The notes under the pieces are model-generated. The model was not told the DNA's origin. It saw only the letters and a program-made list of their open reading frames with translations, and did no database searches. Shown piece by piece: positions 1 to 64,000 of a DNA stretch of 64,000 bases. Made by a program: the position numbers and the translations under genes. How positions within the stretch are numbered: position 1 is the stretch's first letter; each line of letters begins with the position of its first letter. The DNA is from Thermococcus gammatolerans EJ3 (lineage in GTDB: Archaea; Methanobacteriota_B; Thermococci; Thermococcales; Thermococcaceae). The stretch is taken from the NCBI RefSeq assembly GCF_000022365.1, contig NC_012804.1:1488001-1552000 (forward strand). The letters run 5' to 3'.

Positions 1-863
1 AGGCCCGTCTTCTCCATCGCCTTCTTGGCTAGCTGGACTATCTCTTCGTCCGGTTCGAGCTTGTAGCCGTCCCATATCTCGGTGTACTCGTAGCTCTTGG
101 TGTACTCGTCGAGTATAGGGTCCATTAAGTCGAGGACATCCTCGACCTCCTGCTCTGGTAAGAGTCTCGCCTCGAGCCTTCCCTTGCAGAGGGCGGGGAT
201 GAGGTAAACGGGGTTCTCGCAGACGAGCTCCTGAATTCCAATGTGTGGGTCGAAGAACTCGCCCTTGGTATTGAAGGGTTCGAGCTTTTTAAGCTCCTCG
301 AGCATCTTATAGGTCTCCTCAATCGCGTTGACACCGCTCTCGGGACAGGCACCGTGAGCTTCCTTGCCATCCACCTCAAAGTAGGCCTCGATGTTGCCGG
401 CGTGGGCGATGTGCACCTCAAGGTCGGTCGGTTCCAGAACGACGGCCATCTTGGGCCGGTAACGCTCCATAAAGAGCGCGCTCCCGCGACCGCCGAGCTC
501 CTCGTCGCTGACGAAGACGATACCGACGTTGAGGTCCTTGTTTTCCCTCTTCAGGCTCTCAAGCATGAGGAGTATTGCCGCGGCGCCGCCCTTTATGTCG
601 CTCGCGCCGGTGCCGTAGATTATGTTGCCCCTGACGAAGGGCTCAGCGCGAATCGGTATCGTGTCCACGTGGACCTCGTAGAAGAGCTCCGCCTCAGGGT
701 TCACGACGAGGTCTATTATCTCGCCGTCGCTCTCGATGTGGACGTCGTAGTCGAGCTTATGGAGGAACTCCATGATGTGGAGCATTATCCTGTCTTCCTG
801 GCCCGAAGGCGAGGGTATCTTCAAAAGCTGGAGGAGTATTTCCTTCGCTCTCTCGGTCTTCAT
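1..863 (-). CDS. M20-family metallopeptidase/deacylase, 3' end outside window
   Basis: The first 287 residues of an M20/M25/M40 (ArgE/DapE/CPG2-like) zinc hydrolase; the C-terminus lies beyond the left edge. Metal ligands are visible: the HVDT motif (H65, D67), the bridging Asp in GASDIKGG (D89) and the catalytic/ligand Glu pair in SDEELGG (E121-E122). Family members remove acyl or aminoacyl groups from small substrates (acetylornithine, succinyl-diaminopimelate, dipeptides); the substrate cannot be told here. The ATG at 863 has a GGTGA ribosome site and a TATA element (896-903). It is monocistronic as far as seen. Confidence 0.85.
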   Translation of the reverse strand, partial: MKTERAKEILLQLLKIPSPSGQEDRIMLHIMEFLHKLDYDVHIESDGEIIDLVVNPEAELFYEVHVDTIPIRAEPFVRGNIIYGTGASDIKGGAAAILLMLESLKRENKDLNVGIVFVSDEELGGRGSALFMERYRPKMAVVLEPTDLEVHIAHAGNIEAYFEVDGKEAHGACPESGVNAIEETYKMLEELKKLEPFNTKGEFFDPHIGIQELVCENPVYLIPALCKGRLEARLLPEQEVEDVLDLMDPILDEYTKSYEYTEIWDGYKLEPDEEIVQLAKKAMEKTG

Positions 864-895
864 TTGGTTCACCTAACTTACCCTCGACGTCGCCC

Positions 896-903
896 TTTAT
901 AAA
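896..903 (-). promoter_or_regulatory. TATA box of the M20 peptidase gene
   Basis: TTTATAAA on the minus strand, 33-40 bases upstream of the ATG at 863, in the 59-bp gap after the preceding gene. This matches an archaeal TATA box with a short leader. Confidence 0.6.
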
Positions 904-922
904 CCTCGGCATTCCAAGCGTC

Positions 923-1960
923 TCAGGATACAGTGCAGAACCTCTCAAGTATTGCTACAACTCGTCCCTTCAGATTCTCAGGCAAGTTCTCGTCTCGGAG
1001 GTACTCTTCAACATCACGGCAGCGTTTTTTAATCCATTTAGCATTACCCTCTTTTCCAGCACGCTGGAGTTCCGCCTCAAGAGCTATGAGGTGGCACTCG
1101 TACGTCTCTTTTGGGTTCTCGATTATCACGTTCGGCGTTATCTCAAGGCCTCTGGCTTTGAGGCATTCAATTTCCCTGACCTCGTGAATCACGAGGTAGT
1201 CGTTGGAGAGTATCTCCCCGGGCTCATAAACATCGTTTTCATATGTTCTCGCGTTCAGATAATCCCACAGCTCAGCGGGAGTTACCTCTGTTTCTATTCC
1301 CACCCTTTCCAGGGCTTTCTTGCACTCCTCAACCCCCGTCAGCCATTTTTCAAGGGCCGTGTTTACTGTCCAGAGAAACTCCTCCTTCGTCCCGCCCCTC
1401 CGGTAAAACTCCTCGAGCAGTTCCATGAAGCGCTTCTCATCCTCACTGAACTTCTCCCCCTTCCAGCGGAAGATTTTAAAGCGTTCTCCAAGGAGCTCGA
1501 CGGTGTGAAAGCCGCTATCTCTGGGCGTTGGCTCAAGATCCTTCACGAGCTCGACAGTGTTTATCGTATCGTAGCCGAGTCTCTTCCAGAAAGCTATGGC
1601 GTCCTTATCCTGTGGCAGGACGAAGAGGTAAAGAGCCGAATCCCACTTCAGAACCTCCTCCTCGGCCCTCTCAACGAGAGCCCTTCCGATGCCCCTTCCC
1701 CTGAACTCTGGCCTTACGAAGAGCTCTTCCACCCAGAAACTTCCATCCCTGCTCGAAACCCTGATGAAACCAGCAGCCTCTCCGTTTTCAAGGGCAAGGA
1801 AGATTATGTCGTCCCTTTTAAAGTAATACGTCGCCTCGGCCCGGTACTCTGCCTCAGCGTGTGGACTCCAGCCCTGCTTCCCCCTGAGCTCCTTGAAAAA
1901 CTCGATGTAAAGCCCTTGGAAGTCTGGAAGATGTTTTTCGGTTAGGCGAACTATCTCCAT
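923..1960 (-). CDS. GNAT N-acetyltransferase with an unassigned C-terminal domain
   Basis: 345 aa. Residues about 1-150 form a GNAT acyl-CoA transferase fold, with the pyrophosphate-binding stretch VRPEFRGRGIGRALV in the usual place. Residues about 160-345 are an extra region rich in Glu/Lys helices with several cysteines (EECKKAL, ECLKARG, ETYECHL, KKRCRDV) that I do not recognise. The start ATG at 1960 was chosen because it begins the GNAT core and lies 4 bases after the stop of the upstream GNAT gene, so the two are probably cotranscribed. The longer reading frame to 2038 would overlap that gene. Substrate unknown. Confidence 0.8.
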   Translation of the reverse strand: MEIVRLTEKHLPDFQGLYIEFFKELRGKQGWSPHAEAEYRAEATYYFKRDDIIFLALENGEAAGFIRVSSRDGSFWVEELFVRPEFRGRGIGRALVERAEEEVLKWDSALYLFVLPQDKDAIAFWKRLGYDTINTVELVKDLEPTPRDSGFHTVELLGERFKIFRWKGEKFSEDEKRFMELLEEFYRRGGTKEEFLWTVNTALEKWLTGVEECKKALERVGIETEVTPAELWDYLNARTYENDVYEPGEILSNDYLVIHEVREIECLKARGLEITPNVIIENPKETYECHLIALEAELQRAGKEGNAKWIKKRCRDVEEYLRDENLPENLKGRVVAILERFCTVS

Positions 1961-1964
1961 GCAT

Positions 1965-2780
1965 TCAGCCCCACACGAGCCTCTTCCGGAACACCAGCAC
2001 GTTAGGCTCCTCAGTCTCCTCCCATAGGAAGAGACCAAGCCTCCTCAGTCCCGGCAGGAGGGGCTTAACACCGCTCGGGAGCATCACCTCGAACTCCTCC
2101 CATCCCCTCTCGCGGGCGACCCAAGCCATAGCGGGAAGCATCGCCTTGAGAGTTGCCAGTCCAACGTCGAGGGGCGTGAACGTTGCCTCCCCCTTCGGAA
2201 CGAGGAAGCGGAAGCCGTTGATGTCGTAGAATTCGGCCTTCGCCTTCAGCCATTCGAGGCTCTCATGACTCCTGCGGAGAAACTTCAATCCGGCGGGAAT
2301 TACGCCGAGGGTCAGGTCTTCTAGGCTGGGCTCTACCATCGCTGGCTCCTCGGGCTCGAAGGCGGAAACCTTCGCCCCCAGGTTGAAGAACTTCGCGGTT
2401 ATCGAGAAGCCGTCTCTCTTTGCCATGGCTATGCTCTCGCGGCTGAGGAAGTAGGTCGCAAACTCAAGGGCCTCAATCCTGCCTTCTTTCGCGAGTTTCT
2501 CACCAAGCTGAAGCATGAAGTCGTGGAGCTTCCTCCCGTAGCCTCTGCCCCTGTATTCTGGGTGAACCCTCAGTCCTTCAAGCCAGCCGACTTTTCCGGG
2601 CAGAATGGTTAGCTTCGCCGTCCCGACGACCTTTCCGTCCAGCTCAAGCACGTAGAAGTTATCGCCGAGCCACTCATCGAAGACCCTTGCTAAGTAATCC
2701 TCACCGTCCCAGGTCAGCCTCGCTATTTCCTCGATGAAGGGTCTATCTTCTGGCCTTGCCTCGCGGATGATCGGCTCCAT
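1965..2780 (-). CDS. GNAT-family N-acetyltransferase
   Basis: 271 aa. The N-terminal half (about residues 4-140) is a GNAT domain with the acetyl-CoA loop VHPEYRGRGYGRKL. The C-terminal half is a second, degenerate alpha/beta module, so the protein resembles the two-domain GNATs common in Thermococcales. The ATG at 2780 follows a GGTG ribosome site. It is the promoter-proximal partner of the acetyltransferase at 923-1960, and the pair may modify related substrates, which cannot be deduced. Confidence 0.8.
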   Translation of the reverse strand: MEPIIREARPEDRPFIEEIARLTWDGEDYLARVFDEWLGDNFYVLELDGKVVGTAKLTILPGKVGWLEGLRVHPEYRGRGYGRKLHDFMLQLGEKLAKEGRIEALEFATYFLSRESIAMAKRDGFSITAKFFNLGAKVSAFEPEEPAMVEPSLEDLTLGVIPAGLKFLRRSHESLEWLKAKAEFYDINGFRFLVPKGEATFTPLDVGLATLKAMLPAMAWVARERGWEEFEVMLPSGVKPLLPGLRRLGLFLWEETEEPNVLVFRKRLVWG

Positions 2781-2813
2781 GGTATCACCAAAGTTTATTG
2801 GTTCCGTCCCAAT

Positions 2814-3668
2814 TTATGGGTTTGGGAACGTCAGGTTGAACATAAGCCCACCGGTCATGTTGAGGATGCTCTGTTTTATTTCCTGGGCCGTGGCATTGAA
2901 CGGGGCCACTTTTTCGATGATGTCAAGCGTTCTCAGCTCGTCCTCTTTTTCACAGCCTCCTTTGAATGGCTTTGTAACTTCAAGCCGCTTTAGCATTCCA
3001 GTTTTCTCATCAACCTCGCCGATGATGAACCAGCACAGGGAGATGTTTTCAGATGAGGCGCACTCAATCTCAAAGTCAAACCAGTTTCCGTTTTCAGGCA
3101 GAATAGCCACATAATTACCACAAGCTCTGAGGGTGTTGTTTGAGGGTATCCCCAGAAGGGCCGTTAAATTTCGGTACAGCCGATGGTAAGTCTTCATAAC
3201 GGTCAGTTGTGCAGTTGTTGACGCGACCCCTATAACATCTCCAGTGGTGTGGTTGACCACATACCATGGAAGGTCTCTAACCTGGGTTCCATTGGGGTAG
3301 TACGCTACGAGTTTAACGTAGACAATGTCCTTTTTGGCTTCGCTGAGATGATCGTACGAAATCCAGAAAACCCTTTCTTTGGGGTTATAACTGGCACTGA
3401 AGCTCCACGTGACGATGCCATCTACAGTCAGGGTTGCGTTTCCGAGTTTTTGCACCAAATCAGGCCGGGTCTCTCGGAAGTACCGTATCGCCGCGTAGAT
3501 ATCATTCCCGTATTCATCCCAGATCACTTGAGTGTACTGCTTCTGCTGGTCTTTAAGCCTCTCAACGTCTTTTTGAAGTCCTCTGATTTCCATGTTTAGA
3601 TGAATCATCTGAGCGGTTAAAACAAGGATTATCACAGCCGGAATCGCCACTTTTAGATATGAATTCAT
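2814..3668 (-). CDS. membrane-anchored hypothetical protein
   Basis: 284 aa. One hydrophobic N-terminal segment (residues about 5-23) is followed by a short coiled coil (MEIRGLQKDVERLKDQQKQY) and an extracytoplasmic-looking domain with many N-glycosylation sequons (NAT, NHT, NLT, NNT). I do not recognise the domain. The ATG at 3668 was chosen over an upstream in-frame start because it has a GAGGGGG ribosome site and directly precedes the hydrophobic segment. It is divergent from the gene at 3818. Confidence 0.6.
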   Translation of the reverse strand: MNSYLKVAIPAVIILVLTAQMIHLNMEIRGLQKDVERLKDQQKQYTQVIWDEYGNDIYAAIRYFRETRPDLVQKLGNATLTVDGIVTWSFSASYNPKERVFWISYDHLSEAKKDIVYVKLVAYYPNGTQVRDLPWYVVNHTTGDVIGVASTTAQLTVMKTYHRLYRNLTALLGIPSNNTLRACGNYVAILPENGNWFDFEIECASSENISLCWFIIGEVDEKTGMLKRLEVTKPFKGGCEKEDELRTLDIIEKVAPFNATAQEIKQSILNMTGGLMFNLTFPNP

Positions 3669-3697
3669 AGCGTCCCCCTCATAAGGACAACTTTGAA

Positions 3698-3705
3698 ATT
3701 TATAA
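3698..3705 (-). promoter_or_regulatory. TATA box of the gene at 2814-3668
   Basis: TTATAAAT on the minus strand, about 30 bases upstream of the ATG at 3668. Confidence 0.5.
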
Positions 3706-3779
3706 CTTTTTACCTCCAGATTAAGTGTTGCCGACGGATTTCTCCATGGACAACCGCTCTCAGTCATCCTCTGAAAAAC

Positions 3780-3787
3780 TTTTTAAG
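3780..3787 (+). promoter_or_regulatory. TATA box of the gene at 3818
   Basis: TTTTTAAG about 31-38 bases before the ATG at 3818, so the leader would be short and hold only the GGTGG site. Confidence 0.5.
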
Positions 3788-3817
3788 AGGTTCTCCTAAT
3801 TACACCCGGTGGTGTTA

Positions 3818-4333
3818 ATGAAACATGTCACATCTCTGATACTTGTCCTGCTCTTAATCGTTTCGGGCTCCCTTGGCTACGCATACCACCAGAAGAGTGT
3901 TGAGTCAGAAAAGGCCAAAAACGGCCTTATTTCCGCTTTAACCCCAACCCTCCATTGCCTTGAGGAGATAACCCTTCTCAAATCAATGATCGAACACAAC
4001 GCAACCAGAGACCCACTCCAGAGCCAGGTACTCTATGAAAAAGTAAGAAGGTTCAACTACTGCGCTTGGGTACTCGCGGACATTGCAGGAGACCTCTACC
4101 AATTGACAAAGGACGAGAAGTACTGGAACCTCCACAGTGCCGCGTCCAACCTAGAGGTCTTCCTAAACCACGTGAACGTTCATTATCCTTATGCAAAAGA
4201 TGACCTTGAAAGAAACGCAGATCTCTTCGAGGAAATTGGAGAATCAATAAGCGAGATATACAAATCGAGGAGGGGCAACTTTACCAACGCTCAGACGGAG
4301 CGGCTGCTCAACCTGACGGAAGGCCTCTCGTAG
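3818..4333 (+). CDS. exported or membrane-anchored hypothetical protein
   Basis: 171 aa. A hydrophobic N-terminal signal or anchor segment (residues about 5-22) is followed by a mostly helical domain with paired Cys residues (CLEE, YCAWV) and several N-glycosylation sequons. No family recognised. The start at 3818 is preferred over GTG codons at 3809/3812 because those form part of the GGTGGTG ribosome site. The 3' end overlaps the convergent MFS gene by 26 bases. Confidence 0.6.
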   Translation: MKHVTSLILVLLLIVSGSLGYAYHQKSVESEKAKNGLISALTPTLHCLEEITLLKSMIEHNATRDPLQSQVLYEKVRRFNYCAWVLADIAGDLYQLTKDEKYWNLHSAASNLEVFLNHVNVHYPYAKDDLERNADLFEEIGESISEIYKSRRGNFTNAQTERLLNLTEGLS

Positions 4334-5471
4334 TGATGGCGAAGAGCCCAACTGCGAGAGCCCCGATAAGAAACGCCGCTGAAGTTAGGCATAACGTCTC
4401 TACACCCCTTTCAATCAGCCACGCAAAAACCAGATGCGAGAGCGGAATCACAATCGTCGCAAGGGCGTCAAAAACGCCCCTCGCAGTCCCGAGGCTCTCA
4501 AGGGGGATGAACCTCTGCATCAGACTGTCGAACGAGACGTTGAGGAGCTCCCCGCCGAAGCCGAGGATGAAAACCGCCGGGAACAGCGCTACCACCGCCG
4601 GAACGCCGACGATGAGGAGCGCGATGCTCTGGAGGAGCATTCCGAGGATCAGCGGCCGCTTTAGTCCGGCCAGCCTCTTCCGGGCCAGGTATGTCAGCCC
4701 CGCGACCGCCACGAGGCTTCCGACCGTCGTGAGTCCCTGGAGGAGGCCGTAGAGGACCTCACCTTTTGCGAGTTCCTTTAAGGAGGCGAAGACGAATATC
4801 CTGAAGGAACCGAGAGCGAAGTTGAAGAGCAGCACCGAGGCGAGTACTCCAACCACGAGCCGACGGCTGATTTGTAGCCGTTTCTCTTCCCTTGCCTCCT
4901 CTGTCCCTTCGCGCTTCACCTCAACGTTCAGGTAGGGAACCAGCGCGAGCGCTCCGAGGAGAAGGAGAACCGCGTCGAGGAGCATTGCCCTTATCCCGAA
5001 GCGATAGGTCAAGAAGCCGGCCAGTGGAAAAGCCACCAGGGATAGGGCGTTTTCAACCGTGGCGAGCTTTGCGTTGAGGCTTTGGAGCTCTGAAGAGTCA
5101 AGGGTCATCGAGGCAATCAGCGAGAGCCCGTAGTAGCGGTGGAGAATGTCCAGAGCGGATATTCCAGAGACTATGAGGTAGAAAGCCCAGACGTTCGAGG
5201 AGAGCGGCACTATAAGAACCGCCAGTAGGGCCTGGAGGATGAGAGCGAGGAAGGCAAGCCTCACCTTTTTGGTAGCTCTATCGAGGGCCCTGCCAAGAAT
5301 TGGGGGGAAGAGAACCCACGGCAGATGGGTGAAGAGCGAAAAACCGCCTATGCTGATCAGCGAGCCCGTCGCGTTCAGCAGGCTCCAGGGTAAGGCCACG
5401 TACTCGATGGCGTCCCCAACGATTCTGAGGGATGAGGTTATGACGTGCAGGCGGTAGAGGGTTCGCTTCAT
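4308..5471 (-). CDS. MFS transporter
   Basis: 387 aa with about 12 hydrophobic segments and the MFS loop-2/3 motif (GRALDRATKKVRL) after TM2. It belongs to the major facilitator superfamily, probably an efflux-type carrier like the MFS_1/MFS_3 groups; substrate unknown. It is divergent from the winged-helix operon at 5567 and may be controlled by it, an inference from position only. Confidence 0.8.
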   Translation of the reverse strand: MKRTLYRLHVITSSLRIVGDAIEYVALPWSLLNATGSLISIGGFSLFTHLPWVLFPPILGRALDRATKKVRLAFLALILQALLAVLIVPLSSNVWAFYLIVSGISALDILHRYYGLSLIASMTLDSSELQSLNAKLATVENALSLVAFPLAGFLTYRFGIRAMLLDAVLLLLGALALVPYLNVEVKREGTEEAREEKRLQISRRLVVGVLASVLLFNFALGSFRIFVFASLKELAKGEVLYGLLQGLTTVGSLVAVAGLTYLARKRLAGLKRPLILGMLLQSIALLIVGVPAVVALFPAVFILGFGGELLNVSFDSLMQRFIPLESLGTARGVFDALATIVIPLSHLVFAWLIERGVETLCLTSAAFLIGALAVGLFAITTRGLPSG

Positions 5472-5544
5472 GGCAGGACTTTGAGGGTTCTTGCCTTAAG
5501 TTTTGCCCAGTTAATTGCTCACTCCTGACCGGAAACGCTAAAGG

Positions 5545-5560
5545 GTTGATCACCCAACCA
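5545..5560. promoter_or_regulatory. inverted repeat before the winged-helix gene
   Basis: GGTTG and CAACC arms separated by 6 bases, 6 bases upstream of the ATG at 5567. The position suits autoregulation, but the arms are short and this may be chance. Confidence 0.25.
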
Positions 5561-5566
5561 TTAACC

Positions 5567-6013
5567 ATGCCCGACGAGGAGCTCGCAAGGGAAGTGCAGG
5601 AGCTCAGGAAGGCGCTCGAAGAGCTCAGGGAGAGCTTCGCCCTCGTTTCCCAGCTGGCGCAGGCTTACCTTCGGCTCATCAATCTATACGCCCAGTACGG
5701 TAGCCTGGGAATAGAGGTAGCCGTTCCCGAAGTCACCGATCCCATATCGAGGGAAATCGTCCGGATTCTCTTCGACCTCAAGCGGGCCAACGTGAGCCAG
5801 ATAGCGCGGGAGCTGAAGGGTAGGCGCGGAAAGGCTTCCCGCAACACGGTTCGAGCGAAGCTGGCCGAGCTGAAGGAGATGGGCATCGTCGTTGAGATTC
5901 CCGGCGAGCGGGGAAAATGCTACGCCCTCTCAAAGAGGGTGGTCAAAAAGTGGCTCGAAATAATCGGAATCCCGATTAAGCTTGACCGGACTAATGATTA
6001 TCGGGGTGGTTGA
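5567..6013 (+). CDS. winged-helix transcriptional regulator
   Basis: 148 aa. The N-terminal 35 residues form an amphipathic coiled coil (EELAREVQELRKALEELRES). Residues about 60-135 form a winged helix, with recognition-helix region NVSQIARELKGRRGKASRNTV followed by a wing (VEIPGERGKCYALS). This is typical of archaeal MarR/ArsR-like DNA-binding proteins. The ATG at 5567 is used; a TTG at 5546 is possible. The upstream DNA has a GGTTG/CAACC inverted repeat (5545-5560) that could be an operator. It is the first gene of a three-gene operon. Confidence 0.7.
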   Translation: MPDEELAREVQELRKALEELRESFALVSQLAQAYLRLINLYAQYGSLGIEVAVPEVTDPISREIVRILFDLKRANVSQIARELKGRRGKASRNTVRAKLAELKEMGIVVEIPGERGKCYALSKRVVKKWLEIIGIPIKLDRTNDYRGG

Positions 6014-6014
6014 C

Positions 6015-6512
6015 ATGGTGGATGAAAAGGGTGGAACTCCGAAGAAGCTGGAGGAACTCCTAAATGAGATTGTAGAAGAGATGAGGAACGCCAGGAGCGA
6101 GGAGGAGCTCGAAGTCCTCAGGAAGAAGGCGGACATACTGGAGGACCTCATAGAGGCCTACGAGGGTGACAAGGATTTGGAGAAGATACCCCTCCTCATG
6201 GAGAAGGTCGGCGAAATGGTGGAGGACATCCTTCAGCCACTCAAAGAGCTCCTCAACGAGCTCTACAGCCCTGAGAGGGTTCAGGCGATGGGAAAGAGCG
6301 TGGCGGAGTTTTATAAGAGCCTCGTCGAGGCGGGCATGGACAAAGAGGCGGCGCTTGAGCTTACCAAGGAGTACATGGACTCGATAAACCCCGGCAAGAA
6401 GCTCATGGAGATGCTCGGCGGCCTTATGAAGGGGCACGGCGGAAGGTTCCAGATTCCAGGATTTCCTCATGGACGTGGAGGAGAGAGAAAGACCGACGGG
6501 GAGGGCGAATGA
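6015..6512 (+). CDS. helical hypothetical protein in regulator operon
   Basis: 165 aa, almost entirely charged amphipathic helix (Glu/Lys-rich), ending in a Gly/Arg-rich tail (HGRGGERKTDGEGE). The middle resembles DUF1641-type helical proteins, but I am not certain. The ATG at 6015 follows the regulator stop by one base and has a GGGGTGG ribosome site. The stop overlaps the next start (ATGA). Function unknown. Confidence 0.6.
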   Translation: MVDEKGGTPKKLEELLNEIVEEMRNARSEEELEVLRKKADILEDLIEAYEGDKDLEKIPLLMEKVGEMVEDILQPLKELLNELYSPERVQAMGKSVAEFYKSLVEAGMDKEAALELTKEYMDSINPGKKLMEMLGGLMKGHGGRFQIPGFPHGRGGERKTDGEGE

Positions 6513-6706
6513 ACCCGCTCCCAATTTTTCGCTTTTTTCTCCGCCTTCCATCGCTCGCGTTTAGAATTGCCGGTCTTGTGAGGATAACCAACCGGGCGAG
6601 GAGGAGCTTTAAAAAAGTCCTCAGGAAGGAAGGCCTGCCCGAAGACGTCGCTGAGGAGCTTGAAAGGCATTTCACTCCTCGGTTTCCTTCTCTTCTCAAG
6701 CGGTAA
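6509..6706 (+). CDS. small basic hypothetical protein
   Basis: 65 aa, with a hydrophobic N-terminal stretch (PIFRFFLRLPSLAFRIAGLV) followed by a basic helix. It could be a small membrane-associated partner of the preceding helical protein, to which it is coupled by an ATGA overlap. The overlap supports a real gene; no family recognised. Confidence 0.5.
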   Translation: MNPLPIFRFFLRLPSLAFRIAGLVRITNRARRSFKKVLRKEGLPEDVAEELERHFTPRFPSLLKR

Positions 6707-6777
6707 CCAATTCTTCAAGATTTTCAATGGGGTTACCTGGTTCATAGATGTCCCGATTGAGCAGGCCATTGCCCTCT

Positions 6778-7752
6778 TTAGTCAACTTGCCTCGAAGTTT
6801 CTTCAGTTCCCCACATGGCCATAACGGTCGCTTTTACCGCGCTCTCGTTCCCGTAGAGGAGCATCACCCTGTCCATACCCGGCCCGTTGTACAGCTCAAT
6901 GTACACACTTCCATTGCCCTCAAAGTAGGCCCGCTGGACGATCTCCCCCGCCGGATCCCGGGATTTCAGGGGTGGAAGGGGTTTCTCCCGAAAGTCCAGC
7001 CCCTTGATCCGCTCTTCCAGCGTAACGTAAACTTCCCCTCCACATCCCCGTCTATAAACGGCCACCTCTATTCTTGCCCCCTCGGGGGTGAAACCGCTCG
7101 CCGAGAGAAGGTCGCCGGAGAAGATTTTGCTCCTTCCAGTTCTGTTTTCAATCCGGGTGTGCATGAAGAGACCGAGCATCTTCCCGGGGGACGGGCCCAC
7201 CCACATCATGCTGAACATAAGCTTGTTGAGGGTGTACTCGGCCATATCGGACCACTCCTCGTCGTAGGGAACCTTCAGGATCACGATGAAATAGAATCCA
7301 TCAAAATACGCGCCAAAGGCAGAGTAAAGCGCATCCCTTCCCAGCCATTTGTCTCTGCCGGTGGCGTTTCCAATTGTGGCGAGTTTCTTTTTGAGCGCGC
7401 CCAACGCTTCTGCTGCCGAATAGGAATCCGGATAAGCAAAAACGCCGATGTACGCGTTGGAAACCTTAAAGGTTTTATTTGCAAGACTGCCCTCCGGAAC
7501 GGGGAAATCTGGCCTGGCTGGTACGATCGAGTACTTTTCTTTAAGGGGCTTGATGAATCCGGCGATGCTGCTGTTTGGGTCCATCCCGCAGAGGGGATCC
7601 GATGGGGCTATTATTCCAATTTCAGCCAAAAACCCTTCTTTTGTGGAGGCCGTTGGGGTTGAGGTTTTCGTTTCAGGGGACTTCTCAGGGGAGCTCAGGC
7701 ATCCGGCGGCGATCACGATGGCAACCAGGATAAGGGTTAAAACTTTCTTCAT
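6778..7752 (-). CDS. lipoprotein of unknown function
   Basis: 324 aa. The N-terminal signal has a lipobox ending AAGC (C18), followed by a Ser/Thr/Pro-rich linker (SSPEKSPETKTSTPTAS) typical of Thermococcales surface lipoproteins. The globular domain is not recognised. It would be tethered to the outer face of the membrane. Single gene with its own TATA box at 7782-7791. Confidence 0.65.
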   Translation of the reverse strand: MKKVLTLILVAIVIAAGCLSSPEKSPETKTSTPTASTKEGFLAEIGIIAPSDPLCGMDPNSSIAGFIKPLKEKYSIVPARPDFPVPEGSLANKTFKVSNAYIGVFAYPDSYSAAEALGALKKKLATIGNATGRDKWLGRDALYSAFGAYFDGFYFIVILKVPYDEEWSDMAEYTLNKLMFSMMWVGPSPGKMLGLFMHTRIENRTGRSKIFSGDLLSASGFTPEGARIEVAVYRRGCGGEVYVTLEERIKGLDFREKPLPPLKSRDPAGEIVQRAYFEGNGSVYIELYNGPGMDRVMLLYGNESAVKATVMAMWGTEETSRQVD

Positions 7753-7781
7753 GGTGACCCCTGCTTTACTACTCGAAGAAA

Positions 7782-7791
7782 GTATAAATAG
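7782..7791 (-). promoter_or_regulatory. TATA box of the lipoprotein gene
   Basis: CTATTTATAC on the minus strand, 30-39 bases upstream of the ATG at 7752. Confidence 0.55.
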
Positions 7792-7889
7792 TTTTTGCAG
7801 CGCATGTGAAAACTCGGAGGTAGCCAGACTGGTGGCGGTTGCATTTCCTCTTCGAACGTGCCAGAGGAGTTGCTCTGTTTCTGCGGGGG

Positions 7890-9053
7890 CTAAAAGTACC
7901 TCTCAAAGAAGTCTCCCAGGTCTCTTCCGCTCAACTCCTCCGCGAGTTTTTTGAATCTCTCAAAATCCACGTTCTCAGCTCCCGCGAGAATTCTCAGCAG
8001 ATCGTAGAAGGAATCCTCCATTAGCAGGTGAAGGTCGTAAAGGATTAAGGCCCCTTTCGTGTACGATAGCTCCCACAGGCCTAACTCTCCCCACTCCGAC
8101 GGTTTGAGCTTCTCTGCCTCTGGAAAGCGCTTAACCACTGCCTTGTAATTCCTTCTCAGGCCTTCGATGAAGCGGTTGAAGGCTTCCTCGCCGTGTATCT
8201 CCCTAATCGCCAGCGCAGTCAGGTAGTTGGCGAAGGCCTCGTCAAAGAACCTGCTCTGGTGCGCCTCGGGCGTTGCCCTCGGGTTCCAGAGATGGGCGAG
8301 CTCGTGGTAGAGGTTTGCTGGTATCTCCGCCCTGAGCGAGCTTCCAGAGACTAGCGCGTAGCCCTTCCCGGCCTGCCCACCGTAGTTCTCAGGCGTCTCG
8401 ATGACGGTAAACTTCTCCACCCTGCTCCCCAGAATTGTTGAGTAGAATTCGTGCGCTTTCCCGAGTAGGTCAAGTGTCCTCTCAATTCCTTCCTCGCTAA
8501 GAATGAAGAGCCTGAAGGGCTCCTTTTCAATGACCTTGAACGGTGCCACCGCGATGTCGAGCCTTTTTGTGCCCTCGATTCTCAGCCGGTTTTCCTTGAT
8601 TTCCCCGCCGAACGCGACCACCAACCCCTCAGGAATGCCTTCAACGGTTATCTCGGCGTCAAACTCCGAGCCCACGACAGACTTGATGAGGCTCTCGAAG
8701 TCCGGCTCTGAGGGAATCGGGTAGAAGAGCGAGTCAGTCCTGAGGAGGGTATACTCCGGATTTATTGAGTCCTTGAGGTACGGGAGAACGCTTTCATAGC
8801 TCTCAAGCCTGCCGGAGTACGTCAGCTCAACTTCTTCAAGTGGCAGCTCAAGCCGAACGACGCTGGCCTCGTAGGCCTCAAGTCCATTAAACCCTTCAAC
8901 GCGCTGGGAAAAGGGAGCGCTCGCGGAGTTTACGGACAAACCCCGATTGAGGAGGAAGGTCCCCGCTTTTCCGGCCAGTTTTAACTTTGCCATCCCTTCC
9001 AGCGTCCCTCTCTCAAAGTTGAGGCCCAGGCGGAGTTCCAGACGTTCAATCAT
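7890..9053 (-). CDS. gluzincin metallopeptidase-like protein (M1-like)
   Basis: 387 aa. An N-terminal beta domain (residues about 1-140) precedes a catalytic domain with HELAH (about residues 250-254) and a downstream glutamate in FFDEAFANYLTA, the HExxH-(18)-E zinc signature of gluzincins such as M1 aminopeptidases. It is much shorter than classical M1 enzymes (about 600-800 aa) and lacks a recognisable GAMEN motif, so it may be a reduced relative. No signal peptide, so cytosolic. It overlaps the upstream GNAT gene by 8 bases and is probably cotranscribed. Confidence 0.7.
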   Translation of the reverse strand: MIERLELRLGLNFERGTLEGMAKLKLAGKAGTFLLNRGLSVNSASAPFSQRVEGFNGLEAYEASVVRLELPLEEVELTYSGRLESYESVLPYLKDSINPEYTLLRTDSLFYPIPSEPDFESLIKSVVGSEFDAEITVEGIPEGLVVAFGGEIKENRLRIEGTKRLDIAVAPFKVIEKEPFRLFILSEEGIERTLDLLGKAHEFYSTILGSRVEKFTVIETPENYGGQAGKGYALVSGSSLRAEIPANLYHELAHLWNPRATPEAHQSRFFDEAFANYLTALAIREIHGEEAFNRFIEGLRRNYKAVVKRFPEAEKLKPSEWGELGLWELSYTKGALILYDLHLLMEDSFYDLLRILAGAENVDFERFKKLAEELSGRDLGDFFERYF

Positions 9054-9585
9054 TTTCTTCCCCTCTGAACTTCTCGTAGATCAGCTCGTCTAAGTACCTC
9101 CCGTCGCTCCAGACATGCTCCCTGAACCGTCCGCTCAAAGAGAAGCCGTTCTTCTCGAGAATGCGGATTGAGGGAATGTTGTCGCTGTGAACCTTCGCCC
9201 AGACCTTGTGGAGATTGAGATGAGTAAAGGCGTATTCGCAGAGGAGCTTCACCGTCTCCGTCCCGTAACCCTTTCCCCTATCTTCCGGTGAAAGGTAGTA
9301 GAGTATCTCCCCCCACCTTGCCTGCCAGTTGATCCAGTTGAATCCGGCTATGCCCACGAGCTTTCCGCTCTCGTTTTCTATCACCGCGAAAGTTGGACTT
9401 TTCTCCCTGTTCCTCTTCAGCTCCTCGTAGAACTCCTCCTCTTCCTCGGGCAGGGTGAAGTGGGCTGAGTTGAAGAGACCCCTAACGGTGCTCCTGTCAT
9501 TGAACCATTCCCAGCTTTTGGGGAGGTCTTCCCTGAGAAGAATCGCCAGGGAGACCTTTTTACCCTTCAAAATTATCGGGCGCAT
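9046..9585 (-). CDS. GNAT acetyltransferase, RimJ/RimL type
   Basis: 179 aa. A complete GNAT_3 (RimJ/RimL-like) fold with the acetyl-CoA loop LSPEDRGKGYGTETVKLL and the typical C-terminal motif NIPSIRILEKNGFSLSGRFREHV. The family acetylates protein N-termini or small molecules such as polyamines. The start at 9585 is chosen among three in-frame starts because AGGTGAT lies 4 bases upstream. Its stop overlaps the peptidase gene start. Confidence 0.8.
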   Translation of the reverse strand: MRPIILKGKKVSLAILLREDLPKSWEWFNDRSTVRGLFNSAHFTLPEEEEEFYEELKRNREKSPTFAVIENESGKLVGIAGFNWINWQARWGEILYYLSPEDRGKGYGTETVKLLCEYAFTHLNLHKVWAKVHSDNIPSIRILEKNGFSLSGRFREHVWSDGRYLDELIYEKFRGEEND

Positions 9586-9688
9586 GGGCATCACCTAAAG
9601 CGCCAGGTTCAAAAACCAAGTGAAGACCGGGAGCTTTAATTTTTCCACTCCCTCACTATCCGCACATCAAAAAGTCCCTTATAAACCT

Positions 9689-10453
9689 TCAGGGCTCCAG
9701 CACCCGGTAGAACTTCCTGTAGGCTTTCTTTATTTCTTCGCAACTAACTTTGCCGAGGAGATACTCAAGGTCGGGCTCTTTCCCGAGCTCGCGGATGAAC
9801 TCTTCTATCTCTCCCCTCGAGCGTTCTAAGACCTCGGCTATAAATTCCGGCGAATCGTTGAGGACCGCCCTCCCGTACGTCGTCAGGAAGCGGTGGGAAG
9901 TCCCTCCAAAGCGGTCGAGGTTATTTTTAAGCGATAGCTCAAGGTACTTGAGTCCCAGGAAGTAAGGCACGCCTATGACGAAGCCCATTGCCCTGTCGTG
10001 CTCCTCGGCGCTTACAAACTCCACCCTGCCGCCGAGCGACCTCAGGAAGTTGGCGATGTGCTCGGCGTCGTCTTCCCTGCCCTCAACCGGTATTACAAGG
10101 AACAGCTGGCCGTTAAAGCTCTCAACGCCCTCCCCGAACATCGGATGAACGCTCGCGACCTTAACCTCGGGCGGAAAGCCTTTGTAAAGGCCTATGAGTT
10201 CCCGCTTGAAAGTGGCTATGTCGAAGATGATGGCGTTTTTGGGTTGCCGTGAGGCTATGAGGGCGAGCTCCTCCAGCTGTTGGGGAATCGAGTCGAGGGA
10301 AGAGGCCAATATCAGGACGTCCGCCCACTCGTACATGTCCTCCAGGTTATCGAAGTCAGCTTTGGCGTGTCGTGAATAGAACCTCACCTCCCCGCCCAGG
10401 CACCGCTTGAAGAGCCTGCCCATCCTCCCGTAGCCGGCGATCCCAACGCGCAT
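9689..10453 (-). CDS. tyrA: prephenate dehydrogenase
   Basis: 254 aa. Oxidatively decarboxylates prephenate to 4-hydroxyphenylpyruvate for tyrosine synthesis. The N-terminal Rossmann motif GIAGYGRMG (residues 4-12) binds NAD(P), and the helical C-terminal half matches monofunctional TyrA. The catalytic His is probably in SVHPMFGEG. It is the last gene of the aromatic operon, overlapping the aminotransferase gene by 70 bases, with ATG at 10453 behind GGAGGAGG. Confidence 0.9.
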   Translation of the reverse strand: MRVGIAGYGRMGRLFKRCLGGEVRFYSRHAKADFDNLEDMYEWADVLILASSLDSIPQQLEELALIASRQPKNAIIFDIATFKRELIGLYKGFPPEVKVASVHPMFGEGVESFNGQLFLVIPVEGREDDAEHIANFLRSLGGRVEFVSAEEHDRAMGFVIGVPYFLGLKYLELSLKNNLDRFGGTSHRFLTTYGRAVLNDSPEFIAEVLERSRGEIEEFIRELGKEPDLEYLLGKVSCEEIKKAYRKFYRVLEP

Positions 10454-11472
10454 TGGACCTCCTCCCTTATTGTTTTGAGCCCCTCCTCGAGGTGGCTCCC
10501 GGTCAGGGAAATTCTGATGAAGTCCCGGTACGGCCCAAAGGCCACGCCGGGGAACACGGCCACCCCTTTGTCGAGGAGCCTCTCCGCGAAGGCCAGCCCG
10601 TCCCCGGGAACGCGGAGGAAGACGTAAAAGGCTCCTTCGGGCTCTCTAAAGTAGAGGCCCCTCAGAATCCTTGAGGCGAGCTTTGCCCTCCGCATGTATT
10701 CTTTTCTGACATCATCAACAAGCTCATCCCTGAGTTCGAGGGCCTTTATCCCAGCCCTCTGGACGAATGGCGGAACGCACGTTACCGTGGATTCCATGAA
10801 GTGCCTTATCCTCGCTATCTCCTCCCTGTCGGCTATGGCGTAGCCGAGCCTGAACCCCGTCATCGAGTAGAGCTTTGAGAACCCCTTAACGGTTACCGCG
10901 TTCTCGTAGAGTTCCCTCACCGGAGTGAAGTCCATGAAGGAGAGCTCGGCGTATATCTCGTCCGACAGCACCTTTGCCCCGGTTTCCTCCGCCAGCTCGA
11001 GGATTTCTTTGAGTTCCGAGCGCGAGAGAACCCGTCCGGTGGGATTGTTCGGGTAGTTGAGGATTAATAAATCGGCGTTGAGCTCCTCCAGCCTGGGCCT
11101 CCATTCCTCTTCAAGGCGTGTCCTGATGACTTCGACTTCCTTCCCGAACTGCCTCGCTATCAGGACGTAGGCGCTCCAGTATGGCGCTATCACGGCTATT
11201 CTGTCTGCCATCGCGATCTCGGCCGCTATCAGGATCTTTGAACCTGGCCCAACGATAACTTCTTCCGGCGAGACACCTTCGGCTTCAGCTATCCTCTCCC
11301 TGAGCTCCCCCATTCCAGAGCTTGAGATGTAGCCGGTCTCTCCCCTTCTGAGCGACGCCACTGTTTCCTCTATGATTTCCTCCCTCACGGGTATGTCAGG
11401 CTGGCCCGCGTCGAGCCTTATCCCAGGTTTAATCTCGTTTATCCTGTTGAAGAACTCATACACGTTGAACAT
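10384..11472 (-). CDS. PLP-dependent aminotransferase, probably aromatic
   Basis: 362 aa, fold type I aminotransferase. It shows NYPNNPTGR, the Asp/Tyr pair of DEIYAEL and the Schiff-base lysine in KGFSKLYSMTGFRLGY. Its place between chorismate mutase and TyrA suggests transamination of phenylpyruvate/4-hydroxyphenylpyruvate (or prephenate); this is an inference, since broad-specificity enzymes look alike. The C-terminal tail (Gly/Ala/Ser-rich, GGWAGSSSGAWAGR) is encoded inside the overlap with tyrA and is unlikely to be folded. ATG 11472 has GGTGAG upstream. Confidence 0.85.
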   Translation of the reverse strand: MFNVYEFFNRINEIKPGIRLDAGQPDIPVREEIIEETVASLRRGETGYISSSGMGELRERIAEAEGVSPEEVIVGPGSKILIAAEIAMADRIAVIAPYWSAYVLIARQFGKEVEVIRTRLEEEWRPRLEELNADLLILNYPNNPTGRVLSRSELKEILELAEETGAKVLSDEIYAELSFMDFTPVRELYENAVTVKGFSKLYSMTGFRLGYAIADREEIARIRHFMESTVTCVPPFVQRAGIKALELRDELVDDVRKEYMRRAKLASRILRGLYFREPEGAFYVFLRVPGDGLAFAERLLDKGVAVFPGVAFGPYRDFIRISLTGSHLEEGLKTIREEVQCALGSPATGGWAGSSSGAWAGR

Positions 11473-11710
11473 CTCGGCTCACCCTGATTATCGCCTCGAA
11501 AACCTGCCTGAACTCCCCTGCCCTCTCCAGCACGACCTTTTCACGTCCCTCATCGACCACTGGAAGGCCGAGCCGGGCCTTAACCTCGCCTATGCGCGAG
11601 GCCACTTCGATTCTCTCCCTCAGGAGGCGTATTATCTCCTCATCTATCTCGTCTATTCTTGCCCTAAGCCTCTCTATCTCTGACATATAGTCAAATTTCT
11701 GCTTTGTCAT
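11456..11710 (-). CDS. chorismate mutase, AroQ type
   Basis: 84 aa, a single-domain all-helical AroQ chorismate mutase (chorismate to prephenate). Visible are the long first helix (IERLRARIDEIDEEIIRLLRERIEVASRIGEVKA) with conserved Arg, Arg and Lys active-site positions, and the C-terminal helix. The ATG at 11710 is chosen because GGTGATG lies 8 bases upstream; a start at 11686 is also possible. The 3' end overlaps the aminotransferase gene by 17 bases. Confidence 0.85.
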   Translation of the reverse strand: MTKQKFDYMSEIERLRARIDEIDEEIIRLLRERIEVASRIGEVKARLGLPVVDEGREKVVLERAGEFRQVFEAIIRVSRDVQRV

Positions 11711-11772
11711 TAGCGAAACATCACCATTATTGGCCTTAAGTTGGACGGAAGGTTTTAAGGGTTTGGGCAGGC

Positions 11773-12843
11773 TCACCTGACCACACCCTCCCAGGCTTTT
11801 CTCCTCAGCAGGTGGTCGGCCAGAACGAAGGCGACCATCGCCTCGACAACCGGGAGCGCCTTAGGAACGATGCACGAATCAAAGCGGCCCCTAAGTCTGA
11901 GCTCCACTTCATCCATCCTCTCGAGGTCAACCGTTCTCTGGGGCAGGTATATTGATGGTGTCGGCTTGAAGGCCACCCTTGCCACGAGGGGCATTCCCGT
12001 TGTTATCCCGCCCAACACACCCCCGTGGTTGTTCGTCTCGGTGGCAACTCTCCCGTTCCTCACCACGAAGGGGTCGTTCGCCTCGCTCCCCCTCATCTCG
12101 GCGAACCTGAAGCCGAGCCCGAACTCGACGCCCTTAACGGCCGGAATCCTGAAGAGGGCGGACGCCAAATCCGCCTCGATGTCCTCATCCCACGGCCCCC
12201 CGAGGCCCGCGGGAACGTTTATCGCCACGACCTCTACAGTTCCGCCGACGCTGTCTCCGCTCTTCCTCGCCTTTTCCATCTCCTCCAGCATTCTCTCAAA
12301 GGCGTCCTCGTCCGGGCAGTAGGGGTTTGGCGATGCGAACAGCTCCTCGGGCTCAACTTGGGGACACTCTACCGGGCCTATCCTCCTGATGTAGGCCCTA
12401 ACCCTGATGCCGAACCTCTCGAGAAGCTTTTTGGCGAAGTAGCCCGCTATGACGACGCCGACGGTCAGCCTGCCCGAGAAGTGGCCGCCGCCGCGGTAGT
12501 CGTTGTAGCCGAAGAACTTCACCTTTGCTGGATAATCCGCATGGCCGGGCCTCGGCGTGTTCCTTATCTCCTCGTAGTAGGAGGAATCGGCATCTCTGTT
12601 CCACACGAGAACCGTAACAGGAGTCCCAGTGGTGAAGCCGTTGAAGACCCCCGAGACGATAACGGGCTCGTCGCTTTCTCTTCTCTTCGTCGAAAACCGC
12701 CGAATGCCCTTCCTCCTCTCGAGCTCGGCCTTCATCTCCTCAACCTTCACCTCTATTCCCGGCGGCAGGCCCTCTATGAGGATTCCAACGGCCTTCCCGT
12801 GGCTCTCCCCGAAGAGCGTGAAGCTCAGCAGTTTCCCCTTCAT
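11773..12843 (-). CDS. aroC: chorismate synthase
   Basis: 356 aa. FMN-dependent 1,4-elimination of phosphate from EPSP to give chorismate. Family signatures are the N-terminal FGESHGKAVG and the RPGHADYPAKVKF/YNDYRGGGHFSGR segment, with later RGSEANDPF and NNHGGVLGGITTGMP blocks. Full length. It overlaps aroA by 4 bases and has ATG 12843 behind GGAGG. A 62-base gap with T-rich stretches separates it from the chorismate mutase start, the largest gap inside the operon. Confidence 0.95.
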   Translation of the reverse strand: MKGKLLSFTLFGESHGKAVGILIEGLPPGIEVKVEEMKAELERRKGIRRFSTKRRESDEPVIVSGVFNGFTTGTPVTVLVWNRDADSSYYEEIRNTPRPGHADYPAKVKFFGYNDYRGGGHFSGRLTVGVVIAGYFAKKLLERFGIRVRAYIRRIGPVECPQVEPEELFASPNPYCPDEDAFERMLEEMEKARKSGDSVGGTVEVVAINVPAGLGGPWDEDIEADLASALFRIPAVKGVEFGLGFRFAEMRGSEANDPFVVRNGRVATETNNHGGVLGGITTGMPLVARVAFKPTPSIYLPQRTVDLERMDEVELRLRGRFDSCIVPKALPVVEAMVAFVLADHLLRRKAWEGVVR

Positions 12844-14036
12844 CCGAGCAACCTCCTCAAATCGCCAAAAAACCCCGGATAGGACTTGGCAACGACCCTC
12901 TCGTTTTTAATCACCGTCTTCCCCCTCGCCCCGAGGCCCAGCACGGCCATCGCCATCGCAACCCTGTGGTCGTTGAAGTCCTCGACAACAACCCCCCTCG
13001 GCCTTCCGCCGTGGATTTCGAGGCCGTCCTCGAGTTCCCTCACCTTTATACCAGCTCTGGCGAGGTTGACTGCCATCGCGCGAACCCTGTCGCTTTCCTT
13101 ATACCTCAGCTGTCTGCCCCTGATGACGCTCCTCCCCTCGGCGTACGCCGCCAATACGCTGAGTATCGGAAACAGGTCTGGAAAGTCCGAGCAGTTTATT
13201 TCGAAGCCCCTCAGCTCTCCCCTGGAAACCTCCACGTAGTCCCCCCCGACCTTAACGTTGGCCCCTATCTCCCCCAGAATTTCGACAATGGCCATATCGG
13301 CCTGAACGTCTCCGGGGTCGAGGTTCTCGACCCTCACCCTTCCGTACAGCGCACCGGCAACTAAGAAGAAGGAGGCGCTCGAGTAGTCGCCGGGAACGTG
13401 GAATTTTGTTCCCTTAACTCCCGGGAAAACTCTAACTCCTCCGTTCCGCTCAAAGGTTACGCCAAAGGCCTCCATAGTCCTGAGCGTCATCTCTATATAG
13501 GGCTTTGACACGGCTTTCTCGAACTCGACGCGCATCCCCACTTTGGAGGCGAGTATCAGAAGGGCCGTGACGAACTGGGATGAGAGCGAGGCGTCAACGC
13601 TAACCCTCCCACCGGGCATTCCGCCGAAAACCTCAATCGGGAGTTTCTCCCCCCTGACCGTTACCCCCAGAGAGCGGAGCGCGCGGACGAGCGGGGCGAA
13701 GGGCCTCTCCCTCAGCCTTCCTTGGCCATCTATAACGCTCCTACCCCTCGCGAGCGAGGCAACCGCAACGCTTATTCTTGCAGTCGTTCCCGATTCCCTC
13801 GCGTTTATCTCCGCTTTCCTGAGCTCCTCCGGCGGAACAACGCGGTTCCAGTCGGCTTCAGCCCCGAAGGCCCTTATGGCGTTCAGCGTCGCCTCGGTGT
13901 CGTCGCTCACGAGGGGTTCCTCGATCGTGCTCTCACCATCCGCGAGGAGCGCGAGGAAGAACGCCCGGTGGGTGTAGCTCTTCGAGGGAGGAGCCCTAAC
14001 CTTCCCTTCAAGCCAGTCAACTGGCTCTACAATCAA
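12840..14036 (-). CDS. aroA: EPSP synthase (3-phosphoshikimate 1-carboxyvinyltransferase)
   Basis: 398 aa. Joins PEP to shikimate-3-phosphate. Visible family blocks are the N-terminal PPSKSYTHRAFF, the ESGTTARI loop, SSQFVTALL and the C-terminal KESDRVRAMA and DHRVAMAMAVLG motifs. It starts with TTG at 14036 behind a GGTGAT ribosome site that follows the shikimate kinase stop. The rare start may set its expression relative to neighbours. Confidence 0.95.
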   Translation of the reverse strand: MIVEPVDWLEGKVRAPPSKSYTHRAFFLALLADGESTIEEPLVSDDTEATLNAIRAFGAEADWNRVVPPEELRKAEINARESGTTARISVAVASLARGRSVIDGQGRLRERPFAPLVRALRSLGVTVRGEKLPIEVFGGMPGGRVSVDASLSSQFVTALLILASKVGMRVEFEKAVSKPYIEMTLRTMEAFGVTFERNGGVRVFPGVKGTKFHVPGDYSSASFFLVAGALYGRVRVENLDPGDVQADMAIVEILGEIGANVKVGGDYVEVSRGELRGFEINCSDFPDLFPILSVLAAYAEGRSVIRGRQLRYKESDRVRAMAVNLARAGIKVRELEDGLEIHGGRPRGVVVEDFNDHRVAMAMAVLGLGARGKTVIKNERVVAKSYPGFFGDLRRLLG

Positions 14037-14040
14037 GCTA

Positions 14041-14862
14041 TCACCTCAGCTTCGTTATTTCCGTTTTTCCAAACCTACTCCACTCTTCGGAGAGAACCTC
14101 CGGCTCCCGGGTCAGGGCGAAAAAAGCCGGCCCTTTCCCGCTGAGCCCCGCGATGGCCCCCAGCCTGAGGGCCGTTCCGATTGGCTCGGTTGGGTGCCCC
14201 AAGAATGCCGAATACACGAGGCCGTTTATCACGAGGGCCTTCCTCCACTCCCCGCGCATGGCCATATCAAAGGCCTCCGTTATGTAGGGCGCTATGCCTG
14301 AAAAGTCCATGCCCTTGAGGCTCGACGTCATTATGCTCTCCTCTGGTATTAGGAGGACAACGGGCTCGGGTTCAACCTCCTCCCGCTTGAGTAGCTCGTC
14401 CCTCGTGTTGTCCGTCAGGCAGAGGCCACCGAGGAGGGAGGCTGAAGCGTCGTCGAAGGCTCCCGTGATGGTCACTCCCGCGAGCCTTGCGGCCTCTACA
14501 CCGAGCTTTATGGCTTCGAGGGGAGCTATTTCAATTCCCAGAGCTTCGTAAATCGCCAGGACGAGGGCGTTCGCGGCGGCCGAACTGCTCTTGAGGCCCT
14601 TCCCGACGGGTATTTCCGAGCTTATCTCGAACTCAATCCCGAAGTCCTCTCCAGTCGCGCGCCTGACGACCTCGACGACAGCCCTGACGAGGCGGGTATC
14701 CCCGAAACTCTCCCCTCTGACGGTTATACTTCCGCTTATCCCATCCTCCACGAGTTTGACTTTCGCCTCTGTCCACAGGTCTATTCCCACGGCCCCTCCC
14801 TTTCCGGTTGCGAAGGCGTTCACGACCGTAACTGCACTACCGGCCCTTCCGTAGCCCCTCAA
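14041..14862 (-). CDS. aroK: shikimate kinase, archaeal GHMP type
   Basis: 273 aa. Phosphorylates shikimate with ATP. It belongs to the GHMP superfamily (as in other archaea), not the bacterial P-loop AroK family. The phosphate-binding motif is [16 protein letters not shown] (about residues 80-95) and a late [12 protein letters not shown] forms the C-terminal GHMP motif. The TTG start at 14862 has GGAGG 7 bases upstream and overlaps the aroE end by 26 bases. Confidence 0.92.
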
Positions 14863-15655
14863 GGGCGGCCCTCCTCATCAGTTCTGGGTCAACGCTCTTC
14901 CCCGTCCAGAGACGGAAGCTCTCGGCTCCCTGGTGGACGAGCATCCAGAGCCCGTCAACTGTTACGCATCCCCTCCTTTCGGCCTCTCTCAAAAGCCTCG
15001 TCTTTAGGGGTTTGTAAACGATGTCCATGACGACGAGCCCCTCCCTCAGGAGCTCGGCCGGAACCGGGCTCTCGTCCGAGTTCATGCCGACTGGGGTGGC
15101 GTTTATCAGCACGTCGGCGTTGGCCAAATAGCGTCTCAGGTTCTCGGGCGTTAGTCTGTCCCCAGTAACCCCGAAGCGCTCCAAGGCCCTGGCTTTCTCC
15201 GGCGTTCTGTTGAGGACTACAACCTCTGAAACCTTTGAGAGCGCGTAGGCTATCGCCCTCCCGGCGCCTCCGGCTCCAATGATGAGGACGTTCTTTCCCC
15301 TAAGGCTCGTCACCATCTCAAGGGCTCTCCTCGCGCCTACGCCATCGGTGTTATATCCAATCAGCTCGCCGTCGTTGACTATCGTGTTCACGCTCCCTAT
15401 CTCCTCGGCTTCCCCGGAGAGCCCGTCGAGGTGCTCTATGACGGTCGTCTTGTGGGGCATCGTGACGTTCAGGCCATGTATTCCCAGTCCCCTGACACCA
15501 TCAACAGCCATCTTGAGCCGTTCAGGGGCCACCTCGAAGGCGAGGTAGACCGCGTTCATCCCGAGCTCCCGAAAGGCCGCGTTGTGCATCGCAGGGCTTA
15601 GCGAGTGCCTGGCCGGGAAGCCGATAAGGCCGTAAAGCCTCGTCTCAGCGTCCAT
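14837..15655 (-). CDS. aroE: shikimate dehydrogenase
   Basis: 272 aa. NADPH-dependent reduction of 3-dehydroshikimate. The substrate domain carries [17 protein letters not shown] and the catalytic Lys in [10 protein letters not shown]. The NADP domain has [13 protein letters not shown] and NRTPEKAR, and the C-terminal block [15 protein letters not shown] matches the family. ATG 15655 overlaps aroD by 11 bases. Confidence 0.95.
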
Positions 15656-16286
15656 CCAGCATCACCAGCAGTTGTCTGAGCTCCTCAACGCTCATCTGAC
15701 CCGGGGCGACAGCTTTCTCAAGGGATGCATAGGTGAAGGGGGCGAGGAGCGCGCTGAAGAGCCTGGATATCCTCCCCAGAGGCCCCATGCAGAAGGCCAC
15801 GAGGTTCTCGGCGTGCTCGTAAAGCCTGAGAACCCTCACGTTGTCGAGGTGGGAGTTTGCCGTCGGCACTATCTTGACAACATCTGGGGCCATGCTCGCC
15901 ATACCTTGAAGGATTTCCATCAGGGTCTCGAATGGCGGTGTCCCCTCGAAGTCGTGGTGGGAAAGTATGACGCCCACTCTTCTCTTTCTGGCCTCCCTCA
16001 TCACCTCGCCCGCTATTTCAGAGCGGGCCTCGACGTCAACGTACCTTGGCTTAAGGGTCATTGCCCTCCTGTAGAGCTCAAGCCTCTCCTCCTCGGGAAT
16101 CCTTCTGAAACCTCCCTCCTCGGCCCTTCTGATGGTGATTATCAGCCTGTCGGCGAAGGGCTTGAGCGGGGCGAGCTCGAAGGACTCGAAGCGGTCCAGC
16201 CTTACCTCGTAGAGGTCGGCATTGCCTTCCCTTATCTTCGCCACAGCCTCGCGGGCGTTCCTCGCCACCACCACGCCGGCTATCAT
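15645..16286 (-). CDS. aroD: 3-dehydroquinate dehydratase, type I
   Basis: 213 aa. Schiff-base type I dehydroquinase: catalytic His in [11 protein letters not shown] and Schiff-base Lys in [10 protein letters not shown]. Short compared with bacterial AroD (about 250 aa) but usual for Thermococcales. The ATG at 16286 is behind GGAGGCGG and overlaps the aroB stop. The reading frame extends further upstream, but that part is only an Arg/Gly-rich shadow of aroB. Confidence 0.93.
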
Positions 16287-17266
16287 CCAACCGCCTCCAG
16301 CGCCCTTCTCACGACGTCTTCCTCGACTTCCTCGATGGTAACCTCGCCGACCTCGATGGGAACGACGAAGGTCAGCCTGCCGTACCACGCCTTCTTGTCG
16401 AGCCTCATCTCCCCGAGGATTTTCTCGGGCTCAAAGGGAAGCCCCGTCGGCAGTTCGAACTTCCTGAGGAGTTCCTCAACCTTTCCGGGGTCGAAGTTGT
16501 AGAGAATCTCGCCGAGCTTGGCCGCAACCATCAAACCAACAGCGACCGCGAAGCCGTGCTTTATCGTGTAGTTAGAGAGCTTCTCTATCGCATGGGCTGT
16601 TGTGTGCCCGAGGTTCAGGATGCGCCTCTTACCGCCCTCCCTGAGGTCCTCCTCAACTACCCTCAGCTTAACCTCCACGCAGGCCTTCACGAGCTCCCTG
16701 TCGAGGTCCTCAACGGAGCCGAGCTTTTTCAGGAGGGAGTAGACTTTTCTATCGAGGATTCCGTACTTCACTACTTCGGCCATCCCGTTCAGGAGCTCCA
16801 CCCTGGGAAGAGTTGAGAGGGTTTCGTGGGCTATAAGCACGAAGTCCGGGAGGTAAAAAGTTCCCACCATGTTCTTGCCGTTGAAGTTAATCCCGGTCTT
16901 TCCGCCTATGGCGGCATCGACCTGCGCCAGGAGCGTCGTCGGAACCAATCCAAGCATCGTTCCCCGCATGTATGTCGAGGCCACGAAGCCCGCTATGTCG
17001 GTTATTACACCCCCTCCGAGGCCGATTAGTAGGGACTTCCTCGTGAAGCCCAGCTCCTGGAGCTTCGCCCATATCCCCTTGACGGTCTCGATGTTCTTGT
17101 GCTCTTCACCGTCCGGAATCACTATCCTTTCGGCCTCAAATCCATCAAGCCTGTCGAGCCAGAGTTTTTCAACGGTCGTGTTCGCCAGAACGACCGTCTT
17201 GTAGGGCGAGAGCTCCGAGATAAGGTTGGAGAGGTCGGAGAGGGTTCCAAACTTCACCTTCTCCAT
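16283..17266 (-). CDS. aroB: 3-dehydroquinate synthase
   Basis: 327 aa. Converts DAHP to 3-dehydroquinate using NAD and a divalent metal. NAD-binding [19 protein letters not shown], the [19 protein letters not shown] block and metal ligands in [11 protein letters not shown] and [10 protein letters not shown] are present. Somewhat shorter than bacterial AroB (about 350). Many other archaea use an AroA'/AroB' route instead; Thermococcales use this classical one. It overlaps the DAHP synthase gene by 13 bases. Confidence 0.95.
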
Positions 17267-18042
17267 CCGAGCCCCTCCAGCTCCTCGAGGAGCCTCTCGA
17301 ATTCCCCAAATGTTAGCTGCTGCGCAGAGTCTGAGAGGGCCTTCTCGGGCTCCGGATGAACCTCCACGAGTATTCCGTCGGCTCCAACGGCGTAGGCCGC
17401 CTTGGAGAGGGGTATGACGAGGCTCCTCCTTCCAGCGGGATGGGACGGGTCAACGACGATTGGCAGGTGGGAGAGCTCTTTAACGACTGGCACGGCCGAG
17501 ATGTCGAGGGTGAAGCGCGTTGATGTCTCGAACGTCCTTATACCGCGCTCGCAGAGGATTACGTTCTCGTTGCCCTCGCTCATTACGTATTCCGCCGAGT
17601 AGAGGAGCTCCTGAACCGTGTTGCCCATCCCCCTCTTGAGGAGCACGGGGTTGTCTATTTTACCGACCTCCTTGAGCAGCTCAAAGTTCTGGGAGTTCCT
17701 CGCGCCTATCTGGACTATGTCGGAGTACCTGGAAACCAGGGGGACTTTCCTCGTGTCGGTTACCTCCGTTACGGTAACGAGCCCGTACTCGTCGGCTGCC
17801 CTCCTAAGCCACTTGAGCGCTTCCTCGCCGTGCCCCTGGAAGGAGTAGGGGCTCGTTCTGGGCTTGAAGGCCCCTCCCCTGAGGACTTTCACGCCCTTTT
17901 CCGCCAGAAACTCGGCAACCTTCATTATCATCTCCTCGCTCTCGATGGCGCAGGGGCCGGCCATTATCGTGAAGCCCTCGCCTATTTTAACGTCCCCGAC
18001 CTTAACTACGGTTTTATCCCGGTACTCCTTGCTGTACTTCAC
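17254..18042 (-). CDS. aroF: DAHP synthase, type I-beta
   Basis: 262 aa. Condenses PEP with erythrose-4-phosphate, the entry step. Family blocks are GPCAIES (residues 29-35), RGGAFKPRTSPYSFQG, the KRGMGNT loop and the C-terminal DPSHPAGRR metal site with EVHPEPEKALSD. There is no ACT or chorismate-mutase extension, so it is probably insensitive to direct feedback through such a domain. It starts with GTG at 18042, right after the transketolase stop, behind GGGGGTGAT. Confidence 0.95.
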   Translation of the reverse strand: MKYSKEYRDKTVVKVGDVKIGEGFTIMAGPCAIESEEMIMKVAEFLAEKGVKVLRGGAFKPRTSPYSFQGHGEEALKWLRRAADEYGLVTVTEVTDTRKVPLVSRYSDIVQIGARNSQNFELLKEVGKIDNPVLLKRGMGNTVQELLYSAEYVMSEGNENVILCERGIRTFETSTRFTLDISAVPVVKELSHLPIVVDPSHPAGRRSLVIPLSKAAYAVGADGILVEVHPEPEKALSDSAQQLTFGEFERLLEELEGLGWRR

Positions 18043-18960
18043 TCAAATCACCCCCTCAATTCTCCTCACCACTGCATCGGCCGTTAGGCCGTAGCGCTTC
18101 AGCAGGGCGAAGTAGTCCCTGCTCGACCTTCCAAAATCGGTGGTGCCTATCCTTATTACCCTCCTCGGGAGCCTCTCCGAGAGAACTTCCGCAACAGCTC
18201 CCCCGAGGCCGCCGTAGACGCTGTGCTCCTCCATCGTGATTACCGTGTTGACCTTCCTCGCCATTCTGACGAGGGTTTTCTCGTCGAGGGGCTTCACGGT
18301 GTGCATATCAATCACTCCGGCCTCAACATTCCTCTCCTCGAGGGCCTTGGCCACTTCGAGGGCAACCGAAACCATGACGCCGTTGGCCACCAGCAGGACA
18401 TCGCTCCCCTCCCTGAGGACGCTCGCCCTTCCGAGCTCGAGCTCCGGCCTTTCGTAGACCCTCGGCGCATGGTCCCTGCCGAGGCGCATGTAAACGGGCC
18501 CCTCGTGCTCTACGACTTCTTTTAGCAGCACCGGCACCGAGGGGGCATCCGCGGGAACGACGACTGTCATGTTCGGCAGCACGCGCATCAGGGCGATGTC
18601 TTCCAAGCACTGGTGGGAGGAGCCGTCCATGTGGTCTGAGAAACCCGAGTGCGTCGGTATGAGCTTGACGTTGAGGTTGTCCCTGGCGACGGTGTTCCTT
18701 ATCTGCTCCCACGCCCTCATAAGGAAGGCGGCGAAGGCCGAAACCACCGGAATTTTCCCGGCTATCGCCAGGCCGGCGGCCGTTGACACCATGTCCTGCT
18801 CGCTTATTCCAACTTGAACAAAGCGCTCCGGAAAGGCCCTCTCGAAGTATACCGTCTTCGTTGAGCTCTTCACATCGGCGTCAACGACCACTATCTTTTC
18901 GTTCTCCTTCCCGAGCTCCACCAGGGCCCTTCCAAAGGCCTCCCTGAAGCTCTCTATCAC
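18043..18960 (-). CDS. transketolase, C-terminal subunit
   Basis: 305 aa. The Pyr plus C-terminal domains of a split transketolase, with AFPERFVQVGISEQDM and the regulatory HTVKPLD block. It pairs with the N-terminal subunit encoded just upstream. Its presence here suggests supply of erythrose-4-phosphate to DAHP synthase, since Thermococcales lack an oxidative pentose phosphate pathway. GTG at 18960 overlaps the upstream stop (GTGA) with GTGAGGTG as ribosome site; a start at 18969 is possible. Confidence 0.9.
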   Translation of the reverse strand: MIESFREAFGRALVELGKENEKIVVVDADVKSSTKTVYFERAFPERFVQVGISEQDMVSTAAGLAIAGKIPVVSAFAAFLMRAWEQIRNTVARDNLNVKLIPTHSGFSDHMDGSSHQCLEDIALMRVLPNMTVVVPADAPSVPVLLKEVVEHEGPVYMRLGRDHAPRVYERPELELGRASVLREGSDVLLVANGVMVSVALEVAKALEERNVEAGVIDMHTVKPLDEKTLVRMARKVNTVITMEEHSVYGGLGGAVAEVLSERLPRRVIRIGTTDFGRSSRDYFALLKRYGLTADAVVRRIEGVI

Positions 18961-19616
18961 CCCTCCCACCTCACTATTACGACCTTGGGCCTGCCCTTGA
19001 TTTCCTCAGCCCGCTCCAGGGCCTTCTCTATCTCCTCCTCCCTGTTGGGAACTTCGATGACCTCCCATCCGAAGGCCCGCCACTTCTCGGCTATCGGCTC
19101 CTTGTTGAGTATCTCCTCGGTCTTTCCCGTCAGCTGGAAGTAGTTCCTGTCCACGATTGCTATGACGTTCTCAAGCCTGTGGTGCGCCGCCGTCATGGCC
19201 GCTTCCCACACCTGGCCCTCATCGAGCTCTCCATCGCCGAGAATGACGTATATCCTGCCCTCCTCGCCGTCAATGCGCTTCGCGAGGGCTATTCCGTTTG
19301 CAACCGAAAGCCCCTGGCCGAGGGAGCCGCTCGAGACCTCTATGAAGGGAAGCCCGCGCATGACGTGGCTCGGGAGGCCGTCTATGTCGGCGAAGCTGTA
19401 GAGCTCCTCGTCGCTCAGAAGGCCCATCTCGTGGAGCATAACGTAGAAGGCCGGAGCGGAGTGTCCCTTGCTGAGTATCACCACGTCCTTCTCGCCCTTC
19501 CTCCTGAGCACCGCCGCGAGTATTGACAGGCATGTCTCCGAGGACTCGAGATGGAAGTTTGAAACGGGGGAGAGCATGGCCATGAGCTTGCCCTGCGGCT
19601 TCACGACCTCACTCAT
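18957..19616 (-). CDS. transketolase, N-terminal subunit
   Basis: 219 aa. The thiamin-diphosphate-binding half of a split transketolase: VILSKGHSAPAFY, SSGSLGQGLSVANGIAL and the ThDP/Mg motif GDGELDEGQVWEAAM...DRNYFQLTG. Usual fused enzymes exceed 600 aa; archaeal ones are split as here. ATG 19616 lies behind GGGGGTGA; an adjacent ATG at 19619 is equally possible. The start overlaps the end of the winged-helix gene. Confidence 0.9.
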   Translation of the reverse strand: MSEVVKPQGKLMAMLSPVSNFHLESSETCLSILAAVLRRKGEKDVVILSKGHSAPAFYVMLHEMGLLSDEELYSFADIDGLPSHVMRGLPFIEVSSGSLGQGLSVANGIALAKRIDGEEGRIYVILGDGELDEGQVWEAAMTAAHHRLENVIAIVDRNYFQLTGKTEEILNKEPIAEKWRAFGWEVIEVPNREEEIEKALERAEEIKGRPKVVIVRWEG

Positions 19617-19899
19617 CATCGTTCACCCCCAAAATCCTGAGAACGAGCAGCCCTTCTTCCGTCAGCCTGACGGGCCTCGGGTCGTCCCTCGTGCCGTAGT
19701 CTATGAGCCCGAGCTCCTTGAGTATCCTCGCGTTCAGCTTCAGCGTTGAGAGTGGCCTCTTTTCGCGCCTGCTCAGCTCTTCGAGAAGCGAGTTGAGGGA
19801 GCGGTGTCTGCCGTTGATGCTTCTCAGTATCAGCCTCTGGTTCTCATTCAAAGCCCTCAGAATAAGCTTTCTAATGGCTGGCCCGCTCGGGCCTACCAA
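19609..19899 (-). CDS. small winged-helix protein heading the aromatic operon
   Basis: 96 aa. Residues about 10-80 fit a winged-helix DNA-binding domain (helices RKLILRALNENQRLILRSI, SLNSLLEELSRREKRPLSTLKLNARILKELGLI, wing DYGTRDDPRPVRLT). As the first gene of the aro operon it is a candidate regulator of it, by context only. The only usable start is TTG at 19899. The frame is open further upstream without a standard start. The start region overlaps the end of a 20-codon upstream ORF and a GC hairpin. Confidence 0.7.
   Translation of the reverse strand: MVGPSGPAIRKLILRALNENQRLILRSINGRHRSLNSLLEELSRREKRPLSTLKLNARILKELGLIDYGTRDDPRPVRLTEEGLLVLRILGVNDDE
19880..19893. other. GC-rich hairpin at start of the aro regulator gene
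   Basis: Perfect inverted repeat GGCCCG-CT-CGGGCC covering about codons 3 to 7 of the winged-helix gene. Its upstream base is also the last base of the TAG stop of the upstream leader ORF, so a ribosome ending there would sit against the stem in the RNA. Confidence 0.5.
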
Positions 19900-19955
19900 T
19901 ATTGGTGGGGCATCACCTGGTTTGAGGACCTTCCAAGGCGGGACATCGCGATCAC
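19893..19955 (-). CDS. candidate leader peptide of the aromatic operon (20 aa)
   Basis: GTG at 19955 opens a 20-codon frame ending ...CCC CAC CAA TAT TGG TAG (P-H-Q-Y-W-stop). The expected transcription start from the TATA box at 19979-19986 falls near 19957, so the ORF could be translated leaderless; an internal ATG lies at 19946. The stop overlaps the downstream hairpin and sits 2 bases from the TTG start of the regulator gene. Tyr and Trp are end products related to the pathway. That it is translated and regulatory is inference. Confidence 0.35.
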   Translation of the reverse strand: MIAMSRLGRSSNQVMPHQYW

Positions 19956-19978
19956 CGAAACTGAGGAACAGTAGGTCC

Positions 19979-19986
19979 TATTTAAA
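19979..19986 (-). promoter_or_regulatory. TATA box of the aromatic amino acid operon
   Basis: TTTAAATA on the minus strand with a purine-rich GAAGAA-type BRE just upstream. It is the only good promoter before the 12 minus-strand genes down to tyrA. Confidence 0.65.
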
Positions 19987-20058
19987 TTCTTCGACAGGTT
20001 GAGCTGTCCATTGAACGTTAGGGGGAATATGGCCCCAAATTTGTCCAAAAATTGCCCC

Positions 20059-21003
20059 CTAATTCCTCAATTTTTTGTCACTTTGACAAGCCGATAACAG
20101 CACCATCTTCCAGTCTCCCGTGACGCCCGCGACCACGTCCATTCCAAGAACCTCGACCCAACCGTTTTCCCATAGCTCCCTTACCTCTAGCTCTTCCCCC
20201 TCGAGAATCTCGACCACAACGGCCTTTCCTTCAAGCTCGCCCCCAACGAGGAGCTTATTGCCTGCGGGCAGTAGCGAGGTCGCGCTTCCCTTGCCGAGCT
20301 TAACATCACGCTCGCCAATCCTGAGCCAGAAGTCTTCCCTCCGGTAGCCCGCCAGCACGAGCTTTCCGTTCCAGAGGCAGGCGTTCAGTGCTATTCCTCC
20401 GGCGAGAACATTTTCGCCGAGCGGCTCGCCGTCTTTGGTAAACTCGAAGGCCCTGACCTTCCATCTTTTTTCTTTAGCGCTTCCAATGGCCACTGGACCG
20501 TTTTCCGACGGGAGCAGGGCCGTGAAGACGGCATCCTCCCAGCTCCCAAAGTCCCTCAGCCAGAGGAGTTCGCCTTCCTTGGAGACCTTCCCCATGAAGA
20601 AGCCTTTGTTACCTGGCCTTCCGGTTTCCCCAGCGATAAAAACTCCGTCATTCGAGAGAAGGATTGAATAAACCGCTCCGTTGTTTCTAACGTTGAGCTT
20701 CAGCTCCCAGAGTGGATTTAAGCTCTTATCGAGCCTCGCCAGATAGGCCTTCCAGCCCTCTCCTCCGTCAGGCGTTGCAACCCCTTCAACCGCTCCACCA
20801 ATGAGGTAGTTGTCACCGAGATCGAGCGCGCTGTGCCCCTCCCAATCGTTCTCTCCCGCTAAAAAGCGGGTCTCGACTATCTCTTCACCGTCGAGCCTTG
20901 CGAGCATTATTTTGTAGTTCTTACCGTCGTGCACGCTCCCGACGAGCAGGTCACCGGCCAAAGCCACCGGAACGGTCTCGGTACCGAACGAGTAGGTCTT
21001 CAT
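20059..21003 (-). CDS. beta-propeller-like hypothetical protein
   Basis: 314 aa. Repeated beta units of about 40-45 residues with short hydrophobic strands and Gly turns (GGAVEGV, AIGSAKEK, AGYRRED, VGGELEG) suggest a 6- or 7-bladed propeller, as in PQQ/WD-like archaeal proteins. No signal peptide is visible, so probably cytosolic. ATG 21003 was chosen for its GGGGGTCA ribosome site; an in-frame start at 21045 is less likely. It precedes the aro operon on the same strand with a 104-base gap that contains the aro promoter. Function unknown. Confidence 0.6.
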   Translation of the reverse strand: MKTYSFGTETVPVALAGDLLVGSVHDGKNYKIMLARLDGEEIVETRFLAGENDWEGHSALDLGDNYLIGGAVEGVATPDGGEGWKAYLARLDKSLNPLWELKLNVRNNGAVYSILLSNDGVFIAGETGRPGNKGFFMGKVSKEGELLWLRDFGSWEDAVFTALLPSENGPVAIGSAKEKRWKVRAFEFTKDGEPLGENVLAGGIALNACLWNGKLVLAGYRREDFWLRIGERDVKLGKGSATSLLPAGNKLLVGGELEGKAVVVEILEGEELEVRELWENGWVEVLGMDVVAGVTGDWKMVLLSACQSDKKLRN

Positions 21004-21088
21004 TAATTGACCCCCGGAGCACTGTCCTGGATTACTATCGGACAAGGTTTTTAAAGATTATCTTTGATTTGGAATTCAGGTGATTTCA

Positions 21089-21616
21089 GTGGACGCTTCA
21101 AGGGTCGTTGAGCTCGCGCTCTCGCTCGGCGCGGAGTACGCCGAAGTGAGAGAGGAGCGGTTGATTAAAACTGAAATCGCGGGCTCGGACGAGATAAACG
21201 TTTCCACCCGCTACACTGGGGGATTTGGGGTTAGAGTCCTTGTGAACGGCTCTTGGGGATTTGCCTCCGTGAACTCGCCCGGCGACTTAGAATGGGCCGT
21301 TAGGAAGGCTGTGGGGCTCGCAAAGGTTAGCGGAGGAGATGTGAAGCTCGCCGAAGTCAAACCCATCCGGGACTACGTTAGAAGCAGGATGAAGGTGAAG
21401 CCCTCAGAAGTGTCGCTTGAGGAGAAGGTCGAGGCCGTGAAGGAACTTCTGAACGACCTGCCGGAGGCTCCGAGAAAGACCGTGAAATATTCGGACTTTT
21501 CGGGCATCAAACGGCTCGTCACGAGCGAGGCGAAATTGCTGGCTTCTCAAGCTTCGAGCTCAGGGGTAACGTCTGGGAGCTCCTCAAGAATGCAACGGGC
21601 ATTGGAAGGGAGTTAA
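21089..21616 (+). pseudogene. truncated tldD-family gene (N-terminal part)
   Basis: The first about 150 residues match the N-terminal domain of TldD/PmbA modulators (metalloprotease pair): RVVELALSLGAEYAEVREER, the GGFGVRVLVNGSWGFASVN block and YSDFSGIKRLVTSEA. Homologues are about 430-470 aa and have a zinc site (HExxxH) in the missing part. After about 21525 the frame becomes low-complexity Ser-rich sequence and stops, while another frame carries a PmbA-like C-terminus. The GTG at 21089 has AGGTGAT upstream; GTG at 21080 is possible. Non-functional as a protease. Confidence 0.75.
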
Positions 21617-21684
21617 CGAGAATATGGCTTAATGAAGGGGTTTCCCTATCGCTCCCGTTCCTCAGGACTGAGGTGGTGGTATGA
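21525..21684 (+). pseudogene. C-terminal remnant of a tldD/pmbA-family gene
   Basis: In the frame shifted relative to the tldD fragment, about 50 residues read as the end of a PmbA/TldD protein: GNVWELLKNATGIGREL followed by a hydrophobic strand and LPFLRTEVVV-stop. The block G-N-x-x-E-L-L-K-N is typical of this family's C-terminus. Either one gene lost its middle, or a tldD-pmbA pair was collapsed by a deletion between them. Confidence 0.55.
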
Positions 21685-21770
21685 GGGCGGTTAGATCTTT
21701 GTTGTTCTTTTCCTCTTTTCTCGCGCTCGAGTTCATCAAGAGACGTGTTCGAGCTCAAGGGAGTTCTTGA
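21681..21770 (+). pseudogene. truncated ORF after the tldD/pmbA scar
   Basis: ATG overlaps the remnant's stop (ATGA), as in a normal operon, and opens MRAVRSLLFFSSFLALEF, a membrane-like N-terminus, before a stop after 29 codons. It probably is the start of a third operon gene cut off by the same or a second rearrangement. It overlaps the end of the convergent MFS gene. Confidence 0.35.
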
Positions 21771-22935
21771 GAGGCCCCAAAACTTCAAGCACCTTTACCA
21801 GAAGGCCAATGATGAGAAGTACGAGTGCAAACAATAACCTCGCCTTCGTAAGCCCGAGGGCATTCACCGCGAAACCGTAACCCGCGTGGAAACTTCCCAT
21901 AGCCAGAGCCGAAACCATAGAGTCAGCCGAGAGTATCGTCGCCCTCCTCTCGCTCGGAAGTCGGTGTTGAAGCTCTACCGAGACGTTGAACTGGAAGGCC
22001 GTTGAGACAACAGTTACCGCGAGACCAAGGAGCACGATCCAGACGGGGTTTTTGTAGAGGACGGAGAGGACAGTTAGGGCAGGGACGAGAACCGGGGTGA
22101 GGGAATAAAGCCTGAGGCTCCACGAGTCCCTTATCCGTATTCCGACGAGCCTTGGAAGCGTTCTCACGGTGACCTCGGCTATTCCCAGGATTCCGAGGGT
22201 TCCCATAATCGTCGTGCCGAGGTAAAGGGCCAGGACGTTTCCAAGATAGGGCTCGAAGAACTTCCTGAACTGGTTGGTCTCCAGCGAGACGAAGATTGAA
22301 ATGGCAACGAGAGGGAAGATTCTCCAGCTGAAGAGCTCCCTGAAGGCCCTGAGGGTGTGCTTTCCGTAGCCCTCCTTAACAGGCTCGAAGCCATACTCCG
22401 GAATTGAGAGCGCGAGAACCACCATCGCAACCTCGATGATGAAAGAGAGAACCAGCGGAAGGGTGAAGCCGTAGAGCTGGGCGAGGAAGGCACCTGTTAC
22501 AAGCGTCAGAGCCGAGACGGGAATCGTCAGGCTCTTGGTGCCCTTCATGAACTCCCTGAACTCCTTCTCCCTGCCAAGGTGCCTCATGGTGTCGAAGAGC
22601 CACGCCTGCAGGCTTCCGCTGACGAAGGCGATGCTCAAAGCCATCAGCAGGGCGTAGAGGAGGAGCATTGCAAAGCCGTTGAGGAATATCAGAACGAGGG
22701 TGGCGATTGCATTCAGCGTCAGCCCGATTAGAACGCTTAGCTTTCTGCTCACCCTGTCGCCAACTATTCCCGTTGGAACCTCAAGGAGGACTATGCCCCA
22801 CGCGGTAAGGGCCGTGGCGAGTCCTATCTGGGCGTAGCTCAGCCCCTTGGAGAGGTAGTAGATAACGATGAGGTTCCCGATGAAGCCGGTGTGCATCAGC
22901 ACCATCAGGAGCCGGTAGCGTTTGAGGAGGTTCAT
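21736..22935 (-). CDS. MFS transporter
   Basis: 399 aa with about 12 transmembrane segments and the MFS motif GDRVSRKLSVLIG after TM2. The EVPTGIVGD stretch in TM2 is common in archaeal and bacterial MFS_1 permeases of unknown substrate. ATG at 22935. Its last codons overlap the tldD/pmbA scar on the other strand, so the rearrangement may have reached its 3' end. It is divergent from the hydrolase at 23010. Confidence 0.8.
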   Translation of the reverse strand: MNLLKRYRLLMVLMHTGFIGNLIVIYYLSKGLSYAQIGLATALTAWGIVLLEVPTGIVGDRVSRKLSVLIGLTLNAIATLVLIFLNGFAMLLLYALLMALSIAFVSGSLQAWLFDTMRHLGREKEFREFMKGTKSLTIPVSALTLVTGAFLAQLYGFTLPLVLSFIIEVAMVVLALSIPEYGFEPVKEGYGKHTLRAFRELFSWRIFPLVAISIFVSLETNQFRKFFEPYLGNVLALYLGTTIMGTLGILGIAEVTVRTLPRLVGIRIRDSWSLRLYSLTPVLVPALTVLSVLYKNPVWIVLLGLAVTVVSTAFQFNVSVELQHRLPSERRATILSADSMVSALAMGSFHAGYGFAVNALGLTKARLLFALVLLIIGLLVKVLEVLGPLKNSLELEHVS

Positions 22936-23009
22936 GGTTACCTAACATCCAACACCTTCGGTTCTCAAAAACTTTATGTTGATAACGGACTACAACCTGC
23001 GGTGGGAGA

Positions 23010-23681
23010 ATGAAGGTCGCCCTAATCCCGATGCGCGTTGAAGTTGGAAACTTCGAGACCAACTGGCGGGAGTTCGAGAGGCGCTTTAACGAGGCTTTAA
23101 TGGACGAGCCGGACTTCGTAGTCTTCCCGGAGTACTGCCTCACTGGCTTCGAGGAGTGGGACTTCAGCGGGGCAGGGCTCTACGACGAAATCTTGGGTAG
23201 AGTGACCCAGCTCGCCAGGGAAGCCGGCGTTTACGTGGTGTTCGGCCTCCTTGAGCCCTACAAGAACTGTGTCTACAACTCGGCCCTGCTCATCGGCCGA
23301 AACGGGGAGGTTCTGCTCAAGCACCGCAAGTTCCAGGAGCCGATGAAGTTCTGCACGGGTAACACGGTGAGAACGGCCAGAACAGAGTTTGGGAAGGCCG
23401 CGATAATCATCTGCGGCGACCTGTACAACAAAAGGATAGCAAAGTGGGTCAGGCGAAAAAGGCCGGATTTCATCTTCGTGCCGATGGAATACTCGCCGGA
23501 CTACGGAGAGCCCAACGAGGAGGACGTTGGGGCGATGGCTGAAAGGGTTAAGCTCCTCGGCGCTAAAACCTTCGTCGTAAACAGCCACCCGCCAGGTGGG
23601 GCATGGGCCTTTGACGGGAACGGGAAACTCAGGGCATCGTCGAAGGGAGCCCAGGATCTGGTGGTGGAGATAGAGCCGTGA
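23010..23681 (+). CDS. carbon-nitrogen hydrolase (nitrilase superfamily)
   Basis: 223 aa. Catalytic triad visible: Glu in FPEYCLTG (about residue 41), Lys in LLKHRKFQEP (about 109) and Cys in IIICGDLYN (about 136). The superfamily cleaves amides or nitriles. This is shorter than typical members (about 260-300 aa), with a compact C-terminus but all catalytic residues. Substrate unknown. A TATA-like AACTTTAT lies about 35 bases upstream, and ATG 23010 follows GGTGGGAG. Confidence 0.85.
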   Translation: MKVALIPMRVEVGNFETNWREFERRFNEALMDEPDFVVFPEYCLTGFEEWDFSGAGLYDEILGRVTQLAREAGVYVVFGLLEPYKNCVYNSALLIGRNGEVLLKHRKFQEPMKFCTGNTVRTARTEFGKAAIIICGDLYNKRIAKWVRRKRPDFIFVPMEYSPDYGEPNEEDVGAMAERVKLLGAKTFVVNSHPPGGAWAFDGNGKLRASSKGAQDLVVEIEP

Positions 23682-23786
23682 GCAGCACGTTTTGTTCTGA
23701 ATTCATGTCCCAAGTTTGAAAAACGTCGAAAAAACCCGAAAATATTCTCGGAAATTTGTCCTAATGACAGAAGATCGTGCGATAAC

Positions 23787-23795
23787 CTTATTAAG
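23787..23795 (+). promoter_or_regulatory. TATA box of the histidine operon
   Basis: CTTATTAAG. Transcription would start near 23815, giving a leader of about 110 bases before hisZ, long for Thermococcales and holding a 23-codon ORF. Confidence 0.5.
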
Positions 23796-23827
23796 TACAC
23801 GGAGGATTCGGGGAAGGTGCTCCCCTC

Positions 23828-23899
23828 ATGATTCCGGCCTCCCCCACCCCCTCTACGCTCCTTCTCCCACTCTCGGATAGTTGCCATCATCCATTCTGA
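23828..23899 (+). CDS. candidate histidine-operon leader peptide (23 aa)
   Basis: ATG at 23828, with AAGGTG 8 bases upstream, opens a 23-codon Pro/Ser/Leu-rich frame ending TGC CAT CAT CCA TTC TGA (C-H-H-P-F-stop), 24 bases before the hisZ start. Two adjacent His codons near the end before a his operon recall bacterial attenuation leaders, though those have more His codons. The only evidence is position, ribosome site and codon content. Confidence 0.35.
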   Translation: MIPASPTPSTLLLPLSDSCHHPF

Positions 23900-23923
23900 T
23901 GTAACTCAAGGGAGGTGTTGTCC

Positions 23924-24805
23924 TTGGGAAAACTCCTTTTAGCTGACTCTATCCAGCTGTCCAAGGTTGGAAAGGTTCTAAGGCGAACCTTCGAGCTCTG
24001 GGGCTACGGCGAGGTGGTTTTACCCACAATAGAGCCCTACGATGAAACCGTGAGGAAGGGAACGAAGTTCGCGTACAACAACGGCTTTTACCTGATAAAG
24101 CCCGACGTGACGAGCAGACTGCTTAAGAACTACGACATTGGCTTCGGCAAGCTCTACTACATAAGTGAAGTGCTCGACGGCAGTGTCGAGGGTAACTGGC
24201 AGGCCGGCGTTGAGTTCATCGGCGGTGAGCCGACCTTCATGACGGCCGAGGTTTTGAGCGTCCTCATAACCGCGCTTGAGAGCCTTGGAATCGAGGAGTT
24301 CTACATAGACCTCGGAAGCCTCGAAGTCTGGAGGCGGGCAACCGATGGAATCGAGGATTTCCGGGAAACCATCTACAGAGCCCTCGAGAGGAGGAACTTC
24401 GGCCTTATTGACGGCCTTCCGATTGATGAAGAAAAGAAGGAGGAGCTCTGGCGCCTCTTCAACTTCCGCGGGAAGGAAACCGAATACGAAAAGCTCACCA
24501 AAATCCTCGAGCTGGTCGACGACGAAAGGGTCTTTGTGGACCTCGGCACGGTCAGACCGCTTCCCTACTACAGCGACGTGATATTCGAGGTGTACTCTCC
24601 CGAATTTGGTAGGCCAATAGGGGGAGGCGGGGAGTACTCCTTCAGGGGCAGGCCGGCAGTCGGTTTCGCCCTCGACTTGAGAGCCCTCGTCCAGCTGGCG
24701 AATGTAGATGGAAAGACGAGCAGAAGATCCCTCAGGGGCATAACCTCGTTCAGGGAAGCGAGAAAGCTCGTCTCGATGGGAATCCCCGTGGAGGTGAGGA
24801 GATGA
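23924..24805 (+). CDS. hisZ: ATP phosphoribosyltransferase regulatory subunit (HisRS-like)
   Basis: 293 aa, a histidyl-tRNA-synthetase paralogue lacking the anticodon domain. Motif 2-like and motif 3-like blocks ([38 protein letters not shown]) are present, and the synthetase activity residues are degenerate. HisZ activates the short-form HisG that follows. TTG 23924 is preferred because GGGAGGTG ends 6 bases before it; the GTG at 23915 lies inside that ribosome site. The stop overlaps hisG (ATGA). Confidence 0.85.
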
Positions 24806-25419
24806 GGTTCGTTCTGCCGAAGGGTCGCTTGCTCAGGGGCTCACTGGAAATCCTCAGAAGGGCAGGCTATGAAATAGACGAGCCGGGGGAGAGGAGGCTC
24901 ATTCAAAGGTTCAACGGCAACGAAGTTCTCCTCGCGAGGGCCTTCGACGTCCCAGTTTATGTCGAGCACGGCGTTGACGTTGGCATAACCGGGAGCGACG
25001 TCGTTGAGGAGCGCGGAAGCGACGTTTTCGTGCCCCTTGACCTTCCCTTCGGGAAGTGCAGGCTGAGCCTTGCGATGCCGAGGGAAAGCGTTACTCCTCC
25101 AGAGGACATGGACGGCTACAGGATAGCGACCAAGTACGAGCGGATAACGAGGAACTACTTCTCAAGCCTCGGCGTCGAGGTCGAGGTAATAAAGCTCAGC
25201 GGAAGCGTCGAGCTTGCTCCCAAGGTCGGGATAGCAGATGCGATAGTCGACATAGTCGAAACGGGAACGACCCTCAGGGCCAACGGCCTCGTCGAGGTTG
25301 ATAAGGTGATGGACGTTTCAGCTCAACTGCTCGTCAACAGGATTTCTCAGAAGACCAAGTTCGATGAAATCAACTCCCTCGTTCTGGCAATAAAGGAGGT
25401 GGTTAAGGATGGAGCTTGA
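24802..25419 (+). CDS. hisG: ATP phosphoribosyltransferase, short form
   Basis: 205 aa. First step: ATP plus PRPP. Short HisG lacking the C-terminal regulatory domain, consistent with the HisZ partner upstream. Visible are [13 protein letters not shown], the GITGSDVV motif and the PRPP-binding [16 protein letters not shown] loop. Confidence 0.95.
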
Positions 25420-26536
25420 GGAATACGTTGCGGGCATTTTGAGGGACATCCGCGAGAGGGGGATTGAAGCCGTCCGGGAGTACTCGATGAAGTTCGACGG
25501 CTACGGTGGCCCCTTCCGCGTGACAGAGGAGGAGTTCGAAGAGGCCGAAAGGCTCGTCCCCGAAAAGGACAGGAAAATCATCGAGAGGGCCATCAAAAGA
25601 ATCTGGGACTACCACGAGAGGCAAAAGCCGAGAGATGAGCTTTTCGTCAAGAACGGCTCGCTCTACGGCCTAATCTACCGCCCGATAGGGAGGATAGGAA
25701 TCTACGTCCCCGGCGGGAAGCCACTGCCCTCGACGCTCATGATGGTAGCCGTTCCCGCGAGGATAGCCGGGGTCAAAGAGATAGCCGTGACGACACCTCC
25801 AAAGGACGGCAGGGTGAACCCCTACGTGCTCTACGTGGCGAAACTGCTCGGCATAGAGGAGGTCTACAAGCTGGGTGGAGTTCAGGCGATAGGGGCAATG
25901 GCCTACGGCGTCGGCATGAAGAAAGTCGATAAGATATTCGGCCCGGGGAACCGGTTCGTCAACGAGGCCAAGAGGCAGGTGTTTGGTGTCGTCGGCATAG
26001 ACAGCCTCGCCGGGCCGTCGGAGATAGCGGTCATAGCGGACGAAACCGCTGATAAGGAATACGTTTTGGCCGATTTGCTCAGCCAGCTGGAGCACGGAAA
26101 GGACAGCAAAGCATGGCTTCTGACGACCTCGGAGGAGCTTGCTCGCTACTGCTCCCGCGATGGGGTGGAGGTGATTCTCTGCGAAAGCCTCGCGGAGTGC
26201 GCCAGAAAAGCGAACGAGATAGCCCCGGAGCACCTTGAGATAATCACTGAGAACCCGCTCGATTTGGTTGACCTCATCGAGAACGCCGGGGCGATATACC
26301 TCGGACCCTACACGCCCGTTCCTTCGGCGGATTACTTCCTTGGAGTCAACCACGTCCTTCCAACGGGGGGAGCGGCGAAGTTCAGCGGGGTTTTAACTGT
26401 GATGGACTTCCTCAAGCCGATAACCCTTGCCATGGTCTCGCGGGAGGAATTCCTGAGGGAGAGGGAGCTCGGATTAAGGCTTGCCGAGATAGAGGGAATG
26501 GAGCTCCACAGGAGGAGCATGGAGGTGAGAAAATGA
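25409..26536 (+). CDS. hisD: histidinol dehydrogenase
   Basis: 375 aa. NAD-dependent two-step oxidation of histidinol to histidine, zinc enzyme. Blocks: [43 protein letters not shown], the zinc-binding QLEHG and the EH pair in IAPEHLEI. Shorter than bacterial HisD (about 430) but complete at both ends. Overlaps hisG by 11 bases. Confidence 0.95.
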
Positions 26537-27069
26537 AGCGGGAAACGAGGGAAACCAGCGTTGAGGTAGAGCTCGACGCTCCGTTTGGCGTTGAGACCGG
26601 CGACAGAATACTCGACCACATGCTCACGGCTCTGTTCCACTACATGGGCAGGAGCGCGAGGGTTAAAGCGGACTATGACCTCAGGCACCACCTCTGGGAG
26701 GACGTCGGCATAACGCTCGGGGAGGAGCTCCGCTCGAAGCTCCCCGAGAAGTTCAGGCGCTTTGGGAGCGCGATAACCCCGATGGACGACGCCTTGGTTC
26801 TAATCGCGGTGGACATCTCAGGGAGGCCCTACGTGAGCGCTGAGCTGAGCTTTGAAGAGGGCGAGGAGGGCTTTGAGAAGGCCTTGGTCAGGGAGTTCCT
26901 CTGGGGGCTGGCGCGCTCGCTGAAAGCTACTATCCACGTGAAAACTCTGAGCGGAACAAACGCGCACCACGTCATCGAGGCAACCTTCAAGGGGCTCGGC
27001 ATCGCGCTGGCCCAGGCGACTCGGGAGAGCGAGAGGCTGGAGAGCACGAAGGGACTGCTGGAGGTGTGA
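26533..27069 (+). CDS. hisB: imidazoleglycerol-phosphate dehydratase
   Basis: 178 aa monofunctional HisB. Manganese-binding His clusters [23 protein letters not shown] and [14 protein letters not shown] are visible, forming the duplicated half-domains. No fused phosphatase; that role is probably filled by the HAD gene at 30741. Overlaps hisD by 4 bases. Confidence 0.95.
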
Positions 27070-27071
27070 GC

Positions 27072-27659
27072 GTGATAGCGATAGTTGACCTAGGGGTTGG
27101 AAACCTCGCCAACGTGAGGAAGGCCCTTGGCGGAGTAATCACGAGCGACCCCTACGAGATTGAAAGGGCCGAGAAGCTCGTCCTTCCGGGCGTGGGTAAC
27201 TTTGGAGCTGTGATGGAGAGGCTCGAACCGCTGAGGAGGGTCATACTCGACGCCATAAACGACGGAAAGCCCTTCCTCGGGATATGCCTTGGATTACAGC
27301 TCCTCTTCGAGGGGAGCGAGGAGAGTCCCGGAAAGCCCGGCCTCGGCGTGTTTAGGGGGCGGGTTGTAAGGTTTCAGGGAGTTCGAACGCCTCACATCGG
27401 CTGGAACCAGCTGTGGAAGCGGAAGGACTGTCCGCTCTTCGAGGGAATCAGGGATGGGGCGTACTTCTACTTCGTCCACTCCTACTACGCCGAGCCAGAG
27501 GAGGACGTCACCGCTGGAGTTACCGACTACGAGTCAAAGGGCAGGAAGGTGGTATTCACCTCGGCCGTTTGGAGGGACAACGTCTACGCCGTCCAGTTCC
27601 ATCCAGAGAAGAGCGGACGGAACGGTTTAATCCTCATGAGAAACTTCAGGAGGCTCTGA
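27072..27659 (+). CDS. hisH: imidazole glycerol phosphate synthase, glutaminase subunit
   Basis: 195 aa class I glutamine amidotransferase: nucleophile Cys in FLGICLGLQLLFEGSEE, catalytic His/Glu in VQFHPEKSG. Supplies ammonia to HisF. GTG 27072 is favoured by GGAGGTG 5 bases upstream; GTG 27066 is an alternative. Confidence 0.93.
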   Translation: MIAIVDLGVGNLANVRKALGGVITSDPYEIERAEKLVLPGVGNFGAVMERLEPLRRVILDAINDGKPFLGICLGLQLLFEGSEESPGKPGLGVFRGRVVRFQGVRTPHIGWNQLWKRKDCPLFEGIRDGAYFYFVHSYYAEPEEDVTAGVTDYESKGRKVVFTSAVWRDNVYAVQFHPEKSGRNGLILMRNFRRL

Positions 27660-27660
27660 G

Positions 27661-28341
27661 ATGGAAATTTACCCCGCCATAGACCTAATGGGAGGAAAGG
27701 CGGTGAGGCTCTACAAGGGGAAGAAAAACACCGTCAAGGTCTACGGCGACCCGGTCGAGATAGCGGGGCGCTTTGCCGAGTTAGTTGACAAAATCCACGT
27801 CGTTGACCTCGATGGTGCCTTCCAGGGCTTTCCGAGGAACTTGGACGTGGTTAAGGGGATAATCCGCGAGACCGGTCTGAGGGTTCAGTTCGGCGGCGGT
27901 TTGAGGAGCTACGAGGCCATAGAGAGGGCCTATGAAATCGGCGTTGAGAACGCCATAATCGGAACTAAAGCCTTCGATTTGGACTTCCTCAGGAAGGTGA
28001 CCGAGGACTTCGAGGGGATAACCGTCAGCCTCGACTCGAAGGGCGGGAGAATAGCCGTAAAGGGCTGGCTCGAAAGCGGGATTCCCGTTAGGGAGGCCTA
28101 CGAGATGCTGAAAGCCTACGTGAACCGCTTCGTTTACACATCGGTCGAGAGGGACGGGACTTTGACGGGAATCGAGGAAATCGAACGCTTTTGGAAAAAC
28201 GAGGAGTTCATCTACGCCGGGGGAGTTTCGAGCGCTGAGGACGTCGTGAGGCTGAAAAGAATAGGCTTCTCCGGGGTTATCGTCGGGAAAGCCCTCTACG
28301 AGGGACTTGTTAAGCTCGAAGACCTCCTGGAGGTGGTTTAA
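27661..28341 (+). CDS. hisA: ProFAR isomerase
   Basis: 226 aa TIM barrel. Isomerises the formimino intermediate. Catalytic Asp in [12 protein letters not shown], phosphate loops FGGGLRS and [14 protein letters not shown]. One base after the hisH stop; the last base is shared with hisF. Confidence 0.95.
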
Positions 28342-29099
28342 TGCTTGCGAAGAGGATAATAGCGGCCCTCGACATAAAGGAAGGCCGCGTCGTGAAGGGG
28401 ATTAAGTTCAAAAACATCCGGGACGCGGGCGACCCGATAGAGCTGGCGAGACGCTACGAGAAGGAGGGAATAGACGAGATAGTCTTCCTCGACATTACGG
28501 CATCGTACGAGAAGAGGGGAATCCTGCTCGACCTCGTCGAGAGAATTGCTGAGGAGATATACGTCCCCTTCACGGTTGGCGGGGGCATAAGAACCGTTGA
28601 AGAAGCCAGGGAGATAATAAAGCGTGGCGCCGACAAGGTCTTCATAAACACGGCCGCCGTTGACCGGCCGGAACTCGTTAGGGAGATAGCCCAGGTGGTT
28701 GGGACGGCGAACCTCGTCATTGCCATAGACGCCAAGTGGAACGGCTCCTTCTGGGAAGTCTACACCCACGGAGGGAGGAAGGCAAGGGGGATCGACGCCC
28801 TTGAGTGGGCGAGAACCGTCGAGAGGCTCGGAGCTGGGGAAATACTCCTCACGAGCATGGACACCGACGGGACGAAGATGGGGTTCGACATACCACTAAC
28901 CAAGGCCGTTGCAGAGGCCGTTGATATTCCCGTCATAGCATCTGGCGGGGCAGGAAGGCCGGAGCACTTCTATGAGGCCTTCAAGGCGGGGGCCGAGGCG
29001 GCTCTGGCCGCTTCCATCTTCCACTACGGTGAGTACACGGTCGGGGAGCTGAAGGAGTTTCTGGCCGAGAGGGGAATTCCTGTCAGGCTGGACTACTGA
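28341..29099 (+). CDS. hisF: imidazole glycerol phosphate synthase, cyclase subunit
   Basis: 252 aa TIM barrel. Forms IGP and AICAR with His[16 protein letters not shown], catalytic Asp in [19 protein letters not shown] and [12 protein letters not shown] are typical. Confidence 0.97.
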
Positions 29100-29108
29100 G
29101 GTGGTAGT

Positions 29109-29738
29109 ATGGGCATTGATGAGCTAATCGAGAAGGTCGACTGGGAAAAGAACGGTGGAATCGTTCCGGTCGTGGTTCAAGATACCAGGGGAGAGGTTTT
29201 AACGCTGGCCTACATGGACAGGGAAGCCCTGAGGAGAACCCTCGAGACCGGCTACGCCCACTACTACTCCCGCTTGCAGGGCAGGGTGAGAATGAAGGGA
29301 GAGGTCAGCGGGAACACGCAGAGGGTCAAGGAGATAAGAATCGACTGCGACAACGACGCGCTCCTCTTGATAGTCGAGCAGAAAGGAGTTGCGTGTCACA
29401 CGGGCAACTACTCCTGCTTCTACCGGAAGCTGGGCGAGCCGGAGAGGGTCCTGCCTATGGACTACTCGCTGACAATCCTTAGGGAGCTGGAGGAGCTGAT
29501 AAGGGAGCGGAAGAAGAAGCCCGTCGAGGGCTCCTACACCTCGAAGCTCTTCAAGGCCGGTAAAGAGAGAATTTACAAGAAGTTCGGCGAAGAGGCCGTT
29601 GAGGTTCTCGTCGCAGAAACCAGGGAAGGTCTCATCTACGAAACCGCCGACATGCTCTACCACCTGCTCGTTCTCCTGGCTTACAACGACGTTTCCCTCG
29701 GCGAGGTGATGGCCGAGCTGAGGAGGCGGAGGAAATGA
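29109..29738 (+). CDS. hisIE: bifunctional phosphoribosyl-AMP cyclohydrolase / ATP pyrophosphatase
   Basis: 209 aa. Residues about 1-110 are HisI (zinc motif [21 protein letters not shown]), residues about 115-209 are HisE (helical MazG-like fold with the EEAVEVLVA...[11 protein letters not shown] metal residues). Fusion as in many bacteria. Ribosome site GAGGTGG just upstream of ATG 29109. Confidence 0.95.
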
Positions 29739-30757
29739 TAAGCGAGCTGGTTAAGTCCTTCCAGCCCTACCGCGTCGTCGAGGGGAACTATCGAATAAGG
29801 CTCGACAAGAACGAGAACCCCTACGACCTGCCAGGAGAGGTAAAGGAGGAAATCTTCGAGGAGCTGAGGGAGGTAAGCTTCAACCGCTACCCCCACATAA
29901 CCTCCATGCCAGCGAGGGAGGCGATAGCTGATTTCTACGGCGTCTCACCGGACAACGTTGCAGTTGGCAACGGAAGCGACGAGCTGTTAAGCTACCTCGT
30001 GAGGCTCTTCGAGGGCAACCACATCGTGATTACCCCGCCGACCTTCGGGATGTACTCCTTCTACGCGAAGCTGAACGGCGTTCCGGTTGTGGAAGTGCCC
30101 CTGAGGGAGGACTTCACGCTCGACGGAGAGGCCGTAGCGGAGAAGGCCAAAAACGCAAGGGTTGTCTTCATAGCGTCCCCCAACAACCCCACCGGGAACC
30201 TCCAGCCGGAGGAAGAGATAATCAGAGTTCTCGAAACCAGAAGGCCAGTTGTTCTCGACGAGGCCTACGCGGAATTCGTGGGAAAAAGCCTCTGGAGGCT
30301 CATAGAAGAGTATCCAAACCTAGTAGTGCTGAGGACGTTCTCCAAGGCCTTTGGGATGGCCGGAATCAGGGCCGGCTACATGCTGGCGGGCGAGGAAATC
30401 GTCGACGCCCTCTACCGGATAAAATCCCCCTTCAGCGTCGGAATCATGACGATGACGGCCATAAGGGTCGCCCTGAGGCACGCCGACCTTATGGAGAAAA
30501 CCGTTAGGAAAATCGTTGAAGAGCGCGAGAGGATGAGGAGAAAGCTCGGGGAGTTAGCCTATCCAAGCGACGCCAACTTCCTCCTCGTCAGGCTCAATGC
30601 CTACGAAGAGCTTTTGAAGAGGGGCATAGTTGTTAGAAAGCTCTCCGGAAGGCTTGAGGGCCACATAAGGGTAACCGTCGGCAGGAGATGGGAGAACGAT
30701 GCCTTTCTTGAGGCGGTGGAGGAGATAGCAGGTGGTGAAAGTGTGGGTGGTCTTTGA
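29735..30757 (+). CDS. hisC: histidinol-phosphate aminotransferase
   Basis: 340 aa PLP enzyme. [12 protein letters not shown] at the N-terminus, SPNNPTG, DEAYAEF and the PLP lysine in [16 protein letters not shown]. Overlaps hisIE by 4 bases and the HAD gene by about 17. Confidence 0.95.
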
Positions 30758-31466
30758 CATCGACGGGACGCTGATAGACGTGGGCGAGAGCTACGACTTG
30801 GCGGTTAAACTGACGGTGGAGTACTTCCTCAGGTCTTTCGGTAGGGAGCGGGAGGTTGAGCTCGAGTGGATACGAAAGTTGCGCTCTAAAGGTAGCTTTG
30901 GAGACGACTTCAAGGTGAGCGAGGCCCTAATACTGTTCTCCTTAGCCGGGGACGTTAAAGGCCTTATAGACCAGTTCCCCCCGGGGGAGGGCATAGGCTG
31001 GGTTCGGAAGAGGTTCGGCCTTGAAATATCCCCAGAGAACATAGAGAGGGTCTTCAACACCTTCTACCTCGGAAACATCTACGAGGACAGGCTCTTCGAC
31101 TTTCCGGGCCTCTGGAGGAGGGAGAAACCGCTCATCGAGGCCGAGCTCTTAAGGAAACTTTCAGAGGAGTTCAAGGTTGGGGTCGTCACAGGCAGGAGCG
31201 AGCTTGAGCTCAGGCTGGCTGAAGAAATCCTCGGCTTCCGCTTTGAAAGGGCCGTAACGAGGGAGCTCGGTCTCAAGCCGAACCCCGACCTGCTCTGGGA
31301 GCTGGTGAATGGTGAAAGAGGGGTTTACGTCGGCGATACGCTTAACGACGAGCTCTTCGTCGAAAACTACAGGAGGAAATACGGTGACTTTGACTTCGTC
31401 ATGGTCGGGCGGGACGTTGAAAACGTTTCGGAATTCGTTGAGAACATGCTGGAGGGAGGAAAATGA
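30741..31466 (+). CDS. HAD-family phosphatase, probable histidinol-phosphatase
   Basis: 241 aa HAD hydrolase. Nucleophile motif FDIDGTLID at the N-terminus, motif II VVTGRS, motif III Lys in GLKPNPDLL, motif IV GDTLNDELF, with a helical cap between. Its place directly after hisC and the lack of any other phosphatase in the operon suggest histidinol-phosphate as substrate; HAD-type histidinol phosphatases are known in Thermococcus. Several GTG starts are possible (30732, 30735, 30741). Confidence 0.8.
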   Translation: MWVVFDIDGTLIDVGESYDLAVKLTVEYFLRSFGREREVELEWIRKLRSKGSFGDDFKVSEALILFSLAGDVKGLIDQFPPGEGIGWVRKRFGLEISPENIERVFNTFYLGNIYEDRLFDFPGLWRREKPLIEAELLRKLSEEFKVGVVTGRSELELRLAEEILGFRFERAVTRELGLKPNPDLLWELVNGERGVYVGDTLNDELFVENYRRKYGDFDFVMVGRDVENVSEFVENMLEGGK

Positions 31467-32239
31467 GGGTTGCCGTTTTGGGTGCCGGAACGATCGGCGG
31501 GGCAATCGCGAAGGCCCTGAAAAAGGCCGGCTACGACGTCGTTGCGACGAGGAGGAGGATTGAGAAGGCCAAAGAGCTCCTCGAACTTGGGATAGAGGTT
31601 ATTTCGGACAACAGGGAGGCCGTTGAGAAAGCTGACGTCGTTTTCATAGCTGTGAAGCCCAGCAAGGTCGGCGACGTTCTTGAGGAGATAGCCGACCTAA
31701 TCGAGGGAAAGCTCGTCATTTCGGTCGTTGCCGGAGTCTCACTGAAGGAGTTAAAGCGCTTCGCGAAGGCGAAATTCGTGAGGGCGATGCCCAACATAGC
31801 GGTTCTCGTCGGCGAGTCTTTCACGGCCTACGCGACCGAGCTTGAGGGAGAGGAAGTTGAGCTGGTGGAAAGACTCCTGAGAACCTTCGGGGATTGCGTC
31901 CGCGTCGAGGAAGAGCACATGGACGCGATAACCGGGCTGAGTGGCTCTGGACCGGCCTACGTCACGGTCTTCCTTGAGGCGATGGTCTACGGCGGTCTGC
32001 GCGTCGGCCTGCCGAGGGATTTGGCGAAGAGGGCCTCTCTCCAGACGCTCCTTGGGACGGCGAAGCTCCTCATGGAGACCGAGAGGCATCCGGCGGAGGT
32101 GAGGGAGTGGGTTATAACGCCGGGAGGGACTACGATAGACGGCGTCTTCGAGCTGGAGGAGGGTAAGATAAGAACCGCTGTCATGAAGGCCGTCGATGCC
32201 GCGACGAAGAAGTCGAGGATTCTGTCGAAGAGGGTTTGA
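31463..32239 (+). CDS. proC: pyrroline-5-carboxylate reductase
   Basis: 258 aa. NAD(P)H-dependent reduction of P5C to proline. Rossmann motif VLGAGTIGGAIAKAL, AVKPSKVGDVL, RAMPNIAVLVG and the C-terminal helical signature SGSGPAYVTVFLEAM ... TPGGTTIDGVFELEEG. It overlaps the HAD gene by 4 bases, so it is at the end of the his transcript. A short tandem repeat with T runs follows and may act as terminator. Confidence 0.93.
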   Translation: MRVAVLGAGTIGGAIAKALKKAGYDVVATRRRIEKAKELLELGIEVISDNREAVEKADVVFIAVKPSKVGDVLEEIADLIEGKLVISVVAGVSLKELKRFAKAKFVRAMPNIAVLVGESFTAYATELEGEEVELVERLLRTFGDCVRVEEEHMDAITGLSGSGPAYVTVFLEAMVYGGLRVGLPRDLAKRASLQTLLGTAKLLMETERHPAEVREWVITPGGTTIDGVFELEEGKIRTAVMKAVDAATKKSRILSKRV

Positions 32240-32265
32240 GCTGGATGGGCTCTTCCACTCTCCAA

Positions 32266-32295
32266 TTTTAAGGATTTTAGTTTTAAGGATTTTAG
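32266..32295. repeat. 15-bp perfect tandem repeat after proC
   Basis: Two copies of TTTTAAGGATTTTAG (32266-32280 and 32281-32295), ending 4 bases before attL. The T runs could terminate the his/proC transcript. Confidence 0.7.
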
Positions 32296-32299
32296 AAGC

Positions 32300-32348
32300 T
32301 CTGGCGGGCCGGGCGGGATTTGAACCCGCGACCTTCGGCTCCGGAGGC
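32300..32348. repeat. attL: copy of tRNA-Arg 3' half
   Basis: Identical over 49 bases to 52632-52680; the next bases differ on both sides. It covers the anticodon loop to the CCA end but has no 5' half, so it is not a tRNA gene. This is the displaced original 3' half. Confidence 0.95.
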
Positions 32349-33156
32349 TCCTTTTGATGATTGTGAGCCTCTCAAAAGGCTACTTTGGGAAAAAGAACGA
32401 CTACTATCAAAATGGGCAATTTGGGCGGAAAAGCAGCTCACAAAAAGAGTCGCCAGAGCGTATTTGAACGCACTCAAAAAAGCGCAAACCTTCAATGATT
32501 TACTGCAAATGAGAGAAGGCTCCAAAACACAAAGATTGGCTCTGAGAAGCTTCGCAAAATACCTTTACGAGTCGAGAATCATCACGAAAGAAGAATACGA
32601 GGCGATAAAGAGGTGCGTCAAGCTCAAAAGAACGAACAACATCGATACAAGAGTCTATAGCGACGAAGACATCACCAACATACTCCGCCAACTCACCAAC
32701 AAAAAACACCACATCTTCCTCCGACTCGTCGTGGAAAGTGGTCTCCGTCGTTCTCACGCCATTTCAGCATGGGGCAAACTCAGAAAAGGAGAATACACAA
32801 CGATGGGAGAATTTGCGTACACAGAACTCAACATTCGGAACAAGACAAAACAAGCATTCGTCTGCTTCTGCTCCAGGGAGCTCGCAGATGCCATACACGA
32901 GATGAATGAGCCCATATCATACAACATCGCAGAAAACGTCGGCAAGAGACAGAGAATACTCTACAACGGCATACGGAAATGGTGGTACACAACAGCCCTT
33001 GATGTGGGAATGGACTCCAACGTTGCCGATTTTCTCCAAGGGAGAGCCCCCACATCCATTGGGGCCCGCCATTACCTCGATGCACTCAGACTCGCAAAGA
33101 AGCAGTATCCCAAGCTTCTACAAGCCATCAGAGAGCGCATTTACTCAAACCTATAA
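32320..33156 (+). pseudogene. integrase, C-terminal part (intC)
   Basis: 278 codons continuing the integrase frame from attL. It carries an SSV-type tyrosine recombinase domain: Arg in VVESGLRRSHAIS, the RKWWYTTALDVGM box, and the nucleophile Tyr in GARHYLDALR near the C-terminus. Joined to intN (52475-52680) through the att core, it gives one protein of roughly 340 residues. There is no real start here (the first TTG lies in the tRNA-derived core), so the protein is made only from the excised circle. Confidence 0.9.
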
Positions 33157-33251
33157 CCCCCCACTCTTCTCAACCTTTATTACTTCTATAAGTAGTATAA
33201 ATTGGGTCCTGAAGGGCCCCGTGAATAACGTATGGCACGGAGGTGAAAAAG

Positions 33252-33410
33252 GTGAACACGTGGGAACTCAAAGAACTCATCAAACAGAAAGAGGACGAGC
33301 TCTTTTGGAAGCGATTGAACCCGGAAGCCGTGCTACGAGGAGAAACAGACAAACTGGAAGGAGAAATCAAAGCCCTCAAAGAACTGTACTGGGAGATGGT
33401 TCAAAGATGA
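33252..33410 (+). CDS. small acidic/basic helical protein
   Basis: 52 aa, a single charged helix (WELKELIKQKEDELFWKRL, ETDKLEGEIKALKELYWEMV). GTG 33252 is preceded by GGAGGTG at good spacing; GTG 33243 is an alternative. Its stop overlaps the next start (ATGA). Unknown function, likely a plasmid accessory gene. Confidence 0.5.
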   Translation: MNTWELKELIKQKEDELFWKRLNPEAVLRGETDKLEGEIKALKELYWEMVQR

Positions 33411-33565
33411 GAATACGAGCCTCAGACCTCTTTACACTCGCCGATGCACTGGTGGTTCTCAGAGATCCAGAGATCGACATTACCTACCGCATGAGAATCG
33501 CAGACGAACTGGAGAGCCTCTACTGGAGGGCGTTGAAGGCATGGAAAGAGCAACACTCATCATAG
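33407..33565 (+). CDS. small helical hypothetical protein
   Basis: 52 aa, helical (SDLFTLADALVVLRDPEIDITYRMRIADELESLYWRAL). Coupled at both ends: ATGA with the preceding gene and a 25-base overlap with the following one. The tight packing supports a real operon of three small genes. Confidence 0.5.
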   Translation: MRIRASDLFTLADALVVLRDPEIDITYRMRIADELESLYWRALKAWKEQHSS

Positions 33566-33786
33566 AGAAGAGCATCCCACCAAAAACCAGAGCAGAAGTC
33601 AAAGAGCTATTCAAGAACACTGACACCGGACGCTTCAAGTACATAGTGGTTGAATGGCTCGCATACTGGCATTACAGGAACTACAAACCGCCCCTCATCC
33701 CCCTGAGCGTCAGTCTTGCCGCCGGATTGTTCAAGAAAAGGCCAAAAGAACTCGGAGATGAGGAATTTGAGGCTCACCATTTGTGA
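33541..33786 (+). CDS. small hypothetical protein
   Basis: 81 aa with two predicted helices and an aromatic middle (VVEWLAYWHYRNYKPPLIPLSVSLAAGLF). No family recognised. It is the last gene of the small-gene operon and is followed directly by a hairpin terminator. Confidence 0.5.
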   Translation: MERATLIIEKSIPPKTRAEVKELFKNTDTGRFKYIVVEWLAYWHYRNYKPPLIPLSVSLAAGLFKKRPKELGDEEFEAHHL

Positions 33787-33789
33787 TTT

Positions 33790-33815
33790 GCCCCGCGCTC
33801 TGCGGGGCTTTCTTT
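33790..33815 (+). terminator. hairpin plus T-run terminator
   Basis: GCCCCGC stem, 5-base loop, GCGGGGC, then TTTCTTT. It looks like a factor-independent terminator for the small-gene operon, just 4 bases after its last stop. A stem of this kind is unusual in Thermococcus, where T tracts alone usually suffice. Confidence 0.6.
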
Positions 33816-33837
33816 CCATCTACACAAAAGGGTAACC

Positions 33838-33845
33838 TTTTTATT
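33838..33845 (+). promoter_or_regulatory. TATA box of the ATPase pair
   Basis: TTTTTATT centred 26 bases before the ATG at 33868, so the transcript should be leaderless. Confidence 0.55.
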
Positions 33846-33867
33846 GAAATAAGTACAAACTACTATC

Positions 33868-34860
33868 ATGAGGGGAGTTTTTCAAGAGGATGATAGGAAA
33901 ACTACTGACAATCTTTTTGGAAGAGACGAGGAGATACAGAACATTCTCTCAAAACTCATAACGAGAGACCCAGTTTTCATTGTTGGATATCGCCGTGTTG
34001 GAAAAAGTTCACTCGCTCATGCGGTCTCAAATCTTATTGTAGGCGATCACTTTGCTCATGTATACTGCGAAAGTGGATTCAACAACACTGGAGATATAAT
34101 AAATCGCGTAAAGGATACCCTCAACTCCAAAATAGAAACGAGGACAAAATCATTTGTTGTAGGAAAACTCATTGAAATTGGTCTTTCAAAGACCAAAGCC
34201 GACCGTTTGATTCAGGAGTTTGAAAATTCAACAATCATAATACTCGACGAGGCTCAGCGCGTCACCAATTCAGGGATAATAGACGATTTTCTTACGTGGG
34301 TCACGAAACACTTGGGAAGTACCACCCGAGTAATAATAACAGGATCAGAGGTGAGGCTCCTACATGGCTTATTCAAAAGAATCCACGGTAACCCGAACCG
34401 GATAATCACAATATACCCATTCGAGCAAAAAGTCGCCACGGACTTTATTTTGAAAGGATTTGAACAGAATGATTTCCCTATCTCACGAGAAGAAGCAAAG
34501 GAGATATATAGCACACTCGGGGGAACTCCCGGAGCTATAATTGCTGCAGCAGAACACATAATCCTCGAGGGGGAAGATATTGACACTGCCACTGAACGAG
34601 AAAAAACCACTGAAATGAAGATGATGATAGAAGAACTCAACAATATAGCCAGCGAGTACACTGTTGAAACCCAATCATTCGTGAAAAAGTTATCAATAAA
34701 TGAATGGCAAATATATGATCTTTCATTCTTCACCGAAGATGAAAAGAAGCTCCTCGAAGATCTTATACGCTTTGGGTTTATCAAACCGAATGAAAAAGGT
34801 TACATAGTGTATGACCCACTCATAAGAGAGGCCCTGAAAGAATGGGGCGGTGTGATATGA
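33868..34860 (+). CDS. archaeal STAND-like ATPase (COG1672 type)
   Basis: 330 aa. Walker A GYRRVGKSS (about residues 39-47), Walker B IIILDEAQRV and sensor IITGSE are followed by a C-terminal winged-helix-like region (FFTEDEKKLLEDLIRFGFIKPNEKGYIVYDP). This is the domain order of the archaeal ATPase family that is expanded in Pyrococcus and Methanocaldococcus. Role unproven (signalling, toxin-like or element maintenance). AT-rich compared with the chromosome. Overlaps the next ATPase gene by 4 bases. Confidence 0.8.
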   Translation: MRGVFQEDDRKTTDNLFGRDEEIQNILSKLITRDPVFIVGYRRVGKSSLAHAVSNLIVGDHFAHVYCESGFNNTGDIINRVKDTLNSKIETRTKSFVVGKLIEIGLSKTKADRLIQEFENSTIIILDEAQRVTNSGIIDDFLTWVTKHLGSTTRVIITGSEVRLLHGLFKRIHGNPNRIITIYPFEQKVATDFILKGFEQNDFPISREEAKEIYSTLGGTPGAIIAAAEHIILEGEDIDTATEREKTTEMKMMIEELNNIASEYTVETQSFVKKLSINEWQIYDLSFFTEDEKKLLEDLIRFGFIKPNEKGYIVYDPLIREALKEWGGVI

Positions 34861-35804
34861 AATATTACAGATACGAGGAGTGGCAACTCAAAAAGCACAT
34901 CAACGACTACTTCATCATAGTGACAGGCCCTCGCTGGACTGGGAAAAGCTACTTTATCAGAGAGTTTATGAAACGCTCAAACCTCAACTATATTATCATT
35001 GATGCATTCAAAGCATGGAAAGAGAAGAAATCGTGGCTTGAGCGAGCCATCATAAACGACACAAAGAAGAGCCTTCGGAATAGAGCCCCAGTAGGGGTCA
35101 TAACTTCATTCCGAAATGTAGAAGCGGAGAACTTTGATAACTTCAGAAGTTTCCTACGGGCACTGAAAGATGAAACCTACGTAATAATAGACCACGCCGA
35201 TTACCTCAGATATGCTCGTGGCATAGACTTCAGAGAAGTCGCCCAAGAATGGATTGACAAAAGGGACAAGGTGCATTTTGTTTTCGTCGCAAAAGGAACT
35301 CCCGCGTTATTGAGCTATCTTGGCCCCCAAGATCCACAATCTCCGTTATTTATGAGATATGAGAAATACGTTGAAGTTGTTGAACTCTCACCAAATGAGA
35401 CCATAAAATTCCTCGAAGACTTCTTGAGATTGTCAAAATACATGCATTCAAACTTCCCCGATGGATTTGAAACGTATCAGGACATCGGGGGACTTCGTGG
35501 CTATCTGAAAAAATTTGTCGAAGTTGGTTGCAATGAGCAGAAGCTCCGAGAACTGCTGAGAAACGAACTCAAAGAGGAAATCCGGGGCAAAAACACGTGG
35601 AGGGTTCTTGAAGTAATTGCGAGGTACACAAGGATCTATGGTTATGCCGATAAAAAAATCATAGAAAAGAAAGTTGGCAAGAATTTTGACAATCTCAGGA
35701 AGTCTATTGAAGAGTCACTCATCAACAATGGACTTGTTATGCCGGCTTCATCAAATACATACAAAACTCCAAAAATTCTCGCCAAATTTTTACCACAGAA
35801 ATGA
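34857..35804 (+). CDS. divergent archaeal ATPase with altered Walker B
   Basis: 315 aa. Walker A GPRWTGKS (about residues 24-31). The Walker B strand reads YVIIDHADYL, so the usual DE pair is replaced by D-H-A-D. The C-terminal part has a winged-helix look (RVLEVIARYTRIYGYADKKIIEKKVG). ATG 34857 overlaps the preceding stop (ATGA) behind GGCGGTG. As a coupled partner of the preceding ATPase it may form a hetero-complex, an inference from overlap only. Confidence 0.7.
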   Translation: MKYYRYEEWQLKKHINDYFIIVTGPRWTGKSYFIREFMKRSNLNYIIIDAFKAWKEKKSWLERAIINDTKKSLRNRAPVGVITSFRNVEAENFDNFRSFLRALKDETYVIIDHADYLRYARGIDFREVAQEWIDKRDKVHFVFVAKGTPALLSYLGPQDPQSPLFMRYEKYVEVVELSPNETIKFLEDFLRLSKYMHSNFPDGFETYQDIGGLRGYLKKFVEVGCNEQKLRELLRNELKEEIRGKNTWRVLEVIARYTRIYGYADKKIIEKKVGKNFDNLRKSIEESLINNGLVMPASSNTYKTPKILAKFLPQK

Positions 35805-35875
35805 CAATCCCGCATACGGTATGTTCATAAATAAACATCAACGTCAATATTTGGCCACCACATGGGGGTATACAA

Positions 35876-35890
35876 ACGTTTCAAAAACGT
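35876..35890. promoter_or_regulatory. short inverted repeat upstream of the recombinase
   Basis: ACGTTT-CAA-AAACGT, within the 204-base gap before the serine recombinase gene. Such gaps often hold resolvase crossover or operator sites; no second clear copy was seen. Confidence 0.3.
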
Positions 35891-35982
35891 CCAATTCCCC
35901 GAGCCACATATCAGAAACAACAAAAACCCTTTTGACTATCAATTTCACTTCGCCAAGACTTTTTGTAAACCAAGTGCAAAAG

Positions 35983-35989
35983 TTTATTA
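35983..35989 (+). promoter_or_regulatory. TATA box of the serine recombinase gene
   Basis: TTTATTA centred about 24 bases before the ATG at 36009, pointing to a leaderless transcript. Confidence 0.45.
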
Positions 35990-36008
35990 CCATGTTTTGA
36001 CATATAAT

Positions 36009-36686
36009 ATGGGAATCCACATGAGTGTGTACATATATCTCCGCATAAGTACCGATAAACAAGACATCGACACCCAAATGGAATCAATAAAAGACTGGCT
36101 CAAGCGAAATAACGTCTCTGAGTACAAGATAATCAAAGACGAAGGCATCTCAGGAAGCACACCTGCAGAAAAACGCCCAGGTTTCTCCACTCTTCTCTCA
36201 TTGCTCCAAGAGAACGACGTACTTATAGTCTCAGAACTCACGAGACTCGGCAGATCCCTCAGCGATGTCATTATGACACTCAACAATCTCATGAAGAGAG
36301 GCGTCAGAATAGTATCAATCAAGGAAGGACTTGACAGCACACAGAACGAACTCCAATTCAAAGTCATGAGCACTCTCATAGCTCTTTTTGCAGACCTCGA
36401 AAGAGAATTCATCCGAAAAAGAACCATTGAAGGACTACAACGAGCAAAAGCCCAAGGAAAGAGAATAGGAAGACCAAAAGCACTTACTGAGGAGGACATT
36501 CCTGTACTTGTAAAGCTGTACGAGAAAGGAATGACACAGAAGGAAATCGCGAGAGCAATGAAAGTGAGCCCATCAACAATCGCACGAACACTGAAGAAAC
36601 TACGTGAGCAGGGAGTCATCGAGGAACGGAGAGTAGTCAAAGTAAACAAGAAGAAACTGAAAGAGGTGATAGACAATGCAAGATAA
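36009..36686 (+). CDS. serine recombinase (resolvase/invertase family)
   Basis: 225 aa. N-terminal catalytic domain with the nucleophile Ser in YIYLRISTDKQ, GISGSTPAEKRPGF, and the VSELTRLGRS block with catalytic arginines. A long E-helix (FADLEREFIRKRTIEGLQRAKAQGKRIGRPKAL) leads to a C-terminal helix-turn-helix (GMTQKEIARAMKVSPSTIARTLKKL), the Hin/gamma-delta arrangement. It probably resolves multimers or inverts a segment of the element. ATG 36009 fits the TATA distance; ATG 36021 is an alternative. Confidence 0.88.
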   Translation: MGIHMSVYIYLRISTDKQDIDTQMESIKDWLKRNNVSEYKIIKDEGISGSTPAEKRPGFSTLLSLLQENDVLIVSELTRLGRSLSDVIMTLNNLMKRGVRIVSIKEGLDSTQNELQFKVMSTLIALFADLEREFIRKRTIEGLQRAKAQGKRIGRPKALTEEDIPVLVKLYEKGMTQKEIARAMKVSPSTIARTLKKLREQGVIEERRVVKVNKKKLKEVIDNAR

Positions 36687-36963
36687 CTACGAAGAGCGCA
36701 TAGCTGAGCTCGAACGCGAGATAGAAAAGCTCAAGCGAGAGCTGAACAAACTCAAAACTGGACAGGAATGGTATGAGAACGAACTCGAAGATCAAAACAA
36801 GAGAATAACCATCATAGAACGAATCCTTGATGTTTACTACGATAGCGAAGCTTCAAAATGGCAAAGCAGGTACCTCAAGCGTATCTATGCTACGCTCAAA
36901 AAGCTTGAGCGAAAGCTTGAGCAGAAGAAAAATACAACCACGCAAAAGCAACTGCCCACCTGA
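36676..36963 (+). CDS. small coiled-coil protein
   Basis: 95 aa, almost wholly coiled coil (ERIAELEREIEKLKRELNKLKTGQEWYENELEDQ) with a second amphipathic helix rich in Lys. It overlaps the recombinase gene by 11 bases with GGTGAT upstream of its ATG, so it is translated with it. Role unknown. Confidence 0.6.
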   Translation: MQDNYEERIAELEREIEKLKRELNKLKTGQEWYENELEDQNKRITIIERILDVYYDSEASKWQSRYLKRIYATLKKLERKLEQKKNTTTQKQLPT

Positions 36964-37021
36964 GTAGCTCAGCGTGTCTCCAGCATGTACTCGATGTAAT
37001 ATACTCGATACGATGCATAAC

Positions 37022-37030
37022 CTTTTTATC
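37022..37030 (+). promoter_or_regulatory. TATA box of the helicase-methylase operon
   Basis: CTTTTTATC about 35-43 bases before ATG 37065. It marks a new transcript, separate from the recombinase genes. Confidence 0.5.
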
Positions 37031-37064
37031 CAGCCAGATAGAAAGACCCCCTTGGTTGAGGGTA

Positions 37065-40000
37065 ATGGTGGGAACTTTGAAACCCGGCTACATCCTCAAG
37101 AGCACGAAATGGAAGGAGCCTTTTCTCGTCGAGATCGTGAACGAAAGTGGAGACACCATCATGGTGGGAGGCCACTACCTGAACTCCCGCAAGGCCGACC
37201 TCTACATACTGACGAAAGCCGACCTTGAGGAGATTGAAATCATCACAAACCCTCTTGACTTCAAAGGAGACCCAGAAGCAGCTGCCCTCGCAATCGAGGG
37301 AGAACGGTACCATTTCGCCTCACTCTATGACCCAATACTCGCGGTCAGCGTCTCGAAAATAGCACCCCTCCCCTTCCAGATCGACGCGGTCTACAACCAC
37401 ATCCTCAGAAACCCCGAGATACGCTTCCTCCTTGCGGACGACCCCGGTGCCGGAAAAACCATCATGGCAGGCCTTGTGATAAAAGAGCTCAAACTCAGAG
37501 GCTTGGCCGAGAGAATCCTCATAGTCGTTCCCGGCCATCTTGTACCCCAGTGGAAGAGGGAGATGAAAGAGAAGTTCCAGGAAGAGTTCACAATTGTCAA
37601 CAGAGAGATTTTCCGGACGACAACCGACGTTTGGAGACGTGAAAAACAGGTAATTGCCTCAATAGACTTCCTCAAACAAGAAGACATCCTCAAGAGCCTT
37701 GAGAATGTTGATTGGGACCTTGTGATAGTGGATGAAGCCCATAAGATGGCCGCGTATCGCTTCGGGAAGAAGATCTACCGCACGAAGAGGTACAAAGTGG
37801 GTGAGGTGCTCTCAAGGAACTCCACCCACATGCTCTTCCTCACTGCCACGCCCCACAAGGGAGACCCGGAAAACTTCCGTCTCCTTCTTGACCTCCTTGT
37901 TCCGGGCCTTTTCAGCGACAAAGAAATACTCCTTGAGGCAATAAGGAGAAACGAGAACCCCATATTCCTCAGACGTATGAAAGAAGACCTCGTGGACTTT
38001 GAGGGGAAGAAGATATTCAAGCCCAGGTACTCCCACACGGTGAACTTCAACCTCACCGACAAGGAGATCAAGCTCTACAACGAGCTCTCCCGCTACATCC
38101 ACTACCAGTACACCGTTCTCGAAGGGAGCAGGCGGAGCATAGTCTTCCCGCTCGTGATACTCCAGAGGAGGTTCGCATCGAGCACGTACGCACTTCTCCA
38201 GTCCCTCAGGCGCAGAAAAGCACGCCTCAAGGAATACCTTGAGAGCGGGAAGCTTGAAACCAAGGGCGTGCAACTCGACTTTGAGGACCTCCTTGAGCTC
38301 GAGGACGAAGAGGAAAGGGAAAGGTGGAAGGCCGAGCTGAGGCTCGAAGGCCTCCCCATAGTGAGGAAGAGGAAGCTCATAGAAGCCGAGATAAGAACCC
38401 TTGACGAGCTCATAAGGATGAGCGAAGAGCTGATAGCATCGGAGGAAGAGACGAAGCTCAAGAAGCTCAGAGAGACGCTGGACTTCATAGCGAGAGAACA
38501 CGGCGAGAAAGAGAAGATCCTCATCTTCACGGAGTTCAAGGACACCCTTGAGTACCTCGTGAACAAGCTCCAGGAGTGGGGCTACACGGTTACCTTCATC
38601 CACGGCGAGATGGACATGGAGACGAGGCTCCAACGCGAAAAGGACTTCAGGGAGTGGGCTCAGGTCATGGTTGCCACCGAGGCGGCCGGAGAGGGCATAA
38701 ACCTCCAGTTCTGTCATCTGCTCATAAACTACGACATCCCGTGGAACCCCAACAGGCTTGAACAGAGGATAGGAAGGGTGCACCGCTACGGTCAGAGGTA
38801 TCCGGTTCACATCTTCAACTTCGTGGCCAGAAACACGAGGGAGGGCATGGTACTCGAGAGGCTCCTCCACAAGATAGAGGAGATAAGGAAAGCCCTCGGG
38901 GATAAGGTCTTCGACGTTATCGGAGAACTCCTCGATGGGGAGAATCTGTACACCCTCCTCGCAGAGGTCGCCGTCATGCTCAGAGACCCGGACAGCGTCC
39001 TGAAGGAGGAAGAGCCAAAGTTCCAGCCTGAAGAAATCACGAAGAAGGCGGAAGAGCTCCTCGGGGAGAGCCTCGCGACGAAGCACATAGACCTGAGCAG
39101 GATAATGCGGCTTCTCGAAAAGGCCGAAGAGAACCGGCTATCGCCAGAGTACCTCGAACTATTCTTCCTCAAAGCCATGAAGCGCCTCAACGCGAGAATA
39201 AGGGAGAAAGAGCCACACGTTTATTCGATTGAGAGAACCCCCAGAGTCCTGAGGGAGATAGCCGAAAGAAAGGGCTACGGCACGGTGGAGCGTTCGTACA
39301 GGGCCATAACCTTTGACAAAGCAATCTCTGAGGAGAGGGACGACGTGGAGTTCGTCTCGTTTGGACATCCGCTCTTCGAAGCCCTCCGCGAGTGGGTTCA
39401 GGAGGAATATCTCAAAGAGCTCCAGCGCGGGGCGGTCTTCTACGACCCCAGGAACAGACTCCACGGCACCATCTGGTTCTTCGAGGGTGAAGTCCAGGAC
39501 GGCTTCAACAAGACGGCAGGCAAGACGCTCGTGGCGGTCTACGACGATGGCGAGAACCTTGAGGTCATAGACCCGAAGATAATATGGGACCTCGAACCGG
39601 CCAAAGATTCTCCAGAGGTGGAGGTTGAGTTCAGCCGGAGAGAGAACGCGATGATTTACGCCATGAAGGCCCTCGAAGAGTACAGGGACAGGCTTCTCAG
39701 GGAGAGGAAGAGGCAGGCGGAGATAAAGGAGAAGTACGGAGTGAAGTCCCTCAAGAAGCTGATAGACGACCTCGACTACAAGCTGGCCGAGTACGAACTC
39801 CTCCCGCCGGAAGAGAAGAAGAGGTACGCACTCACCATAAGGAACCTTGAGGAGAGGCTGAACCGTTATCGGAAGGCGCTGAAGGAACTGCCGGAAAAGA
39901 TAGCCAGGGAGACGAGCCTCATGGTGAGGCCTCCCGTCTTCATCGGGGCCATCTACGTGCTCCCGAGGGGAGGGATGGGAGAAGACCCGGCAATAGAAGA

Positions 40001-40358
40001 GATAGGAATGCAGATAGCCATGCAGTACGAGAGAGAGCAGGGAAGAAACCCCGTAGACGTCTCGAAGGAGAACCTCGGCTACGACATCTACTCCGAGGGC
40101 AACGGTGAGAAGAGGTACATAGAGGTAAAGGCGAGAGCCCACCTCGGGGACGTTGAGCTCACATGGAACGAGTACGTTACCGCGAAGAGGCTCCGCGACA
40201 AGTACTGGCTCTACGTTGTCGCATACGCCGCCGAGAAGCCGACCCTCTACATCATCCGTGATCCCGCTCACACCCTCAAGGTCGTGGAGAAGTACGAGAT
40301 AAGGTTCAAAGTCCCGGTTGAGGAGTGGAAAAAGAAGGGTAAGAAGGTTGAAGTCTGA
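37065..40358 (+). CDS. SNF2-family helicase with C-terminal DUF3883-like nuclease domain
   Basis: 1097 aa. SF2/SNF2 motor: Walker A LADDPGAGKT (about 123-132), VDEAH box (about 222-226), SFTATPH-type motif III (FLTATPHKGD), helicase C with ATEAAGEGINLQ and QRIGRVHRYGQ (about 567). The C-terminus (about 1000-1060) has GYDIYSEGNGEKRYIEVKAR, a DUF3883-type fold with the E-x-K of PD-(D/E)xK nucleases. Similar helicases are DrmD of DISARM and other methylase-linked defence loci. First gene of an operon with the methyltransferase 12 bases on. Codon use is GC-rich, unlike the preceding element genes. ATG 37065 chosen behind GAGGG. Confidence 0.88.
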   Translation: MVGTLKPGYILKSTKWKEPFLVEIVNESGDTIMVGGHYLNSRKADLYILTKADLEEIEIITNPLDFKGDPEAAALAIEGERYHFASLYDPILAVSVSKIAPLPFQIDAVYNHILRNPEIRFLLADDPGAGKTIMAGLVIKELKLRGLAERILIVVPGHLVPQWKREMKEKFQEEFTIVNREIFRTTTDVWRREKQVIASIDFLKQEDILKSLENVDWDLVIVDEAHKMAAYRFGKKIYRTKRYKVGEVLSRNSTHMLFLTATPHKGDPENFRLLLDLLVPGLFSDKEILLEAIRRNENPIFLRRMKEDLVDFEGKKIFKPRYSHTVNFNLTDKEIKLYNELSRYIHYQYTVLEGSRRSIVFPLVILQRRFASSTYALLQSLRRRKARLKEYLESGKLETKGVQLDFEDLLELEDEEERERWKAELRLEGLPIVRKRKLIEAEIRTLDELIRMSEELIASEEETKLKKLRETLDFIAREHGEKEKILIFTEFKDTLEYLVNKLQEWGYTVTFIHGEMDMETRLQREKDFREWAQVMVATEAAGEGINLQFCHLLINYDIPWNPNRLEQRIGRVHRYGQRYPVHIFNFVARNTREGMVLERLLHKIEEIRKALGDKVFDVIGELLDGENLYTLLAEVAVMLRDPDSVLKEEEPKFQPEEITKKAEELLGESLATKHIDLSRIMRLLEKAEENRLSPEYLELFFLKAMKRLNARIREKEPHVYSIERTPRVLREIAERKGYGTVERSYRAITFDKAISEERDDVEFVSFGHPLFEALREWVQEEYLKELQRGAVFYDPRNRLHGTIWFFEGEVQDGFNKTAGKTLVAVYDDGENLEVIDPKIIWDLEPAKDSPEVEVEFSRRENAMIYAMKALEEYRDRLLRERKRQAEIKEKYGVKSLKKLIDDLDYKLAEYELLPPEEKKRYALTIRNLEERLNRYRKALKELPEKIARETSLMVRPPVFIGAIYVLPRGGMGEDPAIEEIGMQIAMQYEREQGRNPVDVSKENLGYDIYSEGNGEKRYIEVKARAHLGDVELTWNEYVTAKRLRDKYWLYVVAYAAEKPTLYIIRDPAHTLKVVEKYEIRFKVPVEEWKKKGKKVEV

Positions 40359-40370
40359 GGAGGCGGTAGA

Positions 40371-43133
40371 ATGGAGGACAAGCGCTTTATTGAGGTTGCC
40401 TTCCCGGTCAAGGCCGTAAGTGAAGAGTCCGCAAGGGAGAAGAACATAAGGCACGGCCACATCTCTACCCTGCACATCTGGTGGGCAAGGCGCCCGCTGG
40501 CTTCTTCCCGCGCGACCAACTACGCCGCACTCATCCCAGCTCCAAAGGATGAGGAAGAGCTCGAACGGAAGAAGAGGTTCATAGCAAAGCTCTCGAAGTG
40601 GGAAAGTTCACTCGACGAAGAAATCATAAGAAGGGCCCGCGAGGACATCATGGAGTACTTCAGGGGGATACGCGACGACCCGAACCAGGAAAGGCCCCGC
40701 GTCCTCGACCCCTTCGCGGGGGGAGGCTCGATACCGCTTGAGGCCCTTCGCCTCGGCTGTGAGACGTACGCGGTGGACTACAATCCAGTTGCAGTTCTCA
40801 TCCTCAAGGCAGTCCTTGAGTATCCGCAGAAGTACGGGAAAAAGAAGAAGGGAGCGCTCGACCAGTGGATTTCAGGCAGGGACGAGGAAAAGGACTACGA
40901 CCTCGTGAGGGACGTGAAAAAGTGGGGTGAGTGGGTTCTCCAGGAGGCGAAGAAGGAGCTTGAGCGCTTCTATCCCAAAGACGAAGACGGCTACATCCCG
41001 GTCGGCTACATCTGGGCGAGAACCATAAAGTGCCAGAACCCGGCCTGTGGGGCAGAGATTCCACTGATGAGACAGTTCTGGCTCGCAAAGAAGAACAACA
41101 AGAAAGTGGCTCTCTACCCTTACGTGGAGGGGCATGAAGTCAAGTTCAAGATAGTTGGCGACGGCTACGAGCCTATGCCAGAAGATTTTGACCCCTCGAA
41201 GGGGACGGTGAAGGGAGCGAAGGTCACCTGCCCGGTCTGCGGCATGACCCACGACGCGAACACCACGAGAAAGCTCTTCCGCGAGGGCAAGGCCGGGCAG
41301 AGGATGGTGGCGGTTGTCCTCTACCACCCGGAGAAGAAGGGCAAGGTGTACCGCCTGCCAACGGAGAAAGACATCAAGGCCTACGAGGAGGCGAAGCGCT
41401 ATCTGGAGGAGAAGAGGGCAAAGCTCATGGAGGAGTGGGGCATCGACCCGGTACCAGACGAAGAAATCCTGAAGAAGTGTCATGAAGTGGACAGAATGCC
41501 TATGTATGGAATGCCAAAATGGGGGGATATCTTCAACGACCGACAAAAGCTCGCGCTGATAACCTTCGTCGAGAAGGTGAGGCAGGCGTACGAGAGGATG
41601 CTTGAAGAAGGTTACGGCGAGGAGTACGCGAAGGCTGTGGTGACGTATCTGGCGTTTGCGTTCGACAAGTTCTTGGCTCGTTCAACAACACTTTCTCGGT
41701 GGCACGTTACTCGTGAAACTATCGAGTATCCCCTCGGAAAGAACTCCCTCCCAATGCTCTGGGATTACATTGAACTCCAAGCATTCTCCGAGGCAAGCGG
41801 AGGCTGGAATACCGGGCTTGAATACATTGTGAATGTTATTGCCCATTGCTCCCAGTCCTCAGAGTTCCCCTCAAAAGTCCTCCAAGATTCCGCAACCTCA
41901 CTACCCTTCCCCGACGATTACTTCGACGCTGTCTTCACTGACCCCCCCTACTATGACAATGTGAATTATTCAGTACTGTCTGATTTCTTCTATGTCTGGC
42001 TCAAGCGTACAGTTGGAGACCTCTATCCTGAGCTGTTCATAACACCACTCACGCCAAAGAGCAAGGAACTTGTTGCTGATCCAAACAGATTTGGGGGGAA
42101 AGACGGTTCAAAAAGGTACTTTGAGGAGAGCATGAAACAGGCACTCAGGGAAATCCACCGCGTCCTCAAGCCGAACGGAATCCTCGTGCTCGTCTATGCT
42201 CATAAGACAACGGAAGGCTGGGAGACCCTCATAAACTCGCTCCTTGACTCGGGTCTCGTCCCAACGACTTCCTGGCCAATTCATACCGAGATGAAGAATA
42301 GGCTTATAGCAAAGGAGTCCGCCGCCCTTGCCTCATCAATCTACATCATCGCTCGCAAGATAGAGAAGCAGGGCGTCGGCTGGTTCGATGAGGTCAAGAG
42401 GGAGCTCAGAAAGACTCTTGAGGAGAAGCTCGACCAGCTCTGGAAGGAGGGCATAAGCGGTGCCGACTTCTTCATCTCGGCCATAGGCTCGGCCATTGAG
42501 GTCTTCGGCAAGTACGAAAAGGTGCTCGACTACGAGGGCAACGAGATAAGGGGAGACAGGTTGCTCCAGCTCGTGAGGGACATGGTGAGCGACTACGCCA
42601 TAAGGCAGGTTCTCAGGGAGGACATCTCCTCCGAGCTTTCACCACTCGCGAAGTTCTACGTGCTCTGGCGCTGGACTTACGGCGAGGCGAAGGTTGCCTT
42701 CGACGAGGCGAGGAAGCTTGCAACTTCAGTCGGCCTCGACCTCGAAAAGGAGTGGAACAAAGGGTTTATCGTGAAGGAGAAGGAGTTCATCCGCGTTCTC
42801 GGCCCGCAGGACAGGAAGCTGAAGGAGATAAAGGGCAACGACCTCATCGATGTCCTCCACAAAGCTTTGCTCCTCTGGCAGGCCAACAGGAAGAGGGAGA
42901 TGGTCGGCCTGCTCGCCGAGACAGGCTGGGGCGAGAAGGACGTCTTCTACAAGGTGGCCCAGGTCATCAGCGAGGTTCTGCCAAAGGACAGCAAGGAGAA
43001 GAAGCTCCTCGACGGCTTCCTCGCGGGCAGGGAGCACATAAAGAGGGCCATTGAGAAGGGCGATTACTCGGTCTTCAACGGAGAAGAGGAATCAGGAAAG
43101 CAGAAAAGAATTGAGCAGTTCATAAAGGGTTGA
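40371..43133 (+). CDS. DUF1156-family DNA adenine methyltransferase
   Basis: 920 aa. The N-terminal DUF1156 region ([37 protein letters not shown]) leads to SAM motif I DPFAGGGS (113-120). A zinc-ribbon insertion has C-x4-C and CPVC pairs (about residues 222-290). Motif [12 protein letters not shown] (about 524-533) marks an amino-methyltransferase (N6-A or N4-C). The long C-terminal helical part is probably for target recognition. It resembles DrmMI/DUF1156 methylases of defence loci, and would mark self DNA. Ribosome site GAGGAGGCGGT. The section around motif IV has more AT-rich codon use than its flanks. Confidence 0.88.
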
Positions 43134-43137
43134 GGCT

Positions 43138-43866
43138 TTATTCGGCTTTCTTTTCAATTTCCGGGGCTTTATTCCTGAGTTCCCGGATTTCACCTTCAAG
43201 CTCGGGAACCATCTCGACTATGTCCTTCCTGAGGAGGGGAAGGTGCTCGAGCTTGCCGTTGAGTATCGCAAGTATCCTGAGGCTGAGCATGAGAATGTAG
43301 ATTGAGAGCTCCGGGTTCTTCCAGTCTTCCAGCATCTTCTCGTAGAGCTTGATGAGGAGCGCTATCCCTTGGTCGAGCGTCATGTATCTCTCAAACTCTT
43401 CATCCGGCATCTCCGGATCGGAGGCTATTTCGAGAATGCTCTCCCTCATGGAGTTCAAAAGTCCCATCTGCCTCCTGATGTCGGTTCTTATTGAGTTCTT
43501 GAGCTCGTTCTCGTTGAGGATGTGCATGAGTTCGTCTATCTCGTCCATCACATCAGCGAGCTCTTCCTCGAATATCTTGAGCACTTCAGATTGAGCCTTG
43601 AGGTAATGTATCCTGCTCGCTTCGCTGGGCAGTACCTGGGTTATTCTGGAGATAAGGACGTCCCGCTTCTCATCCAGAAGCTCTCTCAGGCGGAGGAGTT
43701 CCCTGAATCTGTGAGTCTGGTGCTTCTTCCTCACGTAGGGGATGGCAGAGAAGTAGGGGTCTATGGCGTCAAGTACCCCCGTAAGCAGGTCATCGCTGTA
43801 CTTATCGATCACGACTTCAGGAAGTGCCGATAGTCCTTGACTCATTGTGAGAAGTTCTGCCGTCAT
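43138..43866 (-). CDS. helical hypothetical protein in the defence locus
   Basis: 242 aa, all-helical with leucine-rich charged helices and no recognised motif. It lies convergent to the methyltransferase (4 bases between stops) and divergent from the ATPase cassette. A TATA-like TTTATAAGG lies at about 43890-43898. It starts with ATG 43866 (GTG 43869 and ATG 43845 possible). It may be a regulator or accessory factor of the surrounding system; no evidence beyond position. Confidence 0.55.
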   Translation of the reverse strand: MTAELLTMSQGLSALPEVVIDKYSDDLLTGVLDAIDPYFSAIPYVRKKHQTHRFRELLRLRELLDEKRDVLISRITQVLPSEASRIHYLKAQSEVLKIFEEELADVMDEIDELMHILNENELKNSIRTDIRRQMGLLNSMRESILEIASDPEMPDEEFERYMTLDQGIALLIKLYEKMLEDWKNPELSIYILMLSLRILAILNGKLEHLPLLRKDIVEMVPELEGEIRELRNKAPEIEKKAE

Positions 43867-43980
43867 CACGATCCCGAAAGAGAAGGCTCCTTATAAAGGA
43901 TGCTCTCTGACGGACTCGTTGGGTCTGAAGAAGAGAGCGTGGGTCAACTGCTCGAAAGGACGCCTGCTCCATAAACCTTA

Positions 43981-44010
43981 TATACACTTTTGGACGTCAC
44001 CCATAATGGG
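43981..44010. repeat. direct repeat, left copy, flanking ATPase cassette
   Basis: 30 bases matching 45117-45146 at about 26 of 30 positions; the core TTTTGGACGTC is identical. It overlaps the ATPase promoter region and sits inside a larger palindrome. Confidence 0.75.
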
Positions 44011-44022
44011 GGGTGTCCAAAA
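43988..44022. promoter_or_regulatory. palindromic operator before the ATPase gene
   Basis: Arms TTTTGGAC (43988-43995) and GTCCAAAA (44015-44022) with inner CACCC/GGGTG arms, between the TATA box TTATATAC (43978-43985) and the ATG at 44023. It covers the expected transcription start, which suits a repressor site, possibly for the ATPase's own product. Confidence 0.55.
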
Positions 44023-45111
44023 ATGCTCTTTGATGTCCAGCCAAAGACCTCAATTGATGAGCTATTCGGAAGGAGGGCCGAGTACCTGAGTTTCCTTGAT
44101 GCAATTGAAAAGCGAAGGAATTTCTTCATAATCACGGGGCCAAGGAGGATAGGAAAGACGAGTTTTCTTTATGCAAGCCTCAACGAGCTTGAGAAGGAGT
44201 ACGGCATTCCTTACGCTGTAATTGACGCAAGAGCGGCCACTTCATTGAACTCAAAATATCCGCAGAGAGTTATTGCAGAACGTCTCTACAAGGCCATAAT
44301 AAGGAAAGGATTTGTGGGAGGGGTAATCTCAAAGATAAAAGGCCTCAAAATCGGTGGAATCGAGATTGAGACTCAGGATAAGAATCCTGACATTATAGAC
44401 GTTCTCTCAGCGATAAACGAGGGTAATGAACTTGCCATAATAGCTTTTGATGAGGCCCAGTACCTCAGATTCTCAAATGAGGACCTCACAAAGCTCTTCG
44501 CTTGGGTTCTCGACAGCCTTCACAACATAGTGCTCGTGTTCACAGGTTCCCAGGTAGGCGTTCTTGACAACTTTCTGAGGCTTGATGAAGGCAATGCGCC
44601 TCTTTTCGGGAGATATGAGGTAAGAATACCTCTACCACGTTTCAACCCCTCAGAGAGTCTTGAATTCCTGAAGAGGGGATTTGAAGAGTACGGAATTGAA
44701 ACCAATGAACGTGACCTTCTTCCCGTGGTGAAGGTACTCGATGGTGTCCCTGGTTGGCTGGTACATTATGGCGCCCACAGAGTTGATGGGCTTCCTCACG
44801 ACGAAGCCATTGAAAAGGTTCTGGAAAAGGCCATGACATACGTGCAAACAGAATTCCAGGAGCTGGACAAACTTTCTCCCCGCTATCGGGTTGTGATGAG
44901 GGCTATTGCCAAGTTGAGTGAGGGAAAAGGATATGCAAGATGGGAGCGAATAAAGAGCCTTGCAGAAGAGGAACTGGGAGATGAGATAGACGAAAAGTCC
45001 ATGAGAAACTACCTGTCAAAACTCGTTGATTATGGCTTTCTGGAGACCATCGGGTATGGAAAGTACAGGATTCCGGATCCAGTCATGTACAGGGTCTTCA
45101 GGAGAATATAG
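44023..45111 (+). CDS. archaeal ATPase (COG1672 type), cassette within defence locus
   Basis: 362 aa. N-terminal FGRRAEYLSFLDAI box, Walker A GPRRIGKTS (about residues 37-45), Walker B IIAFDEAQYLRFS, sensor VFTGSQVGVL, and a C-terminal winged helix (YARWERIKSLAEEELG...YLSKLVDYGFLETIGYGKYRIPDPV). It is a canonical member of the archaeal AAA/STAND ATPase family. Third such ATPase on the element, with GC-richer codons than the first two. The ATG at 44023 has GGGGTG upstream. The gene is enclosed by imperfect 30-bp direct repeats. Confidence 0.85.
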   Translation: MLFDVQPKTSIDELFGRRAEYLSFLDAIEKRRNFFIITGPRRIGKTSFLYASLNELEKEYGIPYAVIDARAATSLNSKYPQRVIAERLYKAIIRKGFVGGVISKIKGLKIGGIEIETQDKNPDIIDVLSAINEGNELAIIAFDEAQYLRFSNEDLTKLFAWVLDSLHNIVLVFTGSQVGVLDNFLRLDEGNAPLFGRYEVRIPLPRFNPSESLEFLKRGFEEYGIETNERDLLPVVKVLDGVPGWLVHYGAHRVDGLPHDEAIEKVLEKAMTYVQTEFQELDKLSPRYRVVMRAIAKLSEGKGYARWERIKSLAEEELGDEIDEKSMRNYLSKLVDYGFLETIGYGKYRIPDPVMYRVFRRI

Positions 45112-45116
45112 TGAAT

Positions 45117-45146
45117 TGTACATTTTTGGACGTCCCCCATTATGGG
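45117..45146. repeat. direct repeat, right copy, flanking ATPase cassette
   Basis: Matches the left copy at 43981-44010 in the same orientation. It begins 6 bases after the ATPase stop and lacks the GTCCAAAA right arm found at the left copy. Confidence 0.75.
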
Positions 45147-45228
45147 TGCCCTCTCAATCTGCCCTATCTTGATAATGTGACCGGAAAGCCCAAATACTCC
45201 CAGGGGTATATGGTTCGGAGGTGTAACC

Positions 45229-47877
45229 ATGGAGCTGAAGCCGTTTTACCAGATCGCCATTCCCCACGATGATATAAAGGAGGGGAAGTTCACCCTTGAT
45301 ACTTTCGCCGCTGACCTCTGGAGCGTTTATCAGAACAAGGGGCCTGAGGACTACAGGAACCCGGAGCTCTTCTGGGAGAGAACGTACATCACGAGCGGAC
45401 TGAGCGTTCTCCTTGATATAGCAAGAAAGAGGCTCATCGATGGCGTTGGAGATGCTGTGATACAGCTCCAGACTCCCTTCGGTGGGGGTAAGACACACTC
45501 GCTTATAGCACTCTATCACAAGGCCAGAGAATGGGGAGCAAACGTTGTTGTTCTCGACGGTACGGCCTTTGACGCCAAAGAGGATATTCTTTGGGAGGAG
45601 CTTGAGCGCCAACTTACTGGAAAAGTCGAGCTATTGAAAGGTAAGACTGCACCAGGCAAGAAGAAGATCTCAAAGATCCTTGAAGAAAACGCCCCAGTGC
45701 TCATTCTCATAGACGAGCTCCTTGAGTACATGGTGAAAGCGGCGGGAATAAGAGTTGAGGATACCACACTCGCTGATCAGACCCTCGCCTTTATGCACGA
45801 GCTCACTGAAGCCGTGAAAAAAGAAGACAAGGCCCTACTCGTCATGACGCTTCCATCAAGTATCCTCGAGCACTACTCAGAAAAAGCCGAGGAGTACTTT
45901 CAGAAGCTTCAAAAGATAGCCGGCCGCGCTCAGAGGGTTTTCACTCCAGTTCAGGAGGAGGAAGTCCACGACGTCATCAGAACGAGGCTTTTCAAGAGGA
46001 TTGATGAGACCGAGATGGAAGCCGTTGTGAAGCGTGTGGTAGAGTACCTTGAGAAGGAGGGCCTCATCCCGGAGGGCCTCAACGCCTATCAGTACCGCCA
46101 GAGGTTTCTCAGGAGCTATCCATTCCAGCCAGAGGTCATTGATGTTCTCTACCACCGCTGGGGCAGTCTGCCGAAGTTCCAGAGAACAAGAGGCGTGCTG
46201 AGACTTCTCTCCATAGTTGTTCACTCACTCATCGGGAGAGATGTGCCCTTTATCAGGCTCTCCGACTTCGATTTGAGTGTCAAAACGCTCAGGGACGAGC
46301 TCATAGACATCATAGGGGAGAGCAGGTACTATTCCGTTCTTGATGCGGACATTCTCTCACCCAGCTCTGGTGCAAAACGGGTCGACAGGATGGTCGGTGA
46401 ATCCTACGAGCACTATCGCGTGGGGACGAGAGCGGCAACCGTCATCTTTATGTACTCCTTCTCTGGCGGGGACGTGAAAGGAGCCACTACGAAGGAGATA
46501 AAGCTCTCCTGTGCCGATACAAGGTACTCAAGCAGTATAGTGGGAGACGCCATCCTATACCTCAAGGATAATCTCCTTTATCTCCATTACCGCGATGGCC
46601 GGTACTTCTTCAGTCTCGAGCCAAGCCTCAACAAGCTCGTTGTGGATGAGATGAACAACGTAAGCGAGGAGCAGATAAGGGATGTTGAACACGAACTGCT
46701 GAAGGGTCAGCTCAAGGGGCGGTACTTCAAGGTCTATCTGTGGCCGAGTAAACCAGTGGACGTTCCTGATAGCGATCCAAGCTTGAAACTCGTTGTTCTC
46801 CCCGAGTATGACAAGGAGAAGGTTCTCCAAATCCTGCAATCCTACGGGGGCAGCGAAAGGGTCCACAAGAACACCCTCATCTTCCTCGTTCCAAGGGAGA
46901 CGGAGAGGGCCAGTTTCAACAGGCTCGTGAGAAGGTATCTTGCATGGAAGATCATCGACGAGAAGGCAAAGAAGGGTTCTCTGGAGCTTACTTCAGAGCA
47001 AAAGGAAGACGTGAAGGAGAATTTGAAGCGAGCACGGGAGGACATCGTTCAGAAGATAGCAGAGCTTTACAGGCTCGTACTGCTTCCCACTCGTGGAGGC
47101 TACGAAGAGCTTGACCTTGGCATGAAGCCTGTGGGCATCAAGAAGACCATCGAGGAGCTCATCTATGAGAAGCTCAGAGAGGAGGGTAAGCTCGTCGAGA
47201 AGATGGCTCCAGTGGTCATCGAGATGAAGTATCTGGATGGGAAGGAGTACGTTCCAACGAAGGCACTCTACGAGAGCTTCCTCAAGACTCCAGGGATGCC
47301 ACTCTTGAAGAGTAAGAGCGTGCTTATAGACGCGATAAGGCAGGGAGTAAGCGAGGGGCGCTTTGGATTGGGATACCTCACCGGAGAGGAGGTAACCTGC
47401 GAGTACCTCGGTGAAAGGCCCACGGTTACCCTTGACGAGAAGGAGGTCATCGTGAACAGGAAGTACTGCGAAGAGCTGAGGGCAAGAGCGAAGGCTGAAG
47501 CTGAGGCAGAATCTGAAGCTCAAGCTATAGCTCAAGAGAAAGCTACAGCTGTGAGCGTAGCTGAAGCTTCAAGAGAGGAGTGGAAGCCTCCAGCAGTCAG
47601 GGATAAGCAGGCTGTGCTTGTGCCTCCAGAAACAAAGGGCAGAGAAGAGGTTGTGGGGAGTCAGGTAGCGTCCATTCACCTGCACCTGACACTGGGACCC
47701 GGAACTGGAGGGCTGAGGGACATCTTGAGGGCGTTGAACCTACTGAAGACCAAGTTTGAGAGGGTTACCATAGAGATAAAGGCAGAGAATGGCCACATGA
47801 GTCAAACAGAGTACGAGAACCTGCTTGAGACGTTCAGACAGCTGGGTATTGACGTTGAAGAACTTGGGGAGGAGTAA
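45229..47877 (+). CDS. DUF499-family ATPase
   Basis: 882 aa. DUF499 P-loop ATPase: Walker A in LQTPFGGGKTHS (about residues 81-92), Walker B LILIDELLEYM (about 157-167), then a large helical region. An Ala/Glu-rich linker (about 745-780) joins a C-terminal alpha/beta domain (HLHLTLGPGTGG...TIEIKAENG). DUF499 proteins occur next to DUF1156 methylases and SNF2 helicases in defence islands, and probably power or gate the nuclease complex. ATG 45229 behind GGAGGTG. It is separated from the methylase by a convergent gene and the ATPase cassette. Confidence 0.85.
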   Translation: MELKPFYQIAIPHDDIKEGKFTLDTFAADLWSVYQNKGPEDYRNPELFWERTYITSGLSVLLDIARKRLIDGVGDAVIQLQTPFGGGKTHSLIALYHKAREWGANVVVLDGTAFDAKEDILWEELERQLTGKVELLKGKTAPGKKKISKILEENAPVLILIDELLEYMVKAAGIRVEDTTLADQTLAFMHELTEAVKKEDKALLVMTLPSSILEHYSEKAEEYFQKLQKIAGRAQRVFTPVQEEEVHDVIRTRLFKRIDETEMEAVVKRVVEYLEKEGLIPEGLNAYQYRQRFLRSYPFQPEVIDVLYHRWGSLPKFQRTRGVLRLLSIVVHSLIGRDVPFIRLSDFDLSVKTLRDELIDIIGESRYYSVLDADILSPSSGAKRVDRMVGESYEHYRVGTRAATVIFMYSFSGGDVKGATTKEIKLSCADTRYSSSIVGDAILYLKDNLLYLHYRDGRYFFSLEPSLNKLVVDEMNNVSEEQIRDVEHELLKGQLKGRYFKVYLWPSKPVDVPDSDPSLKLVVLPEYDKEKVLQILQSYGGSERVHKNTLIFLVPRETERASFNRLVRRYLAWKIIDEKAKKGSLELTSEQKEDVKENLKRAREDIVQKIAELYRLVLLPTRGGYEELDLGMKPVGIKKTIEELIYEKLREEGKLVEKMAPVVIEMKYLDGKEYVPTKALYESFLKTPGMPLLKSKSVLIDAIRQGVSEGRFGLGYLTGEEVTCEYLGERPTVTLDEKEVIVNRKYCEELRARAKAEAEAESEAQAIAQEKATAVSVAEASREEWKPPAVRDKQAVLVPPETKGREEVVGSQVASIHLHLTLGPGTGGLRDILRALNLLKTKFERVTIEIKAENGHMSQTEYENLLETFRQLGIDVEELGEE

Positions 47878-47920
47878 TCTTCCATCTTTTGTTCCTCTTA
47901 TAAGTAGCTGTGAGGGGCTT

Positions 47921-48011
47921 GATTCACGAGTCACGATTCACTATCCAATTCAACGCCTCAATAGAGAGCACTCCTGCACTGCCACACCTCGTACATCATG
48001 AGTTGTGAATC
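47921..48011. repeat. iteron-like 7-bp repeats in intergenic DNA
   Basis: GATTCAC at 47921-47927 and 47935-47941, and its inverse GTGAATC at 48005-48011. Short repeats upstream of replication genes can be initiator sites, but the units are short. Confidence 0.35.
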
Positions 48012-48074
48012 GGCCCTATAGTCACTATTATGATCTGCTTGTCGCAGCCTATCTCCAATTTTGAATGGATTGTC

Positions 48075-48088
48075 CCTCAATATTGAGG
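48075..48088. promoter_or_regulatory. 14-bp perfect palindrome upstream of replication operon
   Basis: CCTCAATATTGAGG, 7 bases before the TATA box TTTTTATATA at 48096-48105. It is well placed for a regulator or activator of the replication genes. Confidence 0.55.
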
Positions 48089-48095
48089 CGAAAAG

Positions 48096-48105
48096 TTTTT
48101 ATATA
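48096..48105 (+). promoter_or_regulatory. TATA box of the replication operon
   Basis: TTTTTATATA, flanked by two perfect palindromes; transcription would start near 48125, giving a short leader to ATG 48139. Confidence 0.6.
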
Positions 48106-48117
48106 GTGTGCGCACAC
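48106..48117. promoter_or_regulatory. 12-bp perfect palindrome next to the TATA box
   Basis: GTGTGCGCACAC directly abuts the TATA box on its downstream side, so bound protein would block TBP/TFB or RNA polymerase. It is a strong candidate for autoregulation of plasmid replication. Confidence 0.6.
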
Positions 48118-48138
48118 ATAGTGTTGAGGTGAAATCAG

Positions 48139-48597
48139 ATGGGTAGGTACAACCTATACATACCTGCCTCCACAAAGTACCTTCTCAGAAGAGCTTCAAA
48201 GAGACTACTCACCACCCAGATAGAGCTGGCCCGTAAAATCGCTGATGGAAAGGTTGATTTTGACGACATATACACCTGGGGCCTTGATTTGAGGGATAGA
48301 GAGAGGATAAGATTCCTCTACGAGACTGAGAAAGAATTCGCCTTCAAGGCCGTTTTTCCCGTGCGTACGGAGAACCCCAGTGAGGTAAGGGCCAGTATTC
48401 TGGCCGTAAGTGAGATGGTTGAGAGGATCGTAAAGAAGTTTTACCAGGACCATGAAGACCTCCACGAGGCTATCGGAAGTGTTCATACCGCCCTCTGGAG
48501 AATACAGCACACCGACGGACTCACAGAATGGGACAAGAAGCGCCTTGCAAGGCACGTAGAAGAGATTCAAAAGCTTCTCAGGGGTGATGAACAATGA
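48139..48597 (+). CDS. hypothetical protein, first gene of replication operon
   Basis: 152 aa, helical and charged; the N-terminus (RYNLYIPASTKYLLRRASKRLLTTQIELARKIADGKVDFDDIYTWG) could include a small DNA-binding helix pair. No family recognised. It is translationally coupled to the primase-like gene (ATGATG overlap) and headed by the palindromic promoter, so a repressor or initiator-accessory role is plausible. Confidence 0.6.
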   Translation: MGRYNLYIPASTKYLLRRASKRLLTTQIELARKIADGKVDFDDIYTWGLDLRDRERIRFLYETEKEFAFKAVFPVRTENPSEVRASILAVSEMVERIVKKFYQDHEDLHEAIGSVHTALWRIQHTDGLTEWDKKRLARHVEEIQKLLRGDEQ

Positions 48598-50603
48598 TGC
48601 CGAGGCACGTCAGCCTTATCAGCGACGAAGACAGGGCAATCCTCGAAAACAAGGAGGCTCTTTCTGGCATGATACGGAAGTACTTGGAGTTTCTCTATGA
48701 GAACACGAAGCAAGAGTACTGGTTCGAGGTGAGAATTCTTGGGTTGGATGGAAGCGTAAAGCGTAGGATGTTCAGAATCAAGGACATTGGAAGGGCTACG
48801 AATTACATCATCAGAGAAATGAACTCTGACAGCAGAATAAAGGGCATATACGTCACGATAAACCCGGCTGGAGGTCAGAAAGGAGGTTCCTTTACGAACG
48901 ATGACATACTTGAAGTGATAAACCTGCCAATTGATGTGGATGTCTTCCACAATAGGGCCCCATCAGAGGTTGAGGTATCAGCAGTGAAGGGAGCGATAAA
49001 GAGAGCCATCCAGGAACTGTTCGGGAAGTACAACTTCAGATACATGGTGGTTTTCTCGGGCTTTGGCTTCCATGTGTACCTCAAGGTGAATCCCGTTGAG
49101 GTTGGTGACAGAAATTGGCAGGCGGCTTTTCGGGAGGTTGGAAGAGAACTCGCAGACGAGTTTGAGAGGGTGCTCAAAGAGAGCATAGACCCAAACTACT
49201 CCCATCTCGTTGAGGATGCCGTGGATAAGAGCGTGTACAACCCTTCACGCATTATGAGGGTTGCCTGGACTGTGAACAGGCGAAAGATAGGTGGAACAAT
49301 CTACGAGGCCGTTTCAAAGATAGTTGAAATCTCCGGAGCGAACAGGCTTGAAATTGATGAACTCGTCAAGAAAAAGCTCCGAGAAGGTATTACAACGCGG
49401 GAAGAGCTCCACATTGAGAATATGGGTGGTACAAGGCTCAACAGTGAGGAGAAAGACGCCTTGGTCGAAGCCCTGAAAAAGTACTACATGCCGGGTAGGA
49501 GACACAACCTCGTCCTCGGATTTGCCGCCTTTGCCTGGCACAAAGGGATTCGAGTGGAAGACACACTCGAGGTTGTGAGAAGAGTGTACGTTGAGACCGG
49601 GGATAGTGACCCTTGGGAGGACCGGGAGAGAGCAGTTCTGGACACGTACTCAGCAACACTGAAGAACTACAGGAGCTACCTGGGGAAAGGAACTATCTGG
49701 GAACTCAACAGGGCACTCCGCTCATACTACCAGCGAGCAATGGTAAAAAAGAAGGAGGAACCAAGTGAGTACTCCGTAACAAGTGCTCAAAAGGTTCTCT
49801 CCAATGATTTTGACCTTCTTGAGTGGCTTATCGAGCGTACCTCCGATATAATCAAAGAGGTGGACGAAAAGAGTGGCAGGGTAACCTATAAAGTCTCGTT
49901 TGTCGTTGAAAGAGCAGGAAAAGTAGAGACAATCGTTCTCAAGAACACGGAGAGGACAGAAAAGGAGAAGATGTTCTATGCTCTCAACGAGGACTTTATG
50001 GCCCACTTTGGGGTTTACATAGTTGACCCGCTTTCAATCAGGAAGCTCAACAGGCAGGAAAGGAGTAAGTTCAATGACGTTCTCGCCAAGATAATGCTGG
50101 ATTACTACGCATTCGTTACAAGAAACGCGAAGGAGATTGTAATAGAGGAGTACGAAGATGTCAAGAACATTTTCCTGGATATCATCGAGACCGAGGTCCT
50201 TGAGATAGTGAAAATTGACGAGTTGAATTCAATAAGCGGAGACCGTGTCGACGAGCTATTCCGGAAGAGGATAATGATCTACGCTGAAAACGAGAACAGA
50301 GTCTACTTTGACCCCCATCTTCTCGAGTATGGGGCTGAGACCCGTGGATTCGCGCGAACTCTCGCCAAGTTCCTCCACAGAATTGGGGTCATTGACAAGA
50401 AAACCTGGAGAGAAGTCAGACGGAGCAAGTCTTTGAGGAATGGGAGACACGTGTATCTCTATTACCTGATTTCAGACAGATTCTTTGACTTCCTTGAGAA
50501 AGAGAACGCCATAAAGCCCCCCATAAAGACCATTGATGAGTACTTGGATGAACAGGAGTACGTGGATCTTGATGAGATTGCAGGGGAGAGTGTTGCGGCG
50601 TGA
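48594..50603 (+). CDS. primase-like replication protein (archaeo-eukaryotic primase type)
   Basis: 669 aa. The N-terminal half shows the archaeo-eukaryotic primase pattern: acidic motif LPIDVDVFH (about residue 110), the S-G-x-G-x-H motif SGFGFHVYLKV (about 155-165), and a basic motif RIMRVAWTVNRRKIGG. A primase C-terminal-like helical domain follows (YYMPGRRHNLVLGFAAFAWHKGI). The last third (about 400-669) is unassigned. Comparable primase/polymerases serve Thermococcus plasmids such as pTN2. Its stop overlaps the helicase start (GTGA). ATG 48594 and 48597 are both possible. Confidence 0.75.
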   Translation: MMPRHVSLISDEDRAILENKEALSGMIRKYLEFLYENTKQEYWFEVRILGLDGSVKRRMFRIKDIGRATNYIIREMNSDSRIKGIYVTINPAGGQKGGSFTNDDILEVINLPIDVDVFHNRAPSEVEVSAVKGAIKRAIQELFGKYNFRYMVVFSGFGFHVYLKVNPVEVGDRNWQAAFREVGRELADEFERVLKESIDPNYSHLVEDAVDKSVYNPSRIMRVAWTVNRRKIGGTIYEAVSKIVEISGANRLEIDELVKKKLREGITTREELHIENMGGTRLNSEEKDALVEALKKYYMPGRRHNLVLGFAAFAWHKGIRVEDTLEVVRRVYVETGDSDPWEDRERAVLDTYSATLKNYRSYLGKGTIWELNRALRSYYQRAMVKKKEEPSEYSVTSAQKVLSNDFDLLEWLIERTSDIIKEVDEKSGRVTYKVSFVVERAGKVETIVLKNTERTEKEKMFYALNEDFMAHFGVYIVDPLSIRKLNRQERSKFNDVLAKIMLDYYAFVTRNAKEIVIEEYEDVKNIFLDIIETEVLEIVKIDELNSISGDRVDELFRKRIMIYAENENRVYFDPHLLEYGAETRGFARTLAKFLHRIGVIDKKTWREVRRSKSLRNGRHVYLYYLISDRFFDFLEKENAIKPPIKTIDEYLDEQEYVDLDEIAGESVAA

Positions 50604-52255
50604 ACGCCCAGATAACCATTCTGGGGCCTCCAGGGACGGGAAAGACCTCTGCTCTCATCAATCTCTACAAATACTTTATCGGAGACGCTTCCACGGATGT
50701 TACAAGCTTCGTGCAACGATACGGTCTCAATAAGCTCATCACGAGAAGGGATTACACGAGCGATGAGGTTCTCTTTCTTACCTTTACAACTTCCGCGGTC
50801 AGGGTTCTGAAAGAAAGAGGAATTTACAACGCGTACACTCTGCACAGTTACATCACAAGGGTTCTTATGCGGAATAAACTCCTCACACCAGCAGGATTCA
50901 TGAGAGAGCCGTTTATTGCCGCGATGATGGAAATGAACTATGGCTATGACTTCAGGGATCGGTTCAGTTCACACCCGTCAAACGTTGCCGAGATAAGGTA
51001 CAACTACTATTTCAACGTCTATTATGATAAAACCAGCAAGGAAATTCTCGAAATTGTAAAACAACAGGAGAAAGACGCCGTGTACCAGAGAATAAGGGAT
51101 TACGTGGCATGGAAGGAGGAGAAGGGCATTTTTGACTATGTGTCAGTTCTCAGGTACTTCCTTACAACCACTCCCGCCACACTCGCTCCAGAGAAAGAGG
51201 GCAGTGAGCCCAGAGTCATGATAATAGACGAAGCCCAGGACTTCAGTCCCCTTCAATGGGCAGTTGTGAAGAGATTGAGGAGCATCGGTCTCCTTGACTA
51301 TGTAGTCGCGGCTGGAGACCCGAATCAGTCAATATATTCATTCCAGGGGGCTGATCCTTCCGAGTTTGAGAATTTCATGGCATCTGGTACAGTTGTTGTA
51401 TTGAAGAGAAGTTATAGACTGCCCAAGCAAGTGTATAACAAGGCAGAGATGCTTACGCGATGGCTCAGAACCCACTTCGAGTATGAGCCACGTGAAGAAC
51501 TTGGTAAGGCCATTACAGAGTACCTGAAGAAGTCCAATCTCCTCAAGATGAATAGAACGACTGGTGAGAAAGTGATTCAGATTCTTGAGAGCGTTATGGA
51601 TGAAGATAAGACCGTGTTCGTTCTTACACGAACAAACAAGCAAGCGAGAGAGCTCGAAAAGTACATCATTGAGGCGGGATACAGAGTCTCAAGGATAAAG
51701 AATGACGACAGCCTTTATGACCTCCTTGAGGAAGTCATCGCCTTCGAGGAGAAAAGGAGCATTGGGATGAGGCTGTTCTTCGCTGTAACTTCTTTGAATG
51801 AGGAAGGAATTCGGCTTCGGTCCCTGTTCAAAACGCCCATAGAAGCCATGATGAAGGTTGAAGAATGCCTCACTGAAGGAGAGCACCCCAATGATGAAGA
51901 CAATAAAGCAGGCAAGTGTTCTGATGACGTTCTATCCCTTGCGAGGTTCATTGAGAACCATTACCTTGATGTTCTTGATCCGGAAGAGAAGCGTGTTTTG
52001 GCTGGGCTCAGAAAGAAGAGGAATGGAAGGGCAATCTACGTGGACACGATGCACGCCGCAAAGGGCGAGGAGGCTGATGTTGTCATTGTCATTGATTTCG
52101 TGAATCGCAAGATTGAGAAGGAGATTCAGAGGGATGAGAACGCTCTGAAGGAGGAGGTGAGGGTTCTTTACGTTGCGATGACTCGTGCACGAGAGAGGCT
52201 TTATGTTCTCACAAGCAAGTCAAAGAGGTCTGTGTTGGGGTACGTGAGGTTTTGA
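50600..52255 (+). CDS. superfamily 1 (UvrD/Rep-like) DNA helicase
   Basis: 551 aa. Motif I GPPGTGKTSAL (9-19), motif Ia-like FTTSAVRVL, motif II MIIDEAQDFSPLQW, motif III GDPNQSIYSFQGADP, motif V DTMHAAKGEEADVV and motif VI LYVAMTRARERLYVL. All helicase motifs are intact, with reduced 1B/2B insertions. It is probably the replicative or accessory helicase of the element, cotranscribed with the primase. GTG start at 50600 overlaps the primase stop. Confidence 0.9.
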   Translation: MNAQITILGPPGTGKTSALINLYKYFIGDASTDVTSFVQRYGLNKLITRRDYTSDEVLFLTFTTSAVRVLKERGIYNAYTLHSYITRVLMRNKLLTPAGFMREPFIAAMMEMNYGYDFRDRFSSHPSNVAEIRYNYYFNVYYDKTSKEILEIVKQQEKDAVYQRIRDYVAWKEEKGIFDYVSVLRYFLTTTPATLAPEKEGSEPRVMIIDEAQDFSPLQWAVVKRLRSIGLLDYVVAAGDPNQSIYSFQGADPSEFENFMASGTVVVLKRSYRLPKQVYNKAEMLTRWLRTHFEYEPREELGKAITEYLKKSNLLKMNRTTGEKVIQILESVMDEDKTVFVLTRTNKQARELEKYIIEAGYRVSRIKNDDSLYDLLEEVIAFEEKRSIGMRLFFAVTSLNEEGIRLRSLFKTPIEAMMKVEECLTEGEHPNDEDNKAGKCSDDVLSLARFIENHYLDVLDPEEKRVLAGLRKKRNGRAIYVDTMHAAKGEEADVVIVIDFVNRKIEKEIQRDENALKEEVRVLYVAMTRARERLYVLTSKSKRSVLGYVRF

Positions 52256-52263
52256 GTTCTGGT

Positions 52264-52281
52264 GGGGGGCAATAGCCCCCC
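52264..52281 (+). other. perfect GC hairpin after the helicase gene
   Basis: GGGGGGC-AATA-GCCCCCC, 8 bases after the helicase stop, with no T run. It could be an RNA-stabilising stem, a terminator aid, or a cruciform/nick site of the replicon. Confidence 0.5.
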
Positions 52282-52631
52282 GGCCATAGGTAGCCACAGG
52301 AAGATGGCAAGATGCTATTCACGCGGCCACCTCGAGGTGACCATCGGCTATTGCACATCATCGAAATAAAACATGCTTTTGTATCAGTCAATTTTTGAGA
52401 TGGGGGCTTGTAAGGGGCAAAAATAAATAAGACCGTCGGCCAAAATAGTATCAATTTTGTGATATTTTTGCGCATTGGGAGTGAAAACTTTGAGGAAGCG
52501 TATATGTATCACAGTGAGCGACCAAATAATTGCTTTTTTGAATGAGAACGACATTCAGAAGTCCGCATTTTTTGAGGCAGCAGCTCTTTTGTATATGGCA
52601 ATAATGTCCGGAACGCAACAAAATCAAATTT

Positions 52632-52680
52632 TCTGGCGGGCCGGGCGGGATTTGAACCCGCGACCTTCGGCTCCGGAGGC
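52632..52680. repeat. attR: 3' half of tRNA-Arg, second copy
   Basis: Perfect 49-bp match to 32300-32348. Here it completes a working tRNA gene, so this half was contributed by the element on integration. Confidence 0.95.
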
Positions 52681-52711
52681 CGACGCTCTATCCAGGCTAA
52701 GCCACCGGCCC
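52634..52711 (-). tRNA. tRNA-Arg (anticodon CCG)
   Basis: 78 nt including encoded CCA. Acceptor stem GGGCCGG/CCGGCCC with discriminator G, D arm GCTT...GAGC, anticodon stem TCGGC/GCCGA with loop CTCCGGA (anticodon CCG, codon CGG), variable AGGTC, T arm GCGGG-TTCAAAT-CCCGC. A TATA box (ATTTTTAAAC, about 52736-52745 on the minus strand) lies upstream. It is the integration target of the element. Confidence 0.97.
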
Positions 52712-52751
52712 AACCCCTCGATAGTAGGGATGGACGTTTAAAAATCTAACT

Positions 52752-52770
52752 CGGCTAAGTTTTTAAGCCG
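52752..52770. promoter_or_regulatory. TATA box within inverted repeat, Toprim gene promoter
   Basis: CGGCT (52752-52756) and AGCCG (52766-52770) flank the TATA element TTTTTAA (52760-52766), about 35 bases before the GTG at 52801. It may be an operator for the Toprim/xerA transcript. Confidence 0.4.
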
Positions 52771-52800
52771 GGCAGATGAAATCGATTGGGGTGAAAGGGT

Positions 52801-53667
52801 GTGGCAATAGTTGATGTCAGGATTCTTGTTGAAGGTGCCAGCGACGTTGAGGTCGTAAGCAAAGCCCTTCAGGGTTTAGCACTGGGAAGCGAGTACAACA
52901 TAACGATATCCTCGATAATCCCAACGACCAACATAGACATAGCCAAGAGCGCGGCCGCCGGTGCGGACCTGCTCATCATAGCGACCGACGCGGACAGGGT
53001 TGGAAGGGAACTCGCGGAGAGGCTCTTCAACGAGCTCGGGGAGATGGTTGGACACATCGAGAGGATGAAGCTCCCCCTCGGCCACGATCTGGAGCACGTT
53101 GATGTCGAGCTCGTGAGGAAGGAGCTCAAAAACACCCTGATCAGAGCGGGGTTGAAGAGCCTTAGGGTTCTCCCGGAGTACATGGAGCTCAGGAAAGAAC
53201 TCCTCGACATCAAGGGGCACTACGAAGAGCTGGCTCACCAGTATGACGAACTGGAGCGTGAATACGAGGAGCTCAGGAAGAAGTACGAAGAGCTCAGGAG
53301 CGAGTACCTGAGTCTCAAGCAGGAGAACGAGAGCCTCCAGACCCTCCTCGAAAAGAAGAGCAGGCCGGTGAAGATAGAAGAAGCCTGGAAAGCCCTGTTC
53401 CCGGCCGAACCGGTACCCCCGGAGGAGTTCCTGGCAATAGCGGTCGAAAAGCTCGGCCTCAACGGGAAGATCGTCGTCGGGCAGGGTTACATCTACGCGG
53501 AGGAAGAGGAGGCGGTTGGAGAGCTCCTCAAGACTGTCTACCTCAGCATGGCGATCTCAAAGGAACTCGTTGAAAAGGAGAGACCTGAGGAAAAAGAACC
53601 AGAAAGGGGAAAGGAAGAGATCGAGGAAGACGTTAAAGCGACACTCTCAGGAACCGGGGAGGACTGA
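52801..53667 (+). CDS. Toprim-domain protein with coiled coil
   Basis: 288 aa. Residues about 5-85 form a Toprim fold: Glu in [12 protein letters not shown] and the D-x-D motif in [15 protein letters not shown] coiled coil (about 130-185) and a C-terminal small domain with an acidic Glu/Lys tail follow. Toprim domains occur in primases, topoisomerases and OLD nucleases; this protein's role is unknown, and Thermococcales keep it next to xerA. GTG 52801 behind GGGGTGAAAGGG. Confidence 0.75.
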
Positions 53668-53675
53668 GGGTCGAG

Positions 53676-54527
53676 ATGAAAGAAGAGAATTCAACGGCCA
53701 TCGAGGAGTTTGCGACGTATCTTGACCTCGAGGGGAAGAGCCCAAACACGATCAGAATGTACACGTACTACGTCAGGCGGTACCTCGAGCACGGCGGGGG
53801 GCTTGACTTCCGCTCTGCCCTCCGTTTTCTGGCCCGCCTGAGGCGGGAAGGCTACTCAAACAGAAGTTTAAACCTCGTTGTGCAGGCGTTAAGGGCCTAC
53901 TTTCGTTTTGAAGGCCTCGATGAGGAAGCCGAGAAGCTCAAACCGCCCAGGGTTCCAAAGAGCCTGCCAAAGGCCCTGACACAGGAGGACGTAAGAAAGC
54001 TGCTTTCGGTTATCCCCCTCACGCGAAGAAGGGACAGGTTGATAGTTCTTCTCCTTTACGGGGCAGGATTGCGTGTCAGCGAGCTCTGCAACCTGAAGAA
54101 AGAGGATATCGACCTTGACAGGGGCATCATAACCGTCCGGGGTGGAAAGGGGGCGAAAGACCGCGTTGTTCCGATCCCCCCGGCACTGACGGAGGAGATC
54201 AAGGCCTACCTCAGCGAGAGGGACGATGACAGCGAATACCTACTCGTGGAAGTCAGAAGAGGAACCAAGGACAGGCTCTCGCCGAAGACTGTCTGGTACC
54301 TGCTCAACCGCTACGGCAAGAAGGCCGGCGTTAAAGTAACGCCCCACATGCTCAGGCACAGCTTCGCAACCCACATGCTGGAAAGGGGGGTTGACATAAG
54401 GGCTATCCAGGAGCTCCTCGGTCATTCAAACCTCTCAACGACACAGATCTACACCAAGGTCACTGTGGAACACCTTAAAAAGGCCCAGGAAAAGGCAAAG
54501 CTCCTCGAAAGCCTAATGGAAGAATGA
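53676..54527 (+). CDS. xerA: XerA tyrosine recombinase
   Basis: 283 aa. Phage-integrase family: N-terminal SAM-like domain, catalytic Arg in [13 protein letters not shown], Lys in [25 protein letters not shown] (His-x-x-Arg), [16 protein letters not shown] (His and nucleophile Tyr). In archaea XerA resolves chromosome dimers at dif. It is chromosomal, unlike the element's own split integrase. It starts 9 bases after the Toprim gene, so the two form an operon. No dif-like site was recognised nearby. Confidence 0.92.
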
Positions 54528-54535
54528 AAGGGAAC

Positions 54536-55513
<978 letters not shown>

Positions 55514-55578
55514 TCACGTCAGCTTTGGGTAATCCGGGGGTTGGAGAAGGGGGTTTATATCGTTTGCGCAGGGGAAGA

Positions 55579-55586
55579 TTTTTAAA
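55579..55586 (+). promoter_or_regulatory. TATA box of the S6e gene
   Basis: TTTTTAAA in a divergent promoter region, giving a leader of about 50 bases before ATG 55658. Confidence 0.55.
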
Positions 55587-55657
55587 CGGACCCTTCAACA
55601 TCACCCGGGAAAGGGCTGGGCCCAATGAATCCCGCTGATGAGTGGAGGTGGGAGGAA

Positions 55658-56035
55658 ATGGCTACGTTCAAGGTCGTTATATCCAACCCAAAGAACGGCA
55701 TAGCCAGACAGATAGAGATAAGCGGCGATGCCGCGGAGAAGCTCATAGGCAAGCGCATTGGCGACGAGATCCCGGTAAAGGAGCTCGGCATAAACCTCTC
55801 GGAGATCTTCGGCCAGGAGATCCCCGAGGACGCAAAGCTCAAGATAAAGGGAGGCACCGACAAGGACGGCTTCCCGATGCGTCCTGATGTTCACGGCCCG
55901 AGGAGGGTCAGGATACTTCTCTCCAGGGGGCCGGGCTTCAGGCCAAAGGAGAAGGGAGAGAGGAGAAAGAAAACCGTCAGGGGCAACACCATAAGCCCCG
56001 AGATCGTCCAGATAAACGCGGTCCTCGTCTTCTGA
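55658..56035 (+). CDS. rps6e: 30S ribosomal protein S6e
   Basis: 125 aa, matching archaeal S6e length. Signatures are [28 protein letters not shown] and [32 protein letters not shown] with the basic end [14 protein letters not shown]. The ATG at 55658 is behind GGAGGTGGGAGG; an in-frame ATG at 55625 would add 11 non-conserved residues. Confidence 0.97.
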
Positions 56036-56046
56036 GGACCCTTTTC

Positions 56047-56688
56047 TCAATCCTCAAGCCAGATCTCAAGCCTCTGCTTTCCTTTTCCTAGGCTGGAGCG
56101 CTTGAACTTCTTGAGGTGCCCAATCTCCCTTATGTCCCTCACGTGGGTTCCCGCGCACGGAATTACCTCGAAGTCCCGTATCTGGGTGTACCGGGTTTCC
56201 CCTTCCCACCAGATCTTCATTTCTCCACCTTCGTCAACGAGCCTGTTGAAGGTCTCAATGATCTCCTGCTTCCACTTGTTCACGTTCTCCGGGTAGAGAA
56301 TGTCGTAGCGGCCCTTCTCGACGCTCATCCCGCTTCCGTAGAGCTCCCACTTCCCGGGCAGGACAAGGTTGAGGACGTGTTCGAGTAAGTGCATCGCGCT
56401 GTGTATCCTCATAAGCTTGTAGCGGTAGTCCCAGTCAATTTTAAGCTCAACCTCTTGGTTGGGTTTGAACTTCTCCGGCTCCTTAACAACGTGCCAGACG
56501 TTGCCTTCCTCGTCCTTGTAAACGTCCAGAACCTCGACGCCGTTTATCCAGCCTCTGTCGTGGGGCTGCCCGCCGCCGGTCGGGTAGAAAATGGTCTGGT
56601 CGAGGAGAAGGGCGTTCTCCTTCACCTCCAGAACCTTGGCCTTAGCCTCCCTGAGGTAAGCGTCCTCGTAGTAGAGCTTGCGGGTCAT
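56047..56688 (-). CDS. alaX: alanyl-tRNA editing protein (AlaX family)
   Basis: 213 aa. Free-standing AlaRS editing domain that deacylates Ser/Gly-tRNA(Ala). Zinc ligands appear in RIHSAMHLLEHVL (H-x3-H) and in PCAGTHVRDIREIG (Cys-x3-His), with TGGGQPHDRG near the N-terminus. Length suits the AlaX-M class. Convergent with S6e. Confidence 0.93.
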   Translation of the reverse strand: MTRKLYYEDAYLREAKAKVLEVKENALLLDQTIFYPTGGGQPHDRGWINGVEVLDVYKDEEGNVWHVVKEPEKFKPNQEVELKIDWDYRYKLMRIHSAMHLLEHVLNLVLPGKWELYGSGMSVEKGRYDILYPENVNKWKQEIIETFNRLVDEGGEMKIWWEGETRYTQIRDFEVIPCAGTHVRDIREIGHLKKFKRSSLGKGKQRLEIWLED

Positions 56689-56750
56689 TTAAACCACCGT
56701 AGGGATAAGTGCATCGAAGTTTAAATGGGTATCGAAAGGGGAGAAAAAGC

Positions 56751-57392
56751 TCAGCGCCTCCTCCTTGGGAAGAGGGGAACCATTGCAATCGCGATTATGA
56801 GCGCGGGACCGCAGATCCGCTTGTCATTTCCGTTGGTTGTTGTGTGAGTGCCATCAGCCGGTGTCTCGCTGGCGGTTGTATGAGTTTTCTTGGGTGTCGT
56901 GGAGGTTTCACTCGGTTCACCAGCCTTCGTGAATAGGTACTGGAGCTTCTCAACGATTTCCCTAGCCTTGGTGTTGTTGTGGGGCAGGATGTAGTTTCCC
57001 GAGGCGAGAAGGAGCAGCGTTCCGTTGTTTTTTAAAGCAGTCTCCACTATCTCAGGGGTTGCAGAAACCTTGTACTCCCCCTCAATCACGGCCACGAGGG
57101 TGCCGTTGTAAGTGATCCCTATCACGGGAACCCCCGTCACCCCAATGAGGCGGGAGATGTTGTTGAGAACCTCGTCGTTGTGACTGTTTCCGACCAGCTC
57201 GTAGTAGGTGAACTTGTCGGCACCGTAGGTCTCTGGAATGACTTCCTTCATGTGCCTGCAGTGAGGGCAGGTTTTAGCCCCATAAAGGTAGAAGTGCACC
57301 AGTGAGGGATCAAACTTCCAGTCTGAAGCGCTAACGGGGAACAGCACTGATGAGAGCAGTAGCAATAGAGCTAACCCAACAACCCTTTTCAT
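56751..57392 (-). CDS. thioredoxin-like surface protein with CGP C-terminal anchor
   Basis: 213 aa. An N-terminal signal peptide (residues 1-22) is followed by a thioredoxin-like domain with redox motif AKTCPHCRHM and cis-Pro region TGVPVIGI. A Thr/Ser-rich linker (TSTTPKKTHTTAS...GTHTTTNG) leads to ICGPAL, a hydrophobic segment and RRRR, matching the CGP-CTERM sorting signal of Thermococcaceae. It is probably an extracellular disulfide or thiol protein tethered to the membrane. ATG 57392 preferred; GTG 57401 possible. Confidence 0.82.
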   Translation of the reverse strand: MKRVVGLALLLLLSSVLFPVSASDWKFDPSLVHFYLYGAKTCPHCRHMKEVIPETYGADKFTYYELVGNSHNDEVLNNISRLIGVTGVPVIGITYNGTLVAVIEGEYKVSATPEIVETALKNNGTLLLLASGNYILPHNNTKAREIVEKLQYLFTKAGEPSETSTTPKKTHTTASETPADGTHTTTNGNDKRICGPALIIAIAMVPLFPRRRR

Positions 57393-57446
57393 ACCAGCCA
57401 CCGGGGAAGTTAGGGGGAGGAGGTTATAAGCTTAGCCTCCACCAGA

Positions 57447-57454
57447 TTTTTATA
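57447..57454 (+). promoter_or_regulatory. TATA box of the TIM-barrel gene
   Basis: TTTTTATA about 34-41 bases before ATG 57488, in a divergent promoter region shared with the thioredoxin-like gene (minus-strand TATA-like CTTATAAC at about 57424-57431). Confidence 0.5.
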
Positions 57455-57487
57455 CTCTCCGGACGTGCATTCATCAAGGTGAAGGCC

Positions 57488-58294
57488 ATGGAGATAGGTG
57501 TGACCATCTACCCGCGCTTCGTCACCAAGGACAAGAGCCTTGCCTCGGTGCTCGCAGACGTGAAGATAAAGTCCTATGACTTCGTTTCGATATTCCCGCA
57601 CACCCTGGGCCTCATAGTGAATGGACAGGTCATGGAGAAGAAGCTCAAGAACATAGAGAGCACGCTGAAGGGCGTTGGAATAGACTACATCGTAAGGATG
57701 CCCACTTCAATGAACTTGAGGGATCACATCTACCACAGCAGGCACTTCCGCGTTGCCAAGGCCGTTGCGGACGTCGCCATAAAGCTCGGGGCAAAGGTCA
57801 TAGTCATGCAGAGCGGCAAAACCGGAAGGCTGGACCTTGAGATAGAGGCCCTTCAGCACCTGGCCGACATGGTGAAGCCCTTCGGCATAAAGATAGCCCT
57901 TGAGAACACCTACAGCGTCAAGGACACGCTCTACGTTGTCGATAACGTGAACAGGGACAACGTCGGCTTCGCCCTCGACGTCGCCCACGCGTTCCTGAGC
58001 GCCCAGGGGGACGAGAACAAACTCCTCGAGGACGTCAAGCTCGGAACCGACAAGACTATAATCCTGATGATCCACGACAACTTCGGAAAGCTCTTCCCGC
58101 AGGTCGAGCCCGAGGACGCCTTAGCTTACGGTGTAGGTGATCTACACCTGCTTCCGGGGGAGGGAAAGATTCCCTTCGGAAAGGTTCTCAAGCTCTTCGG
58201 CGACGTCCCAATCCTGCTCAAGGTAAAAGACCCCGACAAGTTCGCCAGGATACCAACGAAAAAAGGATTGATAGAGCTGCTGACCTCGCTCTGA
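57488..58294 (+). CDS. sugar phosphate isomerase/epimerase-like TIM barrel
   Basis: 268 aa AP-endonuclease-2/xylose-isomerase-like barrel. Metal-site pattern: IALENTYS (Glu), FALDVAHAF (Asp, His), IMIHDNFGK (His, Asp) and DLHLLPGEGKIPF (His, Glu). Family members isomerise sugars or act as endonuclease IV; the short length and GEGxIPF favour a sugar isomerase-like role. ATG 57488 follows GAAGG; upstream in-frame sequence is the divergent promoter. Confidence 0.8.
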   Translation: MEIGVTIYPRFVTKDKSLASVLADVKIKSYDFVSIFPHTLGLIVNGQVMEKKLKNIESTLKGVGIDYIVRMPTSMNLRDHIYHSRHFRVAKAVADVAIKLGAKVIVMQSGKTGRLDLEIEALQHLADMVKPFGIKIALENTYSVKDTLYVVDNVNRDNVGFALDVAHAFLSAQGDENKLLEDVKLGTDKTIILMIHDNFGKLFPQVEPEDALAYGVGDLHLLPGEGKIPFGKVLKLFGDVPILLKVKDPDKFARIPTKKGLIELLTSL

Positions 58295-58296
58295 TC

Positions 58297-59283
58297 TCAA
58301 TTTTCTTCCCCGAAGATAAGGTTCACGAACCACTTCTCGTCAAAGGGCCTTAGATCCTCGTAACCCTGGCCGACGCCGACGAAGAGTATGGGTGCACCGA
58401 TGGCGTGGCTTATGCTCAACGCGGCCCCACCCCTCGAGTCCGCGTCGAGCTTGGTGAGAATGACACCATCTATTTTCACAGCCTCGTTGAACTGCCTCGC
58501 CTGGTCGATTATTGAGTTTCCAGCCAATGAGTCACCCACGAAGATGACAAGGTCCGGTTTGGTGACGCGGACTATCTTCTTCATCTCGTCCATGAGGTTT
58601 CTGTTGAGCTCGTTCCTTCCGGCGGTGTCCACGAGAACGACGTCTATTCCCCTCGCCTTGGCGTGCTGTATGGCGTCATAAGCGACGGCCGCAGGATCGG
58701 CACCGTAGGAGTGCTTTATCACCTTAACGCCGACGCGCTTCGCGTGCTCTTCAACCTGCTCTATCGCCCCGGCCCTGAAGGTGTCGCTGGCCGCTATGAC
58801 AACGCTCAGCCCGTTCTTCTTAAGCCAGTGGGCGAGCTTGGCTATGGTCGTGGTCTTTCCGGAGCCGTTGAAACCTACGAAGACTATGACGTAGGGTTTC
58901 TCCTTTTTCGCCCTTATCTCCTCAAGAAGGTTTATCTTTCTCGGCGGGGTTAGAACTTCAAGAACGGCCTCCTTAACGGCATCTTCAATGACCTTGGCCT
59001 TGTCCGTACCGATCTTGACCTTTTTCCCGACGAGCTTCCGTTTTATGCTCTCCCTGAGCTCGTCCACGACCTCCAGGGCCACATCAGCCTCGAGAAGCTC
59101 GATCTCAAGATCCTCCAAAGCCCTCTCAACGTCCTTCTCCTTAATCTCGACCTGGAGGAGCCTCTCAAAGAGACCGGGCTTCTTCTCGGGTTCAGCCTTC
59201 TCGATCTTTTTTTCTTCCTCCTCAACGTTCTCTTCGACCCTCCTGACGAAGCCCTTGAGTTTCTCCCTGAGCTTTCCGAACAT
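58297..59283 (-). CDS. ftsY: signal recognition particle receptor FtsY
   Basis: 328 aa. GTPase of the SRP receptor, acting at the inner membrane face with SRP54. An acidic/basic N-terminal A region (to about 45) precedes the N domain and the G domain: [20 protein letters not shown] (P-loop), [42 protein letters not shown] and [17 protein letters not shown] 59283 is behind GGTGGTC. TATA-like GATATATATG lies at about 59314-59323. Convergent with the TIM-barrel gene. Confidence 0.96.
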
Positions 59284-59377
59284 CCTGACCACCGATCACG
59301 GGGGAACTTATTCATATATATCATTATCGGCCTCAGCGATAGCTGGTGTCATCACCTTTCAGACCCGAAGCCACACA

Positions 59378-59836
59378 TCATCGGCGTCTCACGAGCTTTG
59401 AGGACTCGACGACCCTTCCGTTCTCGAGCCTGTACAGGTTAACGATCTCAGCGCCTACGGTCTCGCGCCTGTAGGCGAGGAGGTAGTCTATAAAGTTTCT
59501 GAGGGGGTAACGGGTTATGGAGTCACCAACGTACTTGTGCTCGTACAGAACGACCAGCCTGTCCCGGTGCGAGTCCAGCCACGAGTGAAGCCTTTCCCGC
59601 TCATTTCCCGTCCTCGCGAGGGGGTTGAGGATAAGGTAAACGTCAAAGTTCTCATTTTCGAAGGGATCTCCAATGAAGACGTCCCCTTCAATTTGGAAGG
59701 GAAGCCCCTCAGCCAGTATCCTCCAGCCCTCCCTTGCCCATTCGTTGAGGATTATTCTGGCTATCCTCCTCGGATTGCCCGTCATGAGGATCCGTCCGGA
59801 TTTGAGGTAAAGGATATCCGTCAGCCTGAGTCCCAT
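59378..59836 (-). CDS. hypothetical protein
   Basis: 152 aa soluble alpha/beta protein. No recognised family. A possible helix-turn-helix-like start (NPRRIARIILNEWAREGW) precedes strand-rich sequence (DVYLILNPLARTG, LVVLYEHKYVGDS). Single gene with a TTATTAAG-type promoter at about 59865; divergent from the importer operon. Confidence 0.55.
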   Translation of the reverse strand: MGLRLTDILYLKSGRILMTGNPRRIARIILNEWAREGWRILAEGLPFQIEGDVFIGDPFENENFDVYLILNPLARTGNERERLHSWLDSHRDRLVVLYEHKYVGDSITRYPLRNFIDYLLAYRRETVGAEIVNLYRLENGRVVESSKLVRRR

Positions 59837-59947
59837 CCCTTTTCCTCCAGAGGTTGTTAAACTTAATAACGCAGCCCTCTCAAAAATCTTTCGATCAGGA
59901 TTAGGGTTTTGTGAGGGGATTTCTTTTACAGGTTAGCAAACCGCAAA

Positions 59948-59955
59948 CTATATAT
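59948..59955 (+). promoter_or_regulatory. TATA box of the nucleoside importer operon
   Basis: ACTATATA, about 48-55 bases before ATG 60003. A GGTT-AGCA-AACC inverted repeat lies just upstream (59929-59940), a possible regulator site. Confidence 0.5.
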
Positions 59956-60002
59956 CCCGTCTTTGCTCACTCAGATCGACAGCTGTATTCAGGGGTGTCC
60001 CT

Positions 60003-61295
60003 ATGAAATGGAAAAGCGTGTTTGCACTTTTGGTTGTAGGGCTCGTTGCCCTTAGTGTAGCGGCCAGCGGCTGCATCGGGGGAGGAGGGGAAAAAGAAAC
60101 CTCCAGCGAAAGTAGCAGTCAGACGAACTCCCAGACCACTTCCAGCGCCTCTTATAGTGGTGCTATAGCCATCGTTTACGACGTGGGTGGCAGGGGCGAT
60201 CTCAGCTTCAACGACATGGCTTATCTCGGCGCCTCCAAAGCCGCCAAAGACTTCAACCTCGAACTGGTCGAACTCCAGAGCAACAGCGAGGACGACTACT
60301 ACAAGAACCTTGAAACCCTCGCCAAGGCCAAGAAGTACAAGATAATTATCGCAGTCGGCTTCATGATGACCGATGCCGTCAACGCCACGGCTAAAAAGTA
60401 CCCTGACCAGAAGTTTGCAATCATCGATGGCTACATACCCGACAGGGACAACGTCATGAGCATTCAATTCAAGGAGAACGAAGGTTCAGCTCTGGCAGGT
60501 GCTCTGGCTGGCCTCATAGCCGCCAACGACGGAAAGGACAAGGTTGGAATCGTTCTCGGTATGGAGATTCCGGTCCTCTACAAGTTCGAGGCGGGCTACC
60601 GCTTTGGAATAAAGTGGGCCGAGGACTACTACAAGCAGAAGACCGGAAATGAGGCCAACATAGACGTCCTCTACCAGTACACCGGTTCCTTCAACGACGC
60701 CGCCAAGGGTAAGGCCGCCGCCGAGACCCAGCTCCAGCAGGGGGCGTGGGTTATCTACCAGGTCGCCGGTGGAACGGGCCTCGGAGTCTTCCAGGCGGTT
60801 AAAGAATACCTCGATGCAAGGGGCAAAAAGATGGGACCGCCATTTGCGATAGGCGTTGACTCAGCCCAGGACTGGATTAAGCCGGGCGTTATAATCGCAA
60901 GCATGATGAAGCGCGTTGACGTTGGTGTCTACAACGCGGTCAAGGCAGCAGTCGAGGGCAACTTCAAGGGCGGTGTCGTGGAACTCGGGCTCAAGGAGAA
61001 CGGTGTTGGCCTGAGCACCGTGGACGACGTTATGGCGATGTTCAACTCCCTCCCCGAGGATACCCAGAAGAAGAAACTTCAGGAGCTCGGCTTCAACAGC
61101 AAGGACGAGCTCAAGCAGTACCTCGAGAACACCAGGAAGCAGGTTCCCGACTGGATCTGGCAGGCCGTAGATGAGCTCAAGCAGAAGATAATCAACGGCG
61201 AGATCAAGGTTCCCGCCCCGATGGACAAGGAGGGCATCGAAAAGATCAGGCAGGCCGGCACCTGGCAGGAAATGGAGCAGCTCGCCAGCAGCTGA
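60003..61295 (+). CDS. BMP-family substrate-binding lipoprotein
   Basis: 430 aa. Lipobox ASGC (Cys24) and a Ser/Thr-rich linker precede a BMP/PnrA-like (TmpC) domain: YDVGGRGDLSFNDMAYLGA, FAIIDGYIPDRDNVMSIQFKENEGSALAGALAGL, VGIVLGMEIPVLYKFEAGYRFGIKW and GVDSAQDWIKPGVIIASMMKRVD. The family binds purine nucleosides for ABC import. The C-terminal about 90 residues are an extra helical extension. First gene of the importer operon. Confidence 0.9.
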   Translation: MKWKSVFALLVVGLVALSVAASGCIGGGGEKETSSESSSQTNSQTTSSASYSGAIAIVYDVGGRGDLSFNDMAYLGASKAAKDFNLELVELQSNSEDDYYKNLETLAKAKKYKIIIAVGFMMTDAVNATAKKYPDQKFAIIDGYIPDRDNVMSIQFKENEGSALAGALAGLIAANDGKDKVGIVLGMEIPVLYKFEAGYRFGIKWAEDYYKQKTGNEANIDVLYQYTGSFNDAAKGKAAAETQLQQGAWVIYQVAGGTGLGVFQAVKEYLDARGKKMGPPFAIGVDSAQDWIKPGVIIASMMKRVDVGVYNAVKAAVEGNFKGGVVELGLKENGVGLSTVDDVMAMFNSLPEDTQKKKLQELGFNSKDELKQYLENTRKQVPDWIWQAVDELKQKIINGEIKVPAPMDKEGIEKIRQAGTWQEMEQLASS

Positions 61296-61333
61296 TTCTT
61301 TCTTTTTTCTCATTGACCCGCGGGGGTGTTTCT

Positions 61334-62884
61334 ATGGAGAAGAGACCGATAATCGAGATGCAGGGAATCGTCAAGGTGTATCCCGATGGCACGAAGGCCC
61401 TCCGTGGTGTTGATCTCACTGTCTACCCGGGAGAAATCTTGGGTCTTCTCGGTGAGAACGGCGCCGGAAAGACCACCCTCATGAAAATTCTGTTTGGAAT
61501 GCTCAAACCCACCTCGGGTAAAATCATTGTTAAGGGGAAGGAAGTTCACTTCAAAAGCCCTCTCGATGCGATTTCTATGGGTATTGGTATGGTTCATCAG
61601 CACTTCACCCTCGTTGAGGTTTTTGACGCCCTCCACAACATCATCCTTGGCATGGAGGGGCACGGCCTTTTCTCTAGAATAGACGTCGAGAGCGCCAGGA
61701 AAAGGCTCCAGAAGCTCATGGACGATCTAAACTTCCAGGTTCCCCTCGACGTTCCCGTCGAAAACCTCCCCGTCGGGGTGCAGCAGAGGGTGGAAATCCT
61801 CAAGATGCTCTACCGCAATGTCGACATCCTCATCCTAGACGAGCCAACGGCTGTGCTGACCCCCCTCGAAGTAGAGGAGCTCTTTGAGGTGCTCAGAAAA
61901 TTAAAGGCTGAGGGGAAGACAATAATATTCATCAGCCACAAGCTCAACGAGGTCATGGAAATAACCGACCGTGTTACGGTTATCAGAAAAGGGAAGGTTG
62001 TGGGAACTGTAAAAACTGAAGAGGCAACCCCCCAACTCCTCGCCAGGATGATGGTCGGCAGGGACGTGGTGTTAAAGATTGAAAAACCACCCAAGGAGCC
62101 GGGCAAACCAGTTCTCAGGGTTGAGAACCTGTGGGTCAAGGGGGACAGAGGTGAGGAAGCCGTCAAGGGGCTCTCATTTGAGGTCAGGGAGGGGGAGATA
62201 CTCGGCATTGCTGGGGTTGAAGGGAACGGGCAGACTGAGCTTATCGAGGCAATAACTGGCCTTAGAAAGCTGGAAAAAGGGAAAGTAGAACTCAACGGGG
62301 TCGACGTAACTGGCAGGCCACCAAAAGAACTCTACGACCTTGGAATGGCCCACATACCTGAAGACAGAACCAACATGGGGCTGATCCTCGACATGACCGT
62401 CACCGAGAACTCAATCCTCGGCCTCCAGTGGAGGAAGAAATTCCAGAGGGCTAGGGGGATTATAAACTGGGTGGCGGCCCGGAGGCATGCAAACGAGTTA
62501 ATATCCAAATTTGATATAGTGGCGCCGGGTCCGGACGCTCCCGTGAAAAGCCTAAGCGGTGGCAATCAACAAAAACTCATAGTGGCAAGGGAGGTCAGTA
62601 AAGAGCCTGCCCTCATCGTGGCCGCTCAGCCCACCCGGGGAGTTGACGTCGCCTCGACGGAGTACATCAGAAACTACCTCGTCAAGCTGAGAAACGAGAA
62701 CAAGGCGGTTCTACTGGTCTCCGCTGACCTCGATGAGATACTCCAGCTCAGCGACAGGATGGCAGTGATGTACGAGGGCCAGTTTATGGGCGTTGTAAAA
62801 CCCGGAGAAGTTACTCTGGAAGAGATAGGTATGATGATGGGAGGTATTCGCTATGAAGAGCTCAAAAGGGCAAAAGGTGAGTGA
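61334..62884 (+). CDS. ABC transporter ATPase, nucleoside/sugar type (two-domain)
   Basis: 516 aa with two nucleotide-binding domains in tandem as in RbsA/NupO. Domain 1: Walker A GENGAGKTT, signature-like LPVGVQQRVEIL, Walker B ILILDEPTAVLTP. Domain 2: degenerate Walker A GVEGNGQTEL, signature LSGGNQQKL and a Walker B ending AAQPTRGVD. Energises the importer with the two permeases. ATG 61334 behind GGGGGTG; overlaps the permease gene by 32 bases. Confidence 0.95.
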   Translation: MEKRPIIEMQGIVKVYPDGTKALRGVDLTVYPGEILGLLGENGAGKTTLMKILFGMLKPTSGKIIVKGKEVHFKSPLDAISMGIGMVHQHFTLVEVFDALHNIILGMEGHGLFSRIDVESARKRLQKLMDDLNFQVPLDVPVENLPVGVQQRVEILKMLYRNVDILILDEPTAVLTPLEVEELFEVLRKLKAEGKTIIFISHKLNEVMEITDRVTVIRKGKVVGTVKTEEATPQLLARMMVGRDVVLKIEKPPKEPGKPVLRVENLWVKGDRGEEAVKGLSFEVREGEILGIAGVEGNGQTELIEAITGLRKLEKGKVELNGVDVTGRPPKELYDLGMAHIPEDRTNMGLILDMTVTENSILGLQWRKKFQRARGIINWVAARRHANELISKFDIVAPGPDAPVKSLSGGNQQKLIVAREVSKEPALIVAAQPTRGVDVASTEYIRNYLVKLRNENKAVLLVSADLDEILQLSDRMAVMYEGQFMGVVKPGEVTLEEIGMMMGGIRYEELKRAKGE

Positions 62885-63914
62885 GGTACTCTCCAAAATA
62901 AACATCAAAGCCTTCGTTGAGAGCGTCCTGGCGATATTAATCGGGTTCCTCATTGGGGCGATTATACTCCTCGCTTTCGGTTACGATCCTGTCGATGCCT
63001 ACGTCGCCCTCTTTAAGGGGGGACTGGCCTCAACGGACAACATAGCGGTGACCCTGCACTACTCTACTCCCTTAATGCTCACGGCCCTGACCTTCGCAAT
63101 CGGTGCCAGAACTGGAATCTTCAACATCGGTGCGGAGAGTTCGTTCTACTTCGGAGCCATAGCGGCGATAGCCTTCACGAACATCTGGGGCAACCTGTGG
63201 TTCGGTCTGCTGATGGGTATGGTTCTCGGAGCCCTCTGGGCCCTTCCAGCTGCGCTTCTCAAGGTTTACAGGGGCGTACACGAGGTCATCTCCACGATAA
63301 TGCTCAACTGGATAGGCTGGTACTTTGTCCTCTGGTTAATCGTGGGGCCATACGCAAATCCCAAGAACCCGATAAAGACAATTAAAGTGCCCCCCTCCGC
63401 AAGGCTTCCGCTTATAGGGAACACGGTTCTCTCATGGGGTTTCATCATAGCGGTCATCGCCTCAGTTTCCATATACTTCATCCTGTGGCACACCACACTG
63501 GGCTTTAGCATGAGGGCCAGCGGTTACAACGAGAAAGCAGCGAGATACGGTGGTATAAACCCCAAGATGGCTGTCCTCTGGTCATTTCTCATTGGTGGTA
63601 TGATGAGCGGTCTGGGGGGTGCGATGAAAATAATGGGTGACTATCCCGGCTATGCCATAAGTCAGGGAGGTGCCAACATTTACGGATTCGGTTTCGACGG
63701 AATAGGTGTTTCCCTCGTCGGAAGGAACCATCCCCTCGGCATAATCCTGTCCGCGATATTCTTTGGAATGTTAAAAGCCGGAACGTCTTCCATGCAGCAG
63801 ACAGGGGTTCCCCTCGAGATAGTGAGGGTTATCCAGGGTGTGATAATCATAACCGTTGCCATTCCAAGCCTGTATGACCTTATAAAGAAGGCCTTAGGAA
63901 GGGGGGCTGCATAA
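62853..63914 (+). CDS. ABC transporter permease, BPD/RbsC-like
   Basis: 353 aa, about 8-10 transmembrane segments, with the branched-chain/ribose permease pattern FAIGARTGIFNIGAESSFYFGA and GYNEKAARYGGI (EAA-like loop). Corresponds to YufP/NupP in bacterial guanosine importers. The stop overlaps the next permease start by one base (TAATG). Confidence 0.92.
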   Translation: MKSSKGQKVSEVLSKINIKAFVESVLAILIGFLIGAIILLAFGYDPVDAYVALFKGGLASTDNIAVTLHYSTPLMLTALTFAIGARTGIFNIGAESSFYFGAIAAIAFTNIWGNLWFGLLMGMVLGALWALPAALLKVYRGVHEVISTIMLNWIGWYFVLWLIVGPYANPKNPIKTIKVPPSARLPLIGNTVLSWGFIIAVIASVSIYFILWHTTLGFSMRASGYNEKAARYGGINPKMAVLWSFLIGGMMSGLGGAMKIMGDYPGYAISQGGANIYGFGFDGIGVSLVGRNHPLGIILSAIFFGMLKAGTSSMQQTGVPLEIVRVIQGVIIITVAIPSLYDLIKKALGRGAA

Positions 63915-64000
63915 TGGACGTCGGGGCCCTGATGGTCATTCTGAAAAACTCTCTGATGGCCATGGTTCCTATAGTGCTAACAAGTGTAGGTGCGGCGTGG
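63914..64000 (+). CDS. second ABC transporter permease, truncated by window edge
   Basis: The first 29 codons: ATG at 63914 overlapping the previous stop, then DVGALMVILKNSLMAMVPIVLTSVGAAW, a hydrophobic start typical of the YufQ/NupQ-type partner permease. It continues past the right edge. Confidence 0.75.
   Translation, partial: MDVGALMVILKNSLMAMVPIVLTSVGAAW

What the first reader, a model, noticed from the sequence alone, without database searches (positions are those of the whole stretch)
43981..45146. ATPase gene boxed by 30-bp direct repeats inside the defence locus
A COG1672-type ATPase gene sits between imperfect (about 26/30) direct repeats at 43981-44010 and 45117-45146. The left copy also forms a palindromic operator over the promoter. 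The unit of about 1.14 kb interrupts the methylase-DUF499 gene order. It looks like a movable cassette or a regulated module added to the system, for example an addiction or sensor ATPase.
Basis: partly seen in the sequence, partly recalled or inferred. Interest (0 to 1): 0.65.

Follow-up and report, generated by a model that had tools for sequence, protein, structure and literature searches.

The report
Relocating ATPase cassette with palindromic ends
In heat-loving Thermococcus-type archaea, one DNA-binding ATPase gene lies between two related palindromic repeats, turns up at several unrelated places in different genomes, and has repeatedly dropped out leaving a single repeat behind, so it is a passenger in this antiviral locus and not a part of it.

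Summary
In detail: 26/30 direct repeats at 43981-44010 and 45117-45146 flank a COG1672/SSO1545-type ATPase, and the left copy is a 35-bp palindrome over the promoter. Host: Thermococcaceae. The defence locus is an Hma system (HmaA, HmaB, HmaC).

In 94 family genomes the ATPase-plus-two-repeats unit (repeat-to-repeat step 1130-1136 bp) is intact in 7, at unrelated sites: two spots in Hma loci, a tRNA/EF1B hotspot, and a third site. Single-repeat "solo" sites exist at all three kinds of place, including directly after HmaB, where another genome has the full cassette. Solos are chimaeras of left-repeat-left and right-repeat-right (best case 44/45 and 43/45), so recombination between the repeats removes the ATPase. 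Five of nine Hma loci have neither ATPase nor repeat. Related ATPases without the right repeat stay at one fixed site per clade.

Best reading: a relocating, self-contained ATPase cassette. The left palindrome is probably an autoregulatory operator for the ATPase's own winged-helix domain; palindromes before the start codon recur across the wider ATPase family. How it enters new sites is unknown: no transposase, no clean empty site. Addiction or sensor function is untested.

The parts
43978..43984 (+). TATA-like promoter element (TTATATA) of the ATPase gene
   Evidence: sequence; TTTATATAC/TTATATAC is shared by the clade A copies at the same distance from the ATG
43981..44010 (+). left copy of the 30-bp direct repeat
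43988..44022 (+). left palindrome L, TTTTGGACGTCACCCATAATGGGGGGTGTCCAAAA, covering the expected transcription start and ending at the base before the ATG; probable autoregulatory operator
   Evidence: operator role inferred
44023..45111 (+). cassette ATPase, PF01637 archaeal ATPase with C-terminal winged helix (362 aa)
   Evidence: PF01637 2.7e-16; MCM_C winged helix 1.4e-8; 2QEN, 2FNA; model and fold match
45117..45155 (+). right repeat R, TGTACATTTTTGGACGTCCCCCATTATGGGTGCCCTCTC; 45117-45146 is the direct-repeat part
   Evidence: the same kind of right end in the other intact cassettes and in the solos
43138..43869 (-). context: gene left of the cassette (weak DUF155-like hit); in other Hma loci it precedes a PIN gene that is deleted here
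37056..40358 (+). context: HmaA helicase
   Evidence: PADLOC HmaA 3.6e-192
40371..43133 (+). context: HmaB DUF1156 methylase
   Evidence: HmaB 1.8e-148
45229..47877 (+). context: HmaC DUF499 ATPase
   Evidence: HmaC 4.9e-133

Best explanation
The feature is a self-contained, relocating single-gene cassette of about 1.2 kb: promoter, left palindrome L, SSO1545/Orc-like AAA+ ATPase with a C-terminal winged helix, and a related right palindrome R. SHOWN by comparison: L and R travel with the ATPase; the unit sits at unrelated loci in at least three genera; it is not part of the Hma core; solo sites are left-of-L/right-of-R chimaeras at the same places, so the ATPase and one repeat are lost by recombination (crossover or replication slippage) between the repeats, much as solo LTRs form. 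INFERRED: the ATPase's winged helix binds L and represses its own promoter, and R is a second site for the same protein or a boundary. NOT EXPLAINED: how the cassette enters new loci. Exchange of defence-island fragments by recombination is the most economical view, because the hotspot copy in G022 carries a fragment of the HmaB 3' end.
For: Intact L-ATPase-R units in G000, G001, G022, G046, G063, G078, G083, step 1130-1136 bp. Unrelated flanks. Solos: G067 directly after the HmaB stop, where G001 has the cassette; G082 and G075 at the G078/G083 site, G082 matching 44/45 to L-left and 43/45 to R-right of G083; eight hotspot-type solos. G082 and G030 keep the TATA box although the gene is gone, which favours loss over a never-filled site. 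Hma loci of G022, G036, G059, G072, G011 have no palindrome. The ATPase is under purifying selection: dN/dS 0.03-0.09 where measurable, synonymous sites near saturation across contexts, yet L and R remain. In the ATPase tree G001 (genus g2, Hma) joins the hotspot copies of genus g1 (99/97) and not G003, its own genus. The G022 flank matches the HmaB tail over 52 bp, 0 of 2000 shuffles. Sister clades B, C and P lack R and each sit at one shared site. Palindromes within 60 nt of the start codon: 74% of 27 family ATPases against 9% of 414 control genes, p=2.6e-10, rows related. AlphaFold model has a C-terminal winged helix (287-349) and matches 2QEN, 2FNA, then Orc/Cdc6.
Against: No clean empty site (flanks joined without any repeat) was found; where alleles without a cassette exist, neighbouring genes were also lost or replaced, so insertion as a unit is inferred. 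The direction solo-to-full is not strictly excluded. In the hotspot, G017 and G039R carry R-like sequence up to the left edge of the repeat, so crossover points vary or later mutation blurred them. For G067 the chimaera signal is modest (left 31 vs 25, right 24 vs 19 of 45). No binding data support the operator role. The L/R covariation test was not significant (8 of 24 permutations).
Confidence: 0.68

Rival explanations
1. Passive gene with two operators: the ATPase is an ordinary autoregulated gene, L and R are two binding sites (or R is a terminator-like hairpin), and short repeats merely make the gene prone to deletion; its scatter is ordinary defence-island turnover.
For: Palindromes before the ATG are common in this ATPase family without any flanking R. 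Solos need only recombination or slippage across short repeats; G083-type L and R share only about 16 bp. Hma junctions are hypervariable. Serine-resolvase relatives are absent from most solo genomes.
Against: R is kept with the ATPase at unrelated sites although synonymous sites are near saturation, and only the R-bearing clade is scattered while clades B, C and P stay put.
Confidence: 0.4
2. A transposase-less mobile element (MITE-like or IS200/605-like) whose palindromic ends are used in trans by a recombinase or transposase elsewhere in the genome, carrying the ATPase as passenger.
For: Both ends carry related palindromes, also readable as 33-nt inverted repeats at 88%; several unrelated sites.
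Against: No target duplication or clean empty site found; crossover points in solos seem to vary; the resolvase next to HmaA has no close relative in most hotspot and genus-g4 solo genomes. A trans-acting Y1 transposase was not searched for.
Confidence: 0.15
3. The ATPase is an accessory component or regulator of the Hma system, with R acting as an operator upstream of HmaC.
For: Present between HmaB and HmaC in two genomes of two genera and as a remnant in G041.
Against: Absent from 5 of 9 Hma loci; 6 of 8 clade A ATPases are not at an Hma locus; G022 has an Hma locus without it and the cassette far away in the same contig; elsewhere R is followed by unrelated sequence.
Confidence: 0.07

Closest known systems
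SSO1545 / PAB2304-type archaeal AAA+ ATPases (PF01637, COG1672; PDB 2FNA, 2QEN)
   Same: Whole-length sequence match (2QEN 5.7e-44), same fold (TM about 0.8), Walker A GPRRIGKT, Walker B FDEAQ, C-terminal winged helix
   Different: Members known to me are described only as genes or structures; here one clade carries a second palindrome after the gene, is scattered over several sites, and leaves single-repeat scars
Solo LTRs and deletion between flanking direct repeats
   Same: One chimaeric repeat is left where a repeat-gene-repeat unit stood
   Different: Repeats are about 16-31 bp palindromes, one doubling as the gene's promoter region; no retroelement genes
MITEs and IS200/605-like palindrome-ended elements
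   Same: Short, palindromic ends, no transposase inside, several sites
   Different: No target duplication or trans transposase shown; carries a conserved ATPase gene; the solo keeps both outer halves
Orc1/Cdc6 initiators (binding next to their own genes is from general knowledge)
   Same: AAA+ core plus winged helix, next-best fold matches after the archaeal ATPases; conserved sites next to the gene
   Different: Sequence identity only about 13-17%; no sign that the cassette is a replication origin
Hma (DUF499-centred BREX-related) defence system (PMC8565338, PMC12839542)
   Same: Flanking genes are HmaA, HmaB, HmaC
   Different: The cassette ATPase is not a core gene and is absent from most of these loci

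Membership tests
PF01637 / SSO1545-type archaeal ATPase | Pfam score above the curated cut-off | tested here: met
   60.5 bits against 33.2
PF01637 / SSO1545-type archaeal ATPase | Walker A and B motifs and C-terminal winged helix | tested here: met
   invariant G39, R41, R42, G44, K45 and F142-D143-E144 in 14 relatives; winged helix by Pfam and model
Hma / DUF499-centred system (flanking genes) | HmaA helicase, HmaB DUF1156 methylase, HmaC DUF499 ATPase in order | tested here: met
   PADLOC hits 3.6e-192, 1.8e-148, 4.9e-133
Hma system (cassette ATPase as component) | constant presence in the locus across related genomes | tested here: not met
   intact in 2 of 9, remnant in 1, solo repeat in 1, nothing in 5
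Insertion sequence or transposon | transposase inside the element | tested here: not met
   the only gene found in the unit is the ATPase
Insertion sequence or transposon | target-site duplication at a clean empty site | tested here: inconclusive
   no clean empty site; flanking DNA also differs
Flanking-repeat recombination (solo-LTR-like loss) | single-repeat allele at the same site, made of left-of-L and right-of-R | tested here: met
   G082 against G083: 44/45 and 43/45; further solos in the hotspot and in the Hma locus of G067
Type II toxin-antitoxin / addiction module | two-gene toxin-antitoxin operon | tested here: not met
   single gene between the repeats; single-gene addiction not testable here
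Autoregulated winged-helix regulator | protein binds the palindrome over its own promoter | not testable with these tools
   indirect: palindrome near the ATG in 74% of relatives against 9% of controls
IS200/605-type passenger (PATE-like) | TnpA Y1 transposase available in trans | not tested
   not searched

The most novel reading that the evidence does not exclude
The Orc-like ATPase itself binds both terminal palindromes and promotes the cassette's own excision or relocation, making this a minimal mobile element run by an AAA+ winged-helix ATPase with no transposase or integrase of its own.
Probability: 0.1. Interest if true: 0.85.

Novelty: new variant of a known kind. Interest (0 to 1): 0.5.

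Why it matters
SSO1545-type ATPases are numerous in Thermococcales genomes and no function is established for this group that I know of. A clade whose operator-like palindrome is repeated after the gene, which moves between defence loci and leaves recognisable scars, gives concrete tests: does the ATPase bind its own palindromes, and is the gene unstable or beneficial when present? It also shows that an ATPase lying inside an Hma locus need not be a component of the system, a caution for guilt-by-association calls.

Tried and rejected
First protein coordinates were one base off and were corrected. First motif scans missed a base and were rerun; first right-end family pattern had the wrong spacing and was rerun (then 48); first upstream-palindrome statistic had wrong orientation for minus-strand loci and was rerun (then 37). 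Serine resolvase as dedicated mobiliser: rejected as a general mechanism, no close relative in most solo genomes. Concerted evolution of L and R: not significant. HmaB-tail match: significant for G022 against G067 and G001, weaker for G063, weak for G025. Plasmid and phage carriers: none. Of 17 genome contigs matches to the core pattern, the 4 Thermococcales ones are cassette or solo loci already seen; the others are in unrelated bacteria, and the two viral-contig matches appear to lie in ordinary sequence, so both are taken as chance. Literature searches found no description of these repeats; most subscription papers are not held.

Full report
WHAT IS THERE. The window lies at 1,488,001-1,552,000 of a 2.05-Mb single-contig genome; related named records are Thermococcus and Thermococci. 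The repeats at 43981-44010 and 45117-45146 match at 26 of 30 bases. A pattern made from them occurs nowhere else in the window or the genome, even with 3 mismatches, and never in shuffles. The left copy forms a 35-bp imperfect palindrome (43988-44022) between a TATA-like box (43978-43984) and the ATG at 44023. The gene encodes a 362-aa PF01637 ATPase with a winged helix that matches PDB 2QEN and 2FNA over its length. It lies between HmaB and HmaC of an Hma defence locus.

RELATIVES. Among 94 genomes of the family, the closest ATPases (80-89% identity, 'clade A') are in G022, G063, G046, G078, G083, G001 and G003. All but G003 have both repeats, at a step of 1130-1136 bp. L and R are alike in all of them while the surrounding DNA is unrelated: Hma locus in G000 and G001, a tRNA-pair/EF1B hotspot in G022, G046 and G063, and a place beside a secreted-protein gene in G078 and G083. 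The hotspot name rests on recognising tRNA-like and EF1B-like sequence by eye. In G003 the right repeat is missing and sequence resembling a tRNA 3' end follows the stop codon.

SOLO SITES. The finding predicted single-repeat sites between the DUF1156 and DUF499 genes. One exists in G067, directly after the HmaB stop, the very spot where G001 carries the whole cassette. The clearest case is genus g4: G082 has a single palindrome at the G078/G083 site, its left 45 bases matching G083 L at 44/45 and its right 45 bases matching G083 R at 43/45; G075 also has a single palindrome there. Hotspot-type solos occur in G014, G017, G025, G033, G038, G042, G030 and beside the G039 remnant, and their left and right halves mostly follow L and R of G022. 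G082 and G030 still have the TATA box, so a promoter remains without its gene; this favours loss over a never-filled site. G016, G037, G070, G039 and G041 keep L and a decayed start of the gene.

NOT PART OF HMA. Of nine Hma loci above 80% HmaB identity, two have the intact cassette, one a remnant, one a solo repeat and five nothing. The apparent older order is HmaB, a minus-strand PIN/DUF155-like pair, a membrane or secreted protein, HmaC (G022, G036, G059). The cassette stands in place of the secreted-protein gene in G000 and G041, and in place of the PIN pair in G001. G022 has an Hma locus without cassette and the cassette far away.

TRANSFER. In the ATPase tree, G001 (genus g2) joins the hotspot copies of genus g1 with 99/97 support, while G000 (g1) and G003 (g2) lie outside. 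The hotspot flank in G022 contains a 52-bp match to the end of HmaB (0 of 2000 shuffles), so a piece of an Hma locus of the G001/G067 kind appears to have gone to the hotspot with the ATPase. Synonymous sites are near saturation between contexts while dN/dS is about 0.03-0.09 where it can be measured: an old, maintained gene.

REGULATION. A palindrome near the start codon is a family trait: 74% of 27 relatives against 9% of 414 control genes reach the same score. The sequence differs from clade to clade, and so do residues of the winged helix. The model has a standard winged helix at 287-349, and after 2QEN and 2FNA the best fold matches are Orc/Cdc6 proteins. Autoregulation is therefore likely but not shown. 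Sister clades B, C and P have no R and each sits at one shared place, so the second repeat goes together with scatter, although few clades were compared.

MECHANISM AND LIMITS. Loss by recombination between the repeats is well supported. Entry into new loci is not: no transposase, no clean empty site, no target duplication, no plasmid or phage carrier. Solo crossover points seem to vary along the repeat, which speaks for general recombination or slippage and against a fixed-site recombinase, though mutation could blur this. A serine resolvase near HmaA is missing from most solo genomes. The solo core in the hotspot is better kept than its flanks (87% against 52%), which may mean that it is still used or that some solos are young. 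In G039 the palindromes bracket a different, 464-aa ATPase, as if the repeats also help to shuffle neighbouring genes.

VERDICT. A real feature: a new variant of a palindrome-bounded, relocating gene cassette, mostly passive on present evidence. Interest 0.5.

Noticed in passing
window 43138-43869 (-): In other Hma loci this gene precedes a minus-strand PIN-domain gene; in the window the PIN gene is deleted and this protein ends with EIEKKAE, the last residues of the PIN protein elsewhere.
   Followed up: partly
L117:12213-13298 (G022) and equivalents in G036, G059, G011, G001: A conserved protein of about 360 aa with a hydrophobic start and no Pfam hit lies just before HmaC and is missing in the window, G041, G067 and G072.
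   Followed up: partly
window 36018-36686: A serine resolvase lies beside HmaA; close relatives (59-63%) are found in 5 other genomes with this type of Hma locus, at or near the locus.
   Followed up: partly
L075:9904-11567 (G039): The same palindromes bracket a different 464-aa AAA ATPase plus a remnant of the cassette ATPase, 1645 bp apart.
   Followed up: partly
window 48594-52255: A 669-aa protein without Pfam hit followed by a UvrD-type helicase lies downstream of HmaC in the window and in G022, G036, G059 and G067.
   Followed up: no
L057, L055, L061 upstream of the ATPase: Other clades of these ATPases carry their own palindromes right before the ATG, for example CCCCCACCAGTAACTGGTGGGGG.
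   Followed up: partly
window 33868-35804: Two overlapping ATPase genes of the same broad family lie upstream of the resolvase.
   Followed up: no
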